The translations under genes were made by a program, and so were the position numbers. This document shows, one piece after another, positions 1 to 64,000 of a stretch of DNA of 64,000 nt. Location of the stretch: NCBI RefSeq assembly GCF_030503895.2, contig NZ_CP129970.2:372001-436000 (forward strand). Direction: 5' to 3'. Origin of the DNA: Marivirga arenosa (GTDB taxonomy: Bacteria; Bacteroidota; Bacteroidia; Cytophagales; Cyclobacteriaceae). The notes beneath the pieces were generated by a model that was given only the letters and a program-made list of their open reading frames with translations, ran no database searches and was not told the DNA's origin. Numbering within the stretch: position 1 is the first letter of the stretch; every line of letters begins with the position of its first letter.

Positions 1-103
1 GAGAGCAATATAAAATGCTTTAAAAATTCATGTAATTTAAATTACTGGCAGCCAGCAAGATGAAAAACAGATTAAAAAAAAGTGAGATTTATTTTGATTC
101 AGA

Positions 104-136
104 TTTGGAAGGGACGGAAAACTTCTTTTATATTTG
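104..136 (+). promoter_or_regulatory. Bacteroidota-type promoter for the tRNA pair
   Basis: A TTTG at 104-107 is followed after 21 bases by TATATTTG at 129-136, fitting the Bacteroidota sigma consensus (-33 TTTG, -7 TAnnTTTG; usual spacing about 19). Transcription would start near 142, about 40 bases before tRNA-Ser. Inferred from the motif only. Confidence 0.6.
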
Positions 137-182
137 CATCACTTTTCGGAAACGAGGAGGGGATTTGAGGTAACAATAACCC

Positions 183-283
<101 letters not shown>

Positions 284-332
284 TAAAGATTGTAGTGAGA
301 AAGCTGAAATTACTTCTCTATTTTGATAAGTA

Positions 333-420
333 GGGATGAGAACCCAAAGGGTTCGAAAGCGAAGCTTCACGAGGGAATGTTCGGCATGCCAGTGTGTATG
401 AGTAATCCCCCTCTCTCCGC
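333..420. other. Structured element between the two tRNA-3' repeats
   Basis: The segment opens with GGGAT and closes with ATCCC inside the second tRNA-like 3' end. It contains a GAACCC-aaa-GGGTTC hairpin (340-354), a CGAAGCTTC-like palindrome and GGCATGCC. No tRNA cloverleaf can be drawn for it. It could be a decayed tandem tRNA, an att-flanking remnant, or a small structured RNA co-transcribed with the tRNAs. Function unknown. Confidence 0.4.
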
Positions 421-431
421 AGAAGTTCTTT
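404..431 (+). repeat. 28-bp direct repeat, copy 2
   Basis: Exact copy of 256-283, lying 120 bases downstream and ahead of tRNA-Pro. It lacks the rest of a tRNA, so it is a fragment of tRNA-Ser 3' sequence, not a second gene. Confidence 0.85.
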
Positions 432-459
432 AAATAGAATAAGAGAATAATGATAATCT

Positions 460-533
460 CGGGGTGTAGCGTAGCCCGGTATCGCGCCTCGTTTGGGACG
501 AGGAGGTCGTAGGTTCGAATCCTGCCACCCCGA
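460..533 (+). tRNA. tRNA-Pro (UGG)
   Basis: Acceptor CGGGGTG (460-466) pairs with CACCCCG (526-532), discriminator A at 533. The anticodon stem CCTCG/CGAGG encloses TTTGGGA, giving anticodon UGG (proline, CCN codons). The T-arm contains GTTCGAATC. 74 bases, CCA not encoded. Probably co-transcribed with tRNA-Ser, since the only recognisable promoter lies before the latter and a terminator follows directly. Confidence 0.95.
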
Positions 534-534
534 C

Positions 535-565
535 AAGCCAGTAGAAATTTCTACTGGCTTTTTTT
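535..565 (+). terminator. Intrinsic terminator after tRNA-Pro
   Basis: A perfect 13-bp inverted repeat (535-560, AAGCCAGTAGAAA and its complement) followed by five more T. It ends the tRNA transcription unit. Confidence 0.85.
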
Positions 566-1001
566 ATGCCTTGAATTTAATTTTTTCAAGCCTGAATTAG
601 GTCAGTTTTATTCACCACCATCGTATAAACCTATTGAATACACCACTATTATCCATATAACTATAAAACAAGCACCTTATTTCCCACACATCAGCCTTTC
701 ATCAAAAAATGATTGGCTGTGAAGCGCTATTAGTTGATATTTGTAATTCCTACACAAGTCAATGACTTTGTAAGGTTTTGGTTGAAATATAAGCGCTGGG
801 TGGGGATCCAGCGCTTTTTTTAATTTTTACTCCTTATTGGATAAATCTGCATTTTAACTACCCTTTCTCTTAATAAACTTTTATATTCAAATCCGCATTA
901 GCCAAAACCTAACTCAATTAATAAATGTCGGTTTTTCTGTATTGCGGATAAAGTAATAGTACTTACTTTATACAATTGTTAGTGATCATAATTCATGCAT
1001 A
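566..1001. other. Gene-free stretch with one orphan hairpin
   Basis: No convincing ORF in 436 bases. The only structure is a terminator-like hairpin at 791-822 (AAGCGCTGG / CCAGCGCTT then a T run). It has no gene on its 5' side, so it may end a small RNA or be left over from a lost gene. Confidence 0.5.
791..822 (+). terminator. Orphan terminator-like hairpin
   Basis: AAGCGCTGG (791-799) pairs with CCAGCGCTT (808-816), 8-base loop, then TTTTT. The nearest upstream gene is tRNA-Pro, which already has its own terminator, so what this one ends is unclear. Confidence 0.55.
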
Positions 1002-1781
1002 TTGAAAAAAATATCAAGTTATCTTTTAATCGCTCTTCTGGCAATCTCATGCAATGAGAAAAATGTTACGCAAAAAGAATGGTTTCTTTCTTATGAAGAT
1101 GAGGGATTTAATATTTCAAAATTTTCAAAATTAGAAATTTTTGATGAGTCAGGTGACTTGAGTTACGATAGTACAATATATCCAAATGATTATGGGTTTG
1201 GCGTTAATCATTACCAAAACAACAAACTCACCTATGAATACTCAGAGATAGAACCTAAAATTATTATAGAGAAATCTTATGAATACTCCGGAGATGAATT
1301 AATGAAAGCTATAACTTATACAAATGGCGATACAATAATATCACATTATGTAATTGACAAAAAAGATGAGTTGGGAAACCCTATAAAAATCTCAACATTC
1401 AACTCAGTAGGAGAATTCTTGGGCTATGAACAAAGAATCTATCAAGAAAAGATGTTGCAATCGATTATGATTTTCTTAAAAGAAGACACCACCGAAGAGT
1501 TGATAAGTGAAAGGAAAGTTTTCTATAATGAATCCCAATTAATAGAATATGAAGTAATTTTAGATAAAATTAATTCAGTTAAGGATAGTTTAGCTCATGA
1601 TTATGAGAATAACAAAAAAATAAGGACTGTTTTATTTACTAAACAAATTGATATGCCTGATTATTTACTTATAGAAGAAAAACACTTCTACTGGTCAGAT
1701 AACACGATCGATAAAATCACCTCGTATGATTATCTTAATAATTTAGAATACATCTATAATGCTGAAATTAAGTGGCAATAA
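1002..1781 (+). CDS. Putative lipoprotein, unknown function
   Basis: A 259-residue protein with an N-terminal lipoprotein signal: two lysines, a hydrophobic stretch, then the lipobox A-I-S-C with Cys17 as the likely lipidated residue. The start is TTG, because the nearby ATG at 995 is in another frame and no other start gives the signal peptide. The rest is rich in charged residues and tyrosine, with short repeated hydrophilic strands such as YEYSE and YEYSGDE, weakly reminiscent of RHS-like or MORN-like strand proteins. I do not recognise the family. It sits alone in the accessory region after the tRNAs and is probably anchored in the outer membrane. Confidence 0.65.
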   Translation: MKKISSYLLIALLAISCNEKNVTQKEWFLSYEDEGFNISKFSKLEIFDESGDLSYDSTIYPNDYGFGVNHYQNNKLTYEYSEIEPKIIIEKSYEYSGDELMKAITYTNGDTIISHYVIDKKDELGNPIKISTFNSVGEFLGYEQRIYQEKMLQSIMIFLKEDTTEELISERKVFYNESQLIEYEVILDKINSVKDSLAHDYENNKKIRTVLFTKQIDMPDYLLIEEKHFYWSDNTIDKITSYDYLNNLEYIYNAEIKWQ

Positions 1782-1951
1782 ACGATATAAATAATATTGC
1801 GCTTTGCTGTATATCATGTAATGCAAGTAAAGGAGCTAAACTCCTAGAAGATTGGCTCAAAAGTGATTATTGTAAAAGAAATGAAATAACTGAAGATTCG
1901 GTAGCGCAAGTGGTGAAAAATGCTTTAAAGAATCCTCCAAAACGCAAATAA
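1772..1951 (+). CDS. Small ORF or gene fragment (about 59 codons)
   Basis: An open frame begins at GTG 1772, overlapping the end of the lipoprotein gene by 10 bases, and stops at 1949-1951. It encodes a short Cys-rich hydrophobic start (LCCISCN) followed by a basic, helical-looking tail ending in NPPKRK. It resembles the C-terminal end of a cassette-borne gene and lies directly before an attC-like hairpin. No homologue recognised; it may be non-functional. Confidence 0.25.
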   Translation: MAINDINNIALCCISCNASKGAKLLEDWLKSDYCKRNEITEDSVAQVVKNALKNPPKRK

Positions 1952-1955
1952 CTAT

Positions 1956-2022
1956 GCACAACAAAACTTATAGTGCATAGCACCCTTTCGGATGCTACGT
2001 CACTATACACTAATCGTTATGC
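1956..2022 (+). repeat. attC-like recombination hairpin (candidate)
   Basis: The outer boxes are GCACAAC (1956-1962) and GTTATGC (2016-2022), complementary except at one base. Inside, TATAGTG (1969-1975) pairs perfectly with CACTATA (2001-2007). Next come unequal unpaired spacers (CAT versus ACGT), an AGCA/TGCT stem and a TTTCGG-containing tip. This order and asymmetry are those of integron attC sites, where GTTATGC is a known R' variant. No integrase is seen, so this is a structural match only. Confidence 0.45.
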
Positions 2023-2071
2023 GCCATACAGCCTAAGTTAAGGATTATTCGAAATTTCATGTATTTGAATT

Positions 2072-2407
2072 ATGGTTGAATACGTACAAAATAAGCTTGA
2101 CGAGATTGTAGACGCATGTAAAAAACATCATATGATTGCAATTGCTTTGTTTGGATCAGCAGCAAAAGATACTATGAATGAAGACAGCGACATCGATCTT
2201 CTCGTTGATTTTCCTGATGACATTGACGTTTTGGACTATGCTGATAACTACTTCTCTTTATTACATCCCCTACAAGTAATTCTCGATAGAAAAGTCGATC
2301 TCGTATCTAGCAAATCACTGAAAAACCCAATTCTCAAAGAAGAGGTATACCAGTCAAAAGTAGATTTGTATGCAGCCGAAACTACTCAAATACATTTTAG
2401 ATATTGA
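2072..2407 (+). CDS. mntA: MntA-type nucleotidyltransferase antitoxin
   Basis: A 111-residue minimal nucleotidyltransferase. The motif GS-x10-DxD is intact: Gly28-Ser29, ten residues, Asp40-Ile-Asp42, followed by a LLVDF strand. In characterised MntA/HepT pairs this enzyme transfers AMP from ATP onto a tyrosine of the HEPN toxin HepT and so neutralises it. The partner reading frame overlaps its 3' end by 38 bases (from 2370), the usual arrangement, but that toxin gene carries an in-frame stop. The pair follows an attC-like hairpin, consistent with an acquired module. Confidence 0.85.
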   Translation: MVEYVQNKLDEIVDACKKHHMIAIALFGSAAKDTMNEDSDIDLLVDFPDDIDVLDYADNYFSLLHPLQVILDRKVDLVSSKSLKNPILKEEVYQSKVDLYAAETTQIHFRY

Positions 2408-2684
2408 GAGCGTTATAGAGGAGATCGAATCTATGAAAAAGAAAACTCAGAATGACTTCAATAATTTTTCAGATGATATTATTTTGCAACTGGCTGTAGA
2501 ACGGGATTTAAAAATCATAGGATAGGCCATTCAGAAAATTATTGATATCAACCCAAGCATTCAAATTACGGCATCTAAAAACATCATTGGATTGAGAAAT
2601 ATTATTTCACACGCTTATGATTCGGTTGAGCCAGAGATGTTATGGGGAATAATTCAAAGGAACGTTCCTGTTTTAGCTGATTAA
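2370..2684 (+). pseudogene. hepT: HepT-like HEPN toxin, interrupted by TAG
   Basis: Reading from ATG 2370 gives a 105-codon frame with a single internal stop, TAG at 2523-2525 (codon 52). Before it is the family segment AVERDLKIIG; immediately after come AIQKI and the HEPN catalytic motif R76-N-I-I-S-H81 (RX4H), and the frame then stays open to TAA 2682-2684. The stop replaces what is normally Glu in the conserved GEA turn, so one base change from GAG explains it. Translation as written would lack the ribonuclease motif, leaving an intact antitoxin with a dead toxin. Sequencing error or suppression are alternatives. Confidence 0.8.
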
Positions 2685-2931
2685 ATTCGAACTTTAAAAG
2701 GTGAATAAAATTTGCTAAAAATGCATTTACTTTGTGCTTCTAGCAAATTGAGCAAGTAAGGCTCCGCAAAGTCAAACATTCGATTTCATTTATGACAAGC
2801 AATCAGCTTAGTTCTTCCTCTTTTCTGTTTCAATAATTGTGGTTATGGTTTGGCTTCGCTACTTTAGTACTTCGTCAGCATAGTATGTCAAACGCATTTT
2901 TGTTGGTCGGTATGCAATTAAAAGAATCGTA
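2685..2931. other. Non-coding stretch with inverted repeats
   Basis: AATTTGCTA (2709-2717) and TAGCAAATT (2741-2749) are perfect complements, and ACTTTG / CAAAGT pairs enclose the same area. No gene is seen. It may be another decayed cassette boundary, but it does not match the attC box pattern. Confidence 0.3.
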
Positions 2932-4251
2932 ATGTCGTTTAGAAGAATGACAATTAAAAAATCCCATTTAATTCTGCTCGTGATTTTTGTTTTGGCAATA
3001 TCTCAAAACAAGATAAAGGCATGTAGTATGTATAAAATTACAGCAGATGGGAAAACAATGGTGGGTTGTAATCATGACGCATGGTTAAGCACGCCCAAAG
3101 TATGGTTTGAGAATGCTAAACAAGCAAACGGATATGGTGCAGCATTTACAGGAGCAAGACAAGTTTCTAACAACAGAACTACTCCCCAATCGGGAATGAA
3201 CACCTCAGGACTAATCTTTTCACGTTTGGCTTCTTATTATCCTATTCAAAACAACCCTTTTACAGACCGATTAAAAGTTTCTGATGAAGCAGACTACCTA
3301 ACCAATATTCTGCATAAATGTGCTAGTGTAAAAGAGGTAAGAAAATACATTGAGCAATACGATCATAGCTTTTTTATTAATGATGTGTTTATATATATTG
3401 ACAGTTTAGGTAATTATTTAATTGTCGAACCTTACAACCTTATAGAAGGCAATAACCCCAATTATGTTTTGGCTAATTTTTGCCCTTCTATAACAGATAA
3501 TGAACAAGCCAGAAAACTTGAAAGATACCGTAAAGGAGAAGATTTTTTAAAGACTAATGAAGCAATCCCTTCGCTAGCCTTTTGTAGAACCCTTTCTGAT
3601 TCCATGAGCGTTTGCAGAAAGAGAAATGGAGATGGGACATTGCTAACTTCAATATGGGATACTAAAGACAAAATGGTAAGCTTATACTTTTACCATTCCT
3701 ATGATACAGTTGTACAATATAACTTGAAAGAAGAGCTGGCAAAAGGCGACCATACCATAAATGTTCCAGAAATATTCCCAAGAAATTCTGATTTTGAAAA
3801 ACTTATCAACTACAAAACTCCTTCAAACACCATTGAATTAAGAATCTTACTTGTGGTGCTTGCAGTTTTATTGGCTTTCTTTCCTTTTATGTTAGCCATT
3901 TCCAAATTTTGGAAGAAAAAGTTTAATGCAATGTCGATCAAATCTATTCTGACAATAACTGTTTCAAACCTTCTACTTATAGCATATATTTTTGTTCTAA
4001 TTACAAACAAAAACATTTTCTATTTTGACGCACCATACAAACATTACAAATCAAATATAATTAGCGCTTTCTCCTATACTCCATTTTTACTACTAGTATT
4101 ATTTGGGTCTATTTTATTCTATATGATAAATAGCTCAGAGTTAAACAAAACGAAGCTTTGGATTAAAACGATATTGGCTTTAAATAACTTGATATATATA
4201 TTCTTAATCGTGGGATTTGCATATTGGGGACTCTACAATATCTGGACTTAA
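2932..4251 (+). CDS. NTN-hydrolase (linear amide C-N hydrolase) with C-terminal membrane domain
   Basis: 439 residues. After a signal-like segment (about residues 10-29) comes K-A-C31-S-M-Y, then a GKTMVGCNHDAW stretch typical of the choloylglycine hydrolase / penicillin V acylase fold. There the cysteine exposed by cleavage is the catalytic nucleophile, so Cys31 is the predicted nucleophile and substrate would be an amide, for example an N-acyl amino acid or lactone-derived amide. From about residue 300 the protein changes to four predicted transmembrane helices, an addition most family members lack. It would act on the periplasmic side, tethered to the inner membrane. ATG 2947 is an alternative start. 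Base composition and isolation suggest acquisition. Confidence 0.7.
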   Translation: MSFRRMTIKKSHLILLVIFVLAISQNKIKACSMYKITADGKTMVGCNHDAWLSTPKVWFENAKQANGYGAAFTGARQVSNNRTTPQSGMNTSGLIFSRLASYYPIQNNPFTDRLKVSDEADYLTNILHKCASVKEVRKYIEQYDHSFFINDVFIYIDSLGNYLIVEPYNLIEGNNPNYVLANFCPSITDNEQARKLERYRKGEDFLKTNEAIPSLAFCRTLSDSMSVCRKRNGDGTLLTSIWDTKDKMVSLYFYHSYDTVVQYNLKEELAKGDHTINVPEIFPRNSDFEKLINYKTPSNTIELRILLVVLAVLLAFFPFMLAISKFWKKKFNAMSIKSILTITVSNLLLIAYIFVLITNKNIFYFDAPYKHYKSNIISAFSYTPFLLLVLFGSILFYMINSSELNKTKLWIKTILALNNLIYIFLIVGFAYWGLYNIWT

Positions 4252-4396
4252 AAGAAAGAAAACAGTATAATCCAACATGGATTCAATAGGAAGAAAACCG
4301 TTTCCGATATCTAAACTCACAATCATCTCGTTGGCGCCTTTAAAATCAATTATTCTCAATTCTTATAAACCCCTACTATACGCAAAATAATAGCTA

Positions 4397-5149
4397 TTAA
4401 TAATCAAAGAGCTTTATTCGGTTCCAATAAAAATTTAAGTCTATTGAAAAGTTCTGAGTCTGCATATCAAATGGATAAATAAACGCCCCATCAAAATTTA
4501 CGGGCTCTGCTATAGAGTTTAATGATCTTAAATATTGAATACCTAATCCTAGATGCCAAAACCTAACTTCTGCATTTAATAGGATACTATGATGAAAAGC
4601 TTTAATAGGATTTTCCTGAATGATTTCATTAGCAAAATAATAGGTTTTTTGGTTACTGGGTTGTGACCACCACCGGTCATCATAGCCCGTTCGATCCAGG
4701 CCTTCAGGGTTTTTATGATGCATATAATTTAATTGATAGCCTATGCCTATTCTATATTGTATTTTTCTATCAATCACCATTGAGGGTATAACATCAAGTA
4801 GATGTGATCTATAATTCGAAAAATAAGTTTTAGCATTTGGAATCATAGAAGGTCCATCACCAGGAGGATCATAATCCAATGGGGTTACCGTAAAATTATT
4901 ATTATGGGTTTTTAAATTTAGCCTTAATACTAAAAAAGAATATTTCTTACTGCTCAATTCAAAAAATACGCCTCCCTGAATGTAATCAACACCATTGTCA
5001 TTTAATCTGATATCCACACTTTGATACCTTCCACTTAAATTATTTTGGGCATTATAATCTTTAATTCCAGTAGTTAACCCAAAGTTAAGCTGAGCTTTGA
5101 CAATTAATGGAGAGAGTAGAATGAAAATAAAAAAGAATGATCTTTTCAT
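4397..5149 (-). CDS. Predicted outer-membrane beta-barrel protein
   Basis: 250 residues with a clear signal peptide ending at KAQ (about residue 19), followed by amphipathic beta strands rich in Tyr, Phe, Asn and Gly. Strands such as SFLVLRLNLKT and YRIGIGYQLNYM alternate hydrophobic and polar residues, and the C-terminus ends in an aromatic strand. This is the pattern of small Bacteroidota porin-like or outer-membrane proteins of unknown function. It is transcribed on its own, convergent with the NTN-hydrolase gene. Confidence 0.6.
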   Translation of the reverse strand: MKRSFFFIFILLSPLIVKAQLNFGLTTGIKDYNAQNNLSGRYQSVDIRLNDNGVDYIQGGVFFELSSKKYSFLVLRLNLKTHNNNFTVTPLDYDPPGDGPSMIPNAKTYFSNYRSHLLDVIPSMVIDRKIQYRIGIGYQLNYMHHKNPEGLDRTGYDDRWWSQPSNQKTYYFANEIIQENPIKAFHHSILLNAEVRFWHLGLGIQYLRSLNSIAEPVNFDGAFIYPFDMQTQNFSIDLNFYWNRIKLFDY

Positions 5150-5688
5150 GCTTAGTCATTAAGGTTGAAAGTTTAAAAATAAATAATTTATCAACAAGCA
5201 AACAGAATATCCAAGTATAGTTTACGGCAAAGGTCAAAAATACTCTTCCTGCGATTTATATTTTTTCAAGAGTAATGAGTAGAATAATCCATTTTAGTAA
5301 AGTTATAGTAGGACTATAATGTAAAACCGTAAAGTTATTTTAGGACGATACAATATGCGCACCTTTTTTAAGCACGCATATATGCGTACTCTAATTTTTA
5401 CATATGAGTAAAAAGAATTTTTGATCACGCATAGATTTTTAATTAAAAAGCATATGCGCATAATTTTTTGAACTTCATTGAAGCATACAGTGCGTTCAGG
5501 AGCTCCTGGAGCAATCGTCCCGCTTGTGGCTTTAGTTTTGTAATGCCATAACTCCTAATACCGAACTTCAAGACCCCTCTACCTTTTCTCTAAACAATCC
5601 CTTATATTCAAATCTCATATTCAGAAATCGAGTTATTTTTTAGCAAGTATAAGAAACACTCTTAGATTGCATAGATGATTAATTAATT
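5150..5688. other. 539-bp gene-free stretch with clustered GCATATGCG palindromes
   Basis: Between 5350 and 5461 there are several related palindromic words: ACGCATATATGCGT (5374-5387, perfect), GCATATGC (5450-5457), and single arms ATGCGCA and CACGCAT. CAGGAGCTCCTG (5497-5508) is a separate 12-bp palindrome. No ORF is supported. The cluster could be a regulator-binding region for one of the divergently transcribed neighbours or a relic of a repeat. Confidence 0.4.
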
Positions 5689-6111
5689 ATGAAAACATTA
5701 CAACACACTTTTCAGCTAAAACCTTACCCTAGAGGTTTTCATTTAATAGAAAGAGACATTGAACAAAATATGCCCGAATTAAGAAATATTGAGGCTGGGA
5801 TTGTTCATATCTTTATTCATCACACTTCTGCTGGGCTTACCTTAAATGAAAATGCAGATCCTACGGTAAGAGGTGATTTCGAACGTCATTTCAATAAGAT
5901 GGTGCCTGAAAATATGGATTACTATCAACACACCCAAGAAGGCCCAGATGATATGCCAGCTCATATTAAAGCTTCCCTTTTAGGTAGTTCGGTAAGTGTT
6001 CCTATTCAAAATGGAAAGCTACTAACTGGAACCTGGCAAGGCGTTTATCTATGCGAGCATAGAAACCATGCTGGTAGTAGAAAAATTACCATTACGATAA
6101 TGGGAGATTAA
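5689..6111 (+). CDS. yjbQ: YjbQ family protein (UPF0047)
   Basis: 140 residues, full length for the family. The conserved HHTSAGL (44-50) and ENADP (54-58) motifs, the DMPAHIK segment around His92, and the GTWQGVYLCEHR strand near the C-terminus are all present. Members form trimers with a metal/anion pocket, and E. coli YjbQ has weak thiamine-phosphate synthase activity, which is why the family is sometimes named that way; the physiological role remains uncertain. Single gene, convergent with the AlkB-like gene. Confidence 0.9.
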   Translation: MKTLQHTFQLKPYPRGFHLIERDIEQNMPELRNIEAGIVHIFIHHTSAGLTLNENADPTVRGDFERHFNKMVPENMDYYQHTQEGPDDMPAHIKASLLGSSVSVPIQNGKLLTGTWQGVYLCEHRNHAGSRKITITIMGD

Positions 6112-6123
6112 CTTGCTATAAAC

Positions 6124-6780
6124 TTATTGATTCACGATGGTTCTAAATGTCAAATTAATTCTTGGCATTTGCACCTTTTTAGTTGGCGGTAAACGATGCA
6201 ACCAGTTCTTCTGACAACTCCCTCCCATCATTAATAAGCTACCATCCTCGAGGATCAACTCTAGCTTTTCCTTAGTTTCCTTATGCTTAAAAGCAAATTT
6301 TCGTTCTGCACCGAAACTGACTGAAGCTATGGCTCCATTATCCTTTAAATCTTTTTCTCCATCACTATGCCAAGCCATCCCCTCCTCTCCTGAATGATAT
6401 AGATTCAATAAACATGAATTAAATGTTTCTCCTAATTGCTGTTCCACTTTACTTTTGATTTCCTGAAGTTCTGGAGTCCAAATTTTTGCAGTTTTCGTGA
6501 CTTTGGAATAGGTATAAGAAAATGCTTGATCAGCATACCAGGCCACTTTACGTTTTGTTATGATTTCCTTGCCAAAGATGATTGCCTTATCGTGCTCCCA
6601 GTCTATTTCATTCATTAAACTCTGAAAGTAAAACAATGCTTCATCCTGACTAAACAGTTGCCCATGATATTGCACAATACCTCCATGAGGAAGTATATTT
6701 TTATTAGGATCATAAGGTTCAGAAAATAGCTTCATTTTACGTTTAATTTGAGAAAACACTCTAAAATAGTCTTTTAACAA
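6124..6780 (-). CDS. AlkB-like 2-oxoglutarate/Fe(II) dioxygenase
   Basis: 218 residues matching the AlkB / ALKBH2-3 group that removes alkyl groups from DNA or RNA bases by oxidation. Metal ligands His138-x-Asp140 and His195 (in WLHRLPP) are present, as are the two arginines (Arg207, Arg213) that bind 2-oxoglutarate. The MAWHSDGE and VSFGAERKF segments are those of the family. A start at Met16 (MKLFSEPYD) would also leave an intact domain. Single-gene unit, with no adjacent ada or alkA. Confidence 0.9.
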   Translation of the reverse strand: MLKDYFRVFSQIKRKMKLFSEPYDPNKNILPHGGIVQYHGQLFSQDEALFYFQSLMNEIDWEHDKAIIFGKEIITKRKVAWYADQAFSYTYSKVTKTAKIWTPELQEIKSKVEQQLGETFNSCLLNLYHSGEEGMAWHSDGEKDLKDNGAIASVSFGAERKFAFKHKETKEKLELILEDGSLLMMGGSCQKNWLHRLPPTKKVQMPRINLTFRTIVNQ

Positions 6781-6986
6781 TTCTTAATATCTATGTTAAA
6801 ATAAATTGTAAGCCTTTCATTTAATTGGATATGCTATTTATAACTTCTATTAAATTTTAACAGTCGCATGAAAAAATTATCTAGAAATTATGTATTTATA
6901 TAATAGTAATTTAATGTCTTCAAAATATTCTGAAACACTGATTGTTTGAAGAGGCCCAAATGATTAATTCTATAATTTTATATAAA

Positions 6987-8249
6987 TCAATTTTCATCCA
7001 AATCCATCAAATCATTCTTTTCAGCACTTGTCAAAGAAGTGTTTACTTCTTTAATTACAATATCTAGTTCTTGGGCTGATTCATCAATCTGATTTACCAT
7101 TTCGTCAATATCATCAGTATTATTTAGTTTTAATAAATAAACTAACCCAAGTATTCGAGCCAAGGGCCCTCTAACTTTATGGGCATTGAAATAAGCATAA
7201 TCAAGCAGCTTTTCATTTTGTATGCGAAGCTGTAAGGTTCTCTTTTTAACCGTTTTTTCTAAAGAATCATTAATTGCTGTAATTTCTTCTTGTTGCTGTA
7301 TAATCTCTTCATTTTGAGCCTCTAACATTTTAGTTCGCTCATGTACTAGGTACTCCAATTCCTCTTTTTTTTGATTTAAGATTCGGATATTTTCTGCCTG
7401 AAGGTTATTTTTTTCTATCCTTAATGAGTCTACCTTTTTAGAAAGGCCTACTGCCAAAAAAATCATTTCCAAAGCAATTCCTAAATCAAGAGAATGATTT
7501 AAAATAATTGATTCGGATATGATAATGCCGTAGTTTCTTAATAAATAAACAACGGCCCCCACAAAAAGAAAAGTAAAACTTAGCAAATAATATTTTGCAG
7601 GTTTATACTCTCTTTTTAACCATAACCAAATACTTAAACCTATAACAGTAGGTATAAATAGAGAGGCTATAAAATCAGTATATAAAAATGCTACTCTATT
7701 ATATCCTAAAAAGGATATAATTACAGAAACAAACTGTAAAACAACCATAATTCTGATCACCCATAGCATTATTTTAGAATACTTCTTTAACTGAAGAAAA
7801 TATATTGTGAATATCCCTACAGCGATGGATACTAGTGATCCGAAAATTGATGTATAATCATTTAATACTCTCAAAAAAGGAAACCATACATAAAGCAAGC
7901 CATTAACTCTTAGTAAAGTGATGATTACAGTCAAACTATAGATAGAGTATAATAGATATATCTTATCTTTTAGCGAAATAAAAAAAATAAGGTATAATAA
8001 ACCCAGCACCAGAACGGCCCCAGCTGATATATATCCTATCATTGCAGCTTTTGCAAAAAAGACGTTTTCATCTTCTTCCTGAACGACATTTATCTTTATA
8101 AACAATGGCTCAGAGCTTTCAAACCTAAATAACATTTCGCCCTTAAAGTCTTGTGGAATATCAAACATTAAAACTGATGGTTCAGATTTACCTGTTTTTC
8201 TATTCTGTTGATATTCAAATGAATCGTGTCGAATAATAGAATCTCCCAT
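6987..8249 (-). CDS. 7TMR-DISM sensor with DHp-like domain, C-terminal portion
   Basis: 420 residues, in the same frame as and immediately after the fragment at 8250-8525. It begins inside the extracellular DISMED2 domain, then has about seven transmembrane helices (roughly residues 65-265), a long coiled coil (about 270-345), and a histidine-phosphotransfer-like segment with NAHKVRGPLARI, the candidate phospho-His being His357. There is no ATP-binding (HATPase) domain; the protein ends about 60 residues after the H-box. It may be a phospho-acceptor or decoy rather than an autokinase. ATG 8249 follows the stop directly, so reinitiation would give a protein with half a sensor domain. Confidence 0.75.
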   Translation of the reverse strand: MGDSIIRHDSFEYQQNRKTGKSEPSVLMFDIPQDFKGEMLFRFESSEPLFIKINVVQEEDENVFFAKAAMIGYISAGAVLVLGLLYLIFFISLKDKIYLLYSIYSLTVIITLLRVNGLLYVWFPFLRVLNDYTSIFGSLVSIAVGIFTIYFLQLKKYSKIMLWVIRIMVVLQFVSVIISFLGYNRVAFLYTDFIASLFIPTVIGLSIWLWLKREYKPAKYYLLSFTFLFVGAVVYLLRNYGIIISESIILNHSLDLGIALEMIFLAVGLSKKVDSLRIEKNNLQAENIRILNQKKEELEYLVHERTKMLEAQNEEIIQQQEEITAINDSLEKTVKKRTLQLRIQNEKLLDYAYFNAHKVRGPLARILGLVYLLKLNNTDDIDEMVNQIDESAQELDIVIKEVNTSLTSAEKNDLMDLDEN

Positions 8250-8525
8250 TTAAAGAAAAAAGTCTATATATCTTATTAGTGGATTGTCTAATGATACTGA
8301 TCCTCCCTCAGGCATATCAAGAGCTGACTTCATCCATATCACATTTGAAGTTAGGCCAAAGCTTTTTATTTTAGCTGTATCTTTAATTTGGAAATAATCT
8401 CCATTTAGTATTTCATCTACTGATAATCTAGCACTAGAATCTATCGCAATATCCCATTCTCTTTGCCAATTCGAAAGGCCCTGAAACGGAATAAATAATA
8501 TTAAACAGATTATAAATCGATTCAT
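8250..8525 (-). pseudogene. 7TMR-DISM sensor, N-terminal fragment ended by in-frame TAA
   Basis: 91 residues: signal peptide (about 1-18) and the first half of a DISMED2 domain. It ends in ...NPLIRYIDFFL at TAA 8250-8252. The next codon, ATG 8249, continues the same frame into MGDSIIRHDSFEYQQNR, exactly the strand order of an uninterrupted DISMED2. The natural reading is one gene (8525 to 6987, about 512 codons) split by a single ochre codon. Mutation, sequencing error or readthrough cannot be told apart here. Confidence 0.7.
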
Positions 8526-8908
8526 GCAGCAGAAACTTGTAGATGGTTAGATAGTTTAGTTTGTGAATTAAGATACGAAAAAATCAATATAAATTTTAAA
8601 AGATTTTATTATTCAATTCAAATAGTTATGCAGTCAAAAGGAAGTAGAGTTTTACAAAAAATGAATTATACTGAAAGCCTAGCAAATGATTTAAGAGCAG
8701 TTCAATAATGAAATTCAAACCTATAAATAGAGTTACAGCAAATAATTGAACCACAAAAAAAAAGGTTAAAATTCCGATATGATGATTAAAGCCTTTATTG
8801 TTAATTTATTAAATAGAAATAATTCCTACTTAATATAAAGTAAAACGAGAAACTACTGTTATTAAAAACAATAATTCACGCTATTCTTTCATTTAAGAAT
8901 TTAAAAAC
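8526..8908. other. Gene-free stretch
   Basis: About 380 very AT-rich bases upstream of the 7TMR-DISM gene and downstream of the Tricorn-like gene. A 26-codon ORF at 8628-8708 has no recognisable features. Nothing else seen except the terminator that follows. Confidence 0.5.
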
Positions 8909-8934
8909 AAAAAAAGGGGCTCTAAGCCCCTTTA
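8909..8934 (-). terminator. Terminator of the Tricorn-like gene
   Basis: AAAGGGGCT / AGCCCCTTT, a 9-bp perfect stem with a 3-base loop (8913-8933), followed on the minus strand by a T run. It lies 17 bases past the stop codon at 8951. Confidence 0.85.
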
Positions 8935-8950
8935 ATTTATTAAAATGTAA

Positions 8951-11900
8951 TTAATTCAACTGCTTTAATAATATTTCAACTGATTTCTTCAATTGTGGAT
9001 CCACATTTTTTGCTTTATAAGCAGGTGGATTATCGATAATAACATCAGGCACAGCAGGGCCATTCTCCATATTTTCTTCAGTAGCTTTAACATACCAGGC
9101 TCTGAAAGGCACTCGAATGTAAGAACCATCTTGTAAGCCTGCTCCGCCAGTAGAAATTACAGCTCCAAAAGTTGGAGTACCCACTAAGGTACCCAAATCA
9201 AGGGTTTTATAGGCATGTGAAAAGATTTCAGCATTGGAATAGGAATTTTGATTACATAAAGCGACAGATGGTTTAGTCCAAGAGGCAAGTGGAAGTCGCT
9301 CTCCAAAAGGATAATTCTCCTTAAAATTCTTATGTTCCTTCAAGCTTTGGGCTGCTCCTCTAGGAATGGTATAAGCATGTTGATCTACATTTAAAACCGC
9401 CATCAAATAATCAGTAGTCCATCCTCCACCATTATAGCGAACATCAATTACAATTCCATCTTTACCATAAGCCGCTGCCGTTAGCTCTCGCTCAAATCGC
9501 TCAAAAGAAGTCCAATTCATGCCTTGTATATGTAAATACCCTAGCTTACCCTCAGAATATTCGTCCACAAGCGCTCTTCTATTTTCCACCCATTCATCAT
9601 AAAGCTCTGAGCGTAGTGAATTGCTAGGCCATATAATAACCTCTTTTTCCTCTCCGTTCCGCTCAATCGTTAATAGAGTACGTTCATTTGCTGTTCCTTC
9701 CAATAAAGCAAAGAAGTTTGTAGCATCCTCAACATTTTGCAGATTAACGGCTTTAATTATATCTCCTGTTTGTAATTTACTTTCATTTTTATCAGCAGGA
9801 CTATTCATCACAATTCGACTAATTTTAAAGCCCCCATTTAAAACTTCCCCTTCTACTCCTAAGAGACCTGTTCTTTCACTTTGAGTTTCTTTCTGCTCAT
9901 TTCTACCATAAAGCCCCATATGGGAGGCATTAAGTTGACCCAACATTAAATTGTAAAAGCTTTGAAAATCCTGCTTAGTAGAGGCCGATAAAGCAATCGG
10001 CTTATATTGTGCTTTTAAAGCATCCCAGTCTTGCCCATGAAATTCAGGATCATAAAATCTTGCTTGCAGTATTCTCCAGCCTTCTTCAAAAATTTGAGCC
10101 AGCTCTTCCTGATATCGAATTTTCATTTCAGCGCTTACTGGTAATTTTTCAATTTTATCAGATTTTATTTCAAGTTGTGAAATCAAACCTCCTTTCATCA
10201 TAAAGTAAAGCTTTCCCTGTATAGGAGTTTTGGCAATACCATAAGGTTCTGATGTACCAGTAATCATTTTCTTATCGCTACCATCCCATTTAATTTTGTA
10301 TAGCGCTCTTTCAATTTCATAGTCTTTACGGCTTACTCCACTATTGATGTAGTATATAAATTCACCTTTTTCATCAAATGCAAAATCTGATTCTCCACCA
10401 GTGAAGCGAGTAATCTGTTGAAGACGAAGGTAGATCTTATCAAAATCAATATCTACATCAGCTACTTTCTCCTCCTTTTTCTCTTCCTTACTATCGCCTT
10501 CTTTTTTCTCCTTTTCTTTATCTTTTGCCTCCTTCTCATATCGTTTCCATTGCGCTTGTGATTTTTCCCAATCCTCCTTTTTCAGCCATGCAAACCATAT
10601 ATCACTATCCCCATTATTTCTTTCGGATACAAAACCTAATTTACTACCATCTTTGCTCCATATGGGATTATAATCTCTTTTGGGATGCATACTCACGTTA
10701 ACAGCTTCTCTACTATTATCAGCGGCATGAATAAAAACCTCGCTATTGAAATTCAAATCAGATTTGCTGTATGCCAACCATTTGCTATCAGGCGACCAAC
10801 TAATGCCAGAAGGCTCATCCCATCCATCTAATAACACTTTTCCGTTACTTAAATTCCCCGATGCATCAATATCAAATACTTGCAATTTACTCTCTCCTTG
10901 CAATAAGGCTAATTTCTTACCATCTGGACTCACTACGGGATTTGACTCTTCTTCCTCTGTTTTCGTTAAGCGATTTACTTTCCTTTTGAATGAATAGAAT
11001 AGGTCCTTTTCTTGTTCATTCGTTGATTGAATACTGTAGAGATCATTTTGTCCTTCACGATCTGATATGAATAATAACACTTCATCATTTAACCAACTAA
11101 TATCTCTTTCACGAGCAGGGCCATCCGTTAATCGAATCGATTTATCATCTTCTTTATCGTTCCTACTTACAAAAATTTCACCTCTATTAACAAATGCTAT
11201 AAATTTTCCATTGGGAGAAATGGCAAATTCATCTACTCTATTTTTCATATTTTCCTTCACTACCGGGTCAAAACGGTAATCTGTAGCAATTTCAATATCG
11301 ATGGTTGACTTTACTTTTGTTGACAAGTCAAAAGTATAAGACTTTTCAGCAGTTTGATAAGCTATCTTACCCGCTGCTCGGCTGATAGAAAAAGATAAAA
11401 TGCCAAAATCCTTTTCTGAGGTCAATTGCTCTGCTTCTCCTTCTAAAGATTGTTTATGAATATTATATCTTCCTGATTTTCCTGAAATATAGAGTAGTTC
11501 GTTATTACTTAACCATTTAGGTGCAAAATCATTATGGGCATCGGTAGTAATCTGTTGATATTCTCCTGAAGTCATATCATAAACCCAAACGTCACGATTT
11601 GCAGGACCCTCATAAGCTTCTCTTTCAATTCGACAAGTGCCACGTACAAAGGCTACTTTCTTTCCATCAGGAGAAATTGAAGGTTCTAAACCTAAGGCAT
11701 CCATAAATCGAGTCTCAGTGGTAGACGAATTTTTTAAAACAAATATTTCTGACTCTCTTTCTACCTGCTTATAATTTCTACTGGTTGTGAAAATAATATC
11801 CCCATTTGATGCTACACTGTAAGGAATATCAGAAGCCGAATGATAGGTTAAACGGCTTGGCTCACCCCCTATAGCTGGAATGCTGAAAATATCTTCATTT

Positions 11901-12145
11901 CCAAAACGATCACTTGAAAAAACTATTTTTTTACCATCTGAAGTCCATATTGGATTTGATTCATAGGCCTGATGAATAGTGATCCTTGAAGATTTTTCAC
12001 CATTGAAATCTGACACCCAGATATCCCCTTGATAGCTAAAGGCTAATTGTGTACCATCGGGAGAAATAGAAGGTTGCATTATAGGGGATTGCGCATTCAA
12101 AACAAAACTTCCAATAAAAGCAAAAAGGAAAAGTAAGTATTTCAT
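8951..12145 (-). CDS. Tricorn-like S41 protease
   Basis: 1064 residues. Signal peptide (about 1-18, ending LNAQ), then a long run of WD40-like/Tricorn beta-propeller repeats with SPDGK and SPIWTSDGKK motifs (about 20-560), an acidic-basic low-complexity linker rich in E and K (about 545-575), a Tricorn C1 region, a PDZ domain (about 775-850) and an S41 peptidase core. The catalytic serine is probably Ser970 in NSYSNAEIF. The PDZ and DVRYNGGGW segments are typical. In archaea Tricorn degrades oligopeptides in the cytosol; Bacteroidota homologues carry signal peptides and are thought to act in the periplasm. Single-gene unit with its own terminator. Confidence 0.92.
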   Translation of the reverse strand: MKYLLFLFAFIGSFVLNAQSPIMQPSISPDGTQLAFSYQGDIWVSDFNGEKSSRITIHQAYESNPIWTSDGKKIVFSSDRFGNEDIFSIPAIGGEPSRLTYHSASDIPYSVASNGDIIFTTSRNYKQVERESEIFVLKNSSTTETRFMDALGLEPSISPDGKKVAFVRGTCRIEREAYEGPANRDVWVYDMTSGEYQQITTDAHNDFAPKWLSNNELLYISGKSGRYNIHKQSLEGEAEQLTSEKDFGILSFSISRAAGKIAYQTAEKSYTFDLSTKVKSTIDIEIATDYRFDPVVKENMKNRVDEFAISPNGKFIAFVNRGEIFVSRNDKEDDKSIRLTDGPARERDISWLNDEVLLFISDREGQNDLYSIQSTNEQEKDLFYSFKRKVNRLTKTEEEESNPVVSPDGKKLALLQGESKLQVFDIDASGNLSNGKVLLDGWDEPSGISWSPDSKWLAYSKSDLNFNSEVFIHAADNSREAVNVSMHPKRDYNPIWSKDGSKLGFVSERNNGDSDIWFAWLKKEDWEKSQAQWKRYEKEAKDKEKEKKEGDSKEEKKEEKVADVDIDFDKIYLRLQQITRFTGGESDFAFDEKGEFIYYINSGVSRKDYEIERALYKIKWDGSDKKMITGTSEPYGIAKTPIQGKLYFMMKGGLISQLEIKSDKIEKLPVSAEMKIRYQEELAQIFEEGWRILQARFYDPEFHGQDWDALKAQYKPIALSASTKQDFQSFYNLMLGQLNASHMGLYGRNEQKETQSERTGLLGVEGEVLNGGFKISRIVMNSPADKNESKLQTGDIIKAVNLQNVEDATNFFALLEGTANERTLLTIERNGEEKEVIIWPSNSLRSELYDEWVENRRALVDEYSEGKLGYLHIQGMNWTSFERFERELTAAAYGKDGIVIDVRYNGGGWTTDYLMAVLNVDQHAYTIPRGAAQSLKEHKNFKENYPFGERLPLASWTKPSVALCNQNSYSNAEIFSHAYKTLDLGTLVGTPTFGAVISTGGAGLQDGSYIRVPFRAWYVKATEENMENGPAVPDVIIDNPPAYKAKNVDPQLKKSVEILLKQLN

Positions 12146-12241
12146 ATTTATGAGTTTATAATTTCAATATCAATATATGTAAGTCTTATAAAGAATTGAA
12201 CAGTAATTAAATGACTGGGCATTTTCTTGTTTAAACCTAAC

Positions 12242-12271
12242 AAAAAAAGGAGTAACCAATATTACTCCTTT
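12242..12271 (-). terminator. Terminator of the SOUL gene
   Basis: AAAGGAGTAA (12246-12255) pairs with TTACTCCTTT (12262-12271); on the minus strand a T run follows. It lies about 60 bases past the SOUL stop codon. Confidence 0.8.
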
Positions 12272-12333
12272 AACAATCTATTTTATAATCATTTGTTTTA
12301 CCCCAATATAAAAGCACTCAATCTGAATGAAGA

Positions 12334-12948
12334 CTATTGAAGACTCTCCTTCGCTTCATTTTCATTATTAAGATCAACAATGATCTCATTTTTTCTATTA
12401 AAAACTTCAAATGGCGCATTATAACCAAAGAAATAAAAATGATTAGAATATTGAATTCCTTCTTTGTCTAAGGCTTCCATCAACTTTTCTCTATATTTTT
12501 TTATCTTACGATCATTAGCCCAGCCTCCAAACTTAATGGCTGCTACTTTTCGATTGGGTTCCTGACGAAATTCAATTTTTGTATTGTTAGGCTGTGGTAA
12601 GTCTTCCTTGCTGTATTTTTTAGGAACCAAAAACATCATAGTCATGGAATCTTCTAATGACATACTTACTGGAGAAGTCATGGCTATACTTTCATTCATC
12701 TTATTATCTCCAAAAATATAAGAAGCTAGAGTTCTAAAGCCCTTTCGTGACATATCTTTATACTGATTTCCTGAAAGCTTAACTGAAGTAAACAAACTTG
12801 AATCATATGTTCTGATTTCAAAATCTTCGAACTTTTGATTTACTTTATACTGATAAGTTTCAATATTATTTTGACTCTGCATCGCATAAAGTTGAACTAT
12901 AACAAAAACCAAAATCAAGATACTTATAATAATTAACACAGCTTTCAT
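12334..12948 (-). CDS. SOUL heme-binding family protein
   Basis: 204 residues. An N-terminal membrane anchor (about residues 4-22) is followed by a SOUL/HBP fold: the YQYKVNQKFEDFEIRTY start, the SIAMTSPVSM segment, a MMFLVPKKY strand and the C-terminal YNAPFEVFNRKNEI motif are all characteristic. SOUL proteins bind heme or hydrophobic ligands; bacterial function is unknown. Its anchor points to the cell envelope. Single gene, between the Tricorn-like protease and a divergent histidine kinase. Confidence 0.85.
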   Translation of the reverse strand: MKAVLIIISILILVFVIVQLYAMQSQNNIETYQYKVNQKFEDFEIRTYDSSLFTSVKLSGNQYKDMSRKGFRTLASYIFGDNKMNESIAMTSPVSMSLEDSMTMMFLVPKKYSKEDLPQPNNTKIEFRQEPNRKVAAIKFGGWANDRKIKKYREKLMEALDKEGIQYSNHFYFFGYNAPFEVFNRKNEIIVDLNNENEAKESLQ

Positions 12949-13151
12949 AAATGAGTATTTTACTATTTAAACGACTTTTTGAGTAGCTTCGTTTAAACTG
13001 ACTCCTATTGAAACACTTAAATTTTTAATTATTTATTTCTTGAATTCATAGCTTGAAGGAAGTTTCACTAAATATACAGGGCTTTAACTTATACATTAAG
13101 AGTATAAAATTGCATTATTAAAATACAATTTGTTAAATTGATAAAATAATA

Positions 13152-15038
13152 ATGTCACCCTTGTTTTTAATGAACAGATTTACTTGGTCGCTTGCTTTCA
13201 TTTTACTTTCTATTTCCTCCGTATATAGCCAAGTAGTGGTAGAGCAAGTTTGTTCTGCAAAAACTCAAAAAGTCATTTCAATTTCTGAAGAAAAAGATCA
13301 TGGTGGAAATTCAATCGCAGCCATTCAAGTTTTGGAGGATGAGTTAGAAACCAAATTATCTGATCAGTGCAAAGCCCTCATTTATTTAAACTTAGGAAGT
13401 CTTTACCATAAGTATAATAAATTAGTACAAGCTGTAAAGTATTTAGATGAAGCCAATAAAATATTTGCAGCGTATGAAATGTATAATGAGCAAATAACAG
13501 CGATCAACCTCATCAGTGGTAGTTATTATATTTTAGGTGATCATGATATATCAGCAAAAAATACTTTAACCGCTATTAAAATAGCAAAAAAGCATCAGCT
13601 AAATGAGCGTTTAGATGTTCTCTATAACAATTTAGCAAGTTCTTATGGTGAATTACAATACAACGACTCTGCGATAAAATATGTACAGTATTCAATTGAA
13701 TTAGCCAATGAGAATCAAAACACATCGACTCTATTACACGCTCTTTCAACTAAAGCTGAAACTCAACTTAGAAGCGGAGAATATACTGAGGCTGAATTAC
13801 AATTTGAAGAAGTAATTGAATTAGGTAGAAAAGAAAAAATACTATCGTCATACTTAGAATCAAACTGTCTTTTTGGAATTGCAAAAGCTAAATTCCTAAA
13901 TAATGATCCTATCAGCGCACGTGATTATGGAAGGAAAGCCTTCAGTTTAGCCATTGAAGACAATCATATTAAAATAGCTGAACTCAGTGCAAAACTATTG
14001 TATGAAATATGGGAAAAGCTAGATGATTCTGATAGTGCATATTATTATTTGACACAATATGTGATGGCTCAAGAAAAGATAAAGCCAAATGAAAACTTAA
14101 GTCAGCTAAACAGATTTAGAATGCGTAAAGCCGAACTTCAGATTCTGGAAAAAGAACAAGAAACTGAAAAGCAGAAATATTATACTATTTTAGGTACTAT
14201 TTCAGCAGCCTTATTATTATTACTTTTTATAGTAATTTTTCTATTCTACAGAAACTCTAATAAGCTTAATCATCAGTTAAAAGAAAAGAATGATTTGATC
14301 CATAAAGCTAATTCTCAGTTAGCCAATCAGAGAGATGAATTAAATAATTTAAATAAAGTGAAAGATAGAGTCTTCTCCGCTGTAATTCATGATTTTAAAA
14401 CTCCCATGAATACTTTGGAAAGCATGCTCAATATGCTGATAAAGAAATACATGACTCCTGATGAAGCCTCTGAAAATGCAAAAAAACTGTTGCTTAAATT
14501 GAAGAAATCAAGATTAGCTATTAACAGTACCATAGCTTGGATAAAAACTCAACTTGAAGGTTACACAGCACAAGAGCAAGAGATAGAATTAGGGAATTTT
14601 ATATCTGAAATTAAGAGTTATCATAGCAGTGAATTACAGAAAAAACAGATAAGACTGAAAACTCAAATTGATAAAGATTTAAGGTTTATTTCTGATCGAG
14701 AACTATTATTTATCATCCTAAATAATCTAATTTCAAATGCAATTAAATTCTCTAATGATAAAAGTGAAATAAAAATTACTTCGCAAGAAGAAGGTGGTAT
14801 GCTCATTTTAAAAGTTGAAGACAAAGGCATAGGAATGAAAAAAACCGAGCTAAATAGAATATTCTCTTTGGAGACCTTATCAAAAGAAGGAACTGCTGCC
14901 GAAACAGGTTCTGGTTTAGGTTTAAAAATTTCTAATGAATTAATAGCAAACCTAGGTGGTGAAATTACTGCAGAAAGCGATGAGGAAAGTGGTAGCACTT
15001 TTTATGTAAGAATAAAGCTAAAAAAAGTAGACACCTAA
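13152..15038 (+). CDS. TPR-containing sensor histidine kinase
   Basis: 628 residues: signal peptide (about 8-26), a periplasmic array of tetratricopeptide repeats (about 50-330, for example ALIYLNLGSLYHKYNKLVQAVKYLDEA), a transmembrane helix (about 348-370), a coiled coil, then a kinase core. The phospho-accepting His413 lies in VIHDFKTP. The ATPase domain shows N-box NLISNAIKFS, G1 DKGIGM and G2 GSGLGLKIS, all intact, so it should be active. No response regulator is adjacent, so the partner must be encoded elsewhere. A start at Met7 (13170) is equally good for the signal peptide. Converges on the Usp gene. Confidence 0.88.
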   Translation: MSPLFLMNRFTWSLAFILLSISSVYSQVVVEQVCSAKTQKVISISEEKDHGGNSIAAIQVLEDELETKLSDQCKALIYLNLGSLYHKYNKLVQAVKYLDEANKIFAAYEMYNEQITAINLISGSYYILGDHDISAKNTLTAIKIAKKHQLNERLDVLYNNLASSYGELQYNDSAIKYVQYSIELANENQNTSTLLHALSTKAETQLRSGEYTEAELQFEEVIELGRKEKILSSYLESNCLFGIAKAKFLNNDPISARDYGRKAFSLAIEDNHIKIAELSAKLLYEIWEKLDDSDSAYYYLTQYVMAQEKIKPNENLSQLNRFRMRKAELQILEKEQETEKQKYYTILGTISAALLLLLFIVIFLFYRNSNKLNHQLKEKNDLIHKANSQLANQRDELNNLNKVKDRVFSAVIHDFKTPMNTLESMLNMLIKKYMTPDEASENAKKLLLKLKKSRLAINSTIAWIKTQLEGYTAQEQEIELGNFISEIKSYHSSELQKKQIRLKTQIDKDLRFISDRELLFIILNNLISNAIKFSNDKSEIKITSQEEGGMLILKVEDKGIGMKKTELNRIFSLETLSKEGTAAETGSGLGLKISNELIANLGGEITAESDEESGSTFYVRIKLKKVDT

Positions 15039-15043
15039 AATGA

Positions 15044-15478
15044 TCACTTTAGAGGCACAAGTAATAATGGAATTTTAGATTTTTTAATAATTCCGTTTGA
15101 AACACTTTCCATAAAAGCCTTATACAAGAAATTATGTTCGTGATGACCTGCAATAATCATATCAGCTTTTAGTTTTTCAGCCTCCTTAATAATCATTTCA
15201 ATAGTAGCTCCTTGAACTAATAAAGCCTCTGCTTCTACTCCCTTATCAACAAGTTTTTTAGTATACTTTTGCAAAAGCTCATGTTCCTCTCTCAGCTCTG
15301 AAGCTCTCATTTCTCTTATATATTGTGGGCCCACTCCATAGCCTACAAAATCAGGCTCTGGTGCAGCAATATGCACTAACCATATTTTAGCTTTAAATGC
15401 AGCGCCCATTTCATAAGCTTTATCAACTACTGCCTTTTCTTGTTCATTAAAATCAACTGAAACTAATATATTTTTCAT
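15044..15478 (-). CDS. Universal stress protein (Usp) family
   Basis: 144 residues, one Usp domain: MKNILVSVDFNE start, IWLVHIAAPEPD strand, ADMIIAGHHEHN and the C-terminal SKIPLLLVPLK. The nucleotide motif G-x2-G-x9-G-S/T seen in ATP-binding members is absent here (GHHEHNFLYKAFMESVSNG lacks the second Gly and the GS pair), so it is more likely a non-ATP-binding UspA-type protein. Cytoplasmic. Its stop lies 5 bases from the end of the convergent histidine kinase gene. Confidence 0.85.
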   Translation of the reverse strand: MKNILVSVDFNEQEKAVVDKAYEMGAAFKAKIWLVHIAAPEPDFVGYGVGPQYIREMRASELREEHELLQKYTKKLVDKGVEAEALLVQGATIEMIIKEAEKLKADMIIAGHHEHNFLYKAFMESVSNGIIKKSKIPLLLVPLK

Positions 15479-15555
15479 AACTGAAACATTTAGATAGTTC
15501 TATTAAAATATACGATTTCTATCCGGAAAAGATAAGCATACTAAAAACAGATCAT

Positions 15556-15583
15556 AAAAAAAGCCGACAGTTGTCGGCTTTTA
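15556..15583 (-). terminator. Terminator of lysS
   Basis: AAAAGCCGACA and TGTCGGCTTTT (15559-15582) form an 11-bp perfect stem flanked by A and T runs on both sides, so it could work in both directions. It sits 20 bases past the lysS stop. Confidence 0.9.
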
Positions 15584-15603
15584 ATTATTTATCATCTCAA
15601 GGT

Positions 15604-17334
15604 TTAACTCACCCATTCTTTCACATCATCTGGACTTATACTTGGCAGGTCTAGCTTCATTTTCTTTTTCAAACCTGAAATTTGATGATGTAACTTTGTA
15701 TGTTTTACTTCCTTCATTTCTTCCACGGTTTTATAACCTGCTTCCATTACTACTGGAGCCCACTCTTTAGGCACTCCTGCTTCTACAAAATCAGCCTCAG
15801 TAGCCACTTTAGCTTTCTTCTCTGGCTTCATTTGTGGAAAGAATAAAACATCTTGAATTGAATTGCTATTGGTCATGATCATACTTAATCTGTCAATACC
15901 AATACCTAAACCTGCTGTTGGTGGCATACCGTATTCTAATGCTCTAAGGAAGTCTTCATCCAACACCATGGCTTCATCATCTCCCCTTTTACCAAGCTCA
16001 AGTTGTTCTTCAAATCTTTGCCTTTGATCTATTGGGTCATTTAACTCAGAGAAAGCATTACATATTTCTTTTCCATTACAAATCGCCTCAAATCTCTCTA
16101 CTAATCCTTCTTTAGTAGGATGTTTCTTAGCAAGCGGTGACATTTCAATTGGATAATCTGTAATAAAGGTTGGTTGAATGAGTTGACCTTCACACTTCTC
16201 ACCAAATATCTCATCAATTAGTTTACCTTTCCCCATTGAATCATCAACCGGCACTTCTAGTTTCTGAGCTGTTTTACGAAGTTCATCTTCATTCATTTCG
16301 GATATATCAATCCCTGTAAAATGCTCAATTGCTTCATACATGGTATATCTTTTCCACGGGCGTTGGAAATTAATTACATTCTCTCCTACCTGTACTTCAG
16401 TAGTTCCGTGAATATCTAAAGCCACTTTTTCAACCATTTCTTCCACTAAGTTCATCATCCACTCATAATCTTTGTAAGCTACATAAAGCTCCACTTGAGT
16501 AAATTCTGGATTATGGAAACGAGACATTCCTTCGTTACGGAAGTCTTTTGCAAATTCAAATACACCATCATAGCCCCCAACAATTAATCTCTTAAGATAT
16601 AATTCATTTGCAATCCTTAAATATAAGGTCATATCTAAAGTATTATGATGCGTTTTGAAAGGTCTAGCTGCAGCACCACCATATAAAGGCTGAAGAATTG
16701 GCGTTTCAACTTCCAGATAACCTTTGTCACCTAAGAAATTACGCATTGAATTCACCAGTTTAGTTCTCTTTTTGAAAGTTTCTCGAACCTCTGGGTTTAC
16801 AATTAAATCCACATAACGCTGGCGGTATCTTTGCTCTGAATCTGTGAAAGCATCATATCTTTTCACATTTCCATCTTCATCTGTTGTTTCTTTTGTGATC
16901 GGTAAAGGACGAAGTGATTTTGTAAGAACAGTAAATTCCTTAACGTGAATTGAGGTCTCTCCTACCTGTGTTTTGAAAACATACCCTTTAATTCCGATTA
17001 TATCTCCAATATCTAAAAGCTTTTTAAATACTGTATTATAGAAAGTCTTGTCTTCATCAGGACAAATCTCATCTCTATTTACATATATCTGGATTCTTCC
17101 TGTGCTATCCTGAATTTCAGCAAAAGAAGCTTTACCCATTATTCTTCTACTCATCAAACGACCCGCGATGCTTACTTCCTGGTAATTTTTCTTTTCATCA
17201 TCATATTGCTCTTTAATCTCTTTAGCAGTAACATTTATTGGGTATGATTCTGCCGGATAAGGATTAATACCAAGATTAGTAAGTTCCTCCCTACTTTTAC
17301 GTCTTTCTATTTCCTGTTCGCTTAAATGCATCAT
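15604..17334 (-). CDS. lysS: Lysyl-tRNA synthetase, class II
   Basis: 576 residues. N-terminal OB-fold anticodon-binding domain (about 55-150), then the class II core with motif 1 around ETPILQP, motif 2 [18 protein letters not shown] and motif 3 GLGIGIDRL. It charges tRNA-Lys with lysine in the cytoplasm. Compared with the roughly 505-residue E. coli enzyme it carries a C-terminal extension of about 70 residues after FFPQMKPE ([19 protein letters not shown]...), which looks like a small helical domain and occurs in Bacteroidota LysRS. ATG 17331 is an alternative start. Confidence 0.97.
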
Positions 17335-17380
17335 TTTTACTAAATATATATTAGAATCGCTTGTTTAATATTTGAGTTTG

Positions 17381-17388
17381 CAAAGATA
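17381..17388 (-). promoter_or_regulatory. -7 promoter element upstream of lysS
   Basis: On the minus strand TATCTTTG fits TAnnTTTG and lies about 45 bases before the lysS start. No good TTTG is found 19 bases further up, so only half the promoter is supported. Confidence 0.4.
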
Positions 17389-17433
17389 GCGGAAAGTATG
17401 AATTTTATCAGCTAAACCGCTAGATATTAGTAT

Positions 17434-17468
17434 ATAGAAAAAGCAGAAGGAATATAGTTTCTTCTGCT
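17434..17468 (-). terminator. Terminator of the proline dehydrogenase gene
   Basis: AGCAGAAG (17442-17449) pairs with CTTCTGCT (17461-17468). On the minus strand the second arm is followed by TTTTTCT. 55 bases beyond the stop at 17523. Confidence 0.7.
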
Positions 17469-17522
17469 AAAATGTATTGAAATAACTCTTAAAAAGTCAT
17501 TCTGGTATATGTAATTGAACTC

Positions 17523-18716
17523 TTACTTATTCTTTCTCTCTTCTTTTCTTCTTTGCATTTCTTCTTTAAGTAGAGAGAACTCACGACTACTCTGGCCGGC
17601 AACAGAAGTATTTTCTTCCGCTCTTCTGAAAAGATAAGGCATTACTGATTTTACTGGTCCATAGGGGACATACTTGGCCACATTATAACCTTTATCAGCA
17701 AGGTTAAATGATATATTATCACTCATTCCATATAATTGAGCAAAGTGTACTCGCTGATCTCCTGGTTCAATACCATGCTTATTCATCATGTAAGCTAAAA
17801 AGTAATTACTGTATTGATTATGAGTTCCATTGAATACAGCAATTTCATTAAGATTTTCAACACAATACTCTAAAGCTGAATTATAATCAATATCAGTTCT
17901 TTCTTTAGAAATTTGAATCGGGTTTGGGTAGCCCATTTCTTCGGCTCTGTCGGCTTCCTTCTCCATATAAGCACCTCTTACCAACTTTGCTCCTATAAAA
18001 TATCCTCTTTCTTTAGCTCTTTTATGTGCTTTTTTAAGGTTGTCAAACATATCAGCTCTATACATCTGATAAGTATTATAAATGATGGCTGAATCTTTAT
18101 TGTATTTTTCCATCATTTCATAAACCAGTTCATCAATTGGATCTTGAAGCCAACTTTCCTCAGCATCAATTAACAATCTAACATTTTTATCATAAGCAGC
18201 CTTACATAATTTCTCAATTCGTTCTCTACTTCTTTTATCAATCTCCTTCTCCTTTTCAGTAAGTTCTTTTCCTGCTTGTATTTTTGTAAATATTTTCCCT
18301 AGTGCTACTCCTGATGGCTTAAAAACGCAGAAAGGAATATTATCATCATCAGCTGCTCTGTCAATTGTTCTTAGGATTTCATTCATTGTTTTATCGAATC
18401 CCTTTTCATTTTTAGCACCTTCAACTGAATAATCTAAGATAGTTCCGATTTTATGAGAGGCTAATTCGTCAATTGTACCTTGACTATCTTTAATGGTTAC
18501 GCCACCACAAAACTGATCATAAACAGTCCAGTAAATGATTTTACTGATAGGGAGATGTAAAGCAAAACCGAGTTTAACAAAAAATTTACCAATTGCCACA
18601 AGCCAACCTTTATTCATCATAGCGAATAACAAATATGCCTTTTTCAACTGGCGATCTGACTTACTAGTGTACGCTATCGATACATCGTCAAATATTGGGT
18701 TAGTAGTTACTTCCAT
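17523..18716 (-). CDS. Proline dehydrogenase (monofunctional)
   Basis: 397 residues. A PRODH TIM barrel in which FAD-dependent oxidation of L-proline to pyrroline-5-carboxylate takes place. Recognisable signatures are FCVFKPSGVA, LLIDAEESWLQD, YNTYQMYRAD, GAKLVRGAYMEKE, FNGTHNQYS and, near the C-terminus, YVPYGPVKSVMPYLFRRAEEN with the paired arginines that bind the substrate carboxylate. Unlike PutA there is no P5C dehydrogenase domain. It is probably loosely attached to the inner membrane to pass electrons to quinone. Divergent from the first DAHP synthase fusion gene. Confidence 0.95.
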   Translation of the reverse strand: MEVTTNPIFDDVSIAYTSKSDRQLKKAYLLFAMMNKGWLVAIGKFFVKLGFALHLPISKIIYWTVYDQFCGGVTIKDSQGTIDELASHKIGTILDYSVEGAKNEKGFDKTMNEILRTIDRAADDDNIPFCVFKPSGVALGKIFTKIQAGKELTEKEKEIDKRSRERIEKLCKAAYDKNVRLLIDAEESWLQDPIDELVYEMMEKYNKDSAIIYNTYQMYRADMFDNLKKAHKRAKERGYFIGAKLVRGAYMEKEADRAEEMGYPNPIQISKERTDIDYNSALEYCVENLNEIAVFNGTHNQYSNYFLAYMMNKHGIEPGDQRVHFAQLYGMSDNISFNLADKGYNVAKYVPYGPVKSVMPYLFRRAEENTSVAGQSSREFSLLKEEMQRRKEERKNK

Positions 18717-18734
18717 AAAATAATTTTAAGTCCG

Positions 18735-18742
18735 CAAATATA
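18735..18742 (-). promoter_or_regulatory. -7 promoter element for proline dehydrogenase
   Basis: TATATTTG on the minus strand, an exact TAnnTTTG, 19 bases before the ATG. No TTTG at the expected upstream distance. A transcript starting here would have a very short leader. Confidence 0.4.
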
Positions 18743-18805
18743 ACAAAAACGATGTCACACGCTTTTTGTTAAATTGATTAACTTGCGACATTTTAGAAAA
18801 AATTT

Positions 18806-19876
18806 ATGAAGATAAAAAATTGGTATTCTGATAAGAAACCCTGGATTATAACAGGGCCTTGTAGTGCAGAAACTGAGGATCAATTACTTGACACCGTTAC
18901 ACAATTGGTAGATAATGGATTTGATACTATAAGAGCTGGAGTATGGAAACCTAGAACTCGGCCAAATAGCTTTGAAGGAGTTGGGGAAATTGCTTTCCCT
19001 TGGATAAAAAAAGCAAAAGAAAAATTTCCTCATATTCAATTTGCAATAGAAGTAGCTTCAGCTGAACACGTTGAATTAGCACTTAAAAATGATATTGATA
19101 TTTTATGGGTTGGGGCCAGAACCACCGTTAATCCCTTCAATGTTCAAGAAATAGCCGATGCTGTAAGAGGTGTTGAGGATAAACCAATTTTAATTAAAAA
19201 TCCCATCAACCCTGATTTGGCATTATGGATGGGAGCATTAGAAAGATTTGATGCGGTAGGGATAAAAAAACTGGGTGCGATCCATCGTGGATTTTCTACA
19301 TATCAAGAAAGTATTTATAGGAATATTCCTTTATGGCAAATCCCTATTGAATTAAAATCAAACTTTCCTGATTTACTATTAATTAATGACCCTAGTCATA
19401 TTGCTGGCAAAAGAGAACTACTATTTGAAATTGCTCAAAAAGCGATGGATTTACAGTATGACGGATTAATTATAGAGTCTCACCGATCACCTAACGAAGC
19501 CTGGAGTGATGCTGCTCAGCAATTAACTCCTAAAGCATTGAAAGAGATGCTTGACTCTATAAAAATTAGAGAAAAGAGTTTCCCAAATAAAGATTTTAAA
19601 AACGAGTTAGAAGGGATTCGAGATCAAATAGATGAAACGGATAAAGAATTATTAGAAGTTCTATCAAGAAGACTTGAATTGGTTAAAAAGATTGGGCAAT
19701 ATAAAAAAGAGAAAAACGTAGCCATTTTCCAATTAGATCGATGGAATAAAATCATTGAAAACAGACCAGTATGGGCTAAAAAATTACATTTAGATGCAGA
19801 TTTTATAAAATCAATCTATCAAGATATCCATGATGAATCTATAAGAATTCAGACAGAAATATATAATGAAGAATAA
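18806..19876 (+). CDS. DAHP synthase / chorismate mutase fusion, copy 1
   Basis: 356 residues. Residues 1-265 are a class I-beta DAHP synthase that joins phosphoenolpyruvate and erythrose 4-phosphate (GPCSAETE, RAGVWKPRTRP, GARTTVNPF, KNPINPD, IHRGF, DPSHIAGKRE). Residues about 272-356 are an AroQ-type chorismate mutase (DQIDETDKELLEVLSRR ... DRWNKI ... HDESIR), converting chorismate to prephenate. The fusion is standard in Bacteroidota; the mutase domain can bring prephenate feedback onto the synthase. All active-site residues I can place are intact. The 3' end overlaps the prephenate-dehydratase-like gene by 11 bases, so the two form an operon. Paralogue at 21317-22420. Confidence 0.95.
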   Translation: MKIKNWYSDKKPWIITGPCSAETEDQLLDTVTQLVDNGFDTIRAGVWKPRTRPNSFEGVGEIAFPWIKKAKEKFPHIQFAIEVASAEHVELALKNDIDILWVGARTTVNPFNVQEIADAVRGVEDKPILIKNPINPDLALWMGALERFDAVGIKKLGAIHRGFSTYQESIYRNIPLWQIPIELKSNFPDLLLINDPSHIAGKRELLFEIAQKAMDLQYDGLIIESHRSPNEAWSDAAQQLTPKALKEMLDSIKIREKSFPNKDFKNELEGIRDQIDETDKELLEVLSRRLELVKKIGQYKKEKNVAIFQLDRWNKIIENRPVWAKKLHLDADFIKSIYQDIHDESIRIQTEIYNEE

Positions 19877-20405
19877 AAAGAAAGTATATACTTTAGGTCC
19901 CAAGGGGTCATTCCATCACCTTTCCTGCAAAGAATATTTAGGTGGAGAAAGCGAAATTGAATTCTGTAAAAGCTTCGGTGGAATTTTTGAAGCTGTAAAA
20001 GCAGGGAATCTGGGCTGGATTGCCATATATAATTCCAATACTGGTTTAATTGAGAATCATGAAAATGAGATTAACCGAAACTATAATCAATTGGATGAAA
20101 TGGACTATGAAGTTCATTTATGTATTGCTGGGATAAAAAAGACCAACCTAAATGATATTGATAAAATTTACTCTCATGAAAAGGCGATTAGCCAGAGTAA
20201 AAGGTTTATTAACGAAAAACTTTCAGGTGTTGAGCTAATAAGTTGCTCAAGCACATCAGAAGCAGCACAGAAATTAGCAAATGAAAATATTGAAAAAGCA
20301 GGAGCTATTTGCCATGCAGAAACTGCGAAGTTTTATAATCTAGAGATATTAGCTCAGATACCTAATAAAAGAAAAAATGAAACTACATTTTCATTCTTTG
20401 CCTGA
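19866..20405 (+). CDS. Prephenate-dehydratase-like protein, no ACT domain
   Basis: 179 residues covering only the dehydratase fold, which in PheA converts prephenate to phenylpyruvate. The frame GPKGSF (11-16), a YNSNTG segment (55-60), SHEKAISQ and NETTF (171-175) follow the family order. Several usually conserved residues differ: the ENS motif reads YNS, SHPQA reads SHEKA, and the catalytic TRF reads TTF (the threonine is kept, the arginine lost). The regulatory ACT domain is missing. It overlaps the DAHP synthase/chorismate mutase gene, which makes prephenate, so a role in Phe synthesis is plausible, but activity is not assured. The last codons lie inside an inverted repeat. Confidence 0.75.
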   Translation: MKNKKKVYTLGPKGSFHHLSCKEYLGGESEIEFCKSFGGIFEAVKAGNLGWIAIYNSNTGLIENHENEINRNYNQLDEMDYEVHLCIAGIKKTNLNDIDKIYSHEKAISQSKRFINEKLSGVELISCSSTSEAAQKLANENIEKAGAICHAETAKFYNLEILAQIPNKRKNETTFSFFA

Positions 20406-20418
20406 ATGAAAATGTAGT
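20382..20418. terminator. Hairpin spanning the stop codon of the dehydratase-like gene
   Basis: ACTACATTTTCATTC (20382-20396) and GAATGAAAATGTAGT (20404-20418) are perfect 15-bp complements separated by 7 bases. The stem includes the last codons and the stop of the plus-strand gene and lies just beyond the minus-strand SRPBCC gene, so it may terminate both convergent units. The minus-strand copy is followed by a T-rich stretch. Confidence 0.6.
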
Positions 20419-20425
20419 AATTATA

Positions 20426-20968
20426 TTATTCTGATTCTAAAATATCTTTTAAATTTCCTAAGCCGTATTCAAAATCTGCTCCTAGCATGGCATCAAAATC
20501 CATAGTTAGCAATAGTAAATTCATCGGATAATCCATACTCCCTTCAAATCCCCATATTACTTTTGTTTTTCCAGCTTCTATTTCTTCAACTGCCATATAG
20601 GCCATTTCAGTGGATTCAAATGGCTCAATAAATCTTAATTCTGTTTCTACTCTTTCCCCTTCTATAATTTTAGTAATTTCTTGCTCTCCTTTACCTAGTT
20701 CTTCATTATCGCTATCCCAAGCTGAAACAAAACCAACCTGTCCGTCAGTACCTGAAAATGATTTTTTCATATTAGGATCAGCACTTGCCCACCTACTCCA
20801 ATTATCCTGATTCTTTAAATACTTTATGTATTCGAAGACTTTATCTTTCGGTTCATTAACTATTATCTCTCTTTCAACTGCATAATCATTTTCAGCTACT
20901 GCAGCAATTAATAGTAAGGCTACAATAATTGCAACAACTGTAAATCCTATAATTTTTAAAACTTTCAT
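20426..20968 (-). CDS. SRPBCC family protein (polyketide cyclase-like)
   Basis: 180 residues: an N-terminal transmembrane anchor (about 5-24), then a START/SRPBCC domain beginning with the typical EREIIVNEPKDKVFEYIKYLKNQDNWSRW and continuing with VIWGFEGSMDYPMNLLLL. Such domains form a deep hydrophobic pocket and bind lipids or small hydrophobic molecules; no specific ligand can be assigned. It is transcribed against the aromatic genes around it and is probably unrelated to them. Confidence 0.85.
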   Translation of the reverse strand: MKVLKIIGFTVVAIIVALLLIAAVAENDYAVEREIIVNEPKDKVFEYIKYLKNQDNWSRWASADPNMKKSFSGTDGQVGFVSAWDSDNEELGKGEQEITKIIEGERVETELRFIEPFESTEMAYMAVEEIEAGKTKVIWGFEGSMDYPMNLLLLTMDFDAMLGADFEYGLGNLKDILESE

Positions 20969-21121
20969 GATAATGGCATTAAATTAAAACCTATACTAAT
21001 GTAATTAATTATCGGTAAAATCTTATAATCTGCAGAAGATAATTACCGCCAAATATAAAAGCTAACAAACGTTAGATAGATAAATATTTCATCTATTATT
21101 ATATTTTTTATAAAATTTTAT

Positions 21122-21152
21122 TTTGTTTTAAGAAAATCGAATTATACATTTG
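21122..21152 (+). promoter_or_regulatory. Promoter of the aromatic attenuator
   Basis: TTTG (21122-21125), exactly 19 bases, TACATTTG (21145-21152): a perfect match to the Bacteroidota TTTG-N19-TAnnTTTG promoter. Initiation a few bases after 21152 would fall at or right beside the ATG of the leader peptide at 21157, so the leader may be translated from a leaderless or nearly leaderless RNA. Confidence 0.75.
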
Positions 21153-21156
21153 AAGC

Positions 21157-21237
21157 ATGAGAAATTTACAAGGACAATTTTATTTTTACTTTTATTATAG
21201 CCCGCTAAAGCGAGTTGGTCCTTGTCATGATATGTAA
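21157..21237 (+). CDS. Phe/Tyr leader peptide of the attenuator
   Basis: A 26-residue ORF whose codons 8-14 read Phe-Tyr-Phe-Tyr-Phe-Tyr-Tyr, followed by S-P-L-K-R-V-G-P-C-H-D-M and TAA at 21235-21237. Seven consecutive Phe and Tyr codons just before a gene making the Phe/Tyr precursor is the classical design of an amino-acid-sensing leader, as in E. coli pheL. The ribosome would stall here when charged tRNA-Phe or tRNA-Tyr is scarce. The RNA pairings in the next entry support that role. Too short to be an independent protein of known function. Confidence 0.85.
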   Translation: MRNLQGQFYFYFYYSPLKRVGPCHDM

Positions 21238-21290
21238 CTACTAAACTAAATCATACTACAAGCCCGATTCGCAAGAGTCGGGCTTTTTTT
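21168..21290 (+). promoter_or_regulatory. Transcription attenuator (segments 1 to 4)
   Basis: Segment 1, ACAAGGAC (21168-21175), pairs perfectly with GTCCTTGT in segment 2 (21218-21225). Segment 2 can instead pair with segment 3: GCGAGTTGG (21210-21218) with CCGATTCGC (21264-21272), nine pairs including two G-U, then CTTGT (21221-21225) with ACAAG (21258-21262). That helix consumes the 5' arm of the terminator formed by segments 3 and 4. A ribosome stalled on the Phe/Tyr codons covers segment 1, frees segment 2 and favours antitermination. A ribosome that reaches the stop codon covers segment 2, and the terminator forms. Confidence 0.8.
21261..21290 (+). terminator. Attenuator terminator
   Basis: AGCCCGATTC (21261-21270) pairs with GAGTCGGGCT (21275-21284), 10 pairs with one G-U and a GCAA tetraloop, followed by seven T. 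It ends 26 bases before the start codon of the second DAHP synthase fusion. Confidence 0.92.
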
Positions 21291-21316
21291 ATGCTCAAAA
21301 ACTTAATTAGAAATAT

Positions 21317-22420
21317 ATGAATACACTTAAAATGAAAAATTGGGGACTTGGCTTAGGCAAACACGTAATTATTGCCGGCCCTTGTTCGGTTGAAACTGAA
21401 AAACAAATTGATGATTTATGCAATAGCTTTGAGCGCGAACCTCAGATAGGAATGTTCCGTGCAGGCATATGGAAGCCAAGAACCCGACCTGGTAATTTTG
21501 AAGGACTTGGCGACCAAGCCTTACCCTGGCTTCAAAAGGTTAAAAATCGTTTAAACATACCCGTATGTGTTGAAGTAGCCAAAGCGGCTCATGTAGAATC
21601 CGCTTTAAAACATGGTATTGATGTTTTATGGATTGGAGCAAGAACTACTGTAAATCCTTTTTCTGTGCAAGAAATTGCTGACTCACTTCAAGGAGTTGAC
21701 ATACCTGTAATGGTTAAAAATCCAATAAATCCTGACTTAGCATTATGGATAGGAGCCTTAGAAAGAATGAATAAAGTGGGGATAAATAAACTAGCTGCTA
21801 TTCATAGAGGCTTTGCAGATCCTTACGACAAAATATATCGCAATAAACCTAATTGGAATTTAGCGATGCAGCTTAAATTAGAATTACCCGATTTAGAAAT
21901 CATTAATGACCCTAGTCATATTGCAGGAAAGTCTGAAATGATTTTTGATGTAGCACAAAGAGCATTGAATTTCGGAATGGATGGCTTGATGATAGAAACG
22001 CATCCTAATCCGGAAGCAGCTTGGTCAGATGCTCGACAGCAATTAAATCCTGAGCAATTATTAACCATTCTAAAAGAAATCTCTTTTAGAGAAAGAATTG
22101 ATTTTGAAAATCAGATTCCTGAAAATTTAAAAGAAATGAGAGAATCTATCGATCATATTGATCAAAAACTAATAGATTTACTTTCAGATCGATTTCATTT
22201 GATTGATCAAGTAGGTGCATACAAAAAAGCTCACGATTTATCGGTTTTTCAAGGCGGCAGATGGCAAGATGTTTTGGACAGTAGAACGAAACTAGGTATA
22301 AAAAAAGATATGAGTGAAAAATTTATGAAGAGCTTACTCATTGCAATCCATGATGAATCAATCAAAAGGCAAGAAAAACAAATTGCAAACGAGGCTGTAG
22401 AGCCTTTAACTATTATATGA
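21317..22420 (+). CDS. DAHP synthase / chorismate mutase fusion, copy 2
   Basis: 367 residues, same layout as copy 1: DAHP synthase (GPCSVETE, RAGIWKPRTRP, GARTTVNPF, KNPINPD, IHRGF, DPSHIAGKSE) to about residue 265, then an AroQ chorismate mutase (SIDHIDQKLIDLLSDR ... GRWQDVLDSR ... HDESIKRQ). Catalytic residues appear intact. This copy is the one under the Phe/Tyr attenuator, so it is probably the paralogue tuned to Phe and Tyr supply. Its stop codon overlaps the aroB start by 4 bases, so aroB is translationally coupled and shares the control. Confidence 0.95.
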   Translation: MNTLKMKNWGLGLGKHVIIAGPCSVETEKQIDDLCNSFEREPQIGMFRAGIWKPRTRPGNFEGLGDQALPWLQKVKNRLNIPVCVEVAKAAHVESALKHGIDVLWIGARTTVNPFSVQEIADSLQGVDIPVMVKNPINPDLALWIGALERMNKVGINKLAAIHRGFADPYDKIYRNKPNWNLAMQLKLELPDLEIINDPSHIAGKSEMIFDVAQRALNFGMDGLMIETHPNPEAAWSDARQQLNPEQLLTILKEISFRERIDFENQIPENLKEMRESIDHIDQKLIDLLSDRFHLIDQVGAYKKAHDLSVFQGGRWQDVLDSRTKLGIKKDMSEKFMKSLLIAIHDESIKRQEKQIANEAVEPLTII

Positions 22421-23433
22421 GTAAAGTATATTTTAAAAACATTGGTTTTATAAGTAGCATTTTATCTAAAACAGATTTTTCAAAACTCTTTGTTTTAGTA
22501 GATGAAAATACACATAAGCATTGTTACCCTTTAATAACTGAACATATAGGGAAACATACTATAATTCAAATAAACTCAGGTGAAAAAAATAAAACTCTAG
22601 AAAGTTGCACTCATATTTGGAATTCCCTGACTGAGGCACAAGCAGACCGGAGAAGTTTATTGATTAATCTTGGTGGTGGAGTAATTACAGATATGGGTGG
22701 ATTTTGTGCCGGAACCTATAAAAGAGGTATAAAATTCATCAATATTCCTACTACACTTTTAGCACAAGTAGATGCAAGTGTAGGTGCTAAAACTGGAATA
22801 GATTTTAACGGTTTTAAAAACCACATTGGGCTATTCTGCAATGCAGAGGCTGTATTAATTGACTCTTTATTTCATGAATCATTAGATGAAAGGCAACTAA
22901 AATCCGGCTTTGCTGAAATGTTAAAACATGGATTAATTGCTGATTTAAAGCATTGGAATGAATGTTTAAATCAAGGTTATAAAACTGTAGATAATCAATT
23001 AATTAAAAAATCAGTTGATATTAAAAAGTCAGTGGTAGAGGCTGACCCGCAAGAAAAGGGATTAAGAAAAATATTAAATTTTGGTCATACCATAGGGCAT
23101 GCTATTGAATCTCATTTATTAAGTTCTGAAAATGAATTACTACATGGCGAAGCCATTGGTAATGGAATGATAGCAGAGGCTTTTTTAAGCTTTAAAAAAG
23201 GATTCATTTCTTCTGAAGATTATATGTTAATCAAAGGTGAACTGAGTAAGTTATATGATAAACCAAAAATAAAAAAAGCCTCTTTTGATGAATTAAAAGG
23301 GCTTTGTTTGCAGGATAAAAAAAATGATAATGGTAAACTCAATATGAGCTTATTAAAAACATTAGGCCAGGCTACTTACGATATAGAGATTGATGGAATT
23401 TTACTTGAAAGTGCCTTAAATGAAGTATTATAA
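22417..23433 (+). CDS. aroB: 3-dehydroquinate synthase
   Basis: 338 residues. Second step of the shikimate pathway, DAHP to 3-dehydroquinate, NAD and divalent metal dependent. NAD-binding SGEKNKTLE and GGGVITDMGGFCAGTYKRG are clear, as are the IPTTLLAQVDASVGAKTGID strand and the metal ligands in the FAEM-like AEMLKHG, LNFGHTIGHAIE and HGEAIGNG motifs. Starts within the end of the preceding fusion gene (ATGA overlap) and overlaps the convergent YtxH gene by 6 bases. Confidence 0.95.
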   Translation: MSKVYFKNIGFISSILSKTDFSKLFVLVDENTHKHCYPLITEHIGKHTIIQINSGEKNKTLESCTHIWNSLTEAQADRRSLLINLGGGVITDMGGFCAGTYKRGIKFINIPTTLLAQVDASVGAKTGIDFNGFKNHIGLFCNAEAVLIDSLFHESLDERQLKSGFAEMLKHGLIADLKHWNECLNQGYKTVDNQLIKKSVDIKKSVVEADPQEKGLRKILNFGHTIGHAIESHLLSSENELLHGEAIGNGMIAEAFLSFKKGFISSEDYMLIKGELSKLYDKPKIKKASFDELKGLCLQDKKNDNGKLNMSLLKTLGQATYDIEIDGILLESALNEVL

Positions 23434-23661
23434 TTTTACTTTTTTTCGAAATGTTCTAGCGCTATGTAAAGCAGAATCACTAATATCATTGAACCAATCG
23501 GTATTAATATTTTCCTGTGTTTCTTTTTTGATATTGCGTAATCTGTTTACTACGTTTTTCTTTACTTTTTTACCATTTTTACTGCTAAGAAAAGCTCCAG
23601 CAGCCACTACTGTTGCAGCTCCAGCTAGAAAAGAAAAAATTGATTTACTCGTTGCACTCAT
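23428..23661 (-). CDS. YtxH domain protein
   Basis: 77 residues. A short hydrophobic, Ala/Gly-rich segment (about 7-27) is followed by the signature SSKNGKKVKKNV and a basic helix, which together define YtxH-like small membrane-associated proteins often linked to general stress. It faces aroB and overlaps its last codons. I prefer this strand over the overlapping plus-strand frame because of the recognisable YtxH pattern. Confidence 0.8.
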   Translation of the reverse strand: MSATSKSIFSFLAGAATVVAAGAFLSSKNGKKVKKNVVNRLRNIKKETQENINTDWFNDISDSALHSARTFRKKVKL

Positions 23662-23734
23662 ATAGTATAATTTTAAAGTTGATAAGAATTAAACGCTGAA
23701 GAAATAAAAACAGTTTAAATTATTTAAGATTATT

Positions 23735-24985
23735 TTGAATTATTTTATAAAAAGATATAATTATTCGTCCAGTCCGGACATATCATTGATAAATCCTCCT
23801 AGTTCGAAAAGCGAATCGAATCGCTTATTGATTATGAAAGCCCTATCGAATGATAAAATTAATATTTCTAATTTATCAAAAGCAAGAGACACTCAAACTC
23901 TAATAAAATTATTAAAGGAAAAAAATAATCTTAAAGAATTTGATGTTTTAGATGCAGGCACTGCTATGCGTTTTCTCACTGCCTATTTAGCAATATCTAC
24001 TACACAAGAAGTGTGCATTACAGGAACAGAAAGAATGCAAAAAAGACCAATTAAAATTTTAGTAGAAGCATTACAAAAAAGTGGAGCTAGTATAGAATAT
24101 ATAAAAGAAGAAGGGTTCCCTCCCTTAAAAATCGAATCATTTAAAGAGCAAAAAACCAATCAAATTTCAATTCCAGGCAATATTAGTAGTCAATACATTT
24201 CTGCTTTACTTATGATTGCACCAAAATTAAAAAATGGACTAGAAATAAGCATAAAAACACCAATTTTCAGCAAACCTTATATTCATATGACCTTGGGTTT
24301 AATGAAGTTAGCTGGAATTGAACATACTTTTAATGAGAATAAGATTTCAATTCAAGCTCAAGAATATCAAAATTCTAATATATCAGTGGAAACTGACTGG
24401 TCAGCGGCAAGCTATTGGTTTTCAATTATTGCATTATCTGATATAGGAAAGAAAGTGATATTAACCGGTTTAAAAGAAAAAAGCTTCCAAGGAGATAGTA
24501 TCATAAAAGAAATTACAAAAGATTTTGGCGTAAAATATTCATTTGATGATACTCAACTAATTCTTGAAAAAGTATCGACCAATATTAAAGCTAATCTAAC
24601 TTTAGATTTTAAGAAGTTTCCTGACTTGGCTCAAACGATATTACCTTGTGCAGCAGCATTAGGTATTAATATGAAAATGACTGGCCTTGAAAGTCTAAAA
24701 ATAAAGGAAACAGATAGAGTTGCTGCCTTAACCCAAGAATTAGCAAAATTTAGTGTAGAATTAAAAGAACTAAATGATTCACATTGGATGATGGATTCCA
24801 GTAATTTCAGGTTTAGACAAGGCCTTGAAATTGCAACTTATGAAGACCATAGAATGGCTATGGGGTTTGCTCCATTAGCCATGCTTCATGACATTTCAAT
24901 TTTGGACATTGAGGTTGTAAATAAATCTTATCCCTCATTTTGGGAAGATTTAAATCGTTTCGGATTCAATCTCACTGAGCAATAA
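23735..24985 (+). CDS. aroA: EPSP synthase (3-phosphoshikimate 1-carboxyvinyltransferase)
   Basis: 416 residues. Joins shikimate 3-phosphate and phosphoenolpyruvate. Motifs in order: SKSESNRLLI (substrate phosphate and PEP), DAGTAMRFLTAYL (PEP site; Asp replaces the commoner Asn), IPGNISSQYISALLM, DWSAASYWF, LESLKIKETDRVAAL and YEDHRMAMGFAPLA. It is somewhat shorter than E. coli AroA (427). It follows aroB after a 300-base gap that holds the opposite-strand YtxH gene, and its 3' end overlaps the convergent BtuF-like gene by 36 bases. Confidence 0.95.
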   Translation: MNYFIKRYNYSSSPDISLINPPSSKSESNRLLIMKALSNDKINISNLSKARDTQTLIKLLKEKNNLKEFDVLDAGTAMRFLTAYLAISTTQEVCITGTERMQKRPIKILVEALQKSGASIEYIKEEGFPPLKIESFKEQKTNQISIPGNISSQYISALLMIAPKLKNGLEISIKTPIFSKPYIHMTLGLMKLAGIEHTFNENKISIQAQEYQNSNISVETDWSAASYWFSIIALSDIGKKVILTGLKEKSFQGDSIIKEITKDFGVKYSFDDTQLILEKVSTNIKANLTLDFKKFPDLAQTILPCAAALGINMKMTGLESLKIKETDRVAALTQELAKFSVELKELNDSHWMMDSSNFRFRQGLEIATYEDHRMAMGFAPLAMLHDISILDIEVVNKSYPSFWEDLNRFGFNLTEQ

Positions 24986-25744
24986 TTGAGCATAATTTGG
25001 AAGTTTTAGCATTCTACTTCCATACCAACTGAACATCTCCCCATCAACAATTTTAAAATTGGTATTTGGATATTCTTTTTTAAGTTCTGAAATATGCTCT
25101 TCCTTAAATGGATAGGGTTCAGATGAGAGAAAAACCAATTCAGGTTTTTTATTGATAATATCATCCATTGAAATTTCAGGATAACGTTGAATATCAATCA
25201 CATTTTTGAAACCACATAATTCTAACATATTTGAAATGTAGTTAGCAGACCCTGCCCACATCCATGGATTTTTCCATATACAATAAGCTACTTTAGTTTG
25301 CTGATTAGGTATACTTAAGGAGTGAAATTCTTTTTTAATATATTCAACTAATCTATTAGACTCATCTTCTTTATCCGTTATTTTCCCTATTGAAAGCATC
25401 ATTTCAATCGAAGAATCAAAATCATTTACTTCACTTACATATATGGGGCAAATATCAGCTAATTGATCAACATAATCTTTAGTATTTTCTTCCTTATTGG
25501 CTATGATTAAATCAGGTTTCAAATCCTTTATTTGATCAATATGTTGCTGTTTAGTGCCTCCTACTACAGCTTTTTCCTTTAACCAAGTTTTAGGATGTAC
25601 ACAAAATTTGGTAATCCCAACCACTTCTTTATCAAGATTAATATCACTTAAAAATTCTGTTATAGAAGGCACTAAAGATATTATTCTTTTCGGTCTAGTA
25701 TTGAGTTCAATGGAATTGCCAATTTGATCTTGAAAAATAGCCAT
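24950..25744 (-). CDS. BtuF/FepB-like substrate-binding protein without signal peptide
   Basis: 264 residues of the helical-backbone metal-receptor fold: RPKRIISLVPSITEFLSDI start, LKPDLIIANKEEN, then a second lobe with WAGSANYISNMLELCGFKNVI and LSSEPYPFKEEH. In most bacteria such proteins deliver vitamin B12 or siderophores to an ABC importer in the periplasm. This one starts directly with the domain and shows no signal peptide or lipobox, so it should be cytoplasmic, and no permease or ATPase gene lies beside it. It may bind a cobalamin-like ligand inside the cell. Overlaps aroA by 36 bases at the 3' ends. Confidence 0.8.
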   Translation of the reverse strand: MAIFQDQIGNSIELNTRPKRIISLVPSITEFLSDINLDKEVVGITKFCVHPKTWLKEKAVVGGTKQQHIDQIKDLKPDLIIANKEENTKDYVDQLADICPIYVSEVNDFDSSIEMMLSIGKITDKEDESNRLVEYIKKEFHSLSIPNQQTKVAYCIWKNPWMWAGSANYISNMLELCGFKNVIDIQRYPEISMDDIINKKPELVFLSSEPYPFKEEHISELKKEYPNTNFKIVDGEMFSWYGSRMLKLPNYAQLLLSEIESETI

Positions 25745-25772
25745 AAAAATATTTTGAATATGCTTGAAACAA

Positions 25773-25804
25773 AAAAAGCTTCATCCAGAAGGACGAAGCT
25801 TTTC
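25773..25804 (-). terminator. Terminator of the first YfiR-like gene
   Basis: AAAGCTTCATCC and GGACGAAGCTTTT flank an AGAA loop; one internal mismatch. T run on the minus strand. 23 bases beyond the stop at 25827. Confidence 0.8.
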
Positions 25805-25826
25805 ATGAAATGTTTTTTCTATTTTT

Positions 25827-26381
25827 TTAAATAACAATACCCATATTAAGTAATTGAGATGATATTTTTAAATTACTATTATCAAAAGTAGCCTTATTAA
25901 TCTCAAATTTTAACTTACCTCCTACTTCTCTAAAGTTAATTGAAGATCCTTTTTTTCCTAAACCTGATTTATCAGTAACAATAACTGTTGGTTTAGTATC
26001 GTATTTTGAAAGTATATCATCAAAGTCTTTACTCATTGAATCGGAAACATATACTAAATGAGCATTATTTATACTTGCCACATCGCTTACTTTCACAACG
26101 GAAGCAGTTTGTCCTTTAATACTTCTTTGATTATAAAGATTACTTAGTTGTGTGTAAACGTCATCATCCCCATAAACAGCAATCACAAACTCTCCTGATT
26201 TTGTATCATCTGGCCATTCTATGTACTTAATAAAATTAAAAATTAACATAGAATGCAGTTCATGAATAGGTCTTTGAGCCTTCACATTGAACGTATTGAA
26301 GCTCACTATCATAAAAAGTAATAGAGCTAATATTTTTGCAGTTCGTTTCATATCTCCTAACATTTGTATTCTACGATTCAA
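25827..26381 (-). CDS. YfiR/DUF4154 family periplasmic protein, copy 1
   Basis: 184 residues. After a signal peptide (the stretch from Met11, 26351, to NVKAQ is the likely true start and signal) comes the YfiR fold: IHELHSMLIFNFIKYIEWP, SGEFVIAVYG, NAHLVYVSDS, and the C-terminal DKSGLGKKGSSINFREVGGKLKFEIN. In Pseudomonas YfiR represses the diguanylate cyclase YfiN through redox-sensitive cysteines; this protein has no cysteines and no YfiN lies nearby, so it probably has a different role. A close paralogue follows at 26560-27078. Confidence 0.85.
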   Translation of the reverse strand: MNRRIQMLGDMKRTAKILALLLFMIVSFNTFNVKAQRPIHELHSMLIFNFIKYIEWPDDTKSGEFVIAVYGDDDVYTQLSNLYNQRSIKGQTASVVKVSDVASINNAHLVYVSDSMSKDFDDILSKYDTKPTVIVTDKSGLGKKGSSINFREVGGKLKFEINKATFDNSNLKISSQLLNMGIVI

Positions 26382-26492
26382 TATTAATACATTTCATCAT
26401 AAATTTATATTCATTCTAACGATAAAGATACCATTTCTATCAAAACATAAAATAAATTCAATTTATACTTGGTTAAGTTTCATTTAAAACAA

Positions 26493-26533
26493 AAAACCCT
26501 AGACTAAAGATTGGAAACCTCAGACTAGGGTAA
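26493..26533 (-). terminator. Probable terminator of the second YfiR-like gene
   Basis: ACCCTAG near 26496-26502 pairs with CTAGGGT near 26525-26531 around a large loop; A and T runs flank both sides. Weaker than neighbouring terminators because the inner stem is imperfect. Confidence 0.45.
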
Positions 26534-26559
26534 AAAACTAAACTAAATCACTATGTTTA

Positions 26560-27078
26560 TTAAATCAATATACCCATGCTGGATAATTGATTAGATATTT
26601 TTAGGTTATTAGCTTGAATTGAAGATTCATTTATCTCAAATCTAAGCTTACCATTTATTTCCTTAAAATTAATGCAGCTTCCTTCTTTACCTAGCCCATT
26701 CTTATCAGTAATCATTAAAGTTGATTTTCCTGAAAATTTATTTTTAGCAGCGTCAAAATCTCTACTTTTATTGCTCGCTAAATAAAGTACATGAGCATTT
26801 GTTACAGCATTAATATCATCTGCTTTTACAACCTTAACAGTTTGACCTTTAACTGTTCTATTAGAATAGAAAGCTTCGATTGTAGAGGCAACGTTTTCAT
26901 CTCCAACCACAGCTATTACAAAGTTTCCTGACTTTGCATCTGCTGGCCACTCTACATATTTAATGAAATTAAACATTAACATAGAATGGATCTCGTGCAT
27001 TGGTCTATCTCCTGATTTAAGAGAAAACCCTACTGCCATTAGTGCAATTACGATTAGTACTTTACTGATTCTTTTCAT
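26560..27078 (-). CDS. YfiR/DUF4154 family periplasmic protein, copy 2
   Basis: 172 residues, signal peptide about 1-21, then the same fold as copy 1: MHEIHSMLMFNFIKYVEWP, SGNFVIAVVGDENVAS, NAHVLYLASNKSRDF, DKNGLGKEGSCINFKEINGKLRFEIN, ending in a matching MGILI. It keeps a single cysteine, so the paired disulfides of Pseudomonas YfiR cannot form. The two genes are a tandem duplication, each with its own promoter-like box and terminator, so they may be expressed independently. Confidence 0.87.
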   Translation of the reverse strand: MKRISKVLIVIALMAVGFSLKSGDRPMHEIHSMLMFNFIKYVEWPADAKSGNFVIAVVGDENVASTIEAFYSNRTVKGQTVKVVKADDINAVTNAHVLYLASNKSRDFDAAKNKFSGKSTLMITDKNGLGKEGSCINFKEINGKLRFEINESSIQANNLKISNQLSSMGILI

Positions 27079-27104
27079 TTTGTATTTATTGATAATTTAC
27101 TCTA

Positions 27105-27112
27105 CAAAGGTA
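27105..27112 (-). promoter_or_regulatory. -7 promoter element of YfiR copy 2
   Basis: TACCTTTG on the minus strand, fitting TAnnTTTG, 27 bases before the ATG. TTTA rather than TTTG is found near the -33 position. Confidence 0.45.
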
Positions 27113-27178
27113 AAAGGTTGATATTTATCAGTAAATCGAAAAAGCACGATAAGCTTTCAGAAGTAATATTTTGATAGA

Positions 27179-28255
27179 TTACGACAAATTGTATTTGAAA
27201 TCATGCTCATTTTTAAGGTTTACAACAAATGAATGTAATAAATCAATCACTGACTGAACATCCTTAGAGTGTACCATTTCAACTGTGGTATGCATGTACT
27301 TCAATGGAAGTGATACTAAAGCAGATGGAACGCCCTCGTTACTATATGCAAATGCATCTGTATCAGTACCTGTAGCCCGGCTAGCCGCTGATCTTTGGAA
27401 AGGAATTTTACCTTTTTCAGCTAATTCAATTAACATCTTTAACAGATTATTTTGAACTGCAGGTCCGTAAGTAAGTACCGGACCATTTCCTGATTTCTGA
27501 TCACCACTTTCAATCTTATTATACAAAGGTGAGTGTGTATCATGGCATACATCAGTTATCACTGCTACATCAGGTTTGATTTTATGAGCTATCATATGGG
27601 CGCCTTTTAGTCCAACTTCCTCTTGTACAGCATTTACAATATAAAGAGCGAATGGAATTTTATCTTTATTTTCATGAATCTTCCTTGCTACTTCGGCTAT
27701 CATGAAGCCCCCAATTCTATTATCTAAAGCTCGGCCTACTATGTAGTCTTTATCTTTTAGATACATTGCCTCATCATCGAATGTAATTACACAGCCTACA
27801 TGGATTCCCATCTTCTCAACTTCTTCTTTATTAGCAGCGCCTACATCAATGAAGATATTTTTTAATTCCGGCTTGATATCATTCTCTTTGTTTCTAACAT
27901 GAATTGCAGGCCAACCAAAAATACCTTTCACTATCCCTTTATCCGTATGGATATTAACACGTTTTGAAGGTGCAATCTGATGATCTGAACCACCATTTCT
28001 GATTACATAGATATAACCATCATCTGAAATATAATTTACAAACCAAGAAATTTCATCAGCATGGGCTTCTATTACTACTTTATAAGGAGCATCCTTATTA
28101 ATGATTGCAGCTACCGATCCGTAATTGTCTTGTATATAATCATCAGTGTAGGGCTTAACATAATCTAACCAAAGCTTTTGGCCATTAGTCTCAAAGCCTG
28201 TTGGTGCTGCATTATTTAAATATTTAAATAGAAAATCTTCTGCTATCTTATCCAT
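27179..28255 (-). CDS. M42 family aminopeptidase
   Basis: 358 residues. A cytoplasmic di-metal aminopeptidase (glutamyl aminopeptidase / tetrahedral peptidase group) that trims peptides from the N-terminus. Metal-binding and catalytic segments are intact: IEAHADEI (His65, Asp67), VGRALDNRIGG, VQEEVGLKGAH (Glu pair), DVCHDTHSP and the C-terminal KYMHTTVEMVHS. Opening APTGFE is also typical. Single gene upstream of the small membrane protein gene on the same strand, gap 87 bases. Confidence 0.92.
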   Translation of the reverse strand: MDKIAEDFLFKYLNNAAPTGFETNGQKLWLDYVKPYTDDYIQDNYGSVAAIINKDAPYKVVIEAHADEISWFVNYISDDGYIYVIRNGGSDHQIAPSKRVNIHTDKGIVKGIFGWPAIHVRNKENDIKPELKNIFIDVGAANKEEVEKMGIHVGCVITFDDEAMYLKDKDYIVGRALDNRIGGFMIAEVARKIHENKDKIPFALYIVNAVQEEVGLKGAHMIAHKIKPDVAVITDVCHDTHSPLYNKIESGDQKSGNGPVLTYGPAVQNNLLKMLIELAEKGKIPFQRSAASRATGTDTDAFAYSNEGVPSALVSLPLKYMHTTVEMVHSKDVQSVIDLLHSFVVNLKNEHDFKYNLS

Positions 28256-28342
28256 AAATTATAATTTATTAAAACTATGCTAAGATAAGCGTTGAGAACT
28301 CATAAAGGTTACCAGAAATCTATTTTTTATGTATTAAGACAC

Positions 28343-28534
28343 CTATCTCTTTCCAGCAGCTAGAAATGGAAATAGAAAAATAGCACCAACAGCCGCAAAA
28401 GATAAATTAATAGCAAATCCTAAAATTCGGAGTGGCAGTGTGATAAGCCATATAAAAGGATAAAGAATTAATGCTATGATTGCTACGGGCCAGCAAATCA
28501 CCAATAAAATACACCAAAGTAGGAACTTAATCAT
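28343..28534 (-). CDS. Small two-helix membrane protein
   Basis: 63 residues, almost wholly hydrophobic: helices at about 4-33 and 37-59 with a short proline-containing turn and a basic AAGKR tail. Tryptophans and prolines recur (CWPVAI, YPFIWLITLPLRI). I do not recognise a family. It would sit in the inner membrane; same strand as and just upstream of the M42 peptidase gene. Confidence 0.6.
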   Translation of the reverse strand: MIKFLLWCILLVICWPVAIIALILYPFIWLITLPLRILGFAINLSFAAVGAIFLFPFLAAGKR

Positions 28535-28697
28535 ATCTATATCTTTTTAAAATAGATATTCAATAGCCGTACCAAAATACTAAAGCATCATTTAAGGCAT
28601 TAAAATGAACTTTTGGCTGGATTGAATAGAGGGAATTGTATAATTATCGGACAGTAGGATGTACAAATATGTACACTGATTCATTACAGTACAGAAA

Positions 28698-28723
28698 TAA
28701 AAAAGCCCACTTTTGTGGGCCTT
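28698..28723 (-). terminator. Terminator of the amidohydrolase gene
   Basis: GCCCAC-tttt-GTGGGC (28705-28720), with AA and TT extending the stem and a T run on the minus strand, 28 bases past the stop. Confidence 0.85.
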
Positions 28724-28751
28724 ACTATATTTTGATTGTATCTGATGATTT

Positions 28752-30029
28752 TTAGTTCTTATAAATCTTTCCTTTTTTCATCACAAACTTCACATCCTCC
28801 ATTGTATTAACATTTTCAGTTGGATCATCTTCTACTGCAATAATATCAGCCATTTTACCTTTAGCAATAGAACCATATTGATCATATACCTTTAATAATT
28901 TAGCTGGAGTAACTGTAGCTGATACAATAGCCTCCATTGCAGGCATTCCTGCTTCTACCATATAACCAAACTCTTTCCCATTTTCCCCATGTTTAAATAC
29001 ACCGGCATCAGTACCAAAGGCAATGTTCACACCTTTCTTATAGGCCTTCGAAAATGTATCTTGAATTTTAGGACCAATCGCCTTAGCTTTTGGCACTACC
29101 ACTTCAGGATAATAGCCTTCAATTTCAGCTAATTCAGCTACACTTTTACCCGCTGTAATAGTAGGTACATAGTAAGCATCATATTCTTTCATCAACTCCA
29201 TCGTTTCTTCAGACATTAAAGTACCATGTTCAATGGTTTTAATTCCAGCTCTAATGGCTCTTTGCATACCTTCATCTCCATGAGCATGAGCGGCTGTGAT
29301 CATACCATAATCATTAGCTGTTTCTACTATAGCTTTTAATTCATCTTCAAAAAACTGAGGATTTTGGCCATTTTTAGCCATACTTAATACGCCACCTGTA
29401 GCCGTTATTTTAATTACATCAGCTCCGTTTTTATAACGCTGTCTAACAGCTTTTCTAGCTTCTTCAGGGCTATTCACTACTCCCTCAGCAGGACCTGGAT
29501 TTCCCATTAAATCACTTTTGTATCCATTGGTTGGATCAGCGTGACCACCTGTAGTAGCAATTGATTTTCCGGCTGAGTAAATAGTAGGCCCATCTACATA
29601 ACCTTTGTTAATGGCATCTCTAAGACTCGAGTTTACTCCAGTCCCCCCCAAATCCCTTACAGAAGTAAAGCCAGCCATTAATGTTTTTTTAGCATAAACT
29701 ACAGATTGAAATGCAATATCGGCTTCATTCAAAGTAAATCTCTTAATATAACCATCTTTAGCAGTTTCACTTTCAATATGAACATGCATATCGAATAATC
29801 CTGGCATAACTGTCTTTGACTTAAGATCAATGACTTCAACACCATCTTCAGCATTTTTATAGCCTTTTTCTAAACCGACAATTTTTTGTCCCTCCACTAT
29901 TACGGTCATTTCTTCTAAGATCTTACCTTTTTCAACATCAATCAATTTACCACAATGCAAATAGCTTGTTTGAGCCAAAGAAGAAAAACTCAAATAAACC
30001 AAAGAGAATAATAGAATTAGCTTTTTCAT
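28752..30029 (-). CDS. Amidohydrolase family metal-dependent hydrolase, secreted
   Basis: 425 residues with a signal peptide (about 1-19, ending LAQ). The M38-type TIM barrel shows the metal-binding MHVHIESE motif, the region around KITATGG with its lysine, HAHGDEGMQRAI, GIKTIEHGT, and GTDAGVF. The closest general type is the imidazolonepropionase-like / Xaa-Pro dipeptidase group of Bacteroidota, periplasmic enzymes that cleave amide or dipeptide bonds. Substrate unknown. Single gene. Confidence 0.9.
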   Translation of the reverse strand: MKKLILLFSLVYLSFSSLAQTSYLHCGKLIDVEKGKILEEMTVIVEGQKIVGLEKGYKNAEDGVEVIDLKSKTVMPGLFDMHVHIESETAKDGYIKRFTLNEADIAFQSVVYAKKTLMAGFTSVRDLGGTGVNSSLRDAINKGYVDGPTIYSAGKSIATTGGHADPTNGYKSDLMGNPGPAEGVVNSPEEARKAVRQRYKNGADVIKITATGGVLSMAKNGQNPQFFEDELKAIVETANDYGMITAAHAHGDEGMQRAIRAGIKTIEHGTLMSEETMELMKEYDAYYVPTITAGKSVAELAEIEGYYPEVVVPKAKAIGPKIQDTFSKAYKKGVNIAFGTDAGVFKHGENGKEFGYMVEAGMPAMEAIVSATVTPAKLLKVYDQYGSIAKGKMADIIAVEDDPTENVNTMEDVKFVMKKGKIYKN

Positions 30030-30061
30030 ATAGTATTTATTAGTTAATGGATATTTATTTC

Positions 30062-30514
30062 TTATAGAAAGTCTTCCGGGTAATTGATGTATAGCTCTAA
30101 TTCCTCATCTTTCAATTCAGGCTCCTCATTCACATCTTTTGCGGTTACTATAGAATTTGTAATGCTTCCTACCAGTCCTCTGTCTAATCCCATCCTTTCT
30201 GCAATAACAGAACACATCTGAGCTTCTCTCTCATCTAGTTTATTATCGACCAGCATCATTTGGATATATTCATATAGAAAAACAATCTTTTCTTTTAAAG
30301 TATCCGGTTCTTCAAAGCTTATTTCAGAAGATTCATCAATAATTTTATCGACCTCCTTTTCAGTCACCCCATTTTTTCGTCCTAGCGCATAAAGGTATCT
30401 TTTTTCTTCCTTTACAAAGTTATTATCAATTTTAGCTAACTGATATAAATGTATCAGATGAGAATGTATTTTTTCTTTAGTCAAGGCAAGTTGAAATTTC
30501 ATTTTAACACACAA
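30062..30514 (-). CDS. TerB-like protein
   Basis: 150 residues, all-helical. IHSHLIHLYQLAKIDNNFVKEEKRYLYAL and LVDNKLDEREAQMCSVIAERMGL are the paired acidic helix units of the TerB / tellurite-resistance fold, in which conserved acids bind metal. Role here unknown. The true start may be Met5 (30502), since the first four residues are uncharacteristic. 32 bases upstream of the amidohydrolase on the same strand. Confidence 0.75.
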   Translation of the reverse strand: MCVKMKFQLALTKEKIHSHLIHLYQLAKIDNNFVKEEKRYLYALGRKNGVTEKEVDKIIDESSEISFEEPDTLKEKIVFLYEYIQMMLVDNKLDEREAQMCSVIAERMGLDRGLVGSITNSIVTAKDVNEEPELKDEELELYINYPEDFL

Positions 30515-30575
30515 TATAAAGCAAGATACAAAATGTTATAGGTATTTCCATTGAATTTAACTTATATTGAAGTCC

Positions 30576-31169
30576 ATGAATTTTTTGGCTCACATATATC
30601 TTTCAGGTGAATCTGATGAAATAAAAATCGGGAATTTTATAGGTGATTTTGTTAAAGCATCTGATATGGAGCGTTTTAATGAAGGGATCAATAGAGGTAT
30701 AAAATTGCATTGGGCAATTGACGAATTCACTGATCATCACGCTGTTGTACAAAACAGCAAAGATAGATTAAGACCTAAATATGGACATTATGCTGGAGTT
30801 ATTATCGATATTTTTTATGATCATTTCTTAGCGAGAAACTGGAATGATTTTCATTCTACCCCACTCAGAAAATTTGTAGATGAAACTTATAATATGTTTA
30901 ATCAAAATTTAGACATCCTTCCTGAAAATGTTCAATATGTTTTGCCGTATATGATTAAAAATGATTGGTTATATAATTACCAATATTTTGATGGAATTGA
31001 AAAAGTGATGCAAGGGATGGCGAATCGATCGAATTTCAATTCTAAAATGGAACAGTCAATCGATGAACTGAAAAAATATCATAAGGAATTTGAGAAAGAA
31101 TTTCAGGAGTTTTTCCCAGAGCTTATTGACTTTTCCAAGACCTTCCTAGAAATGAAAATGAATCATTAG
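30576..31169 (+). CDS. acpH: Acyl carrier protein phosphodiesterase
   Basis: 197 residues. AcpH removes the 4'-phosphopantetheine arm from holo-ACP. MNFLAHIYLS at the start, GNFIGDFVK, the HWAIDEFTDHH and DIFYDHFLARNW motifs of this HD-like fold are all present. I use ATG 30576 because MNFLAH is the family's normal N-terminus; an in-frame TTG three codons earlier is less likely. Divergent from the TerB-like gene. Confidence 0.88.
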   Translation: MNFLAHIYLSGESDEIKIGNFIGDFVKASDMERFNEGINRGIKLHWAIDEFTDHHAVVQNSKDRLRPKYGHYAGVIIDIFYDHFLARNWNDFHSTPLRKFVDETYNMFNQNLDILPENVQYVLPYMIKNDWLYNYQYFDGIEKVMQGMANRSNFNSKMEQSIDELKKYHKEFEKEFQEFFPELIDFSKTFLEMKMNH

Positions 31170-31173
31170 AAAT

Positions 31174-31203
31174 AAAAAAAGCTGATGATAAAATCACCAG
31201 CTT
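31174..31203. terminator. Bidirectional terminator between acpH and the Ig-like gene
   Basis: AAGCTGATGAT (31179-31189) pairs with ATCACCAGCTT (31193-31203) with one mismatch. T run on the minus strand; the plus side is weaker. Confidence 0.75.
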
Positions 31204-31226
31204 GAAATAAATGCTATTAAGTACAA

Positions 31227-31601
31227 CTACTGAATCACAATAGCTACTTTATTTAGCTTTTTGGCCACTAATGTATCCGTTTTAACTCCTAAGTTATTAT
31301 TATTCATTTTACCTTTCTCGGCATAAACGTGATAAACTGTAGGCTCTAAATCTTTGAAGGTTACTCTTCCTTTATCATCAGTCATCTGAGGCTCAGTAAC
31401 TGGATTTTCTCCTTTTCTATAATCCTCATTATTGCTGTATAAAGTTACCGTTGCTCCTTCTTGAATATTACCTAAATCATCCTGAATTGTGATTCTAAGA
31501 TTAGTTTTAAAAAACTGATCATTAATATCTTTGGGGGTAAATTGAAAAAACAAAAATGCTGATAGTGTTAATAAACTTAATGTTAGTGTTAATTTTTTCA
31601 T
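31227..31601 (-). CDS. Secreted carboxypeptidase-regulatory-like domain protein
   Basis: 124 residues: signal peptide (about 1-20) then one prealbumin/Cna-B-like beta sandwich with LRITIQDDLGNIQEGATVTLYSN, a DDKGRVTFKDLEPTVYHVYAEKG turn and a final TLVAKKLNKVAIVIQ strand. Such domains usually support adhesion or folding of surface proteins. It is a single-domain protein, probably periplasmic or surface exposed, with no known partner. Upstream on the same strand is the ABC transporter pair, about 50 bases away. Confidence 0.7.
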   Translation of the reverse strand: MKKLTLTLSLLTLSAFLFFQFTPKDINDQFFKTNLRITIQDDLGNIQEGATVTLYSNNEDYRKGENPVTEPQMTDDKGRVTFKDLEPTVYHVYAEKGKMNNNNLGVKTDTLVAKKLNKVAIVIQ

Positions 31602-31651
31602 ACTATTTTTTTTCCTTTTAACGTTTGATTTTTAGAATTGTTATTGAATCA

Positions 31652-32326
31652 TTATAATCCTAGAATACCTATATCTTTTTTAAATCCAGATTTTATTTCT
31701 GATTCTAATTTACTAAAATGGCTCTTTGTAAAACCTGAACTTAATTCGCCTTCCTCAAAAAGAAATATCTGATCACAAATATTGGTTAAGCTTGAATAAA
31801 TATGTGAGGAGACTAGTAATATCTTTCCTAATTCTTTTAGCTTTAAAAAAATATCTGATAATATTAAATTACTCTGCATATCCACACCATTAAATGGCTC
31901 ATCTAATAAGAATACTTCATTTTTCTGCATTAAAATGGCCAATAAAGCTAGTTTCTTCTTCATACCCGTAGAATAATGAGAAGCATATTCATCTAAAGGA
32001 AGATCAAAGATGTTCTTTTTATCGAGATCACTATAATCTTGATTTCTAGCATTACACATTAATACAATATATTCGCGACCAGTCAATTTTGATAAAAAAT
32101 CAGGCTCGGTAAGCAAGAGTCCTGTATTATTCTTCAAACTAGAGAAACTTGAAGTAATGGAACCATAATAATCCTCAATACCTGTTAAACATTTAAAAAA
32201 TGTGGTTTTACCAGCACCGTTAGCTCCAACAATACCATAAATTTGTCCTCCATCAATACTAAGATTGATGTTTTTCAATATAGACTTATTACCATACGAT
32301 TTCGATAGATTCTCTATTTTAATCAT
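31652..32326 (-). CDS. ABC transporter ATP-binding protein
   Basis: 224 residues, a complete ABC ATPase: Walker A GANGAGKTT, signature YSTGMKKKL (STG variant of LSGGQ), Walker B VFLLDEPFNGVD and switch His in SSHIYS. This signature variation and the short length are usual for ABC-2 type exporters of Bacteroidota. Its first 8 bases overlap the upstream permease gene, so the two are coupled and form one transporter in the inner membrane. Substrate unknown. Confidence 0.9.
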   Translation of the reverse strand: MIKIENLSKSYGNKSILKNINLSIDGGQIYGIVGANGAGKTTFFKCLTGIEDYYGSITSSFSSLKNNTGLLLTEPDFLSKLTGREYIVLMCNARNQDYSDLDKKNIFDLPLDEYASHYSTGMKKKLALLAILMQKNEVFLLDEPFNGVDMQSNLILSDIFLKLKELGKILLVSSHIYSSLTNICDQIFLFEEGELSSGFTKSHFSKLESEIKSGFKKDIGILGL

Positions 32327-33251
32327 CTAAATATTTAGCTAAACTCTTTACAGATTGAACATAAAAATACGGAATTAAAGCAATTAAGAGTGGAGGAAAA
32401 TATACAGCCAATGCAACTAACATACTTTCTTTAACTCCAATTCTTTCTGGAAATGCAGAATATTTTAATAAAATTGCTCCTGATAGAAAAAGTACTCCCA
32501 AAAAATAAAAAATCAGTATTAATAAAATTTTATCGCTAAAAAAGTAAAAGAATAATACTAATTCAGCACCATAAAGCACGAAATGCTGAAAAAATGCCAA
32601 TTTAATTTTTTTCAATAGAAATAAATGTGATCTATGCTTGTATACCCATACATACCCGAGCAGATCTTGATGCATAAAATATCCAGCTGAAAGTATAAAC
32701 TGTATAAAAATGACGAATAATGCTAGATGAAAATTAGCATATATAATTGATATAGCAACTAAGAAATACGAAGCTAATATTAGTGGGAAAGTTTTTCTAA
32801 AGCCTATGATAAACTCATGAGGGTACTTCCCGAATGGAGTTGGAACTACAAAGTTAAATGAAAATCCTCTTTTATAAAAAGCAAGTAAAAAACTTAAAAT
32901 GAAAAGAATTAGAGCCAATTGGGGGTATGAATAATAAAGTAAAAAAACTGCAAATGGAAGTGAAAGAATTAAACTCTCAATAAGTCTGATTTTATAGAAT
33001 TTTTTAGGTGGAAAGCAAAATTCTAGAAACCTCAACCTTCTTTTTGAAGCTATTTTTGCTATCAAAAATATAGGTACTAAGATGTAAATAAAGTGTAGGT
33101 TATTATTCTCTGAGAGTGTATAATTTGAAAAGAATACAAATGCAATAAAAATCAAAGCCCAACCTAAATACTTATTAATCCCTGCATCAGTTATATACCT
33201 GCTAAGGATTTTAAGCTGAATCTTAAAATAAACCTTCAAAATCAATTCCAC
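32319..33251 (-). CDS. ABC transporter membrane protein
   Basis: 310 residues with about eight or nine transmembrane helices, aromatic-rich, and basic loops such as IASKRRLRF. There is no recognisable domain beyond this, but the 8-base overlap with the following ABC ATPase gene and the helix number identify it as its permease partner. Substrate unknown; exporter of ABC-2 type likely. Confidence 0.75.
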   Translation of the reverse strand: MELILKVYFKIQLKILSRYITDAGINKYLGWALIFIAFVFFSNYTLSENNNLHFIYILVPIFLIAKIASKRRLRFLEFCFPPKKFYKIRLIESLILSLPFAVFLLYYSYPQLALILFILSFLLAFYKRGFSFNFVVPTPFGKYPHEFIIGFRKTFPLILASYFLVAISIIYANFHLALFVIFIQFILSAGYFMHQDLLGYVWVYKHRSHLFLLKKIKLAFFQHFVLYGAELVLFFYFFSDKILLILIFYFLGVLFLSGAILLKYSAFPERIGVKESMLVALAVYFPPLLIALIPYFYVQSVKSLAKYLDD

Positions 33252-33265
33252 TTATTAAATGACAT

Positions 33266-33300
33266 AAAAAAAGCAATAAATATCTATTTATTGCTTTTTT
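33266..33300. terminator. Bidirectional terminator
   Basis: AAAAAGCAATAAA and TTTATTGCTTTTT frame a TATCTA loop (33268-33299), with A and T runs on both sides. Serves the desaturase gene that ends at 33318 on the minus strand. Confidence 0.85.
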
Positions 33301-33317
33301 CGAGATTATACAAAAAA

Positions 33318-34394
33318 TTATGCTGTTTGCCCAATCAATTTCAAGTGTCTTGTATGTGACCCCATTGCAGCTAACATACTTGGAAATTCATTATAAGCAA
33401 TGTTAAATTGTTCGCAGGTTTCTTTAACCAACTTATTGATAGCAGGATAGTGAACATGGCTAATTCTTGGAAATAAGTGGTGTTCCACCTGGAAATTCAA
33501 TCCTCCTGTATACCAATTTAATATTTTACTTTTAGTACCAAAGTTAGCGGTAGTTCTAATCTGATGAATCGCCCATTCTGTAGGGATGACTCTTTCACCT
33601 TCTACTGGTGCATCATGAAAATCAGTAGATTCTACAACGTGAGCTAATTGAAAAACTACTCCAATTGTCCAACCAGTCACCACTGAAACTGTTAAATATC
33701 CTAAAACAGTAGCTAAAACACCTTTCATTAAAATAGGTAATACAAAGAAAGTAGTGATATATGCTAACTTTGTAGCCCAGAAAATGATATGCTCTTTAAC
33801 GCTCATTTTAGCTAATTCCGTATTGGCTACTTTTCTTGTAAAATACTTTTTGAAATCCTGAAAGAAAACCCAGAATGCATAAGATGTTGCATACAACGGA
33901 TATGCATATACATGCTGAAACTTATGATACCATCTTTTCTTTTGGTGAGTAGATACTCTAATAAAAGGACCTATATTAATATCATCATCCATCCCTTCTA
34001 TATTGGTAAATGAATGGTGATTCTTATTGTGTTTGTTTTTCCAGATGAAAACTACCCCGCCCATAAGATTTAGGGTTAAGCCCATCATGTAGTTAACATG
34101 CTTATTATTTGAGAAGCTGCCGTGAGCTCCATCATGCATCACGTTAAATCCGATAGCCGCTAAATTTAAACCAAATAAGCCGCATAGGACAAGTGATAAC
34201 CATACAGGCATGCTGACAAAAACGATTAACCCATAAAGTAACCCAAATGATGCTAATAAAATAGTCGCTTTTGTATATAGCTTTCTATTTCCCCAGGTTT
34301 TTAAATCGTTTTGTTTAAAATAGGCGTCAACTTTCTTTTTCAATGTTGGAAAAAAGTTGTTGTCTGTGATTTTTGTTGCTGATACTTCTTGCAT
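33318..34394 (-). CDS. Membrane fatty-acid desaturase
   Basis: 358 residues with paired hydrophobic hairpins and the three histidine boxes that bind the di-iron centre: HDGAH, HNKNHH and QVEHH. The glutamine in the third box is typical of front-end/acyl-lipid desaturases and of many Bacteroidota homologues; no cytochrome b5 domain is attached, so electrons must come from a separate donor (the ferredoxin/reductase pair at 49-50 kb is a candidate, by inference only). An in-frame ATG at 34418 would lengthen it by 8 residues but lies inside a hairpin (34411-34429). Confidence 0.9.
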   Translation of the reverse strand: MQEVSATKITDNNFFPTLKKKVDAYFKQNDLKTWGNRKLYTKATILLASFGLLYGLIVFVSMPVWLSLVLCGLFGLNLAAIGFNVMHDGAHGSFSNNKHVNYMMGLTLNLMGGVVFIWKNKHNKNHHSFTNIEGMDDDINIGPFIRVSTHQKKRWYHKFQHVYAYPLYATSYAFWVFFQDFKKYFTRKVANTELAKMSVKEHIIFWATKLAYITTFFVLPILMKGVLATVLGYLTVSVVTGWTIGVVFQLAHVVESTDFHDAPVEGERVIPTEWAIHQIRTTANFGTKSKILNWYTGGLNFQVEHHLFPRISHVHYPAINKLVKETCEQFNIAYNEFPSMLAAMGSHTRHLKLIGQTA

Positions 34395-34410
34395 AATATA
34401 ATTGTAAAGA

Positions 34411-34429
34411 ACCTGCATAACGAGCAGGT
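34411..34429 (-). promoter_or_regulatory. Hairpin in the desaturase 5' leader
   Basis: ACCTGC and GCAGGT flank a 7-base loop, 17 bases upstream of the chosen start. Position suggests a possible control of desaturase expression (for example by temperature), but only the inverted repeat is observed. Confidence 0.35.
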
Positions 34430-34618
34430 GTTATGAATCATTCATAAATTTAAAACTAATTAATAAGGACCCATAAATTTCAAGAACTATTTATGGTATT
34501 GTGGAAAAATAAATCGTTTTGTTCAGTAATTTATTCTGAATATTACACAAAAGTTAAACATCTGCGGAATTTTCAATCGAATAAGGCTGGTATAAGAGAC
34601 ATTTCATTGTCTCACTAG

Positions 34619-34653
34619 CAAAAAATAACCGATTTATGAGATAAATCGGTTAT
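34619..34653 (-). terminator. Terminator of arsS
   Basis: ATAACCGATTTAT (34625-34637) and ATAAATCGGTTAT (34641-34653) form a perfect 13-bp stem with a 3-base loop; TTTTT follows on the minus strand. Confidence 0.88.
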
Positions 34654-34676
34654 AATCAATCTATTATAGTAATTTT

Positions 34677-35732
34677 TTAGGATGTAGCGCCTCCACAGCT
34701 AGAACCACTTCCAGCAGTACAACCAAAACAATGTTGATTTACTAATATCTCTCGAGATTCTAATTTATTAAGATCGAATTCACTGATATGTTGAAGGTTT
34801 TCATCCTTTAATTTCATTTCAAGCATTTGATTAAAATCGCAATCATACAAATATCCATCCCAACTTATCGATATTGTATTTCTACACATCACATTAGCGG
34901 CAGCCATCGGATTATAGCTATCAATTAGTTTCTGCATGTATTGCTCGTAATTTCCACTATTGATCAAATAATCTAAATATCTACTAATAGGGAGATTGGT
35001 AATGGCATACAATTCGTTAAAAATGATACCAAAAGCATCAAACAGCTTTTTCTTAAATTCCTTTTGTAATGATTCTTGACTTCCCGGCATGAAGGCTCCA
35101 CTAGGATTATGGACCAAATGCAACATCAATCCTGTCCCCTCTTTACCATAACCTACTTCATTTAACATTTGCAATGCTTTAATAGATTTATCGAAAACTC
35201 CATCTCCTCTTTGAGAATCCGTTCTTAAGCGAGTGAAATGAGGCATCGAACAAACTACTTCTACCTTATGCTTTGCAAAAAACTCTGGTAAATCATTATA
35301 TTTTGGGTTAGCCAGAAAAATGGTAAGATTAGATCTTACAATCACCTTCTTATTAATTTTAGATAATTCTTCCACAAACCATCTAAAATCAGGATTCATT
35401 TCTGGAGCACCTCCGGTTAAATCTACTGTAGATATGTCAGTATCTTTAATAGCATCTATGCATTGCTGCATAGTTTCTCTTGTCATGATTTCTTTTCGAT
35501 CAGGTCCAGCATCAACATGACAATGCCCACAGGTAAGATTACACATATAACCCACATTTACCTGAAAGATGTCAATCTTAGTAGGCTTTAAAGGGTCAAG
35601 GCCTGTTTCATTCAACTTGCTTTCAAAAGAAGTGAAGTATTCACCATTTTCTTTCGGTTGATTTAAGAAATCAAGTTGTTTCTTAGCATAGGATAATAAG
35701 TGTTGTCTTCTCTTAAGGGTAGCTAAAGTCAT
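34677..35732 (-). CDS. arsS: Arsenosugar biosynthesis radical SAM protein ArsS
   Basis: 351 residues. The radical-SAM 4Fe-4S motif is C64-x3-C68-x2-C71 followed by HVDAGP, and the C-terminus carries the family's C-F-G-C-T-A-G-S-G-S-S-C-G-G cluster-like tail (DUF3641). ArsS transfers the 5'-deoxyadenosyl group of SAM to methylated arsenic, making the precursor of arsenosugars. The TGGAPEMNP and CSMPHFTRLRTDSQRG stretches are typical. The next gene upstream on the same strand (AhpD-like) is 4 bases away, so they form an operon. No arsenic methyltransferase (ArsM) lies in the window. Confidence 0.92.
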   Translation of the reverse strand: MTLATLKRRQHLLSYAKKQLDFLNQPKENGEYFTSFESKLNETGLDPLKPTKIDIFQVNVGYMCNLTCGHCHVDAGPDRKEIMTRETMQQCIDAIKDTDISTVDLTGGAPEMNPDFRWFVEELSKINKKVIVRSNLTIFLANPKYNDLPEFFAKHKVEVVCSMPHFTRLRTDSQRGDGVFDKSIKALQMLNEVGYGKEGTGLMLHLVHNPSGAFMPGSQESLQKEFKKKLFDAFGIIFNELYAITNLPISRYLDYLINSGNYEQYMQKLIDSYNPMAAANVMCRNTISISWDGYLYDCDFNQMLEMKLKDENLQHISEFDLNKLESREILVNQHCFGCTAGSGSSCGGATS

Positions 35733-35736
35733 AAAA

Positions 35737-36075
35737 TTACATTAAAAGTTCTTTGGTTTTATTCATCATTTGTACTCCATGTACGAGGGATGCTCCACCA
35801 CGGATTGCAGAAGCCACATGAACTGCTTCCATCATTTGGGCTTCCGTAGCCCCTTTTTCTAGTGAACCTGATGTGTAGGCATCAATACAATAAGGACACT
35901 GCACTGCATGAGAAACTGCTAATGCAATTAACGCTTTCTCTCTTTCCGTAAGTTCACCTTCTTTAAATACTTCTCCATAATAATCGAAGAACTTCTTTCC
36001 TAATTCGGGTGAAAACTCACTTATATTTCCAAATTTTCTTAAATCATCTGAATTGTAATAATTCTTATTGCTCAT
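35737..36075 (-). CDS. AhpD-like protein associated with arsenosugar synthesis
   Basis: 112 residues of the carboxymuconolactone-decarboxylase/AhpD fold. The redox pair C60-P-Y-C63 is present, but the histidine of the usual CxxC-x3-H motif is Tyr67 here. LTEREKALIALAVSHAV and ASAIRGGASLVHGVQMM match proteins regularly found next to ArsS and named peroxidase-like. Probably protects or reduces a thiol/arsenic intermediate. Co-transcribed with arsS (4-base gap). Confidence 0.85.
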   Translation of the reverse strand: MSNKNYYNSDDLRKFGNISEFSPELGKKFFDYYGEVFKEGELTEREKALIALAVSHAVQCPYCIDAYTSGSLEKGATEAQMMEAVHVASAIRGGASLVHGVQMMNKTKELLM

Positions 36076-36372
36076 AATCTTAATAATATTTTTTAGTACT
36101 AATTTGTTTAAACTGATTGAATGCTTACTTACGGCATTTCTTATTTAGCAGATGCCTATTATTTACATTTAAATCAATATCATAATTCAATTTTAATGAC
36201 TAATATCATAATTATTAATCACTATCTGGCATTGAAGGCTAACTAATTCCAATTATGACTGTTAGATGACAAATCAATTAATCTGTTTCAACTAAATTAG
36301 TTTGAATGCTGAATAAATATAATTTCTAAAATCCAGTTTGGATTCTATATCGTTCATAGAGGACAAATTTAC

Positions 36373-37065
36373 ATGATGACGAAAAAAACTGCCATACTAT
36401 TATTCAACAGAAGTGCGCATGAAGAGGCCAAGGCAAAAGGCTATCTTTCTGAGAAGAGTGCAACTAAGGCAGTAAAATTGATTCAGTATTTAAAAGATCA
36501 GACTCATCAAACTGCTCATAGAATAAATCTCCCTGTTTTAAATTTTGATAGTAAAAAGCAGAAAGGCGAAAATTTTGGAGCTAGAATTACTCATGCGATT
36601 AAAACCTCTTTTGAAAAAGGATATGATAATCTAATCATTATCGGAATTGATAGTCCGGGCCTAAATTACAGACATATTCATAAAGCAAAGTCAATACTTG
36701 AGACTACTGAAAAAACAATTTTAGGCCCAGCTCATGATGGAGGCGTTTATTTAATTGGCATCAATAAAAGTAATTTTTGTGAAGCAGAGTTCTTAAACTT
36801 AGCATGGCAAACAGAAGACTTACAACAAAGCTGGAAAAAAGTAGATTCAGATATAGAATGGCTAAATCCTTTAATTGATATAGACCAATTAGAGGACTTA
36901 TTTGAATTTCTACCTAAATTTGACATTACATTAAGTCATTTCCATCAACTAATTTCTATAATTCTAAAGGTATTTAAACAAATTTACCTCCCCTTAAAAA
37001 TAGATCTCTTAAGATCAATTTCTATCCTCTCATTTGGTTTTAGAGCTCCTCCTCAATTAGCTTAA
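36373..37065 (+). CDS. DUF2064 family glycosyltransferase-like protein
   Basis: 230 residues. A GT-A-like fold of the DUF2064 family: KKTAILLFNRSAHEEAKAKG opening, NLIIIGIDSPGL with the DxD-like acidic turn, and GPAHDGGVYLIG. Homologues are annotated as arsenosugar biosynthesis glycosyltransferases and tend to sit by arsS, as here (divergent, 297 bases). The ...SIILKVFKQIYLPLKIDL tail is hydrophobic. ATG 36376 is an alternative start. The enzyme could attach the sugar part of an arsenosugar or act on another small acceptor. Confidence 0.75.
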   Translation: MMTKKTAILLFNRSAHEEAKAKGYLSEKSATKAVKLIQYLKDQTHQTAHRINLPVLNFDSKKQKGENFGARITHAIKTSFEKGYDNLIIIGIDSPGLNYRHIHKAKSILETTEKTILGPAHDGGVYLIGINKSNFCEAEFLNLAWQTEDLQQSWKKVDSDIEWLNPLIDIDQLEDLFEFLPKFDITLSHFHQLISIILKVFKQIYLPLKIDLLRSISILSFGFRAPPQLA

Positions 37066-37130
37066 TTTCAGCTATAAAAAACTTATTAATCAATATGAGA
37101 ATCATTTTCTCATTTTAAACCAAAACTAAA

Positions 37131-40100
37131 ATGAAAAGAATTTTATTGGTAGCGATATTATGCTGCCTGTACACCTCCTTGTTTGCTCAAGAAAAAATAG
37201 TAAGCGGTAGCGTTTTTGATCAAAATACAAAAGAACCCATTCCAGGAGTAAATATTTATTTAAAAAACAGTAATCAAGGGACTACCTCAAGTCTGGATGG
37301 CTCATTCTCACTAGCAATAAAGAATGACATCAAAACGATTGTATTCAGTTTCATAGGCTATGAGCAAAAGGAAATCAATATCAATGATTACAATAAGGAC
37401 CTAACCATTTATTTAAAAGAAAATGCTTTAGAACTATCTGAGGTGGTAGTAACTGCACTAGGATTTGAACGGCAGACTAAAAATCTCGGGTATCCAGTCC
37501 AGAAACTAGATAACAAGCAAGTATCAAATGTAAACACTCCAAATTTCACGGATAATCTAGCAGGAAGAATTGCTGGTGTAACCGTAAGTAGCGGAGTAAC
37601 TGGGGTAGGATCCACTTCAAAAATTAACATAAGAGGAGAAGCATCCTTCACGAATAACAATCCACTTTTCATTGTAGATGGCACTCCTATTAACAATAAT
37701 ACCATTGTTAATAACACTACTGACTTAGCAGAAGGATTTCAAGAAATTGATTTCGGTAATGGGGCGATGGATATTAACCCTGATGATATTGAAAGTGTTA
37801 ATGTATTGAAAGGACCAGCTGCTGCAGCCTTATATGGAACAAGAGCTTCGAATGGTGTGATCATAATTACTACAAAATCTGGAAAGAACACTTCAGGGCT
37901 TGGTTTAAGTATTAATAGTAGCTTTTTTTTGAAAGAAGCTTTTCAGCTCCCTCAATTTCAAAATGAATATGGTCAAGGCAATTCTGGTGAATTCGCATTC
38001 GGAGATGGCCTAGGTGGTGGAGTAAATGATGTAATCTCATATAGTTGGGGACCAAAATTAAATAATGGATATATAACTCCTCAATTTGATAGCCCCGTGA
38101 CTCTACCAAATGGGCAAGTGGTTAGAGGTGGAGATGTGGCCGTACACGGTGGAACGCCTATTACTCCTACTGAAATGATTGCTTATCCTGACAATCTGAA
38201 AGATTTCTATCAGACGGGTTACACTTCCATTCAAAATATTGCGATCAGCAACAGCATAGAAAATGGAAATTACAGACTCTCCTTTACAGACTTAAGAGAT
38301 CAATCTATAATCCCTGGAGTAAACTTAGATCGTAAAACCTTAAGGGCGAATGTAGGTTTTAATCCTACAGATAAACTGAAAGTCAATAGCCATTTTCAAT
38401 ACAGTAACTCATCTAGCGATAATAGACCCTCAAATGGATATGGTTCAGAAAATGTAAACTACTCAATTGTTGCATGGGGACCTCGATCTTTGGATGTAAA
38501 TGCTTTAAGAGATTATTGGCAACCTGGACTAGAAGACATTCAGCAGTATTCCTTTAATTACACATATTTTGACAATCCTTTTTTCACCTTGTATGAAAAC
38601 ACTAACTCCTTTAATAGAGATAGAATATTTGGAAATATTTCAGCTCAATATCAATTCAACTCTAAGCTTAGCTTAATGATAAGAAGTGGCATGGATTATT
38701 CCGATGAATTAAGAAAATTTAAAAGAGCATTTAGTACCAATCGTTTTAAAAATGGAGCCTATGCCGAGCATGATGTTTTTTACAGAGAAATAAATACTGA
38801 TGCAATTATAAATTACAATGACAATTTCGGATTATTAGGACTTGATTTTTCAATAGGAACTAATCGCCTTGATCAATTAGCCATTACACAGCAAGCTCAA
38901 GCTTTATCATTAGCACAGGCGGGTATTTTTAAATTATCTAATTCTGCAATACCGGTAGAAATTGATGATTTTGAAGCTCAAAAAAGAATCAATAGTATTT
39001 TTGGAGTAGCAAAATTAAGCTGGTCAAATTATTTGTTTACCGAAATTACAGCTAGGAATGATTGGTCAAGCGCATTAGCAACACCAGAATCAGTTGAAAA
39101 CACTTCATTTTTCTATCCCTCTATATCCACAAGCTTTATACCTTCTTATTTGTATGATTTGCCAAATTTAATTTCATTTTTACAGCTGAGAGGAAGCTGG
39201 GCTCAAGTAGGTAATGATACAAATCCATACCAAACAGCGGGCATTTATAATTCAACAACTCCCTACATGGGACAACCTGCATTTAGTAGCCAGAGTACAA
39301 TCCCGAATTCAAATCTGTTACCGGAAAGAAATACTTCTTTAGAATTCGGAACTGATATCCGCTTCTGGCAAGATAAATTGAGGTTTGATTTCACATATTA
39401 CAATACCTTAACCGAAAATCAAATCATAGCCTTACCAGTACCTGTAAGCTCTGGTTATAATCAGCAAATTGTAAACGGAAGTAAAGTCAGAAGCCAAGGA
39501 ATAGAAATCATAGCAGGATTACAAGCCTATAGAAGCTCTGATTTTAATTGGAATACAATATTTAACTTCAGTAGAAATGTTTCAATTGTTGAAGAATTAC
39601 CCGATCAAGTAGATCGCTTAACACTCGCCTATTCTAGAATATATGACAGTGATAATCAAACCGTTTGGTATCAGGTTGAAGAGGGTGGCAGATTAGGTGA
39701 TATGTATGGAACAGGCTATTTAAAAACAGAAGACGGTCAATTTATTTTAGATGAAAATGGAAATTTCATTGCTGACAATACACTTCAAAAGTTAGGGAAT
39801 TATAATCCTGATTTCATACTGGGAATCTCAAATGATTTTCAATATAAAAATTTCAATGGTAGCTTTTTATTGGATTGGCGTCAAGGCGGAACTTTAGTTT
39901 CTAGGACTTTAGCTTTAGGTGGAGTTGGAGGTCAGTTGATTGAGACCATAAATCGAGATCAAAACATTGTTGCTGAAGGGGTTGTAAATGTTGGAACTGA
40001 AGAGAATCCTGTGTACGAACCTAATACTACAGCCATTAGTCCAGAAAGTTATTACCGACAATATTATGATAGAAATCATGAGGAGAATAATACTTATAAT

Positions 40101-40337
40101 GCTAGTTATTTAAAGCTAAGACAACTCTCAATAGGCTACGATTTCCCTCAATTTAAATCCTCTGAAGCTCAATTAAGCCTTTCCTTAGTAGGAAGAAATT
40201 TATGGGCTTGGAGTGAAATCCCACACTTCGATCCAGAACAATTAGCCATTCAGGGCAATAATTTTGTAAGTGGCGTGGAAGACATGTCGTATGCGAGCAG
40301 CAGAAGCTATGGCATTAAAATATCCCTTAACTTTTAA
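37131..40337 (+). CDS. SusC/RagA-type TonB-linked outer-membrane transporter
   Basis: 1068 residues. Signal peptide (about 1-19), an N-terminal carboxypeptidase-like domain (about 23-95: GSVFDQNTKEPIPGVNIYLK), the TonB box region ELSEVVVTALG, a plug domain (IAGVTVSS ... LFIVDGTPINNN ... LKGPAAAALYGTRASNGVIIITTK), then a beta-barrel to a C-terminal ...YGIKISLNF. Energised by TonB, it imports a ligand bound by the partner SusD lipoprotein, whose gene starts 11 bases later. Substrate unknown; neighbours suggest a small molecule handled with the symporter and phosphoesterase rather than a polysaccharide, because no glycoside hydrolases are nearby. Confidence 0.95.
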   Translation: MKRILLVAILCCLYTSLFAQEKIVSGSVFDQNTKEPIPGVNIYLKNSNQGTTSSLDGSFSLAIKNDIKTIVFSFIGYEQKEININDYNKDLTIYLKENALELSEVVVTALGFERQTKNLGYPVQKLDNKQVSNVNTPNFTDNLAGRIAGVTVSSGVTGVGSTSKINIRGEASFTNNNPLFIVDGTPINNNTIVNNTTDLAEGFQEIDFGNGAMDINPDDIESVNVLKGPAAAALYGTRASNGVIIITTKSGKNTSGLGLSINSSFFLKEAFQLPQFQNEYGQGNSGEFAFGDGLGGGVNDVISYSWGPKLNNGYITPQFDSPVTLPNGQVVRGGDVAVHGGTPITPTEMIAYPDNLKDFYQTGYTSIQNIAISNSIENGNYRLSFTDLRDQSIIPGVNLDRKTLRANVGFNPTDKLKVNSHFQYSNSSSDNRPSNGYGSENVNYSIVAWGPRSLDVNALRDYWQPGLEDIQQYSFNYTYFDNPFFTLYENTNSFNRDRIFGNISAQYQFNSKLSLMIRSGMDYSDELRKFKRAFSTNRFKNGAYAEHDVFYREINTDAIINYNDNFGLLGLDFSIGTNRLDQLAITQQAQALSLAQAGIFKLSNSAIPVEIDDFEAQKRINSIFGVAKLSWSNYLFTEITARNDWSSALATPESVENTSFFYPSISTSFIPSYLYDLPNLISFLQLRGSWAQVGNDTNPYQTAGIYNSTTPYMGQPAFSSQSTIPNSNLLPERNTSLEFGTDIRFWQDKLRFDFTYYNTLTENQIIALPVPVSSGYNQQIVNGSKVRSQGIEIIAGLQAYRSSDFNWNTIFNFSRNVSIVEELPDQVDRLTLAYSRIYDSDNQTVWYQVEEGGRLGDMYGTGYLKTEDGQFILDENGNFIADNTLQKLGNYNPDFILGISNDFQYKNFNGSFLLDWRQGGTLVSRTLALGGVGGQLIETINRDQNIVAEGVVNVGTEENPVYEPNTTAISPESYYRQYYDRNHEENNTYNASYLKLRQLSIGYDFPQFKSSEAQLSLSLVGRNLWAWSEIPHFDPEQLAIQGNNFVSGVEDMSYASSRSYGIKISLNF

Positions 40338-40348
40338 TCAAAGGCAAG

Positions 40349-41788
40349 ATGAAAAATATTAGACTATATATCCTTTTCCCAGTTTTTCTTTTAATGGGTG
40401 CTTGTACTGATGATTTTCAGGAAATCAACACTAATCCAAACGCTCCTGTTAACATTCAACCAGAATTATTATTGCGTCAAGTAATATATGATTACGGAGA
40501 ACAAATGTCATATGAAGGTTTTGTTGCAGGGAATTTATTGGGGCAGTATATGACTGCGATTGATTTCAATTTATTTGATAGACATGGTCTTAAAAACCCA
40601 CAACTAGGTGGAAACCCATGGCCAATCATTTACAAAAATCTGTTAGACAATGAACAAATAATTCGAATAGCAGAAAGTTCAGAGACATTTAAAGTTTATG
40701 AAGGTCCTGCTTTGATCATGAAAGCTTATATGACTGCTGCATTAACTGATATATTTGGAAATGTTCCTTATACTGAAGCCTTAAATGGTCAAGAAGGAAA
40801 TGTAACACCAAAGTTCGATGACCAACAAGAAATCTATTTAGGAGAAAATGGAATTCTTGATAATCTGGAGAGGGGAATTCAGTCCATCAAAAACTATGAT
40901 GGTAATCTTACTTTAGGAGGAGATATTTTATTTGAGGGTGATTTAAATGCATGGATTCAATTTGCTAATTCACTTCGAATAAAAGCATTAATGAGAATTT
41001 CAGATCAGGTAAATATCAGTGAGGACCTACAAAGGATTTTTACAGAAGGAGATTTTATTAGTGATAACACTATGAATGCAACTTTCGATTTCACTGATGG
41101 AAGACCTAATAATTTTAGAATGGCTACTTTACGAGAGGGTGATTATAATCTATTTATCATGTCTGAAACCATGCAAGAGATATTGGAGAAATATGATGAT
41201 CCTAGAGCTGAAATATTATTCAGGCCCGCAGTAAATTCAGGAGAATTCAATGGTTTAAGAAACGGTCCAGATGCATCTCAAATTTCGATTTCAGTAGCTG
41301 ACTATTCTTTAAGTGGCAGTATATTCAGAACGAATACAAGTCAGTTAGATGCTAATTTCATGACCAGCTGGGAAACCCATTTTTTATTAGCTGAGGCAGC
41401 TTATAAAGGTTATATCAGTGCAGATGCTAAAGCATTATATGAAACCGCAGTTTCACAAGCTTATGAATACTGGCACACCAATTTACCAGATGATATTTTT
41501 ACTACTGGAAATACCGCTTTTGGTGAAAATGGAAATGATCCATTACAACAAATAATTGAACAAAAATGGTTAGCCAATATTATTAATGGTTATGAAGGTT
41601 GGATAGAATGGAAAAGAACGGGCTATCCAGAGCTAAAAACGGTTACAGCCAGTTTTAATAACAATATAATCCCAGTTAGAATGCCTTACCCTAGCAATGA
41701 AGTCACATTAAATCAAGAACAGTTAGAAAAAACAAGTGGTAATCCATCTAATGACATTAATCAAAGAACATGGTGGGACATTGATTAG
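40349..41788 (+). CDS. SusD/RagB-type nutrient-binding lipoprotein
   Basis: 479 residues, lipoprotein signal with Cys19 in MGACTDDFQEINTNPNAP, the classic SusD start. SusD-like helical TPR core with AYMTAALTDIFGNVPYTEAL, WETHFLLAEAAYKGYI and the final QRTWWDID. It binds the ligand at the cell surface and lids the SusC barrel. Eleven bases after SusC, 44 bases before the symporter, so probably one transcript. Confidence 0.93.
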   Translation: MKNIRLYILFPVFLLMGACTDDFQEINTNPNAPVNIQPELLLRQVIYDYGEQMSYEGFVAGNLLGQYMTAIDFNLFDRHGLKNPQLGGNPWPIIYKNLLDNEQIIRIAESSETFKVYEGPALIMKAYMTAALTDIFGNVPYTEALNGQEGNVTPKFDDQQEIYLGENGILDNLERGIQSIKNYDGNLTLGGDILFEGDLNAWIQFANSLRIKALMRISDQVNISEDLQRIFTEGDFISDNTMNATFDFTDGRPNNFRMATLREGDYNLFIMSETMQEILEKYDDPRAEILFRPAVNSGEFNGLRNGPDASQISISVADYSLSGSIFRTNTSQLDANFMTSWETHFLLAEAAYKGYISADAKALYETAVSQAYEYWHTNLPDDIFTTGNTAFGENGNDPLQQIIEQKWLANIINGYEGWIEWKRTGYPELKTVTASFNNNIIPVRMPYPSNEVTLNQEQLEKTSGNPSNDINQRTWWDID

Positions 41789-41832
41789 TACAAAATTCAT
41801 ATTCATTCATTAATACTATTAGTTTTGTGTTT

Positions 41833-43218
41833 ATGCAAGATATTGAAATCTATCAATGGGGGCTGATAATCGTAAGCAGCCTCCTGTTTTTCTTTCTAGC
41901 TCCCTTTTCAAAAAAACCATCTGAATTTTTTAGTGCATTGTCTGTAAAAGGAAAGCAGCCCAATATCATTATGCTCACTAGCAGCTTGGTGATCTCTTGG
42001 ATATTTGCTAAGTCAATAACTAATGCCGCTAATCTAGGACTCGAATATGGAATGGTGGGCGGTATTGCGTATGCTACTTATTATTTATCCTTTATAGTTG
42101 CTGGAATAATAATATATAAACTCAGAACGAAAGGTAATTTTAATAGCATTCATCATTTCTTAAGGTCGAAATTTGGTTCTAATGCAGTTTTGATTTTTTC
42201 CGTATTAATTGCCATCCGTTTATTCAATGAGGTATGGTCAAACACCATGGTAATTGGTAGCTATTTTGGAGAAATGGGAAGCCAACCTTATTACCTTGCT
42301 ATAATAGTTTTTACTGCGTTAACATTAGCCTATACTTTAAAAGGGGGATTAAGAAGTTCACTTTTAACTGATGCTATTCAGATGGTGTTCTTTGGAATTT
42401 TACTGTTTGTTTTACTTAAGTTAATTATGACAGATGAATCCCAAAACATAAGCAACTATGTAAGAACTGGAGAATGGAATTTTGCTGGTGGCCTTGGTCT
42501 TTTATTAGTTGCCTTTTTACAAATTTTCAGCTACCCTTTCCACGATTCTGTTATGACAGACCGAGGATTTATTAGCCCTCCCAAGCAAACTTTAAGAAGC
42601 TTTATTGCAGCTGCAATCATAGGTTTTGTATGTATTACTCTATTTTCGTTAATAGGTATTTTTGCTCAATTTAAAGGTTTGAAAGGGCAAGCAGCAGTAG
42701 AAGTTGGTAAATATTTAGGTGTAGGAAGTATGTTTATGCTCAATTTTATCATGGTTACTTCAGCTGCATCAACTCTAGATTCTGCTTTTTCATCATTTTC
42801 AAAACTTAGCATTATTGATTTAAAACTTCAAAAGGTACCAACGGTTAAAATGGGAAGGATAGTCATGGTGATTTTAGCAGTTTTGGGTACAATTCCCATT
42901 TTTTTAAAGCCAACAATTCTTTCAGCTACAACTATTTCCGGTACCATGGTTTTAGGTCTAGCTCCGATATTCTTATTATGGTATTTGAAAGCCCCTAAAT
43001 TATCATTTTACTTAGCCATATTTAGTGGGATATTAGTAGGTTTAATCCATGCATTCGATGTATTTCCTAAAATAATGATCTTAACTGAAGGTCCTTACGC
43101 TAATTTACTGTCAGCAAATATTTGGGGGAGTATTTTATGTTTTGTAGGATATATAATTCCCATACTCGTTTCAAATAATAAATCAAATCAAGTAGAAAGT
43201 ATTAAAACAATATCATGA
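41833..43218 (+). CDS. Sodium:solute symporter family protein
   Basis: 461 residues with about 12-13 transmembrane helices. LVISWIFAKSITNAANLGLEYGMVGGIAYATYY and TLKGGLRSSLLTDAIQ are SSS family signatures, and SAASTLDSAFSSFSKLS holds the Na2-site-like Ser/Thr run. It would carry the SusC/D substrate (or product) across the inner membrane with Na+. I use ATG 41833; GTG 41827 two codons earlier is possible. It overlaps the phosphoesterase gene by 4 bases, so the four genes from 37131 form an apparent operon. Confidence 0.88.
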   Translation: MQDIEIYQWGLIIVSSLLFFFLAPFSKKPSEFFSALSVKGKQPNIIMLTSSLVISWIFAKSITNAANLGLEYGMVGGIAYATYYLSFIVAGIIIYKLRTKGNFNSIHHFLRSKFGSNAVLIFSVLIAIRLFNEVWSNTMVIGSYFGEMGSQPYYLAIIVFTALTLAYTLKGGLRSSLLTDAIQMVFFGILLFVLLKLIMTDESQNISNYVRTGEWNFAGGLGLLLVAFLQIFSYPFHDSVMTDRGFISPPKQTLRSFIAAAIIGFVCITLFSLIGIFAQFKGLKGQAAVEVGKYLGVGSMFMLNFIMVTSAASTLDSAFSSFSKLSIIDLKLQKVPTVKMGRIVMVILAVLGTIPIFLKPTILSATTISGTMVLGLAPIFLLWYLKAPKLSFYLAIFSGILVGLIHAFDVFPKIMILTEGPYANLLSANIWGSILCFVGYIIPILVSNNKSNQVESIKTIS

Positions 43219-44021
43219 AAAATATAGGTGAAATAAAGGGTGAAATTATTGTTTTTGGTGGGGTTTACAGCAATCTACAAGCACTGGAAAGCTTAAAAGA
43301 ATATGCAGATGCAAGAGACATTTCATCACAAAATATTTTTTGCACTGGTGATGTGGCTGGTTATTGTGCTCAACCCGAGGAATGTGTTCAGCTGGTTAAA
43401 GAATGGGGAATAAACTGTATAGCGGGTAATGTAGAATTGCAATTAGCATCTGGAGAAGATGATTGTGGATGTGATTTTGATGAAGGGAGTAGATGCGATG
43501 TATTTTCAAGACAATGGTATCCCTATGCCCAATCAAAGCTTTCAGAAAATTCTATTAATTGGATGAAAGAATTACCCGAACATATTTCATTCCATTATGG
43601 CGGTAAGAAAGTAGTGATGGTGCATGGCTCCTACACTGGCACTTCTGATTTTATTTTCAAATCAACTCCATGGGAGGAAAAAGAAAGGCACTTTAAAGCA
43701 ACAAATGCTGATATTATTTTAGCTGGGCATTGTGGATTACCTTTTACCGATCAGAAAGACAGTATGAAATGGGTGAATGCTGGAGTAATAGGAATGCCTG
43801 CAAATGATGGTCAAACTTCCGTTTGGTTTATTGAATTAAATGAAAAACATGATGTAATACCGCATCAAATGGAATATGATCATATAAAAACCAATAAATT
43901 AATGGTAGAAAACTCGCTACCAGAAGCCTATGCCAAAACCTTGCTTAGTGGCATATGGGATAATTGTGAAATTTTACCTGAGGCAGAAACCAATTTGCAA
44001 GGCAAAATGATCCATTTCTAG
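43215..44021 (+). CDS. Atypical metallophosphoesterase
   Basis: 268 residues of the calcineurin-like/YfcE fold: CTGDVAGY (Asp46), AGNVE (Asn72), MVHGS and AGHC hold five of the normal metal ligands. The first motif, normally DxH (SDIHGN), is FGGVYSN here, with Gly16 and Tyr18 replacing Asp and His. An insert contains C84-x-C86 and C94, possible extra metal or arsenic/selenium ligands. Coupled by a 4-base overlap to the symporter. It may act on a phosphorylated form of whatever is transported. Confidence 0.75.
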   Translation: MKNIGEIKGEIIVFGGVYSNLQALESLKEYADARDISSQNIFCTGDVAGYCAQPEECVQLVKEWGINCIAGNVELQLASGEDDCGCDFDEGSRCDVFSRQWYPYAQSKLSENSINWMKELPEHISFHYGGKKVVMVHGSYTGTSDFIFKSTPWEEKERHFKATNADIILAGHCGLPFTDQKDSMKWVNAGVIGMPANDGQTSVWFIELNEKHDVIPHQMEYDHIKTNKLMVENSLPEAYAKTLLSGIWDNCEILPEAETNLQGKMIHF

Positions 44022-44088
44022 TTAAGATGTTGGAAAAGCAAAGGTATTCTTATACTTTACAATTGTATAATATACATTTCAAACTATC

Positions 44089-44976
44089 ATGCTTAAAATC
44101 AGCCTTAGAATCTTATTAGTTTTATTCATTGCACTTGTTTCTTTTTCCTTCTATTTATCTCCACGTTTAGGTGTTTTGATTCCACTGGGTAAAGAAACAA
44201 GAGATCAAACTATGTATCATTTAGCATTTGATACGCTTAGTACGAATCAGTTCGACATTAAGTATGTTGACCATAGCGCTGATTCTTTCTATACAGTTTT
44301 AAGAAATAAATATCAATTAGACACATTAACAAAGGATGCTGAAACTGATTTTGATAAAATATTAGCGGTTCAAAGCTGGGTTCAGGGCAGGTGGGAACAC
44401 GATTGTTGTAATACTCCAGAGCATAATAATGCGCTTTATATATTGGAACAAGCTGAAAAAGGAGAAAGATTTAGGTGTGTTGAATATAGCACTGTTGCAA
44501 GACAGTGTTTGGCTTCGCTTGGCTTTAAAGTCAGAGGACTCGGTTTAATGACCAAAGACATAAGTGAAATTCAATCAGGTGGCGGTCACGTTGTAAATGA
44601 AGTATATATAGCTGACCTAAAAAAATGGATGTATTTCGATCCTCAATTTGGTGTAATACCCACTGTAAATGGAGAGCCGTTAAACGCTATTGAATTGCAA
44701 TATAGAATTAAAAATAAGCTGGATTTTGATCTGATTAATCCAAACAAAACCACTACAAAAGAAGACTATATTAAATGGATAGGCCCTTACCTTTATTATT
44801 TCACCGTAAATTTAAACCAAGGGGGGATTGGTATTTGGGACCGCGTAGTGGGAAATAAGAAAAGTCTCACACTTTATTCAAAAGATGCGATACAACCTGC
44901 CTATTTTCAAAAAATATTTAGACTTAACACATCCTATTATACACATTCATTAAAAGATTTCTATCCTGAATTGTAA
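44089..44976 (+). CDS. Transglutaminase-like protein, membrane anchored
   Basis: 295 residues: N-terminal signal anchor (about 5-24), then a transglutaminase/papain-like core. The catalytic triad candidates are Cys in ERFRCVEYSTVARQCLASLGF, His in GGGHVVNEVYI and Asp in MYFDPQFG. Bacterial members act as periplasmic proteases or amidases. A Cys-Cys pair and HDCCNTPEHNN precede the core. Possibly its own unit after the metallophosphoesterase (67-base gap). Confidence 0.75.
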   Translation: MLKISLRILLVLFIALVSFSFYLSPRLGVLIPLGKETRDQTMYHLAFDTLSTNQFDIKYVDHSADSFYTVLRNKYQLDTLTKDAETDFDKILAVQSWVQGRWEHDCCNTPEHNNALYILEQAEKGERFRCVEYSTVARQCLASLGFKVRGLGLMTKDISEIQSGGGHVVNEVYIADLKKWMYFDPQFGVIPTVNGEPLNAIELQYRIKNKLDFDLINPNKTTTKEDYIKWIGPYLYYFTVNLNQGGIGIWDRVVGNKKSLTLYSKDAIQPAYFQKIFRLNTSYYTHSLKDFYPEL

Positions 44977-45116
44977 AGACCCTTTGAGTACAAAGTCAAT
45001 ACACCGATAATAAATCAAACCTAATTTTTGCAAGGGTTTTGATATCTGTCATTACCTTCTTACAAATGCAATTCTGTAGGTATTTTTAAATTTTTCACTC
45101 ATTTATGCTCGTGCTA

Positions 45117-45131
45117 AAACCTGTCAGGTTT
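45117..45131. repeat. ACCTGTCAGGT palindrome, copy 1
   Basis: AAACCTGTCAGGTTT, a 7-bp palindrome around a central T. Its reverse complement is found at 45184-45198, and the same core occurs at 49620-49650. It lies between the convergent transglutaminase-like and PhoH genes. Confidence 0.7.
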
Positions 45132-45183
45132 CTACAATTTAGAATTGCAAAATTATTATTTCCTCATCCATATAATTAAATGT

Positions 45184-45198
45184 AAACCTGACAGGTTT
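45184..45198. repeat. ACCTGTCAGGT palindrome, copy 2 (inverted)
   Basis: AAACCTGACAGGTTT, exactly complementary to 45117-45131 across 52 bases; the pair could form a long hairpin 6 bases past the phoH stop and act as a terminator. Confidence 0.7.
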
Positions 45199-45203
45199 CC
45201 TTA

Positions 45204-46541
45204 TTACAAAACATCGTTCGCTAAATTAGCCAATTCAGACCGTTCCCCTTTTTCTAGTGTAACATGGGCATATAATTCGTGGCCTTTCACTTTATCAATT
45301 AAATAACTCAATCCGTTGGACTGTGAATCTAAATAAGGCGTATCAATTTGATTTACATCACCCGTAAAAACGATCTTGGTGTTCTCCCCTGCCCTAGTGA
45401 TAATCGTTTTCACCTCATGAGGAGTTAAATTTTGTGCTTCATCCACAATAAAGTAGATGTTTGATAAACTTCTACCTCTGATATAGGCTAAAGGTTGAAT
45501 CATCAATTTCTCTTTATTTACCATATCGGTTATATTGATAAACTCTCGCTCATGCTCTTGGTACTGGTTTTGAATATACTTCAAATTATCCCATAGTGGT
45601 TCCATATACGGATTCAGCTTTGATTTCACATCACCAGGTAAATATCCAATATCCTTATTTGACAAAGGAACAATGGGTCTTGCTAGGTAAATCTGTTTGA
45701 AATTTTTCCTTTGCTCTAAAGCAGAAGCTAAGGCAATTAAAGTTTTACCTGTTCCTGCTACTCCTTGTAAAGTCATCAATTTAATTTCAGGGTTCAGTAA
45801 AGCATGAATAGCAAAAGCTTGCTCCGCATTTTTAGGTTTAATCCCGTAAGCTGAGATTTTATCTACTTTATCAATCTGATCTGTAACAGAATTATAAAAG
45901 CCTAAGGCAGAACTCTTATTACTCTTCAAAATGTAAAAGGTGTTATTCATTGGTTTTTTCTTTCCCAAAACATCTTTGGGATCGCAATGAAAAGTATCGT
46001 ATAGTTGATTGATAGTATCTGAAGAAACTGTTTCTACTTGCTGTTTACCGGAATGTAAATCACTCACATCCTTTACTTTTCCAGTTTGATAATCTTCAGA
46101 TCTTAAACCGCAACTTTTAGCTTTTAATCTTAAATTAATGTCCTTTGTGACTAAAATAATGGTTTTATCTTTTAGTTCTTCCTGCAATTGAACTGCACTA
46201 CCTAAAATTTTATGGTCAGGTATATCTTCTAAAAATATTGGATTATCATTTTTAGATTCTTTTCTAGGCATTAATACTTTAAATACCCCTTTACTTTTTC
46301 CATTTAGCGGAATCCAATCACTTAATGAACGACCATCGGCCAATTTATCAATCATTCTTATAAACTCGCGAGCTTCAAAATTTTTGGTATCGTTGCCTTT
46401 TTTAAATTGATCGAGCTCCTCCAAAACAGTAATTGGTATTGCTACATCATGCTCAGCAAAATTCATTATTGAGTCATGCGAGTAAATTATAACTGAAGTA
46501 TCTAGAACAAATACTTTCTTTTCTTTCTTAGCCTTCGCCAT
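45204..46541 (-). CDS. phoH: PhoH family protein with PIN domain
   Basis: 445 residues. An N-terminal PIN-like ribonuclease domain (VFVLDTSVIIYSHDSI, conserved acids) is followed by a P-loop ATPase (Walker A GVAGTGKT at roughly residue 265, Walker B YFIVDEAQNLTP, FTGDVNQID), matching the PhoH2/YlaK type, believed to unwind and cut RNA. Cytoplasmic. ATG 46541 (MAKAKKEKKVFVLDT) is preferred to 46568 because the nine extra residues are unlike the family. Confidence 0.92.
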   Translation of the reverse strand: MAKAKKEKKVFVLDTSVIIYSHDSIMNFAEHDVAIPITVLEELDQFKKGNDTKNFEAREFIRMIDKLADGRSLSDWIPLNGKSKGVFKVLMPRKESKNDNPIFLEDIPDHKILGSAVQLQEELKDKTIILVTKDINLRLKAKSCGLRSEDYQTGKVKDVSDLHSGKQQVETVSSDTINQLYDTFHCDPKDVLGKKKPMNNTFYILKSNKSSALGFYNSVTDQIDKVDKISAYGIKPKNAEQAFAIHALLNPEIKLMTLQGVAGTGKTLIALASALEQRKNFKQIYLARPIVPLSNKDIGYLPGDVKSKLNPYMEPLWDNLKYIQNQYQEHEREFINITDMVNKEKLMIQPLAYIRGRSLSNIYFIVDEAQNLTPHEVKTIITRAGENTKIVFTGDVNQIDTPYLDSQSNGLSYLIDKVKGHELYAHVTLEKGERSELANLANDVL

Positions 46542-46817
46542 ATATTTTAAAGTTGAATAAATACACAATCAATTTATAAAATATTCAGAATCGACAACTA
46601 TAAATAATAGCATTTCTTCAGAAAATATTTATAACTAACAGAATATCAATCTATAATAAAACATTTTAACTTTACTTAAATTATAGTAAGGTGATTTGCA
46701 TATCTTCTTGGTGATATGATAAAACCTATAAAATGGTAGAAATTGTACCCAAAAATAGAAGAGAACCGTATATCAAAATATCTACCTAACAATCGTAAGG
46801 AAAAACAAAGAATTCAT

Positions 46818-46825
46818 TAATTTTG
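46818..46825 (+). promoter_or_regulatory. -7 promoter element upstream of the E1 fusion gene
   Basis: TAATTTTG, fitting TAnnTTTG, 28 bases before the ATG. No clear -33 TTTG. Confidence 0.35.
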
Positions 46826-46852
46826 AACTAGGAAACGAAAAAAGATTAGAGC

Positions 46853-48940
46853 ATGAGTGTTAAGACTGCCAAGAAGACTAAATCCAGTATATCCAAAGAC
46901 ATTTTAGAGAGAGCATATCGATTAATGCATACAGCCAAAAGGATGGCTGAGCTTTATGATGAAAACAAAGCAATTGCATCAAAATATGTTCATAGTACTT
47001 CTCGAGGACATGAGGCTATTCAATTAGCAGCCTCTATGCAGTTAAAGCCAATAGATTTTTTGGCTCCTTATTATAGAGATGAAAGTATTTTATTAGGAAT
47101 TGGTATGGAGCCTTATGAATTAATGCTTCAGCTGATGGCTAAAAAGGATGACCCATTTTCTGGTGGAAGAACCTATTACAACCACCCTTCTTTAAAAAGA
47201 GAAGGAATGCCAACCATCCCACATCAAAGTTCAGCCACTGGGATGCAAGTTATCCCAGCTACAGGTATGGCGCATGGTTTAAAATTTAAAGAAGAACACG
47301 GATTAGGAGCTGAAGGAGAAAAACCAGTAGTAGTTTGTTCATTGGGTGATGGTTCTGTTACAGAGGGTGAAGTAGCAGAAGCTTTTCAAATGGCCGTTCT
47401 GAAAAACCTCCCTATCATTTATCTAGTACAAGATAACGATTGGGGGATTTCCGCAACAGGAAAAGAAATGAGAGCCATGGATGCTTATGAATATGCTGCT
47501 GGATTTAAAGGCTTGAAGAGAATGCAGGCTAACGGATCAGATTTTGCTGATTCTTACGCTAAAATGGCCGATGCTATCAAATATGTAAGAAATAGAAAAG
47601 GACCTGTTTTACTTCATGCAAACTGTCCTTTATTAGGTCATCATACTTCTGGTGTAAGAAAAGAATGGTACAGAGGCGAGGAAGATTTAGAAATCCATGC
47701 AATGGGTGACCCTATTCCAAAATTCCATAGCTACTTGATGGATAATGGATATGATGAGAAGTTTCTAAAAGAACTCGAAGAAGAAGCGATACAAACTGCT
47801 AATGATGCCTTCCAAAAAGCGATTGATGCTGAAGATGTTGATCCTGCTGATGTTGAATTACATGAGTTTGCTGAAAGTCCAATCACCGAGGAAAAAGGTG
47901 AACGTAAACCTAAAGGTGCTGAAAAATCAGTTATGGTGGATGCCGCCTTGCATGCCATGGATGATATCTTGAAAAACAATCCTGAAGCTTTATTTTACGG
48001 ACAAGATGTGGGTGGAACACTAGGTGGTGTATTCCGTGAGGCCGCTAACCTAGCTAAAAAGTATGGTGATGGTAGAGTATTTAATACTCCTATTCAAGAA
48101 GCCTACATCATAGGAAGTACTGCGGGTATGTCAGCCGTTGGAGCTAAACCAATTGTTGAAATCCAATTTGCAGATTACATCTGGCCAGGTATTAACCAGC
48201 TGGTAGAAGAGCTATCTAAATCATGCTATCTATCGAATGGTAAATTCCCTATTCAATCCTTAATCAGAGTACCTATTGGAGCGTATGGTGGCGGTGGCCC
48301 TTACCACAGTGGTTCTGTTGAATCAACACTACTTACGATAAGAGGAATCAAAATTGTGTATCCTTCTAATGCTGCAGATATGAAAGGCTTGATGAAAGCT
48401 GCCTTTCATGATCCAAATCCCGTGGTAATGCTGGAGCATAAAGGTTTATACTGGTCGAAGGTACCTGGAACAGATGGTGCTAAAAACCATGAGCCTGATG
48501 AGGATTATATTGTTCCATTAGGAAAAGCTAGAATTGAACAGGAGGCTGATCAAGACATGATTGATAATGGGGAGAGTATGACTATTATCACCTATGGAAT
48601 GGGAATCTATTGGGCTAAGGCAGCAGCTGAAAATTTTGAGGGACAAGTCGAAATTGTGGACTTAAGAACCTTAAACCCGTTAGATTGGGAAACTGTGAAG
48701 GAAAGCGTAGAAAGACATGGAAGAGCTCTAGTACTAACAGAAGAACCCTTACTGAATTCTTTTGCTGAATCTTTAGCCGGAAGATTAAACCAACATTGTT
48801 TTGAAAAATTAGATGCTCCAGTTAGAGCTTATGGCGCATTGAATTTACCAGCTATTGGTTTGAATGTAGAATGGGAAAAAGCTATGCTTCCAAATGCTGA
48901 GAAAGTGGCTGCTCAGATTGAGGAGATATTGGGGTATTAG
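46853..48940 (+). CDS. Branched-chain 2-oxoacid dehydrogenase E1, alpha-beta fusion
   Basis: 695 residues. Residues about 15-330 are the E1 alpha part with the thiamine diphosphate motif GDGSVTEGEVAEAFQ...QDNDWG; residues about 350-690 are the E1 beta part (IQEAYIIGSTAGMSAVG, EIQFADYIWPGINQLVEE, PYHSGSVESTL). It decarboxylates branched-chain 2-oxoacids (from Leu, Ile, Val) and feeds iso/anteiso fatty-acid primers and the E2 core; alpha and beta as one chain is common in Bacteroidota. E2 and E3 are not adjacent. Confidence 0.92.
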   Translation: MSVKTAKKTKSSISKDILERAYRLMHTAKRMAELYDENKAIASKYVHSTSRGHEAIQLAASMQLKPIDFLAPYYRDESILLGIGMEPYELMLQLMAKKDDPFSGGRTYYNHPSLKREGMPTIPHQSSATGMQVIPATGMAHGLKFKEEHGLGAEGEKPVVVCSLGDGSVTEGEVAEAFQMAVLKNLPIIYLVQDNDWGISATGKEMRAMDAYEYAAGFKGLKRMQANGSDFADSYAKMADAIKYVRNRKGPVLLHANCPLLGHHTSGVRKEWYRGEEDLEIHAMGDPIPKFHSYLMDNGYDEKFLKELEEEAIQTANDAFQKAIDAEDVDPADVELHEFAESPITEEKGERKPKGAEKSVMVDAALHAMDDILKNNPEALFYGQDVGGTLGGVFREAANLAKKYGDGRVFNTPIQEAYIIGSTAGMSAVGAKPIVEIQFADYIWPGINQLVEELSKSCYLSNGKFPIQSLIRVPIGAYGGGGPYHSGSVESTLLTIRGIKIVYPSNAADMKGLMKAAFHDPNPVVMLEHKGLYWSKVPGTDGAKNHEPDEDYIVPLGKARIEQEADQDMIDNGESMTIITYGMGIYWAKAAAENFEGQVEIVDLRTLNPLDWETVKESVERHGRALVLTEEPLLNSFAESLAGRLNQHCFEKLDAPVRAYGALNLPAIGLNVEWEKAMLPNAEKVAAQIEEILGY

Positions 48941-49105
48941 ATGAGGACTGAAGGGTGTTTGAAGTTGGATTTGAGGTATTGGGTGTATTCTACATCGGAT
49001 TGCTTATTATGACTAGCTCACTAGGAGCGTCATTCCTGCGGAGTCAGGAATCTTACTTAAATAAGCTTAATCCAAGATATTCTAATTTAATATTATCGCA
49101 TGATG

Positions 49106-49164
49106 AATGTTAGTGTCAGACGACAGTCAGACGCTAACATTTTTTTGTCTGACTGTCGTCTGAC
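49106..49164. repeat. Double hairpin with four GTCAGAC copies
   Basis: GTCAGACGACAGTCAGAC (49115-49132) is exactly complementary to GTCTGACTGTCGTCTGAC (49147-49164). The first arm is also inside a separate hairpin, TGTTAGTGTC (49108-49117) with GACGCTAACA (49130-49139), followed by seven T (49140-49146), i.e. a good terminator. The two structures cannot form together. It lies about 170 bases past the E1 gene. REP-like element or switch; no gene partner can be assigned. Confidence 0.65.
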
Positions 49165-49216
49165 AATATTTTTCTATTACCATCTCATCACAATTAGCAA
49201 TCCTTTCTGTACCAAA

Positions 49217-49248
49217 CAAAAAAGCACTTACATTTCTGCAAGTGCTTC
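49217..49248 (-). terminator. Terminator of the ferredoxin gene
   Basis: AAGCACTT (49222-49229) pairs with AAGTGCTT (49240-49247), with further pairs inside the loop. T run on the minus strand; 24 bases past the stop. Confidence 0.75.
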
Positions 49249-49271
49249 AATAAAAGAAATTTATACTCAAT

Positions 49272-49604
49272 TTATTCTTGATCTTCATCGGCAGCTAGGC
49301 GTATAGATAAACCATCCATATCAGGATGTAATCGCAATTGACAAGCTAAACGACTGTTAAATTCAGCATTAGGCAATATATCCAACTGATCCATTTCTTG
49401 ATCTCCGGGCTCATTTAAAGCATCCATTCCCTCCTCTACTTTTACATGACAGGTAGCACATAATGCCATGCCTCCACAAGTAGCTAAAATTGGATATTCA
49501 TTCGCTTTCAGGAATTCCATTAAACTTAAGCCCATATCAGTAGGTGCTTCAAGTTCTTTTACTTCACCTGAATAATCCTGAACTTTAATTTTTATATCAC
49601 TCAT
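49272..49604 (-). CDS. [2Fe-2S] ferredoxin, adrenodoxin type
   Basis: 110 residues. Cluster ligands C43-x5-C49-x2-C52 and C88, and the acidic loop EEGMDALNEPGDQEMDQLD, are those of adrenodoxin-like ferredoxins. It carries electrons to mono-oxygenases, desaturases or biosynthetic enzymes. Upstream on the same strand is a ferredoxin-NADP reductase gene, 65 bases away, so the pair is likely one electron-supply unit, though a palindrome lies between. Confidence 0.92.
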   Translation of the reverse strand: MSDIKIKVQDYSGEVKELEAPTDMGLSLMEFLKANEYPILATCGGMALCATCHVKVEEGMDALNEPGDQEMDQLDILPNAEFNSRLACQLRLHPDMDGLSIRLAADEDQE

Positions 49605-49618
49605 ACTTAAAATTAACT

Positions 49619-49651
49619 AGACCTGTCAGGTTTTGAAAACCTGACAGGTCT
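49619..49651. repeat. ACCTGTCAGGT palindrome, copy 3 (double)
   Basis: Two head-to-head copies: 16-bp arms (AGACCTGTCAGGTTTT and its complement) around a single G at 49635. The same core as at 45117 and 45184. It sits between the reductase and ferredoxin genes and has a T-rich stretch on the plus-strand side, the wrong side for these minus-strand genes. Confidence 0.75.
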
Positions 49652-49669
49652 TTTATTCTAATGTTATAT

Positions 49670-50671
49670 TTAAAATGATTCGATACCGTTTACGGTAGTG
49701 TATTTAAAACTTAAGTGCTTATCTGGGTAGATATGTTTAAATGCTGACTGAGCCATTAGAGCTGCTTCATGGAAGCCACAAAGGATTAGTTTTAATTTAC
49801 CTTTATACGTATTGATATCTCCAATTGCATAAATACCTGGAACATTAGTTGAATAATCCTCAGTATTTACCTCTATTTGGTTTTTATGAATAGCTAAGCC
49901 CCAATCCGCTATAGGACCTAATTTCGGACTTAATCCAAATAATGGCACTAAGTAATCCGCTTCTAATTCCATTTCAGATTTATCTGCACCTTTAATCTTA
50001 ACTGATTCTAGATGACCATTTCCTGATAAAGAAGCTAAATTACTTTTTAATAGTAGATTAATTTTACCTTCTTTGGCTAATTCAAATACTTTTTCAGCAG
50101 AATCAGGTGCACCTCTAAAAGTCTCATTTCTATGAACCAAAGTGATTTTTTTAGCAATTTTAGAAAGCTCAATAGTCCAATCTAAGGCAGAGTCACCTCC
50201 ACCCGCTAAGATTACGTTTTTGTCTCTAAATTGCTCAGGATCTTTCACCATGTACGAAACACCTTTTCCTTCAAAGTCAGCTATTTCTTTCAAAGGTGGT
50301 TTACGTGGTTCAAAACAACCTAGTCCTCCCGCAATCACTACTGCTTTACAATCGATTTCAGTCCCGTCTGAGGTTTTCAAATAAAAACCTGTTGCTGTTT
50401 TTTCAACCTGATCTAATCTTTCACCCAATGTAAAAGTAGGATTAAAGGGTTCGATTTGATCCATCAAATTATCTACTAATTCTTGTGCTTTCACTTCAGG
50501 ATAGCCTGGAATATCATAGATAGGTTTCTGAGGATATATTTCAGAAAGCTGTCCTCCTACTTGTGGTAGTGCATCCACTAAATGACAACGTAACTTTAAT
50601 AATCCAGCTTCAAATACAGCAAATAGACCTACAGGTCCTGCTCCAATTATGCAAATATCTGTTTGTACCAT
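49670..50671 (-). CDS. Ferredoxin/flavodoxin-NADP reductase (TrxB-like)
   Basis: 333 residues. FAD-binding GAGPVGLFAVFEAG, a thioredoxin-reductase-like fold with NADP motif GGGDSALDWTIEL, and the C-terminal GDINTYKGKLKLILCGFHEAALMAQ match YumC-type reductases. They lack the CxxC of thioredoxin reductase, as does this one. It would reduce the ferredoxin encoded just downstream, using NADPH. Confidence 0.92.
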   Translation of the reverse strand: MVQTDICIIGAGPVGLFAVFEAGLLKLRCHLVDALPQVGGQLSEIYPQKPIYDIPGYPEVKAQELVDNLMDQIEPFNPTFTLGERLDQVEKTATGFYLKTSDGTEIDCKAVVIAGGLGCFEPRKPPLKEIADFEGKGVSYMVKDPEQFRDKNVILAGGGDSALDWTIELSKIAKKITLVHRNETFRGAPDSAEKVFELAKEGKINLLLKSNLASLSGNGHLESVKIKGADKSEMELEADYLVPLFGLSPKLGPIADWGLAIHKNQIEVNTEDYSTNVPGIYAIGDINTYKGKLKLILCGFHEAALMAQSAFKHIYPDKHLSFKYTTVNGIESF

Positions 50672-50759
50672 TGTTTTTTGTAAGTTATTAAAGGGTATAA
50701 CTTAATTTCGGCTACAAAGTTCGTATAAAAATAGTTGTTTTACTAACTATCTTAAAAAA

Positions 50760-51818
50760 TTATACCATTCCTGCTTTAATAAGTACCTCAAATGAATCTT
50801 CCATTGTTTCTTGCATGGGTCTAAATTGGATTCCTAATTCATTTTTAATTTTAGAATTATCAGCTTTAAATGGAATATTAAGATTATTTTTCAAGAATTT
50901 ACGAGTAGTCGTTTTTGACATTAAAGGTCCGATAAGCATTAATAACCATTTTGGTAAAGCCTTATTCGGAATGGGATAATCATCTCCAAATTTTGGTTGT
51001 AAATTATTCGCTAATTCAAGAAAATTAGTGTTGTGTGCAGAAGTTATATATCTACCTGAGGCCTTTGGTTTAAAGCCTGCTTGATAATGGGCATCTGCAA
51101 CATCTCTAACATCCACTAGACCAATCCCAACATTAGGAACTCCCTGTTTCAAGGTCCCGTCTCCTATTTGTTTTAATATGTTATAACTTTCCGAAGTAAT
51201 AGATTGTGCATTTAATGCTGGCCCTAAAACCAAGGAAGGATTAATCGTTACTAGATCCCATTGATCTTGTTGCTCATTAATTTCCCAGGCTTTCTTTTCG
51301 GCTAGGACTTTTGAATAAGAATAAGGTTGATGATGGATCGATGCAGTGGTATTCCATACATCTTCGGTTAAAACTCCATTTGGTGCTTTTTTACAATCTA
51401 TTGCATCTGTATAAATAGCGGCACAACTGCTGGTTACCACCACTCTTTTTACACTTTCTGTTTTATTAGCTTGTTCCAGCACATTTTCTGTTCCTTTTAC
51501 TGCTGGATCAATCAAATCTTTTTGTGGGTTTTTAAATTTTGATGTAAATGGAGAAGCCGTATGATAAACTAATTCACAACCCTTCATAGCTTCAGCATAA
51601 GAGCCATCTTCTAATAAATCGGCTTTAAAATAATTTATCGATCCTTTTGAATCCTTGGCGATTTCGTCTAGATGTCTGATTTTCTCCTTATTATCAGGGT
51701 TTCTAACTGCAGCATGAACGGTTATACCTTCATCCAGTAATTTTTTAACTAACCATCCGGCAACATAGCCTGTAGCGCCTGTCACTAATACAGGTTTTGT
51801 TTTATCAATTTCAGTCAT
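50760..51818 (-). CDS. NAD(P)-dependent epimerase/reductase (extended SDR)
   Basis: 352 residues. Rossmann motif VTGATGYVAGWLVKK (GxxGxxG), then NPSLVLGPAL and catalytic YSYSKVLAE (Tyr-x3-Lys) with an upstream TSSCAA serine. Dihydroflavonol-4-reductase-like extended SDR; the substrate (a carbonyl or sugar-type compound) cannot be told. Single gene upstream of the reductase, gap 88 bases, same strand. Confidence 0.88.
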   Translation of the reverse strand: MTEIDKTKPVLVTGATGYVAGWLVKKLLDEGITVHAAVRNPDNKEKIRHLDEIAKDSKGSINYFKADLLEDGSYAEAMKGCELVYHTASPFTSKFKNPQKDLIDPAVKGTENVLEQANKTESVKRVVVTSSCAAIYTDAIDCKKAPNGVLTEDVWNTTASIHHQPYSYSKVLAEKKAWEINEQQDQWDLVTINPSLVLGPALNAQSITSESYNILKQIGDGTLKQGVPNVGIGLVDVRDVADAHYQAGFKPKASGRYITSAHNTNFLELANNLQPKFGDDYPIPNKALPKWLLMLIGPLMSKTTTRKFLKNNLNIPFKADNSKIKNELGIQFRPMQETMEDSFEVLIKAGMV

Positions 51819-52017
51819 AGCAAAGTTTTATATGGCTGTAATTACGATGCTAGAAATATATAGTTTAGAATAAGAGAATTTTGAATTATAAAAAGCTTCG
51901 AATGGCAATAGTTTCAATGAAGTGAATTATTAATTCGATATTAACAGATTTGACAATAGATAAAATTAAACTTATCCAGTTTCTTTTGATATGATACAAT
52001 CAGTTAATCAATTTTAA

Positions 52018-52461
52018 ATGGGCAAGTCAGAAATATTATTTGTTCAAACAATAAGTAAATTGATAACATTACCAAGTTCGTTATTATCAGCAGAGGAAAA
52101 AGATAAGTTCCTGGGAAAAATCACCCAGTTCAAAATAAATGGAACAAATTTCGAATCAGCAAAATATTATGAAGAAGATCGATACCTACTAATAACTGGT
52201 AACCATATTGATTTTGTACTAATTGGGTTAAAGGATTATATAGCTAAACATCATCATTTTTATGATTACATGAATAAAAAAGGTAAAATTGGAGTAATTT
52301 ATGATTACTCATCACCACCACAGTTTCAATTCAATAGAACATCTGCAGTATCATATGATTCAATTATTAATGCCTTAAATAGCATAAAAACAAATGACTG
52401 TGAAACGCAGAAATCAATTAATCAATTATCTGATAGTTTACAGCAGCTCATAGAGTTTTAG
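52018..52461 (+). CDS. Hypothetical protein
   Basis: 147 residues, no signal peptide or membrane helix. It has alternating helices and strands with HHHFYDYMNKK and IGVIYDYSSPPQFQF. I do not recognise a family. Divergent from the SDR gene, with 199 bases between. Expression is plausible because the frame is long for this AT-rich DNA. Confidence 0.55.
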   Translation: MGKSEILFVQTISKLITLPSSLLSAEEKDKFLGKITQFKINGTNFESAKYYEEDRYLLITGNHIDFVLIGLKDYIAKHHHFYDYMNKKGKIGVIYDYSSPPQFQFNRTSAVSYDSIINALNSIKTNDCETQKSINQLSDSLQQLIEF

Positions 52462-52575
52462 ATTCTTGGTAGCTTTAAAGAAAACTTACAAACTCAAGAA
52501 TAGAATCTTTATGGAGATTTCTATATCTAATGTTCTTATCATGAAGAAAGATATGATTATGTATTTTATAGAGGA

Positions 52576-52872
52576 TTAAGAGATATTATTCAATTTAGAA
52601 ACTCTTGCCAGTCTCGTTAACTCTGAAGAATTACTTTCAAAATATGAGTAAATGTCTTCCTCATTATTTTTGATTAAATGACCCAAGGAAATCATTACAT
52701 CTAATGGTTCTTTACAAGTGAATGAGGAAATTGTTCTGGAAATATGATCAACAAATGCAGCAATTTTCACTCCTTCTTTATTTTCAAAAGTAACCCATAC
52801 TCCTCTCAACTCTGCATTGTCAATATGAAGAGATAAAGTTGGAGTTAACTGGATGGGTTGATGGTTTGTCAT
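52576..52872 (-). CDS. Hypothetical protein
   Basis: 98 residues, probably cytoplasmic: TPTLSLHIDNAELRGVWVTFENKEGVKIAAFVDHISRTISSF looks like a small beta sheet, then an acidic helical tail. No family recognised. Convergent with the preceding hypothetical gene and downstream of the hybrid regulator. Confidence 0.5.
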   Translation of the reverse strand: MTNHQPIQLTPTLSLHIDNAELRGVWVTFENKEGVKIAAFVDHISRTISSFTCKEPLDVMISLGHLIKNNEEDIYSYFESNSSELTRLARVSKLNNIS

Positions 52873-53059
52873 AGTTTTAACTTACATCTTCAAATATAAT
52901 AATTCAACTTAATTCTTTGACATAAAAGAACAGAGGTTGGTCGAAAAAATGCAATGATAACTTTAAACTTAGCTTTATAAAAATGACTCCGTCTACAGAC
53001 CCGTATATTTATATCATTGATTATTTATATAGAAAAAGTGAATATTGCTACACGAAGAA

Positions 53060-56000
53060 TTATTCTGAGGATTTCTTTATAGCCTCTGAAGGACTGATAT
53101 TATAATATTCCTTGAAACATTGAGAAAAATAAGAAGGATTATCAAAACCAACCTTATAAGCTACCTCAGCAATTGTAGTTTCCCCTTTTAAATATTTAAA
53201 TGATTTTTTAAGTCTGTATTGACGTATATATTCATTTGGAGAAATATTAATGAGTGACTTTAATTTTCTGTTTAAGGTACTTTTACTCATACCAAAATGT
53301 ACTGTTAAATTATTTATTCCTAATTCAGTATCATCTAGATTTTGATCTAAAAACTTATTTAACTTACCTAAGAAAGGATTTGTCCTCTTAATCGAATCTT
53401 GATTAGTATTCTTAGAAAATATTTGATTGAATAAGTACTGACGTAGTTTTAATTTTTTACTTTTTAAATTCCCAATAATTAATTCTAGCTCCTGAAAATG
53501 AAATGGCTTTGTGAGATAAGCATCTGCGCCTGACGATAAACCTTCTTCCTTTGAATTTTGAGCACTACGAGCACTTAAAATAATAAATTGAATATGAGCA
53601 GTAGATTCACTATTTTTTGCAAGCTTAATTAATTCATATCCATTAATTTCTGGCATCATTACATCGGTTATAACAATATCAGGCATTTGTTTTTGTATTA
53701 CTTCCCATGCCATTCTGCCATTATTTGCGGTGATTACATTATGGTTTTCTTCTAATATTTCGGATATAAAAGAAAGTAATTCTTCATTATCATCAACTAT
53801 TAAAATAAGTTCTTGATCATCATGAACAAAATTCTTCAAAGCATCCTTTCCACCTATAACTTGTCTTGATTCGGGACTTTCATTTGCTTTAACAACTGAA
53901 AATTTAAGTTTAAAAAGACTACCTTTTCCAAGTGTACTTTCAACACTGATCTCTCCACCAATGAGTTTTGTAAGCTCCTTTACCAAGGCTAATCCTATTC
54001 CTGTCCCACCAAAATCTCTAGTTGTAGAATCATCTACCTGATAAAATCTATCGAAAAGCTTTTCTTTAGCGGATTCAGGAATCCCTCGACCTGTATCCTT
54101 TACTTTAATTATAACATTACTATTTTGAGGCTCAGCATTATCTTTAATACTTAAAGACAGTAAAACTTTACCTCCTGAATCAGTAAACTTAATAGCATTA
54201 CTTAATAAGTTATATAAAATTCTTTCAAGATGTGGTTGATTAAAGAAATAATGACTGTTTGAAGCACCTTCAAATTGTAGAATAATGTTTTTACTATTAG
54301 CCGTAACTTTAAAGTCGTTCACAATTGTCTGACAAAATTCAGTTATATCTCCTACTGCAACATTATTTTTCATATTGCCTGATTCAATTTTATTAATGTC
54401 TAATAATTGATTTACAAGCTTTAATAATTGATTAGCATTTTTATAAGTTGAATTTAAAATTCTGCTTACTTCTTGGGAAGGATTCTCCTTATTCAGATAT
54501 CTTTCCAAAGGTGTTAAAATCAGAGTAAGTGGAGTTCTGAATTCATGAGTTACATTAGAAAAGAAGCGTGTCTTCATTTCATCCATTTCGCGAAGCCTAG
54601 CAGCTTCCTTCTGGTTAAAAATAAGATTCTGATTTCTGATTAACCGGTTTTTGTAATTTCTCCATATGATAAAAAAAACTGAAAAAGTTAATAGCGCATA
54701 CAACAAAAATGCCCACCAGCTAAACCAAGGCGGAGGACTGATTTTTATAATAATTGTTTTGATCTTATCACTCCAAATGCCATCAGAATTACTAGCATTT
54801 AAAAGTAATTCATAATTTCCTGGTCGTACATTATCTAATCGAAAAGCACTTTGGTTTTCTAAAGTAATCCAAGACGAATTATATTCTTTTAATTGATATC
54901 TTAATCTTGATTTTTCTAAATCATTATAATGAGTTGAAGCAATTTCGAATGTTAAATTATTTTGAAAGTATTCTAATTCCAATTCGGTTAATTCGGCAAA
55001 GCTTTGAGACATTAAGGATGAATCTGGATTATAGGCAACACTCTTCTCGTTTATTTTCAAACCGACTATTTCTGTAGAAGGATTAAATTGATCAACTTTA
55101 AAACCATAGGGATTTAGAATGATTAGGCTATTCATTCCACCAAATGCCATTCTTCCATCTTTTAGTTCTAAATTATGATTTCTATTGAATTCGCTTTCGA
55201 GTAACCCATCTTTTAAACTGTAATTTGTAAACCTTTCAGTCAATTTGTTAAATCTATTTAGCCCATTAAAAGTGGGTATCCATAAATTCCCTATTGAATC
55301 TTCTAAAATCCCTGTAACATTATCGTTTGATAGTCCATTTTTAAGCGTGTAACGTTTAACTACTTCTTCCTTCTGCTTATCCCACTTTACCAGCCCTCCA
55401 GTAAGCCCCCCAATCCATATAATATTAGACGAATCCTTATCTTGATGTAAATCAATAAAACCTGTTGATATAGTATTTAAATTAAAAGTTTTTTTAATAC
55501 TTCCTTTCTCGACCCTAATAAAATCATTATTCTCTAATAGAATCCATTGGGAGCCTTGATCAGATAAAAAGTCTTGAACAAAGGGACCATCTCTACTATA
55601 ACTCTCCATTAATTTAATTGAATCAGGAATTGCATTAAGATCATAATCCTTCCAAAAAAATAGGGTCAGATATTTATCAATTGCCCAAAGCCCCTCATTT
55701 GATGAGGATAATCCACAAATTTCTTTTTGATAGATATCTGCTAGATTTAACTTCTTCAATCGATTATTTCCAACGATATATACTATTCTTTGGTCACCAA
55801 AGCCATATCCTTCCTGTGTAATAAGTAGCTTTCCCTTTGGAGTATAGGAGTATCTTAAGCCATATGTAGCACGATTTTTCAACCAATTTTCAGGAATATT
55901 TTCTAGAGGAATTTCAAATTCATTCCTAAGTAGATCTACAACAAAATTGTACTCAAGAGCTGAGGAATGCACAGCCCCTTTATTTAAATCAATCTTAAAT

Positions 56001-57013
56001 AATCCATTGGCGTCAGTCCCCACCCAAAGTACATTCGTATTATCTACCAATAGCGCATTTACTTTCAGGTCAGATCTGCCTGGGTAATGCCAAAGAATCT
56101 CATATTCATTTTCAATAGTGTAACGGACTATGTAATCACCCACACTTGATATCACACCCCCTTGTTTATCACTAGTACAAATATGGTTAAACCTTGCATT
56201 TGGTATGTTAAGCTGACTAAAGTCTAACTTTTCACCTTTATCTGACTCGGGAAAGTATCTACCAAAAAAATATTCTGAATCGTAAAACATGCTTCCATCG
56301 GCTAAAATAATATTCTGCTTAGGTTTTAAGGTATGATACAAATTAACCTCAGTATTTAGCTTTTTATAAGAGTCAAAATTTTTATCTAAAAGGTAAAACG
56401 CACTATCTGTTAAAACATAAAATCCACCATCTGGATGAGGGGTATAGCTGTAAATTCTTTTAAACTGTTTTTTTTGCTTGTTTTTAAAGGCTCTTACGAG
56501 CTCTTTTTTAGTTGAATCGAAAAGTAGGAAATAATCATCATTTGCGGTAAACCAATACCCATTCCCCCCATTTAAAAAATTTAATGTTTTGCCAAAATCA
56601 AATTTTAAAGGAAATTTATCAATACTAGCTTTTAAAAAAGGTTTCGGATTGTTATCTACCTCAAAAGTTCGTGTATTTATTACATTTACCACACCTTGTG
56701 GGAAAAGAAGCCATAACAGATGATTATCTCCTAAATATATGTCATTTAATTGATTGCTAGAAAGCCGTTGGCCTTGAGGAGATACAGTATTGAATATTTT
56801 GAAATTCTTTCCGTCAAAGCGCGCTAAACCATTCATAGTTGCAACCCATATAAAGCCATCCTTATCCTGAATGATTCTTGAAATAAAAGCTTGAGGCAAT
56901 CCCTGATCCGTAGTATAATGTATGTACTGATTATGCTTAACCTCAATTGATTGACTAAATCCATTGAGAAAATTACCAAGTGTAACTAATAGTAAGAGAA
57001 CAGTTTTTTTCAT
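53060..57013 (-). CDS. Hybrid two-component system sensor/regulator
   Basis: 1317 residues in one chain: signal peptide, a periplasmic two-propeller sensor of Reg_prop repeats (about 30-690: DQGLPQAFISRIIQDKDGFIWVATMNGL), a Y_Y_Y domain (about 700-790), a transmembrane helix, HisKA with FFSNVTHEFRTPLT, HATPase (NLLSNAIKFT, DTGRGIP, GGTGIGLALVK), a receiver with DVMMPE, and a C-terminal AraC HTH (NISPNEYIRQYRLKKSF ... VAYKVGFDNPSYFSQCFKEYYNISP). All phospho-sites seem intact. Such HTCS usually turn on neighbouring polysaccharide loci; none lies here. ATG 57013 is chosen over 57022 as it begins MKKTVLLLL. Confidence 0.95.
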   Translation of the reverse strand: MKKTVLLLLVTLGNFLNGFSQSIEVKHNQYIHYTTDQGLPQAFISRIIQDKDGFIWVATMNGLARFDGKNFKIFNTVSPQGQRLSSNQLNDIYLGDNHLLWLLFPQGVVNVINTRTFEVDNNPKPFLKASIDKFPLKFDFGKTLNFLNGGNGYWFTANDDYFLLFDSTKKELVRAFKNKQKKQFKRIYSYTPHPDGGFYVLTDSAFYLLDKNFDSYKKLNTEVNLYHTLKPKQNIILADGSMFYDSEYFFGRYFPESDKGEKLDFSQLNIPNARFNHICTSDKQGGVISSVGDYIVRYTIENEYEILWHYPGRSDLKVNALLVDNTNVLWVGTDANGLFKIDLNKGAVHSSALEYNFVVDLLRNEFEIPLENIPENWLKNRATYGLRYSYTPKGKLLITQEGYGFGDQRIVYIVGNNRLKKLNLADIYQKEICGLSSSNEGLWAIDKYLTLFFWKDYDLNAIPDSIKLMESYSRDGPFVQDFLSDQGSQWILLENNDFIRVEKGSIKKTFNLNTISTGFIDLHQDKDSSNIIWIGGLTGGLVKWDKQKEEVVKRYTLKNGLSNDNVTGILEDSIGNLWIPTFNGLNRFNKLTERFTNYSLKDGLLESEFNRNHNLELKDGRMAFGGMNSLIILNPYGFKVDQFNPSTEIVGLKINEKSVAYNPDSSLMSQSFAELTELELEYFQNNLTFEIASTHYNDLEKSRLRYQLKEYNSSWITLENQSAFRLDNVRPGNYELLLNASNSDGIWSDKIKTIIIKISPPPWFSWWAFLLYALLTFSVFFIIWRNYKNRLIRNQNLIFNQKEAARLREMDEMKTRFFSNVTHEFRTPLTLILTPLERYLNKENPSQEVSRILNSTYKNANQLLKLVNQLLDINKIESGNMKNNVAVGDITEFCQTIVNDFKVTANSKNIILQFEGASNSHYFFNQPHLERILYNLLSNAIKFTDSGGKVLLSLSIKDNAEPQNSNVIIKVKDTGRGIPESAKEKLFDRFYQVDDSTTRDFGGTGIGLALVKELTKLIGGEISVESTLGKGSLFKLKFSVVKANESPESRQVIGGKDALKNFVHDDQELILIVDDNEELLSFISEILEENHNVITANNGRMAWEVIQKQMPDIVITDVMMPEINGYELIKLAKNSESTAHIQFIILSARSAQNSKEEGLSSGADAYLTKPFHFQELELIIGNLKSKKLKLRQYLFNQIFSKNTNQDSIKRTNPFLGKLNKFLDQNLDDTELGINNLTVHFGMSKSTLNRKLKSLINISPNEYIRQYRLKKSFKYLKGETTIAEVAYKVGFDNPSYFSQCFKEYYNISPSEAIKKSSE

Positions 57014-57140
57014 GAAAACCAAAAAGGATAGTTTTCAATTTAATAGAATTTATCAAAATAAAATAAATCTATTAATTATATTTTAAATACAATTAATTTT
57101 AATACTTATGCGGATATTTTTAGATGAAATATTACAAAAA

Positions 57141-57172
57141 AAAAGACTACCCCTGATTAGGAGCAGTCTTTT
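57141..57172 (-). terminator. Terminator of the Ig-domain lipoprotein gene
   Basis: AAAAGACT and AGTCTTTT with inner CCT/AGG pairs around a GATT loop; T run on the minus strand, 23 bases past the stop. Confidence 0.75.
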
Positions 57173-57194
57173 ACTATTAACCTAAAAAACTAAT

Positions 57195-59558
57195 TTACCT
57201 TGCAGGACCTCGATTAATTTTAAACCAAAAAGATGAATTACTCGGATCTCCATTATCTTTAGCATCTAAAATATCCTGACTATTAAAAGTATAATTCAGA
57301 AATGCTCCTGTAGAATTCAATTGATTTTGCATACTGAATCTTCTATTATTAGTTTCGGAGCGCCTTACAATTAGCCAATTGCTATTTGGCGAATCTAATG
57401 TTGTTAATTGCAAACTACTGATGTCACCATCATCAAAATTAGTATCTCTTAAATAATCGTTCGTAAATAGACGGTGGTTCAAAGTATACCTTCCATTTGA
57501 TTCATTTCTATTAAAGCCAAAATGCCCAGTTCTGTTTCCAGAAATAGAACCAAGTTCTATTTCTTTATTTGATGAACTTCTAACTTTTATGAAACCGCTA
57601 GACCCTAGTGCATCTGGTTGTATTGTATACCAATATAAACTACTAAATTGAATGGTTGTAAAAGTCACATCTCTCGTTCTACTAGTTACATTATTGTATA
57701 TATCTTTTAATCCTGCTGCAACTTCAATCCTGTATTCTGTCTCGAATTCAGTAAAATCTGCATTGGGATTTATTACTATATCACCATCCACTATAGATAA
57801 CGTTATAGGCACTGTATTAGCTCCTTGTTTCATCGTTATAAGTCCAGCATCTAAATTTGATTGAGCTAAATCATTGGTTCCTGATATGATAAAATTATCC
57901 CTTAGCTCTCTATTGTCATTTTCAGAGGATGACACCACGTTTGACAAACTAAAATCGAAATTTGCGGTGGTGAATTTTGAGGTAAAAGCAGAAGCCAAAC
58001 TATTACCTGCTAAATCTTTAACACCAGTACTTACTCTAACTTCATATTCAGTATTACCATATACTTTTTCACTAACTCTTATCTTGACAGTACTTGCATT
58101 ATCACCTTCCTCCACAGTAATTGCCACTTCTGACTCTCCTCTGAAGACTTTAAAATTTGTATCATTTCGTGTGTTAGGGTCTATAGCTTCGGAGAATACA
58201 ATATCTGCACCCAAGAAGGATTGGCTAACATTTGTTGCACCTGATTCTGGATCAATGGACTGAATCGTTGGGGCTGTTGCGTCACCATCGATTGTAAAAG
58301 TAGAAGTAAATTCTTGTTCTAAAGTATTACCATTTACGCTGGCTAATGAAGATTCAATGGTCAATGTATGCATAATACCTGCCTCCCAGCCTGAATCTCT
58401 TGTCAGAACTATTCGAGAACGGTCTGATTCAGGAATAGTACCACTAAATCCCAAAGTTTGTGAAGAATTTGAAACAATTATTTTAAAAGTTGTTTGTCCT
58501 ATTGAATTAGCGTCTAATTCTTCATCAAATTGAATGACTATCTCCGCATCCTCTGCTACACCTGTAGCACCAGATTCAGGCGAAATACTAATTACTCTTA
58601 AATAATCTTTAGTCGTAAAGCTTATTTCATTTCCATATGTAGTTCCAATGTCATTTGTAGCGTAAGCACGCACAAAATATTCAGTATTAGCTTCCAATTC
58701 GGATAACTCAGATGTAAAACTACCAGCTCCTTCTCCTTCTTCTGTAAAGCTATCACTTAAGGTTGGTTTAGAAGACTTTGACCATACTATACCTTTTTGT
58801 AAGATATTCTCTCCAGTAATTTCTCCTCCTGATATTGCAGCCACTTCACCAATACTCGTAATTTCATTTGTAGTGATATCTATTGCTAATGCATTAGTTG
58901 TAAATTCAACCGCATCTGCATACACTCTTTCTTCACCTGATGTAACATAACCAACAGCAAAATAGGTCGTTTCTGGCTCCAGTCCAGTAATAGTAACCGA
59001 TATTTGTCCATCACCAGAGGATTCTCCTTTTGGTTCTGCATTATCTAATGTTAAATCCGCATTTTCTCCTATTAAAACACCTTTCAATTCTGCAGACTCG
59101 CCTTCAACAGTTGCTGAAAATACAACCTCAACGGGTGAATTAAGTGTTATTGATTCTGAGCTTATGGTAGGTAAATCTGCTAAAGTCTCAAATTGTTTTT
59201 CTTCACCATAAATTGTACCGGATGAACCTGTCGCAAAAGCTCGGTAGAAATAATTAGTTGAAGGCTGAAGATCTGAAATCGTACTTGTGAAAGAACCTTC
59301 TCCAGATCCTTCAGAACTTATTTCATCATCTGTAGTAGGGTCACCGGAGGTATTGTAAACAATTCCCTTTAGCGTGACATCATCACCCTGAACTTCCCCT
59401 TCAAGCGTAGCCGAGTTGGGTGTAATTTCTGAAGCATTTAGGGTTGAGACTTCAATATCTGGAGTGGGGTCTGTCTCCGTATTGTTGCAACCATTAATAA
59501 TAATAGTTGACAAAATGATGATTAGGCTGAAATTCAAATTTAATTTAATTATTTTCAT
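57195..59558 (-). CDS. Multi-domain Ig-like surface lipoprotein
   Basis: 787 residues; lipobox I-I-N-G-C24. Three FN3-like repeats with the recurring ATLEGEV...GIVYNTSG...NYFYRAFATGSSGTIYGEE pattern (about 37-315), then SbsA-type Ig-like domains starting VISISPESGATGVAEDAEIVIQFDEELDANS and IQSIDPESGATNVSQS (about 320-640), and a C-terminal region with no known fold. The make-up suggests an exported adhesive or scaffold protein at the cell surface. Upstream of the hybrid regulator on the same strand. Confidence 0.85.
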   Translation of the reverse strand: MKIIKLNLNFSLIIILSTIIINGCNNTETDPTPDIEVSTLNASEITPNSATLEGEVQGDDVTLKGIVYNTSGDPTTDDEISSEGSGEGSFTSTISDLQPSTNYFYRAFATGSSGTIYGEEKQFETLADLPTISSESITLNSPVEVVFSATVEGESAELKGVLIGENADLTLDNAEPKGESSGDGQISVTITGLEPETTYFAVGYVTSGEERVYADAVEFTTNALAIDITTNEITSIGEVAAISGGEITGENILQKGIVWSKSSKPTLSDSFTEEGEGAGSFTSELSELEANTEYFVRAYATNDIGTTYGNEISFTTKDYLRVISISPESGATGVAEDAEIVIQFDEELDANSIGQTTFKIIVSNSSQTLGFSGTIPESDRSRIVLTRDSGWEAGIMHTLTIESSLASVNGNTLEQEFTSTFTIDGDATAPTIQSIDPESGATNVSQSFLGADIVFSEAIDPNTRNDTNFKVFRGESEVAITVEEGDNASTVKIRVSEKVYGNTEYEVRVSTGVKDLAGNSLASAFTSKFTTANFDFSLSNVVSSSENDNRELRDNFIISGTNDLAQSNLDAGLITMKQGANTVPITLSIVDGDIVINPNADFTEFETEYRIEVAAGLKDIYNNVTSRTRDVTFTTIQFSSLYWYTIQPDALGSSGFIKVRSSSNKEIELGSISGNRTGHFGFNRNESNGRYTLNHRLFTNDYLRDTNFDDGDISSLQLTTLDSPNSNWLIVRRSETNNRRFSMQNQLNSTGAFLNYTFNSQDILDAKDNGDPSNSSFWFKINRGPAR

Positions 59559-59702
59559 ACTGTTAGTTTTTTTGCTAAACTAGATTAGTACGACATAATA
59601 AATTATCAATATTGGTTCAAATCCTATGAATTTTGATTCAAAACTGGTTAAGCATGAATTAAAGTGACCTTTGTATAAAAAACAAATGAACTCTTAAAAA
59701 CG

Positions 59703-59732
59703 AAAAAAGCCTAACTCAATAGAGCTAGGCTT
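59703..59732 (-). terminator. Terminator of the following lipoprotein gene
   Basis: AAGCCTA/TAGGCTT with inner CTC/GAG and an AATA loop (59707-59732); TTTTTT on the minus strand. Confidence 0.8.
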
Positions 59733-59755
59733 GCAACAATTTAAAACAAAATAGG

Positions 59756-60553
59756 TTAGTTCGCACATTCTACATCTTGAAGATCTTCATCCCAGCAATG
59801 GAAATCTGTATCCCCAAAATATTTCTCACTTTTTACTCTACCGAATTTTAATTCTTGATTCCAATATATTTCAATCAAATCCCCTGATTCAGTATTTGAA
59901 ATCTCAACAGAACGATCTAAATTATTTTCATCATCTATGGCATAGTTGATGTAACTCCCTAATAAGTCACCTTCCTTTTCAATAGTAAAATTAGCATTTG
60001 CTACAGTTTGAGCCTCATTTCTTGACCAATCAGCAGTTATCCATGCAGTTGGCTTTTGTGGGCTTTCATAGAGTGTCCAGGTACCGCTATTTCCATCTAT
60101 ATTAGACTGACCATCAAACCAAACAAAGTTTTCTACATTTAGTGACGTTGATGAAATTGAACCTACCCAATTCACATTAGCATCCACTACATCAGCTGTT
60201 AAACGGATTGAAAAATCATTTGCATTATTAGTAAATGAAGTTTCCCATACCCATACTCCACTATCAGTATCATATATTGGATTTTGACTTATGGTAGCTT
60301 TAAAAGCGGTTACTGGAATTGCTAATCCACCTGTTAATATTGCTGAATAAACCCCTACATTTAAAGCAGAATAAAACCAGTTCTCTATAGTTTGATTTCT
60401 TTGATTATTATCTGCTTTGAAATCATCGAAGTTAGGAGCCATTGAATATTCTGGTGGTAATACGGGCTTAGGATCTTGTTCAGCTTCATTATCTGAATTA
60501 CAAGCTGTGAACAATATGCTTATACTAAGCATTAAACTCAATAATTTCTTCAT
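59756..60553 (-). CDS. Hypothetical lipoprotein
   Basis: 265 residues; signal MKKLLSLMLSISILFTAC with the lipidated Cys18. The body is beta-rich: repeated strands with W, N and D, for example GVWVWETSFTNNANDFSIRLTADV and PQKPTAWITADWS, a pattern seen in small Bacteroidota exported proteins. ATG 60553 is chosen over 60598, because a -7 box at 60578-60585 would start RNA after the upstream ATG. Own terminator. Function unknown. Confidence 0.7.
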   Translation of the reverse strand: MKKLLSLMLSISILFTACNSDNEAEQDPKPVLPPEYSMAPNFDDFKADNNQRNQTIENWFYSALNVGVYSAILTGGLAIPVTAFKATISQNPIYDTDSGVWVWETSFTNNANDFSIRLTADVVDANVNWVGSISSTSLNVENFVWFDGQSNIDGNSGTWTLYESPQKPTAWITADWSRNEAQTVANANFTIEKEGDLLGSYINYAIDDENNLDRSVEISNTESGDLIEIYWNQELKFGRVKSEKYFGDTDFHCWDEDLQDVECAN

Positions 60554-60577
60554 AATTGTATTGTCTATTGTGTTATA

Positions 60578-60585
60578 CAAAGATA
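60578..60585 (-). promoter_or_regulatory. -7 promoter element of the lipoprotein gene
   Basis: TATCTTTG on the minus strand, fitting TAnnTTTG, 24 bases before ATG 60553. It decides the start codon choice. Confidence 0.45.
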
Positions 60586-60650
60586 CCCAAAAGATCAATT
60601 TGGTTGGAACTGATGTAATAAATTAGATACGATTGTTAGAAACCTTCATT

Positions 60651-61091
60651 TTAAGAAAGGTTTTCATATATACTTTCCAATATACGCTTGAATTCTTTAA
60701 AGTCTTTTTCTGAAAGATTCTCCCAAGCCTTCATCCTTATGTTCTGTACTTCTGGTAAACATTCGTTTACCAATTTATCCCCATCATTTGTTAAAGCAAT
60801 CATAAAGCTTCTTCTATCAGCTGGATGTGGTTTCCTCTCTATCAAACCTTTATCTTTCAAAAGATCTATAATTCGAGTCATGGTAGGATGATCTTTAAAA
60901 GTATTAGTTGCCAATTCCCTTTGGTTTACTTCACCTTTATCGTGCAATTGTTTTAAAACTGCCCATTGATCAATGGTAATAGTCCAGCCTAATTCTCGAA
61001 AGCGTTGCTTGGCGTATTGCTTTACCCTTTTTGCAGTTTTATCAAGTAAAAAAGAATAACGACTATATTTTTCAGCTTCTTGCATTCTCAA
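60651..61091 (-). CDS. MarR family transcriptional regulator
   Basis: 146 residues. Winged-helix core: ITIDQWAVLKQLHDKGEVNQRELATNTFKDHPTMTRIIDLLKDKGLIERKPHPADRRSFMIALTNDGDKL is the MarR DNA-binding domain, with the DRRS wing. It dimerises through the terminal helices and usually represses a nearby gene until a phenolic or oxidative ligand is bound. Neighbours on this strand are a lipoprotein and a TonB-plug protein; no drug-efflux gene is seen. Start may be Met3 (61085). Confidence 0.9.
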   Translation of the reverse strand: MRMQEAEKYSRYSFLLDKTAKRVKQYAKQRFRELGWTITIDQWAVLKQLHDKGEVNQRELATNTFKDHPTMTRIIDLLKDKGLIERKPHPADRRSFMIALTNDGDKLVNECLPEVQNIRMKAWENLSEKDFKEFKRILESIYENLS

Positions 61092-61109
61092 TAGTTAGTA
61101 TAACAACTA

Positions 61110-61117
61110 CAAAGATA
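61110..61117 (-). promoter_or_regulatory. -7 promoter element of the MarR gene
   Basis: TATCTTTG on the minus strand, 18 bases before the start codon, fitting TAnnTTTG. No -33 match. Confidence 0.4.
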
Positions 61118-61927
61118 AAGAATGAAAAATTAAAACTACTGGTTTGTTGTGGTAACATAGGTTATAGTTTTGAACTAAACATCCTCTGCAGAAATAAAAA
61201 CTTTTGTAATAGGAAACAATATATGCGTTAGCTGTAAAGAAAAATAAGCTAACACAGATAATCTTAAAATGATTTACCTAAGAACTATATTAGTGCAGGA
61301 CTTCCTCCCCTACCACAGCCACCACAATAGTTTATTTACCTAGAAATTCAAATCCTGCGTATTTTGAATTTCTAGGAATTGAATTGTTAAAAAAGGAATA
61401 TTTAGTTCCAGCTTCCTATTAATTAAGATGATACATGAAAGACCTTTATTCGAAATAGCAGGACAAACTTCATTCAAATTACACACTACAATATTGAAAA
61501 TAGGTATTTCTAATCTTTAATCTAATTCGAACTTCGAGTTCAAATCTATAATCGGAAAATGGTTAAAAACTATAATATGAAACACCAATGGAAAAGAAAA
61601 AGCTAAGGTTTGAACCAATAATCAAAAAACAAACCCATAAGTCTAAAAATTTACATTTAATTTCTTTTTCGAAAATTATGCCTCAGGTGTAGTCAATAAT
61701 TTGAAAAGGTAAGGGCATAGCAAAAAAATCAGTTAAATCCTTTCAAAACAAAAATTATATATACCATAATACTCAATACCCCGTTACATAAATGGAAAAT
61801 ATAAGTAACTAAAATACAATACTTCCGACAAGAATTATGAAGTTACTTATTCCTTATTGTTCCTCCACCAATGCGCTACATGTCTGGCTGGTGCTAAAAA
61901 GTAGATTGCATTCAAATTTCCGTCAAT
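61118..61927. other. Gene-free stretch of about 800 bases
   Basis: No supported gene. The one strong structure is CCTAGAAATTCAAA (61339-61352) against TTTGAATTTCTAGG (61363-61376), a perfect 14-bp inverted repeat with a 10-base loop and no T run. The rest is AT-rich, with short stop-filled frames in all six directions that look like decayed coding DNA. Confidence 0.5.
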
Positions 61928-64000
61928 TCATTCGATAGCAATCAAATGTTCTTTGAAGAAAGGGGTTCCGTTTGTTAACATTCCCTCAACTCTCACTACA
62001 TAGTAGCCACTCTGATCGGAAGAAAAAAAGGTTTCTGAAGCAATACTATCTTCAAATGTTAAATCTGGATTCCAGTGCAAAGTTGTTCGGTAATCAGGAA
62101 CGCCATGCTGTTCCTCAACTATACTATAGTTTGGCTGGTAAAATTCTTTGGATTTGTGATAGCCTGGATTTAAAAATACTGATAATCCGTCTGATTTGGT
62201 TTCTCTATTAGGGTAAACTTGCTTCCCCCTCCTCGTAAAAATTGCAACAACACCAGTAGCACCTCTTGTACCATAAATTGCCGCATCCGCTCCCTTCAAA
62301 ACGTCTATTAGCAAGACATCTTCTATTTGTATTGAGTTGATTACATCAACATCTACAGGTATATTATCGAGAAAAAAAGCAGCTCCCTTTTCCGACCTAA
62401 ATGAATTTAACCCTCTAATAATAACCAATTCACCACGAGGTCTACCAACAACAAATACTCCAGGCACTCGTCTTAAGTAATCAAATACTGTAAAACCTTG
62501 CACTACTCCTACCGAATCCAACATTATTCTACTGCTCGGCTTTTCATATATAGTATTTATTCCCAGGCTGCTTTCTTCAAGTCTATTTCCTCTAGCAACA
62601 ACTTCTTCAAGCATTATTGTCTGGTCTTGCAAAAAATAAGCCTCTGAAATTTGATTCAGCTTTTTCACCTTATCAATATATTTTCTATTAGCACCGTTAT
62701 TATGTACTGAAAAAGCATTTATTTCGGGTCTTTTGCAGTATTGCTGTTCTACTTTGGCATCCTTATATTTCATAATTCTACCATTTTTTTCTTTATACAC
62801 CTGCACAAACACCATTGTGCTATCCATTAATACAAGATCGCTAACCTGAAAGCTGCCATCATCACTGGTCAATAGAAGAGTATCAGTCATCAATCCTATT
62901 GCAGGAATAGTTACAGTGATTGAAAGGTCTGTACTTATTTTACCTTTTTTGGAATCACTTACTTGCCCCCCTATTTTCAGTCCTTTTTCTGGCATAAACT
63001 GAGGAGAGTAATCAATTGAATCCAATAAAATATCCCAGTTGAATCTTGACCAGCCATGAGATAGCATCAAGAGGTCAAGTGATGCATATGCTTTTTTAGT
63101 ACCGGTAAAATAGTATTCAGGAGATTCAATTTTTCCTTTTAAGTCTGAATTCAATAGGAAATAGTTCTTAATATTCTCACCGTTTTTATCGTAGGAAGAT
63201 TCTTCCAAGGGATTAATGGTAAGTGAGGCAGTTCTTACCGAATCGTTGTTTGCAACTATTTCTATGTTCACTTCGGATCTTTTTTTATAAGTCTTTTGAT
63301 CAGTGCTTATTTCTATTTGAGGATCAAATAAATTAGGATTGGCAAAAAGCAAACGCTCTGAAAGCGGCACTTGATTCCGATCGAAAAAAGTAAAGTGAAC
63401 TATACCAGTTCCCAATTCTGATTTATCAATCTTTACAACCATAGATGAGCTATCCATACACTTCTTACTTATTAGAAGTTGCCCTCTTTTATGCACTACA
63501 AGTGTACCCTCTTTTAAATCTAATCGATTAGCTTGAACACCAACATGTAGCCCAGCAGAATTAGGGTAATGAATTATTTTAATTGCAGCTCCAGCTTTCT
63601 TTACACTAGGGAGCTTGAAAGTATCACCTTCAATTAATGCGAAATAGGATTTGCCATATTTTGGTACAATAAAGCTTAAACCGTAGCCTAAGACATCCGA
63701 TTCGAATTCTGTGATTTCTTCCCCCAAATCATCTATAATTACCCCCTCTACTTGCAAATCAAGAAGATTTTCGCGAGAAATTTTAATAGCAACCTTCGAG
63801 GGTATTTGATCGATAAAATCTCCGCCTTCAGGAAAAAAGTCTGCGATGATTTTATTTTTTTGTTTTTTTTGACTCTCGGTATTTGAAATATCTGATGTGA
63901 TAAGTGGATTGATTACAGGAAAGTAATGCTCATAAAAAAATTCTTGGTCAAGGTTTCGCATCCATTGCGTGTAAGCTCTTATTTTGTAATTCCCTGATTT
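61928..64000 (-). CDS. TonB-plug domain protein with macroglobulin-like domains, partial
   Basis: At least 690 codons, cut at its 5' end by the window edge: the open frame continues upstream of ATG 63961 and encodes NYKIRAYTQWM, the usual start region of this family, so that ATG is internal. The visible order is macroglobulin/bacterial Ig-like strands (PEGGDFIDQIPSKVAIK, VYKEKNGRIMKYKD), then a TonB-dependent receptor plug (LEEVVARGN, FDYLRRVPGVFVVGRPRGELVIIRG, FFLDNIPVDV, IDVLKGADAAIYGTRGATGVVAIFTRRG), with no beta barrel after it. Such proteins are exported and thought to assist outer-membrane transport or assembly. Stop at 61928. Confidence 0.85.
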   Translation of the reverse strand, partial: KSGNYKIRAYTQWMRNLDQEFFYEHYFPVINPLITSDISNTESQKKQKNKIIADFFPEGGDFIDQIPSKVAIKISRENLLDLQVEGVIIDDLGEEITEFESDVLGYGLSFIVPKYGKSYFALIEGDTFKLPSVKKAGAAIKIIHYPNSAGLHVGVQANRLDLKEGTLVVHKRGQLLISKKCMDSSSMVVKIDKSELGTGIVHFTFFDRNQVPLSERLLFANPNLFDPQIEISTDQKTYKKRSEVNIEIVANNDSVRTASLTINPLEESSYDKNGENIKNYFLLNSDLKGKIESPEYYFTGTKKAYASLDLLMLSHGWSRFNWDILLDSIDYSPQFMPEKGLKIGGQVSDSKKGKISTDLSITVTIPAIGLMTDTLLLTSDDGSFQVSDLVLMDSTMVFVQVYKEKNGRIMKYKDAKVEQQYCKRPEINAFSVHNNGANRKYIDKVKKLNQISEAYFLQDQTIMLEEVVARGNRLEESSLGINTIYEKPSSRIMLDSVGVVQGFTVFDYLRRVPGVFVVGRPRGELVIIRGLNSFRSEKGAAFFLDNIPVDVDVINSIQIEDVLLIDVLKGADAAIYGTRGATGVVAIFTRRGKQVYPNRETKSDGLSVFLNPGYHKSKEFYQPNYSIVEEQHGVPDYRTTLHWNPDLTFEDSIASETFFSSDQSGYYVVRVEGMLTNGTPFFKEHLIAIE

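Follow-up and report, generated by a model that had tools for sequence, protein, structure and literature searches.

A conserved Phe/Tyr-rich leader, very probably a transcription attenuator, precedes a DAHP synthase/chorismate mutase gene in Marivirga arenosa and its relatives

A leader that precedes a DAHP synthase/chorismate mutase gene in Marivirga arenosa is very probably a ribosome-mediated transcription attenuator, which would sense charged tRNA-Phe, and possibly charged tRNA-Tyr, and control the DAHP synthase/chorismate mutase-aroB transcript. Comparison among relatives strongly supports its reading as an attenuator: the leader stands before 87 of 89 orthologous genes, its RNA arms pair better with their own partners than with those of other leaders, and in the main group of leaders the variation within the Phe/Tyr run falls mostly on third codon positions. 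Each component has precedent, namely the switching logic of pheL and trpL, leader peptides that are leaderless, and a Phe/Tyr leader before a DAHP synthase gene. The attenuator is thus of a familiar type and well supported by the comparison, and the predicted placement of its start codon at +1 is unusual and conserved.

Results

Throughout, the window is the whole 64-kb stretch of M. arenosa DNA that was analyzed; positions are counted from its first nucleotide, and the features of the leader and of the genes it precedes lie on the forward strand. Read directly from the sequence, a TTTG (21122-21125), which we take to be the -33 element of a Bacteroidota sigma-A promoter, is followed after 19 nt by the -7 element TACATTTG (TAnnTTTG; 21145-21152), by the four nucleotides AAGC and by an ATG at 21157. 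The Bacteroidota sigma-A promoter pattern (TTTG, about 19 nt, TAnnTTTG) is thus found here in the perfect form that had been noted, and the 64 kb contain a single instance of the strict pattern TTTG-N19-TAnnTTTG-N4-ATG, where 0.01 would be expected. The ATG opens an ORF of 26 codons (21157-21237; MRNLQGQFYFYFYYSPLKRVGPCHDM, then stop), and its translation confirmed that codons 8-14 (21178-21198), the putative control codons, are all Phe or Tyr. Arm 1, ACAAGGAC (21168-21175), has its partner at 21218-21225, which is also part of arm 2, GCGAGTTGGTCCTTGT (21210-21225), the 5′ arm of the predicted antiterminator. Arm 3, ACAAGCCCGATTCGC (21258-21272), is the 3′ arm of the antiterminator and overlaps the 5′ arm of the terminator, so that the pairings are mutually exclusive. 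The intrinsic terminator (helix 3:4; 21260-21290) consists of a stem at 21260-21285 with a loop of 4 and of seven T at 21284-21290; the T run had been correctly noted, whereas the stem, first counted as 10 pairs, was computed to hold 11. One terminator was found at this place, whereas shuffled sequences averaged 0.0 (sd 0.2).

Downstream of the leader lie the presumed target of regulation, a DAHP synthase fused to chorismate mutase (paralogue 2; 21317-22420), then aroB, encoding 3-dehydroquinate synthase (22417-23433; TIGR01357 above cut-off) and overlapping the preceding gene by 4 nt, an 81-codon ORF (23420-23665) with no Pfam or NCBIfam match, and aroA. Named relatives of the window protein at 79-90% identity were four Marivirga records and one unclassified Bacteroidetes metagenome-assembled genome. 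The window holds a second DAHP synthase/chorismate mutase gene at 18806-19876, which is 50% identical and has prephenate dehydratase behind it. By eye, no such leader was found in the 89-nt divergent gap upstream of this paralogue, and control of the paralogue by the leader was rejected on that ground. The leader stands before the aroB-linked member of the two paralogues.

If the element is functional, the same leader should precede this gene in related genomes, as the original prediction proposed. In a sample of 246 genomes of the host family (Cyclobacteriaceae), drawn from a larger group, we took every DAHP synthase/chorismate mutase match to the window protein at E <= 1.6e-128 (89 loci) together with 10 chosen next-weaker matches, still weaker matches being left out, which gave 99 regions; the cut that separates the 89 from the 10 was set after the result was known. 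The scan called for at least five Phe/Tyr codons in eight, and a leader was counted when a TAnnTTTG box with at most one mismatch lay 0-12 nt upstream. Ties were resolved toward ORFs with a box, and the 4-nt gap was no criterion, any distance from 0 to 12 nt being permitted. A Phe/Tyr-rich leader ORF behind a Bacteroidota-type promoter was found at 87 of the 89 loci, in 87 genomes and 28 genera (counted by hand), and in all 87 it is followed by an intrinsic terminator with a hairpin and a T run. None of the 10 weaker matches has the leader, and the two boxless hits among them (L112 and L113) look like chance. The -7 element is exact in 72 of the 87 leaders and has one mismatch in 15; the -33 element is exact in 66 and has one mismatch in 21, although a one-mismatch -33 match carries little weight on its own because the scan tolerated spacings of 16-23 nt.

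The two remaining orthologues were inspected individually. In L068, from a draft genome, a box with one mismatch, the 4-nt gap, arms 2-4 and the terminator are seen by eye, with the frame broken inside the Phe/Tyr run, which we attribute to decay or a sequencing error; L098, which adjoins a contig end, is without a leader. As a contrast set we scanned the upstream regions of 67 more distantly related DAHP synthase/chorismate mutase genes, of which 66 belong to other families in the class. These gave one weak boxed match, which lies 428 nt from its gene and is probably due to chance (L124), and three Phe/Tyr-rich ORFs without a box; L122, which has no box and lies 160 nt from its gene, might be a real leader.

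The 87 leaders contain four to eight Phe/Tyr codons each (mean 7.7), and the rest of the peptide diverges. Phe exceeds Tyr, with means of 4.8 and 3.0 codons per leader and minima of three Phe and one Tyr. The nearest case in function is the AroR/aroF attenuator of Corynebacterium glutamicum (Neshat et al. 2014, as described in PMC11802643 and PMC4046766), in which a leader peptide with both Phe and Tyr codons likewise precedes a DAHP synthase gene and ribosome stalling raises transcription. AroR, likened here by its description, differs in belonging to another phylum and in carrying only Phe-Tyr-Phe, and the window gene differs from aroF in its fused chorismate mutase and in the aroB downstream. 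AroR answers to limitation of Phe and not of Tyr, and this, together with the excess of Phe codons, makes it a serious possibility, though not the one we favor, that the leader is the same attenuator sensing Phe only, its Tyr codons acting as spacing or the supply of Tyr tracking that of Phe. Against this stand the Tyr codons present in every one of the 87 leaders, which make up four of the seven control codons in the window, and the position of DAHP synthase, which feeds both end products.

The box ends 4 nt before the start codon in 74 of the 87 leaders and 5 nt before it in 10; the other three have gaps of 6, 7 and 8 nt. An exact box at precisely the 4-nt distance precedes 62 of the 87 leaders but none of the other 957 ATGs in the 99 regions; tolerating one mismatch gives 74 of 87 and 9 of 957. 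In Flavobacterium psychrophilum, the TAnnTTTG box lies at -12 to -5 (PMC9723704). If this register applies, a gap of 4 nt makes the A of the leader ATG (21157 in the window) position +1, and the leader is therefore predicted to be fully leaderless, which sharpens the "near-leaderless" start originally proposed. A start further upstream, with the box near the ATG being fortuitous and the attenuator itself real, is improbable. It would agree with the rarity of leaderless mRNAs in F. psychrophilum (5.5%; PMC9723704) and of 5′ UTRs under 10 nt in Bacteroides thetaiotaomicron (about 3.7%; PMC7366714), with the preference of our scan for boxed ORFs, and with the control, in which 137 of the 957 unrelated ATGs had a box, exact or one mismatch off, at a distance of 0-12 nt. 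Against such a start stand the 62 exact boxes at exactly 4 nt, a strict pattern that is hardly expected by chance in the window, and the more distant boxes of Phe/Tyr leaders before pheA in other families.

Those pheA leaders came from a class-wide set of 16 pheA loci, nine of which have a Phe/Tyr-rich candidate leader with a terminator. In five of the nine the closest exact box lies 12-32 nt upstream; in two more there is only a box with one mismatch, at 8 or 18 nt, and the last two show none at such short range. The contrast is blurred by L239, a weaker tenth candidate, in which a box with one mismatch sits 4 nt upstream. Leaders for other amino acids in the host family likewise start near the box: His leaders have a box at 9 of 12 loci with a gap of 6-10 nt, and Trp leaders, present at 12 of 12 loci, have a listed box at nine with a gap of 5-15 nt. 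Of the window's 39 ORFs with 150 aa or more, 9 have an exact box no more than 120 nt away, at distances of 5 to 85 nt. Placement of the start codon at +1 may therefore be a trait of the DAHP synthase leader in the host family, and the candidate leaders before pheA may possibly represent the ancestor of the window's leader. We also observed that some of the pheA candidates (L236-L249) carry Trp in the run, as in YFWFYYYFF of L245.

We next consider the RNA helices. The whole window leader folds at -43.5 kcal/mol (z -4.8), with none of 200 shuffles as good, and the terminator alone (z -7.0) accounts for much of this score. The stretch 21211-21272, which would remain uncovered if a ribosome stalled at codon 14, has the antiterminator 2:3 as its minimum free energy (MFE) structure (-14.6 kcal/mol, z -3.0, none of 200 shuffles as good). 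Over the 87 leaders, the 2:3 duplex has a median of -18.5 kcal/mol, and in 65 of them at most two of 200 shuffles were as good; because this test ended arm 2 at the stop codon, it penalized leaders with an early stop (L065, L066, L085 and L091). In a well aligned set (alignment A2), which holds 51 hand-chosen leaders of the 83 distinct ones (87 minus four duplicates) and leaves out the most divergent, 96.2% of 612 cells of helix 2:3 are paired and its covariation score was reached by none of 500 shuffles, although two-sided change is confined to one pair, a result equalled by 370 of 500 shuffles. For helix 3:4, 99.6% of 510 cells are paired, and its two pairs with two-sided changes were matched by 3 of 500 shuffles.

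Helix 1:2 (21168-21175 with 21218-21225) is the weakest element of the attenuator. It is present in the MFE structure of the window leader, but the leader ORF alone, which contains it, is unremarkable (z -1.37; 19 of 200 shuffles as good), and over the 87 leaders its median z is -1.15, with at most two of 200 shuffles as good in only three. On a MAFFT alignment it is 67% paired, a slid version has the higher covariation and some subgroups are out of register; a single alignment gave nothing usable for this helix. The arms were also compared with swapped partners, a test better suited to divergent leaders, using a longer stretch of arm 2. Among 12 divergent representatives, own arms paired better than swapped arms both for 1:2 (-13.5 against -9.9 kcal/mol, p 0.0002) and for 2:3 (-15.8 against -13.2 kcal/mol, p 0.0008), kinship being ignored in both p values, and sets of 22 and 39 representatives gave the same direction. 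Only for 5 of the 12 representatives with 1:2, and for 4 of the 12 with 2:3, did the own partner rank first. By the swapped-partner comparison, the check for helix changes across relatives came out positive. Of the two alternative helices proposed from the window, 2:3 is the predicted fold of the freed RNA, whereas 1:2, present in the window fold, is favored by the swapped-partner comparison and weak against shuffles.

A ribosome reaches about 12 nt downstream. In 75 of the 87 leaders, 11 or 12 nt separate the end of the last Phe/Tyr codon from the antiterminator arm, and because this distance is close to the reach of the ribosome, one stalled in the run would bare arm 2. The comparison thus points to an antiterminator that uses the 5′ arm of the terminator and could be freed by a stalled ribosome.

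Such a mechanism requires that the run be read as codons. In the main group, taken as 43 leaders without gaps, mean variation across the run is 0.000 at the first codon position, 0.031 at the second and 0.105 at the third; eight Marivirga rows, with few changes, show 0.000, 0.071 and 0.018 and no third-position excess. The run is made up of 344 TTT, 149 TAC, 108 TAT and 70 TTC codons over the 87 leaders, and its length differs between Marivirga and the main group by six bases, that is, two codons. In related genomes, hisG and trpE are preceded by His and Trp leaders, which are followed by the same kind of layout. A short ORF with a run of end-product codons thus lies between the promoter and the structural gene, and its translation is predicted. 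That the run is instead an unstructured linker or a binding site, in a terminator switch that senses a protein or ligand, is very unlikely: the run is U-rich, lies within the 1:2 loop in the window and lacks third-position bias in the Marivirga rows, but the third-position variation of the main group, on which we rejected a U-rich linker, the codon tally, the two-codon length difference and the Trp and His codons that replace Phe/Tyr before trpE and hisG all argue against it.

Discussion

Taken together, these data suggest the following mechanism for the attenuator. Transcription would begin on the A of the leader AUG, and a ribosome would load once the 5′ end emerges. When Phe and Tyr are plentiful, the ribosome would pass the FYFYFYY codons to the stop codon at 21237 and cover arm 2, leaving arm 3 to fold with arm 4 and transcription to end at 21290. 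When the aminoacyl-tRNA is short, it would stall in the run with its front edge about 12 nt downstream, where arm 2 begins, and arm 2, left free, would capture arm 3 before arm 4 is made, so that the polymerase continues past the terminator. An untranslated leader would form 1:2, making termination the default. We infer the start site, the stalling and the amino acid response of the leader.

In E. coli pheL, a leader peptide with Phe codons is combined with 1:2/2:3/3:4 logic and an intrinsic terminator. The window leader is predicted to share these features and differs in its target gene, in having Tyr codons beside Phe codons, in the position of the control codons within the 1:2 loop and in its predicted leaderless start. 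The Rfam family Phe_leader (RF01859) scored 19.6 bits on the window leader (E 0.56), below its gathering cut-off of 55, and no Rfam leader family reached its cut-off there, so that we rejected a known Rfam element. The pheL/trpL logic originally proposed accordingly holds as a description of function and not as family membership. Bacteroid-trp (RF01692) serves as a trp leader. It had no match in the window at the gathering threshold and none in 21050-21350 up to E 10; the element is among those of Bacteroidetes in Weinberg et al. 2010 (PMC2864571).

Transcripts that begin at the ATG of a leader peptide, as predicted for the window, are described for trpL (rnTrpL) of Sinorhizobium meliloti (PMC7298713), and several leader peptides of Streptomyces lividans are described as transcribed leaderless (PMC8079986); these leaders carry Trp, Leu, Ile and other codons, belong to other phyla, and the passages that describe them contain no Phe/Tyr case. 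Closer to the host, strong clues for leader peptide attenuation at amino acid operons including hisG, and a conserved 5′ element at pheA, are reported for F. psychrophilum (PMC9723704). Like the window's leader, these are Bacteroidota elements at amino acid operons, although the conserved element stands at pheA rather than at DAHP synthase, and the passages on it give neither a leader sequence nor a leaderless start. A literature search, with subscription papers largely outside it, found no report of the window's leader, nor of any Bacteroidota attenuator that is leaderless. The main text of Naville and Gautheret 2010 (PMC2965389) does not contain the terms bacteroidetes, flavobacteri, cytophaga, aroF, aroG or pheA. 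The comparative attenuation study of Lopatovskaya et al. 2010 (cited in PMC4833913) may cover Bacteroidetes, and we claim no priority over it.

The leader offers a concrete and readily testable attenuator in Bacteroidota, whose 87 natural variants reveal the conserved parts, and it illustrates how one enzyme paralogue may have its own end-product control. If its start is truly at +1, it would allow the coupling between leaderless initiation and transcription to be studied in a natural setting. Translation start in Bacteroidota does not rely on Shine-Dalgarno sequences. A fuller scenario, which we put forward tentatively and consider doubtful as a whole, is that of a truly leaderless dual Phe/Tyr sensor throughout the family, whose start codon is fixed at +1 and whose ribosome loads on the nascent 5′ end without a Shine-Dalgarno sequence and becomes coupled to the polymerase before the terminator about 130 nt downstream. 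This sensor would have arisen by rewiring an older pheA attenuator with a 5′ UTR, such as those of other Bacteroidia, and moving it to a duplicated DAHP synthase, with, in most Marivirga, the addition of a PaaR-like operator that links it to phenylacetate catabolism.

The putative operator is a palindrome, CTAACAAACGTTAG, at window positions 21062-21075 (contig 393062-393075), 46 nt before the -33 box. Among 10 Marivirga genomes, six have the perfect palindrome CTAACGAACGTTAG at the same place, two (that of the window and one of the same species) are one base off, and two are without it. The pattern CTAACRAACGTTAG recurs exactly at two further sites of the window's genome; the gene behind each site has weak TetR-family matches, and at one of them this gene is followed by paaA of phenylacetate catabolism. 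The perfect palindrome CTAACGAACGTTAG fits the PaaR consensus CNAACGNNCGTTNG (PMC6651687), and aromatic catabolism may thus act on the leader region or on the divergent gene at 20426-20968.

Leaders for other amino acids in these genomes gave further observations. A scan for Leu/Ile/Val leaders before ilvD gave only a weak match with a TTG start, at 1 of 16 loci. The window's genome has no ilvD (PF00920) match, which is present in all 11 other genomes searched, and branched-chain amino acid auxotrophy is a possible consequence. Finally, two consecutive attenuators precede trpE in all four Marivirga examined (L209-L212), and both have a WWW leader peptide and a terminator of their own, the leaders starting at about 670421 and 670295 on the minus strand in the window's genome, whereas trpE of all eight other genera examined has one attenuator.
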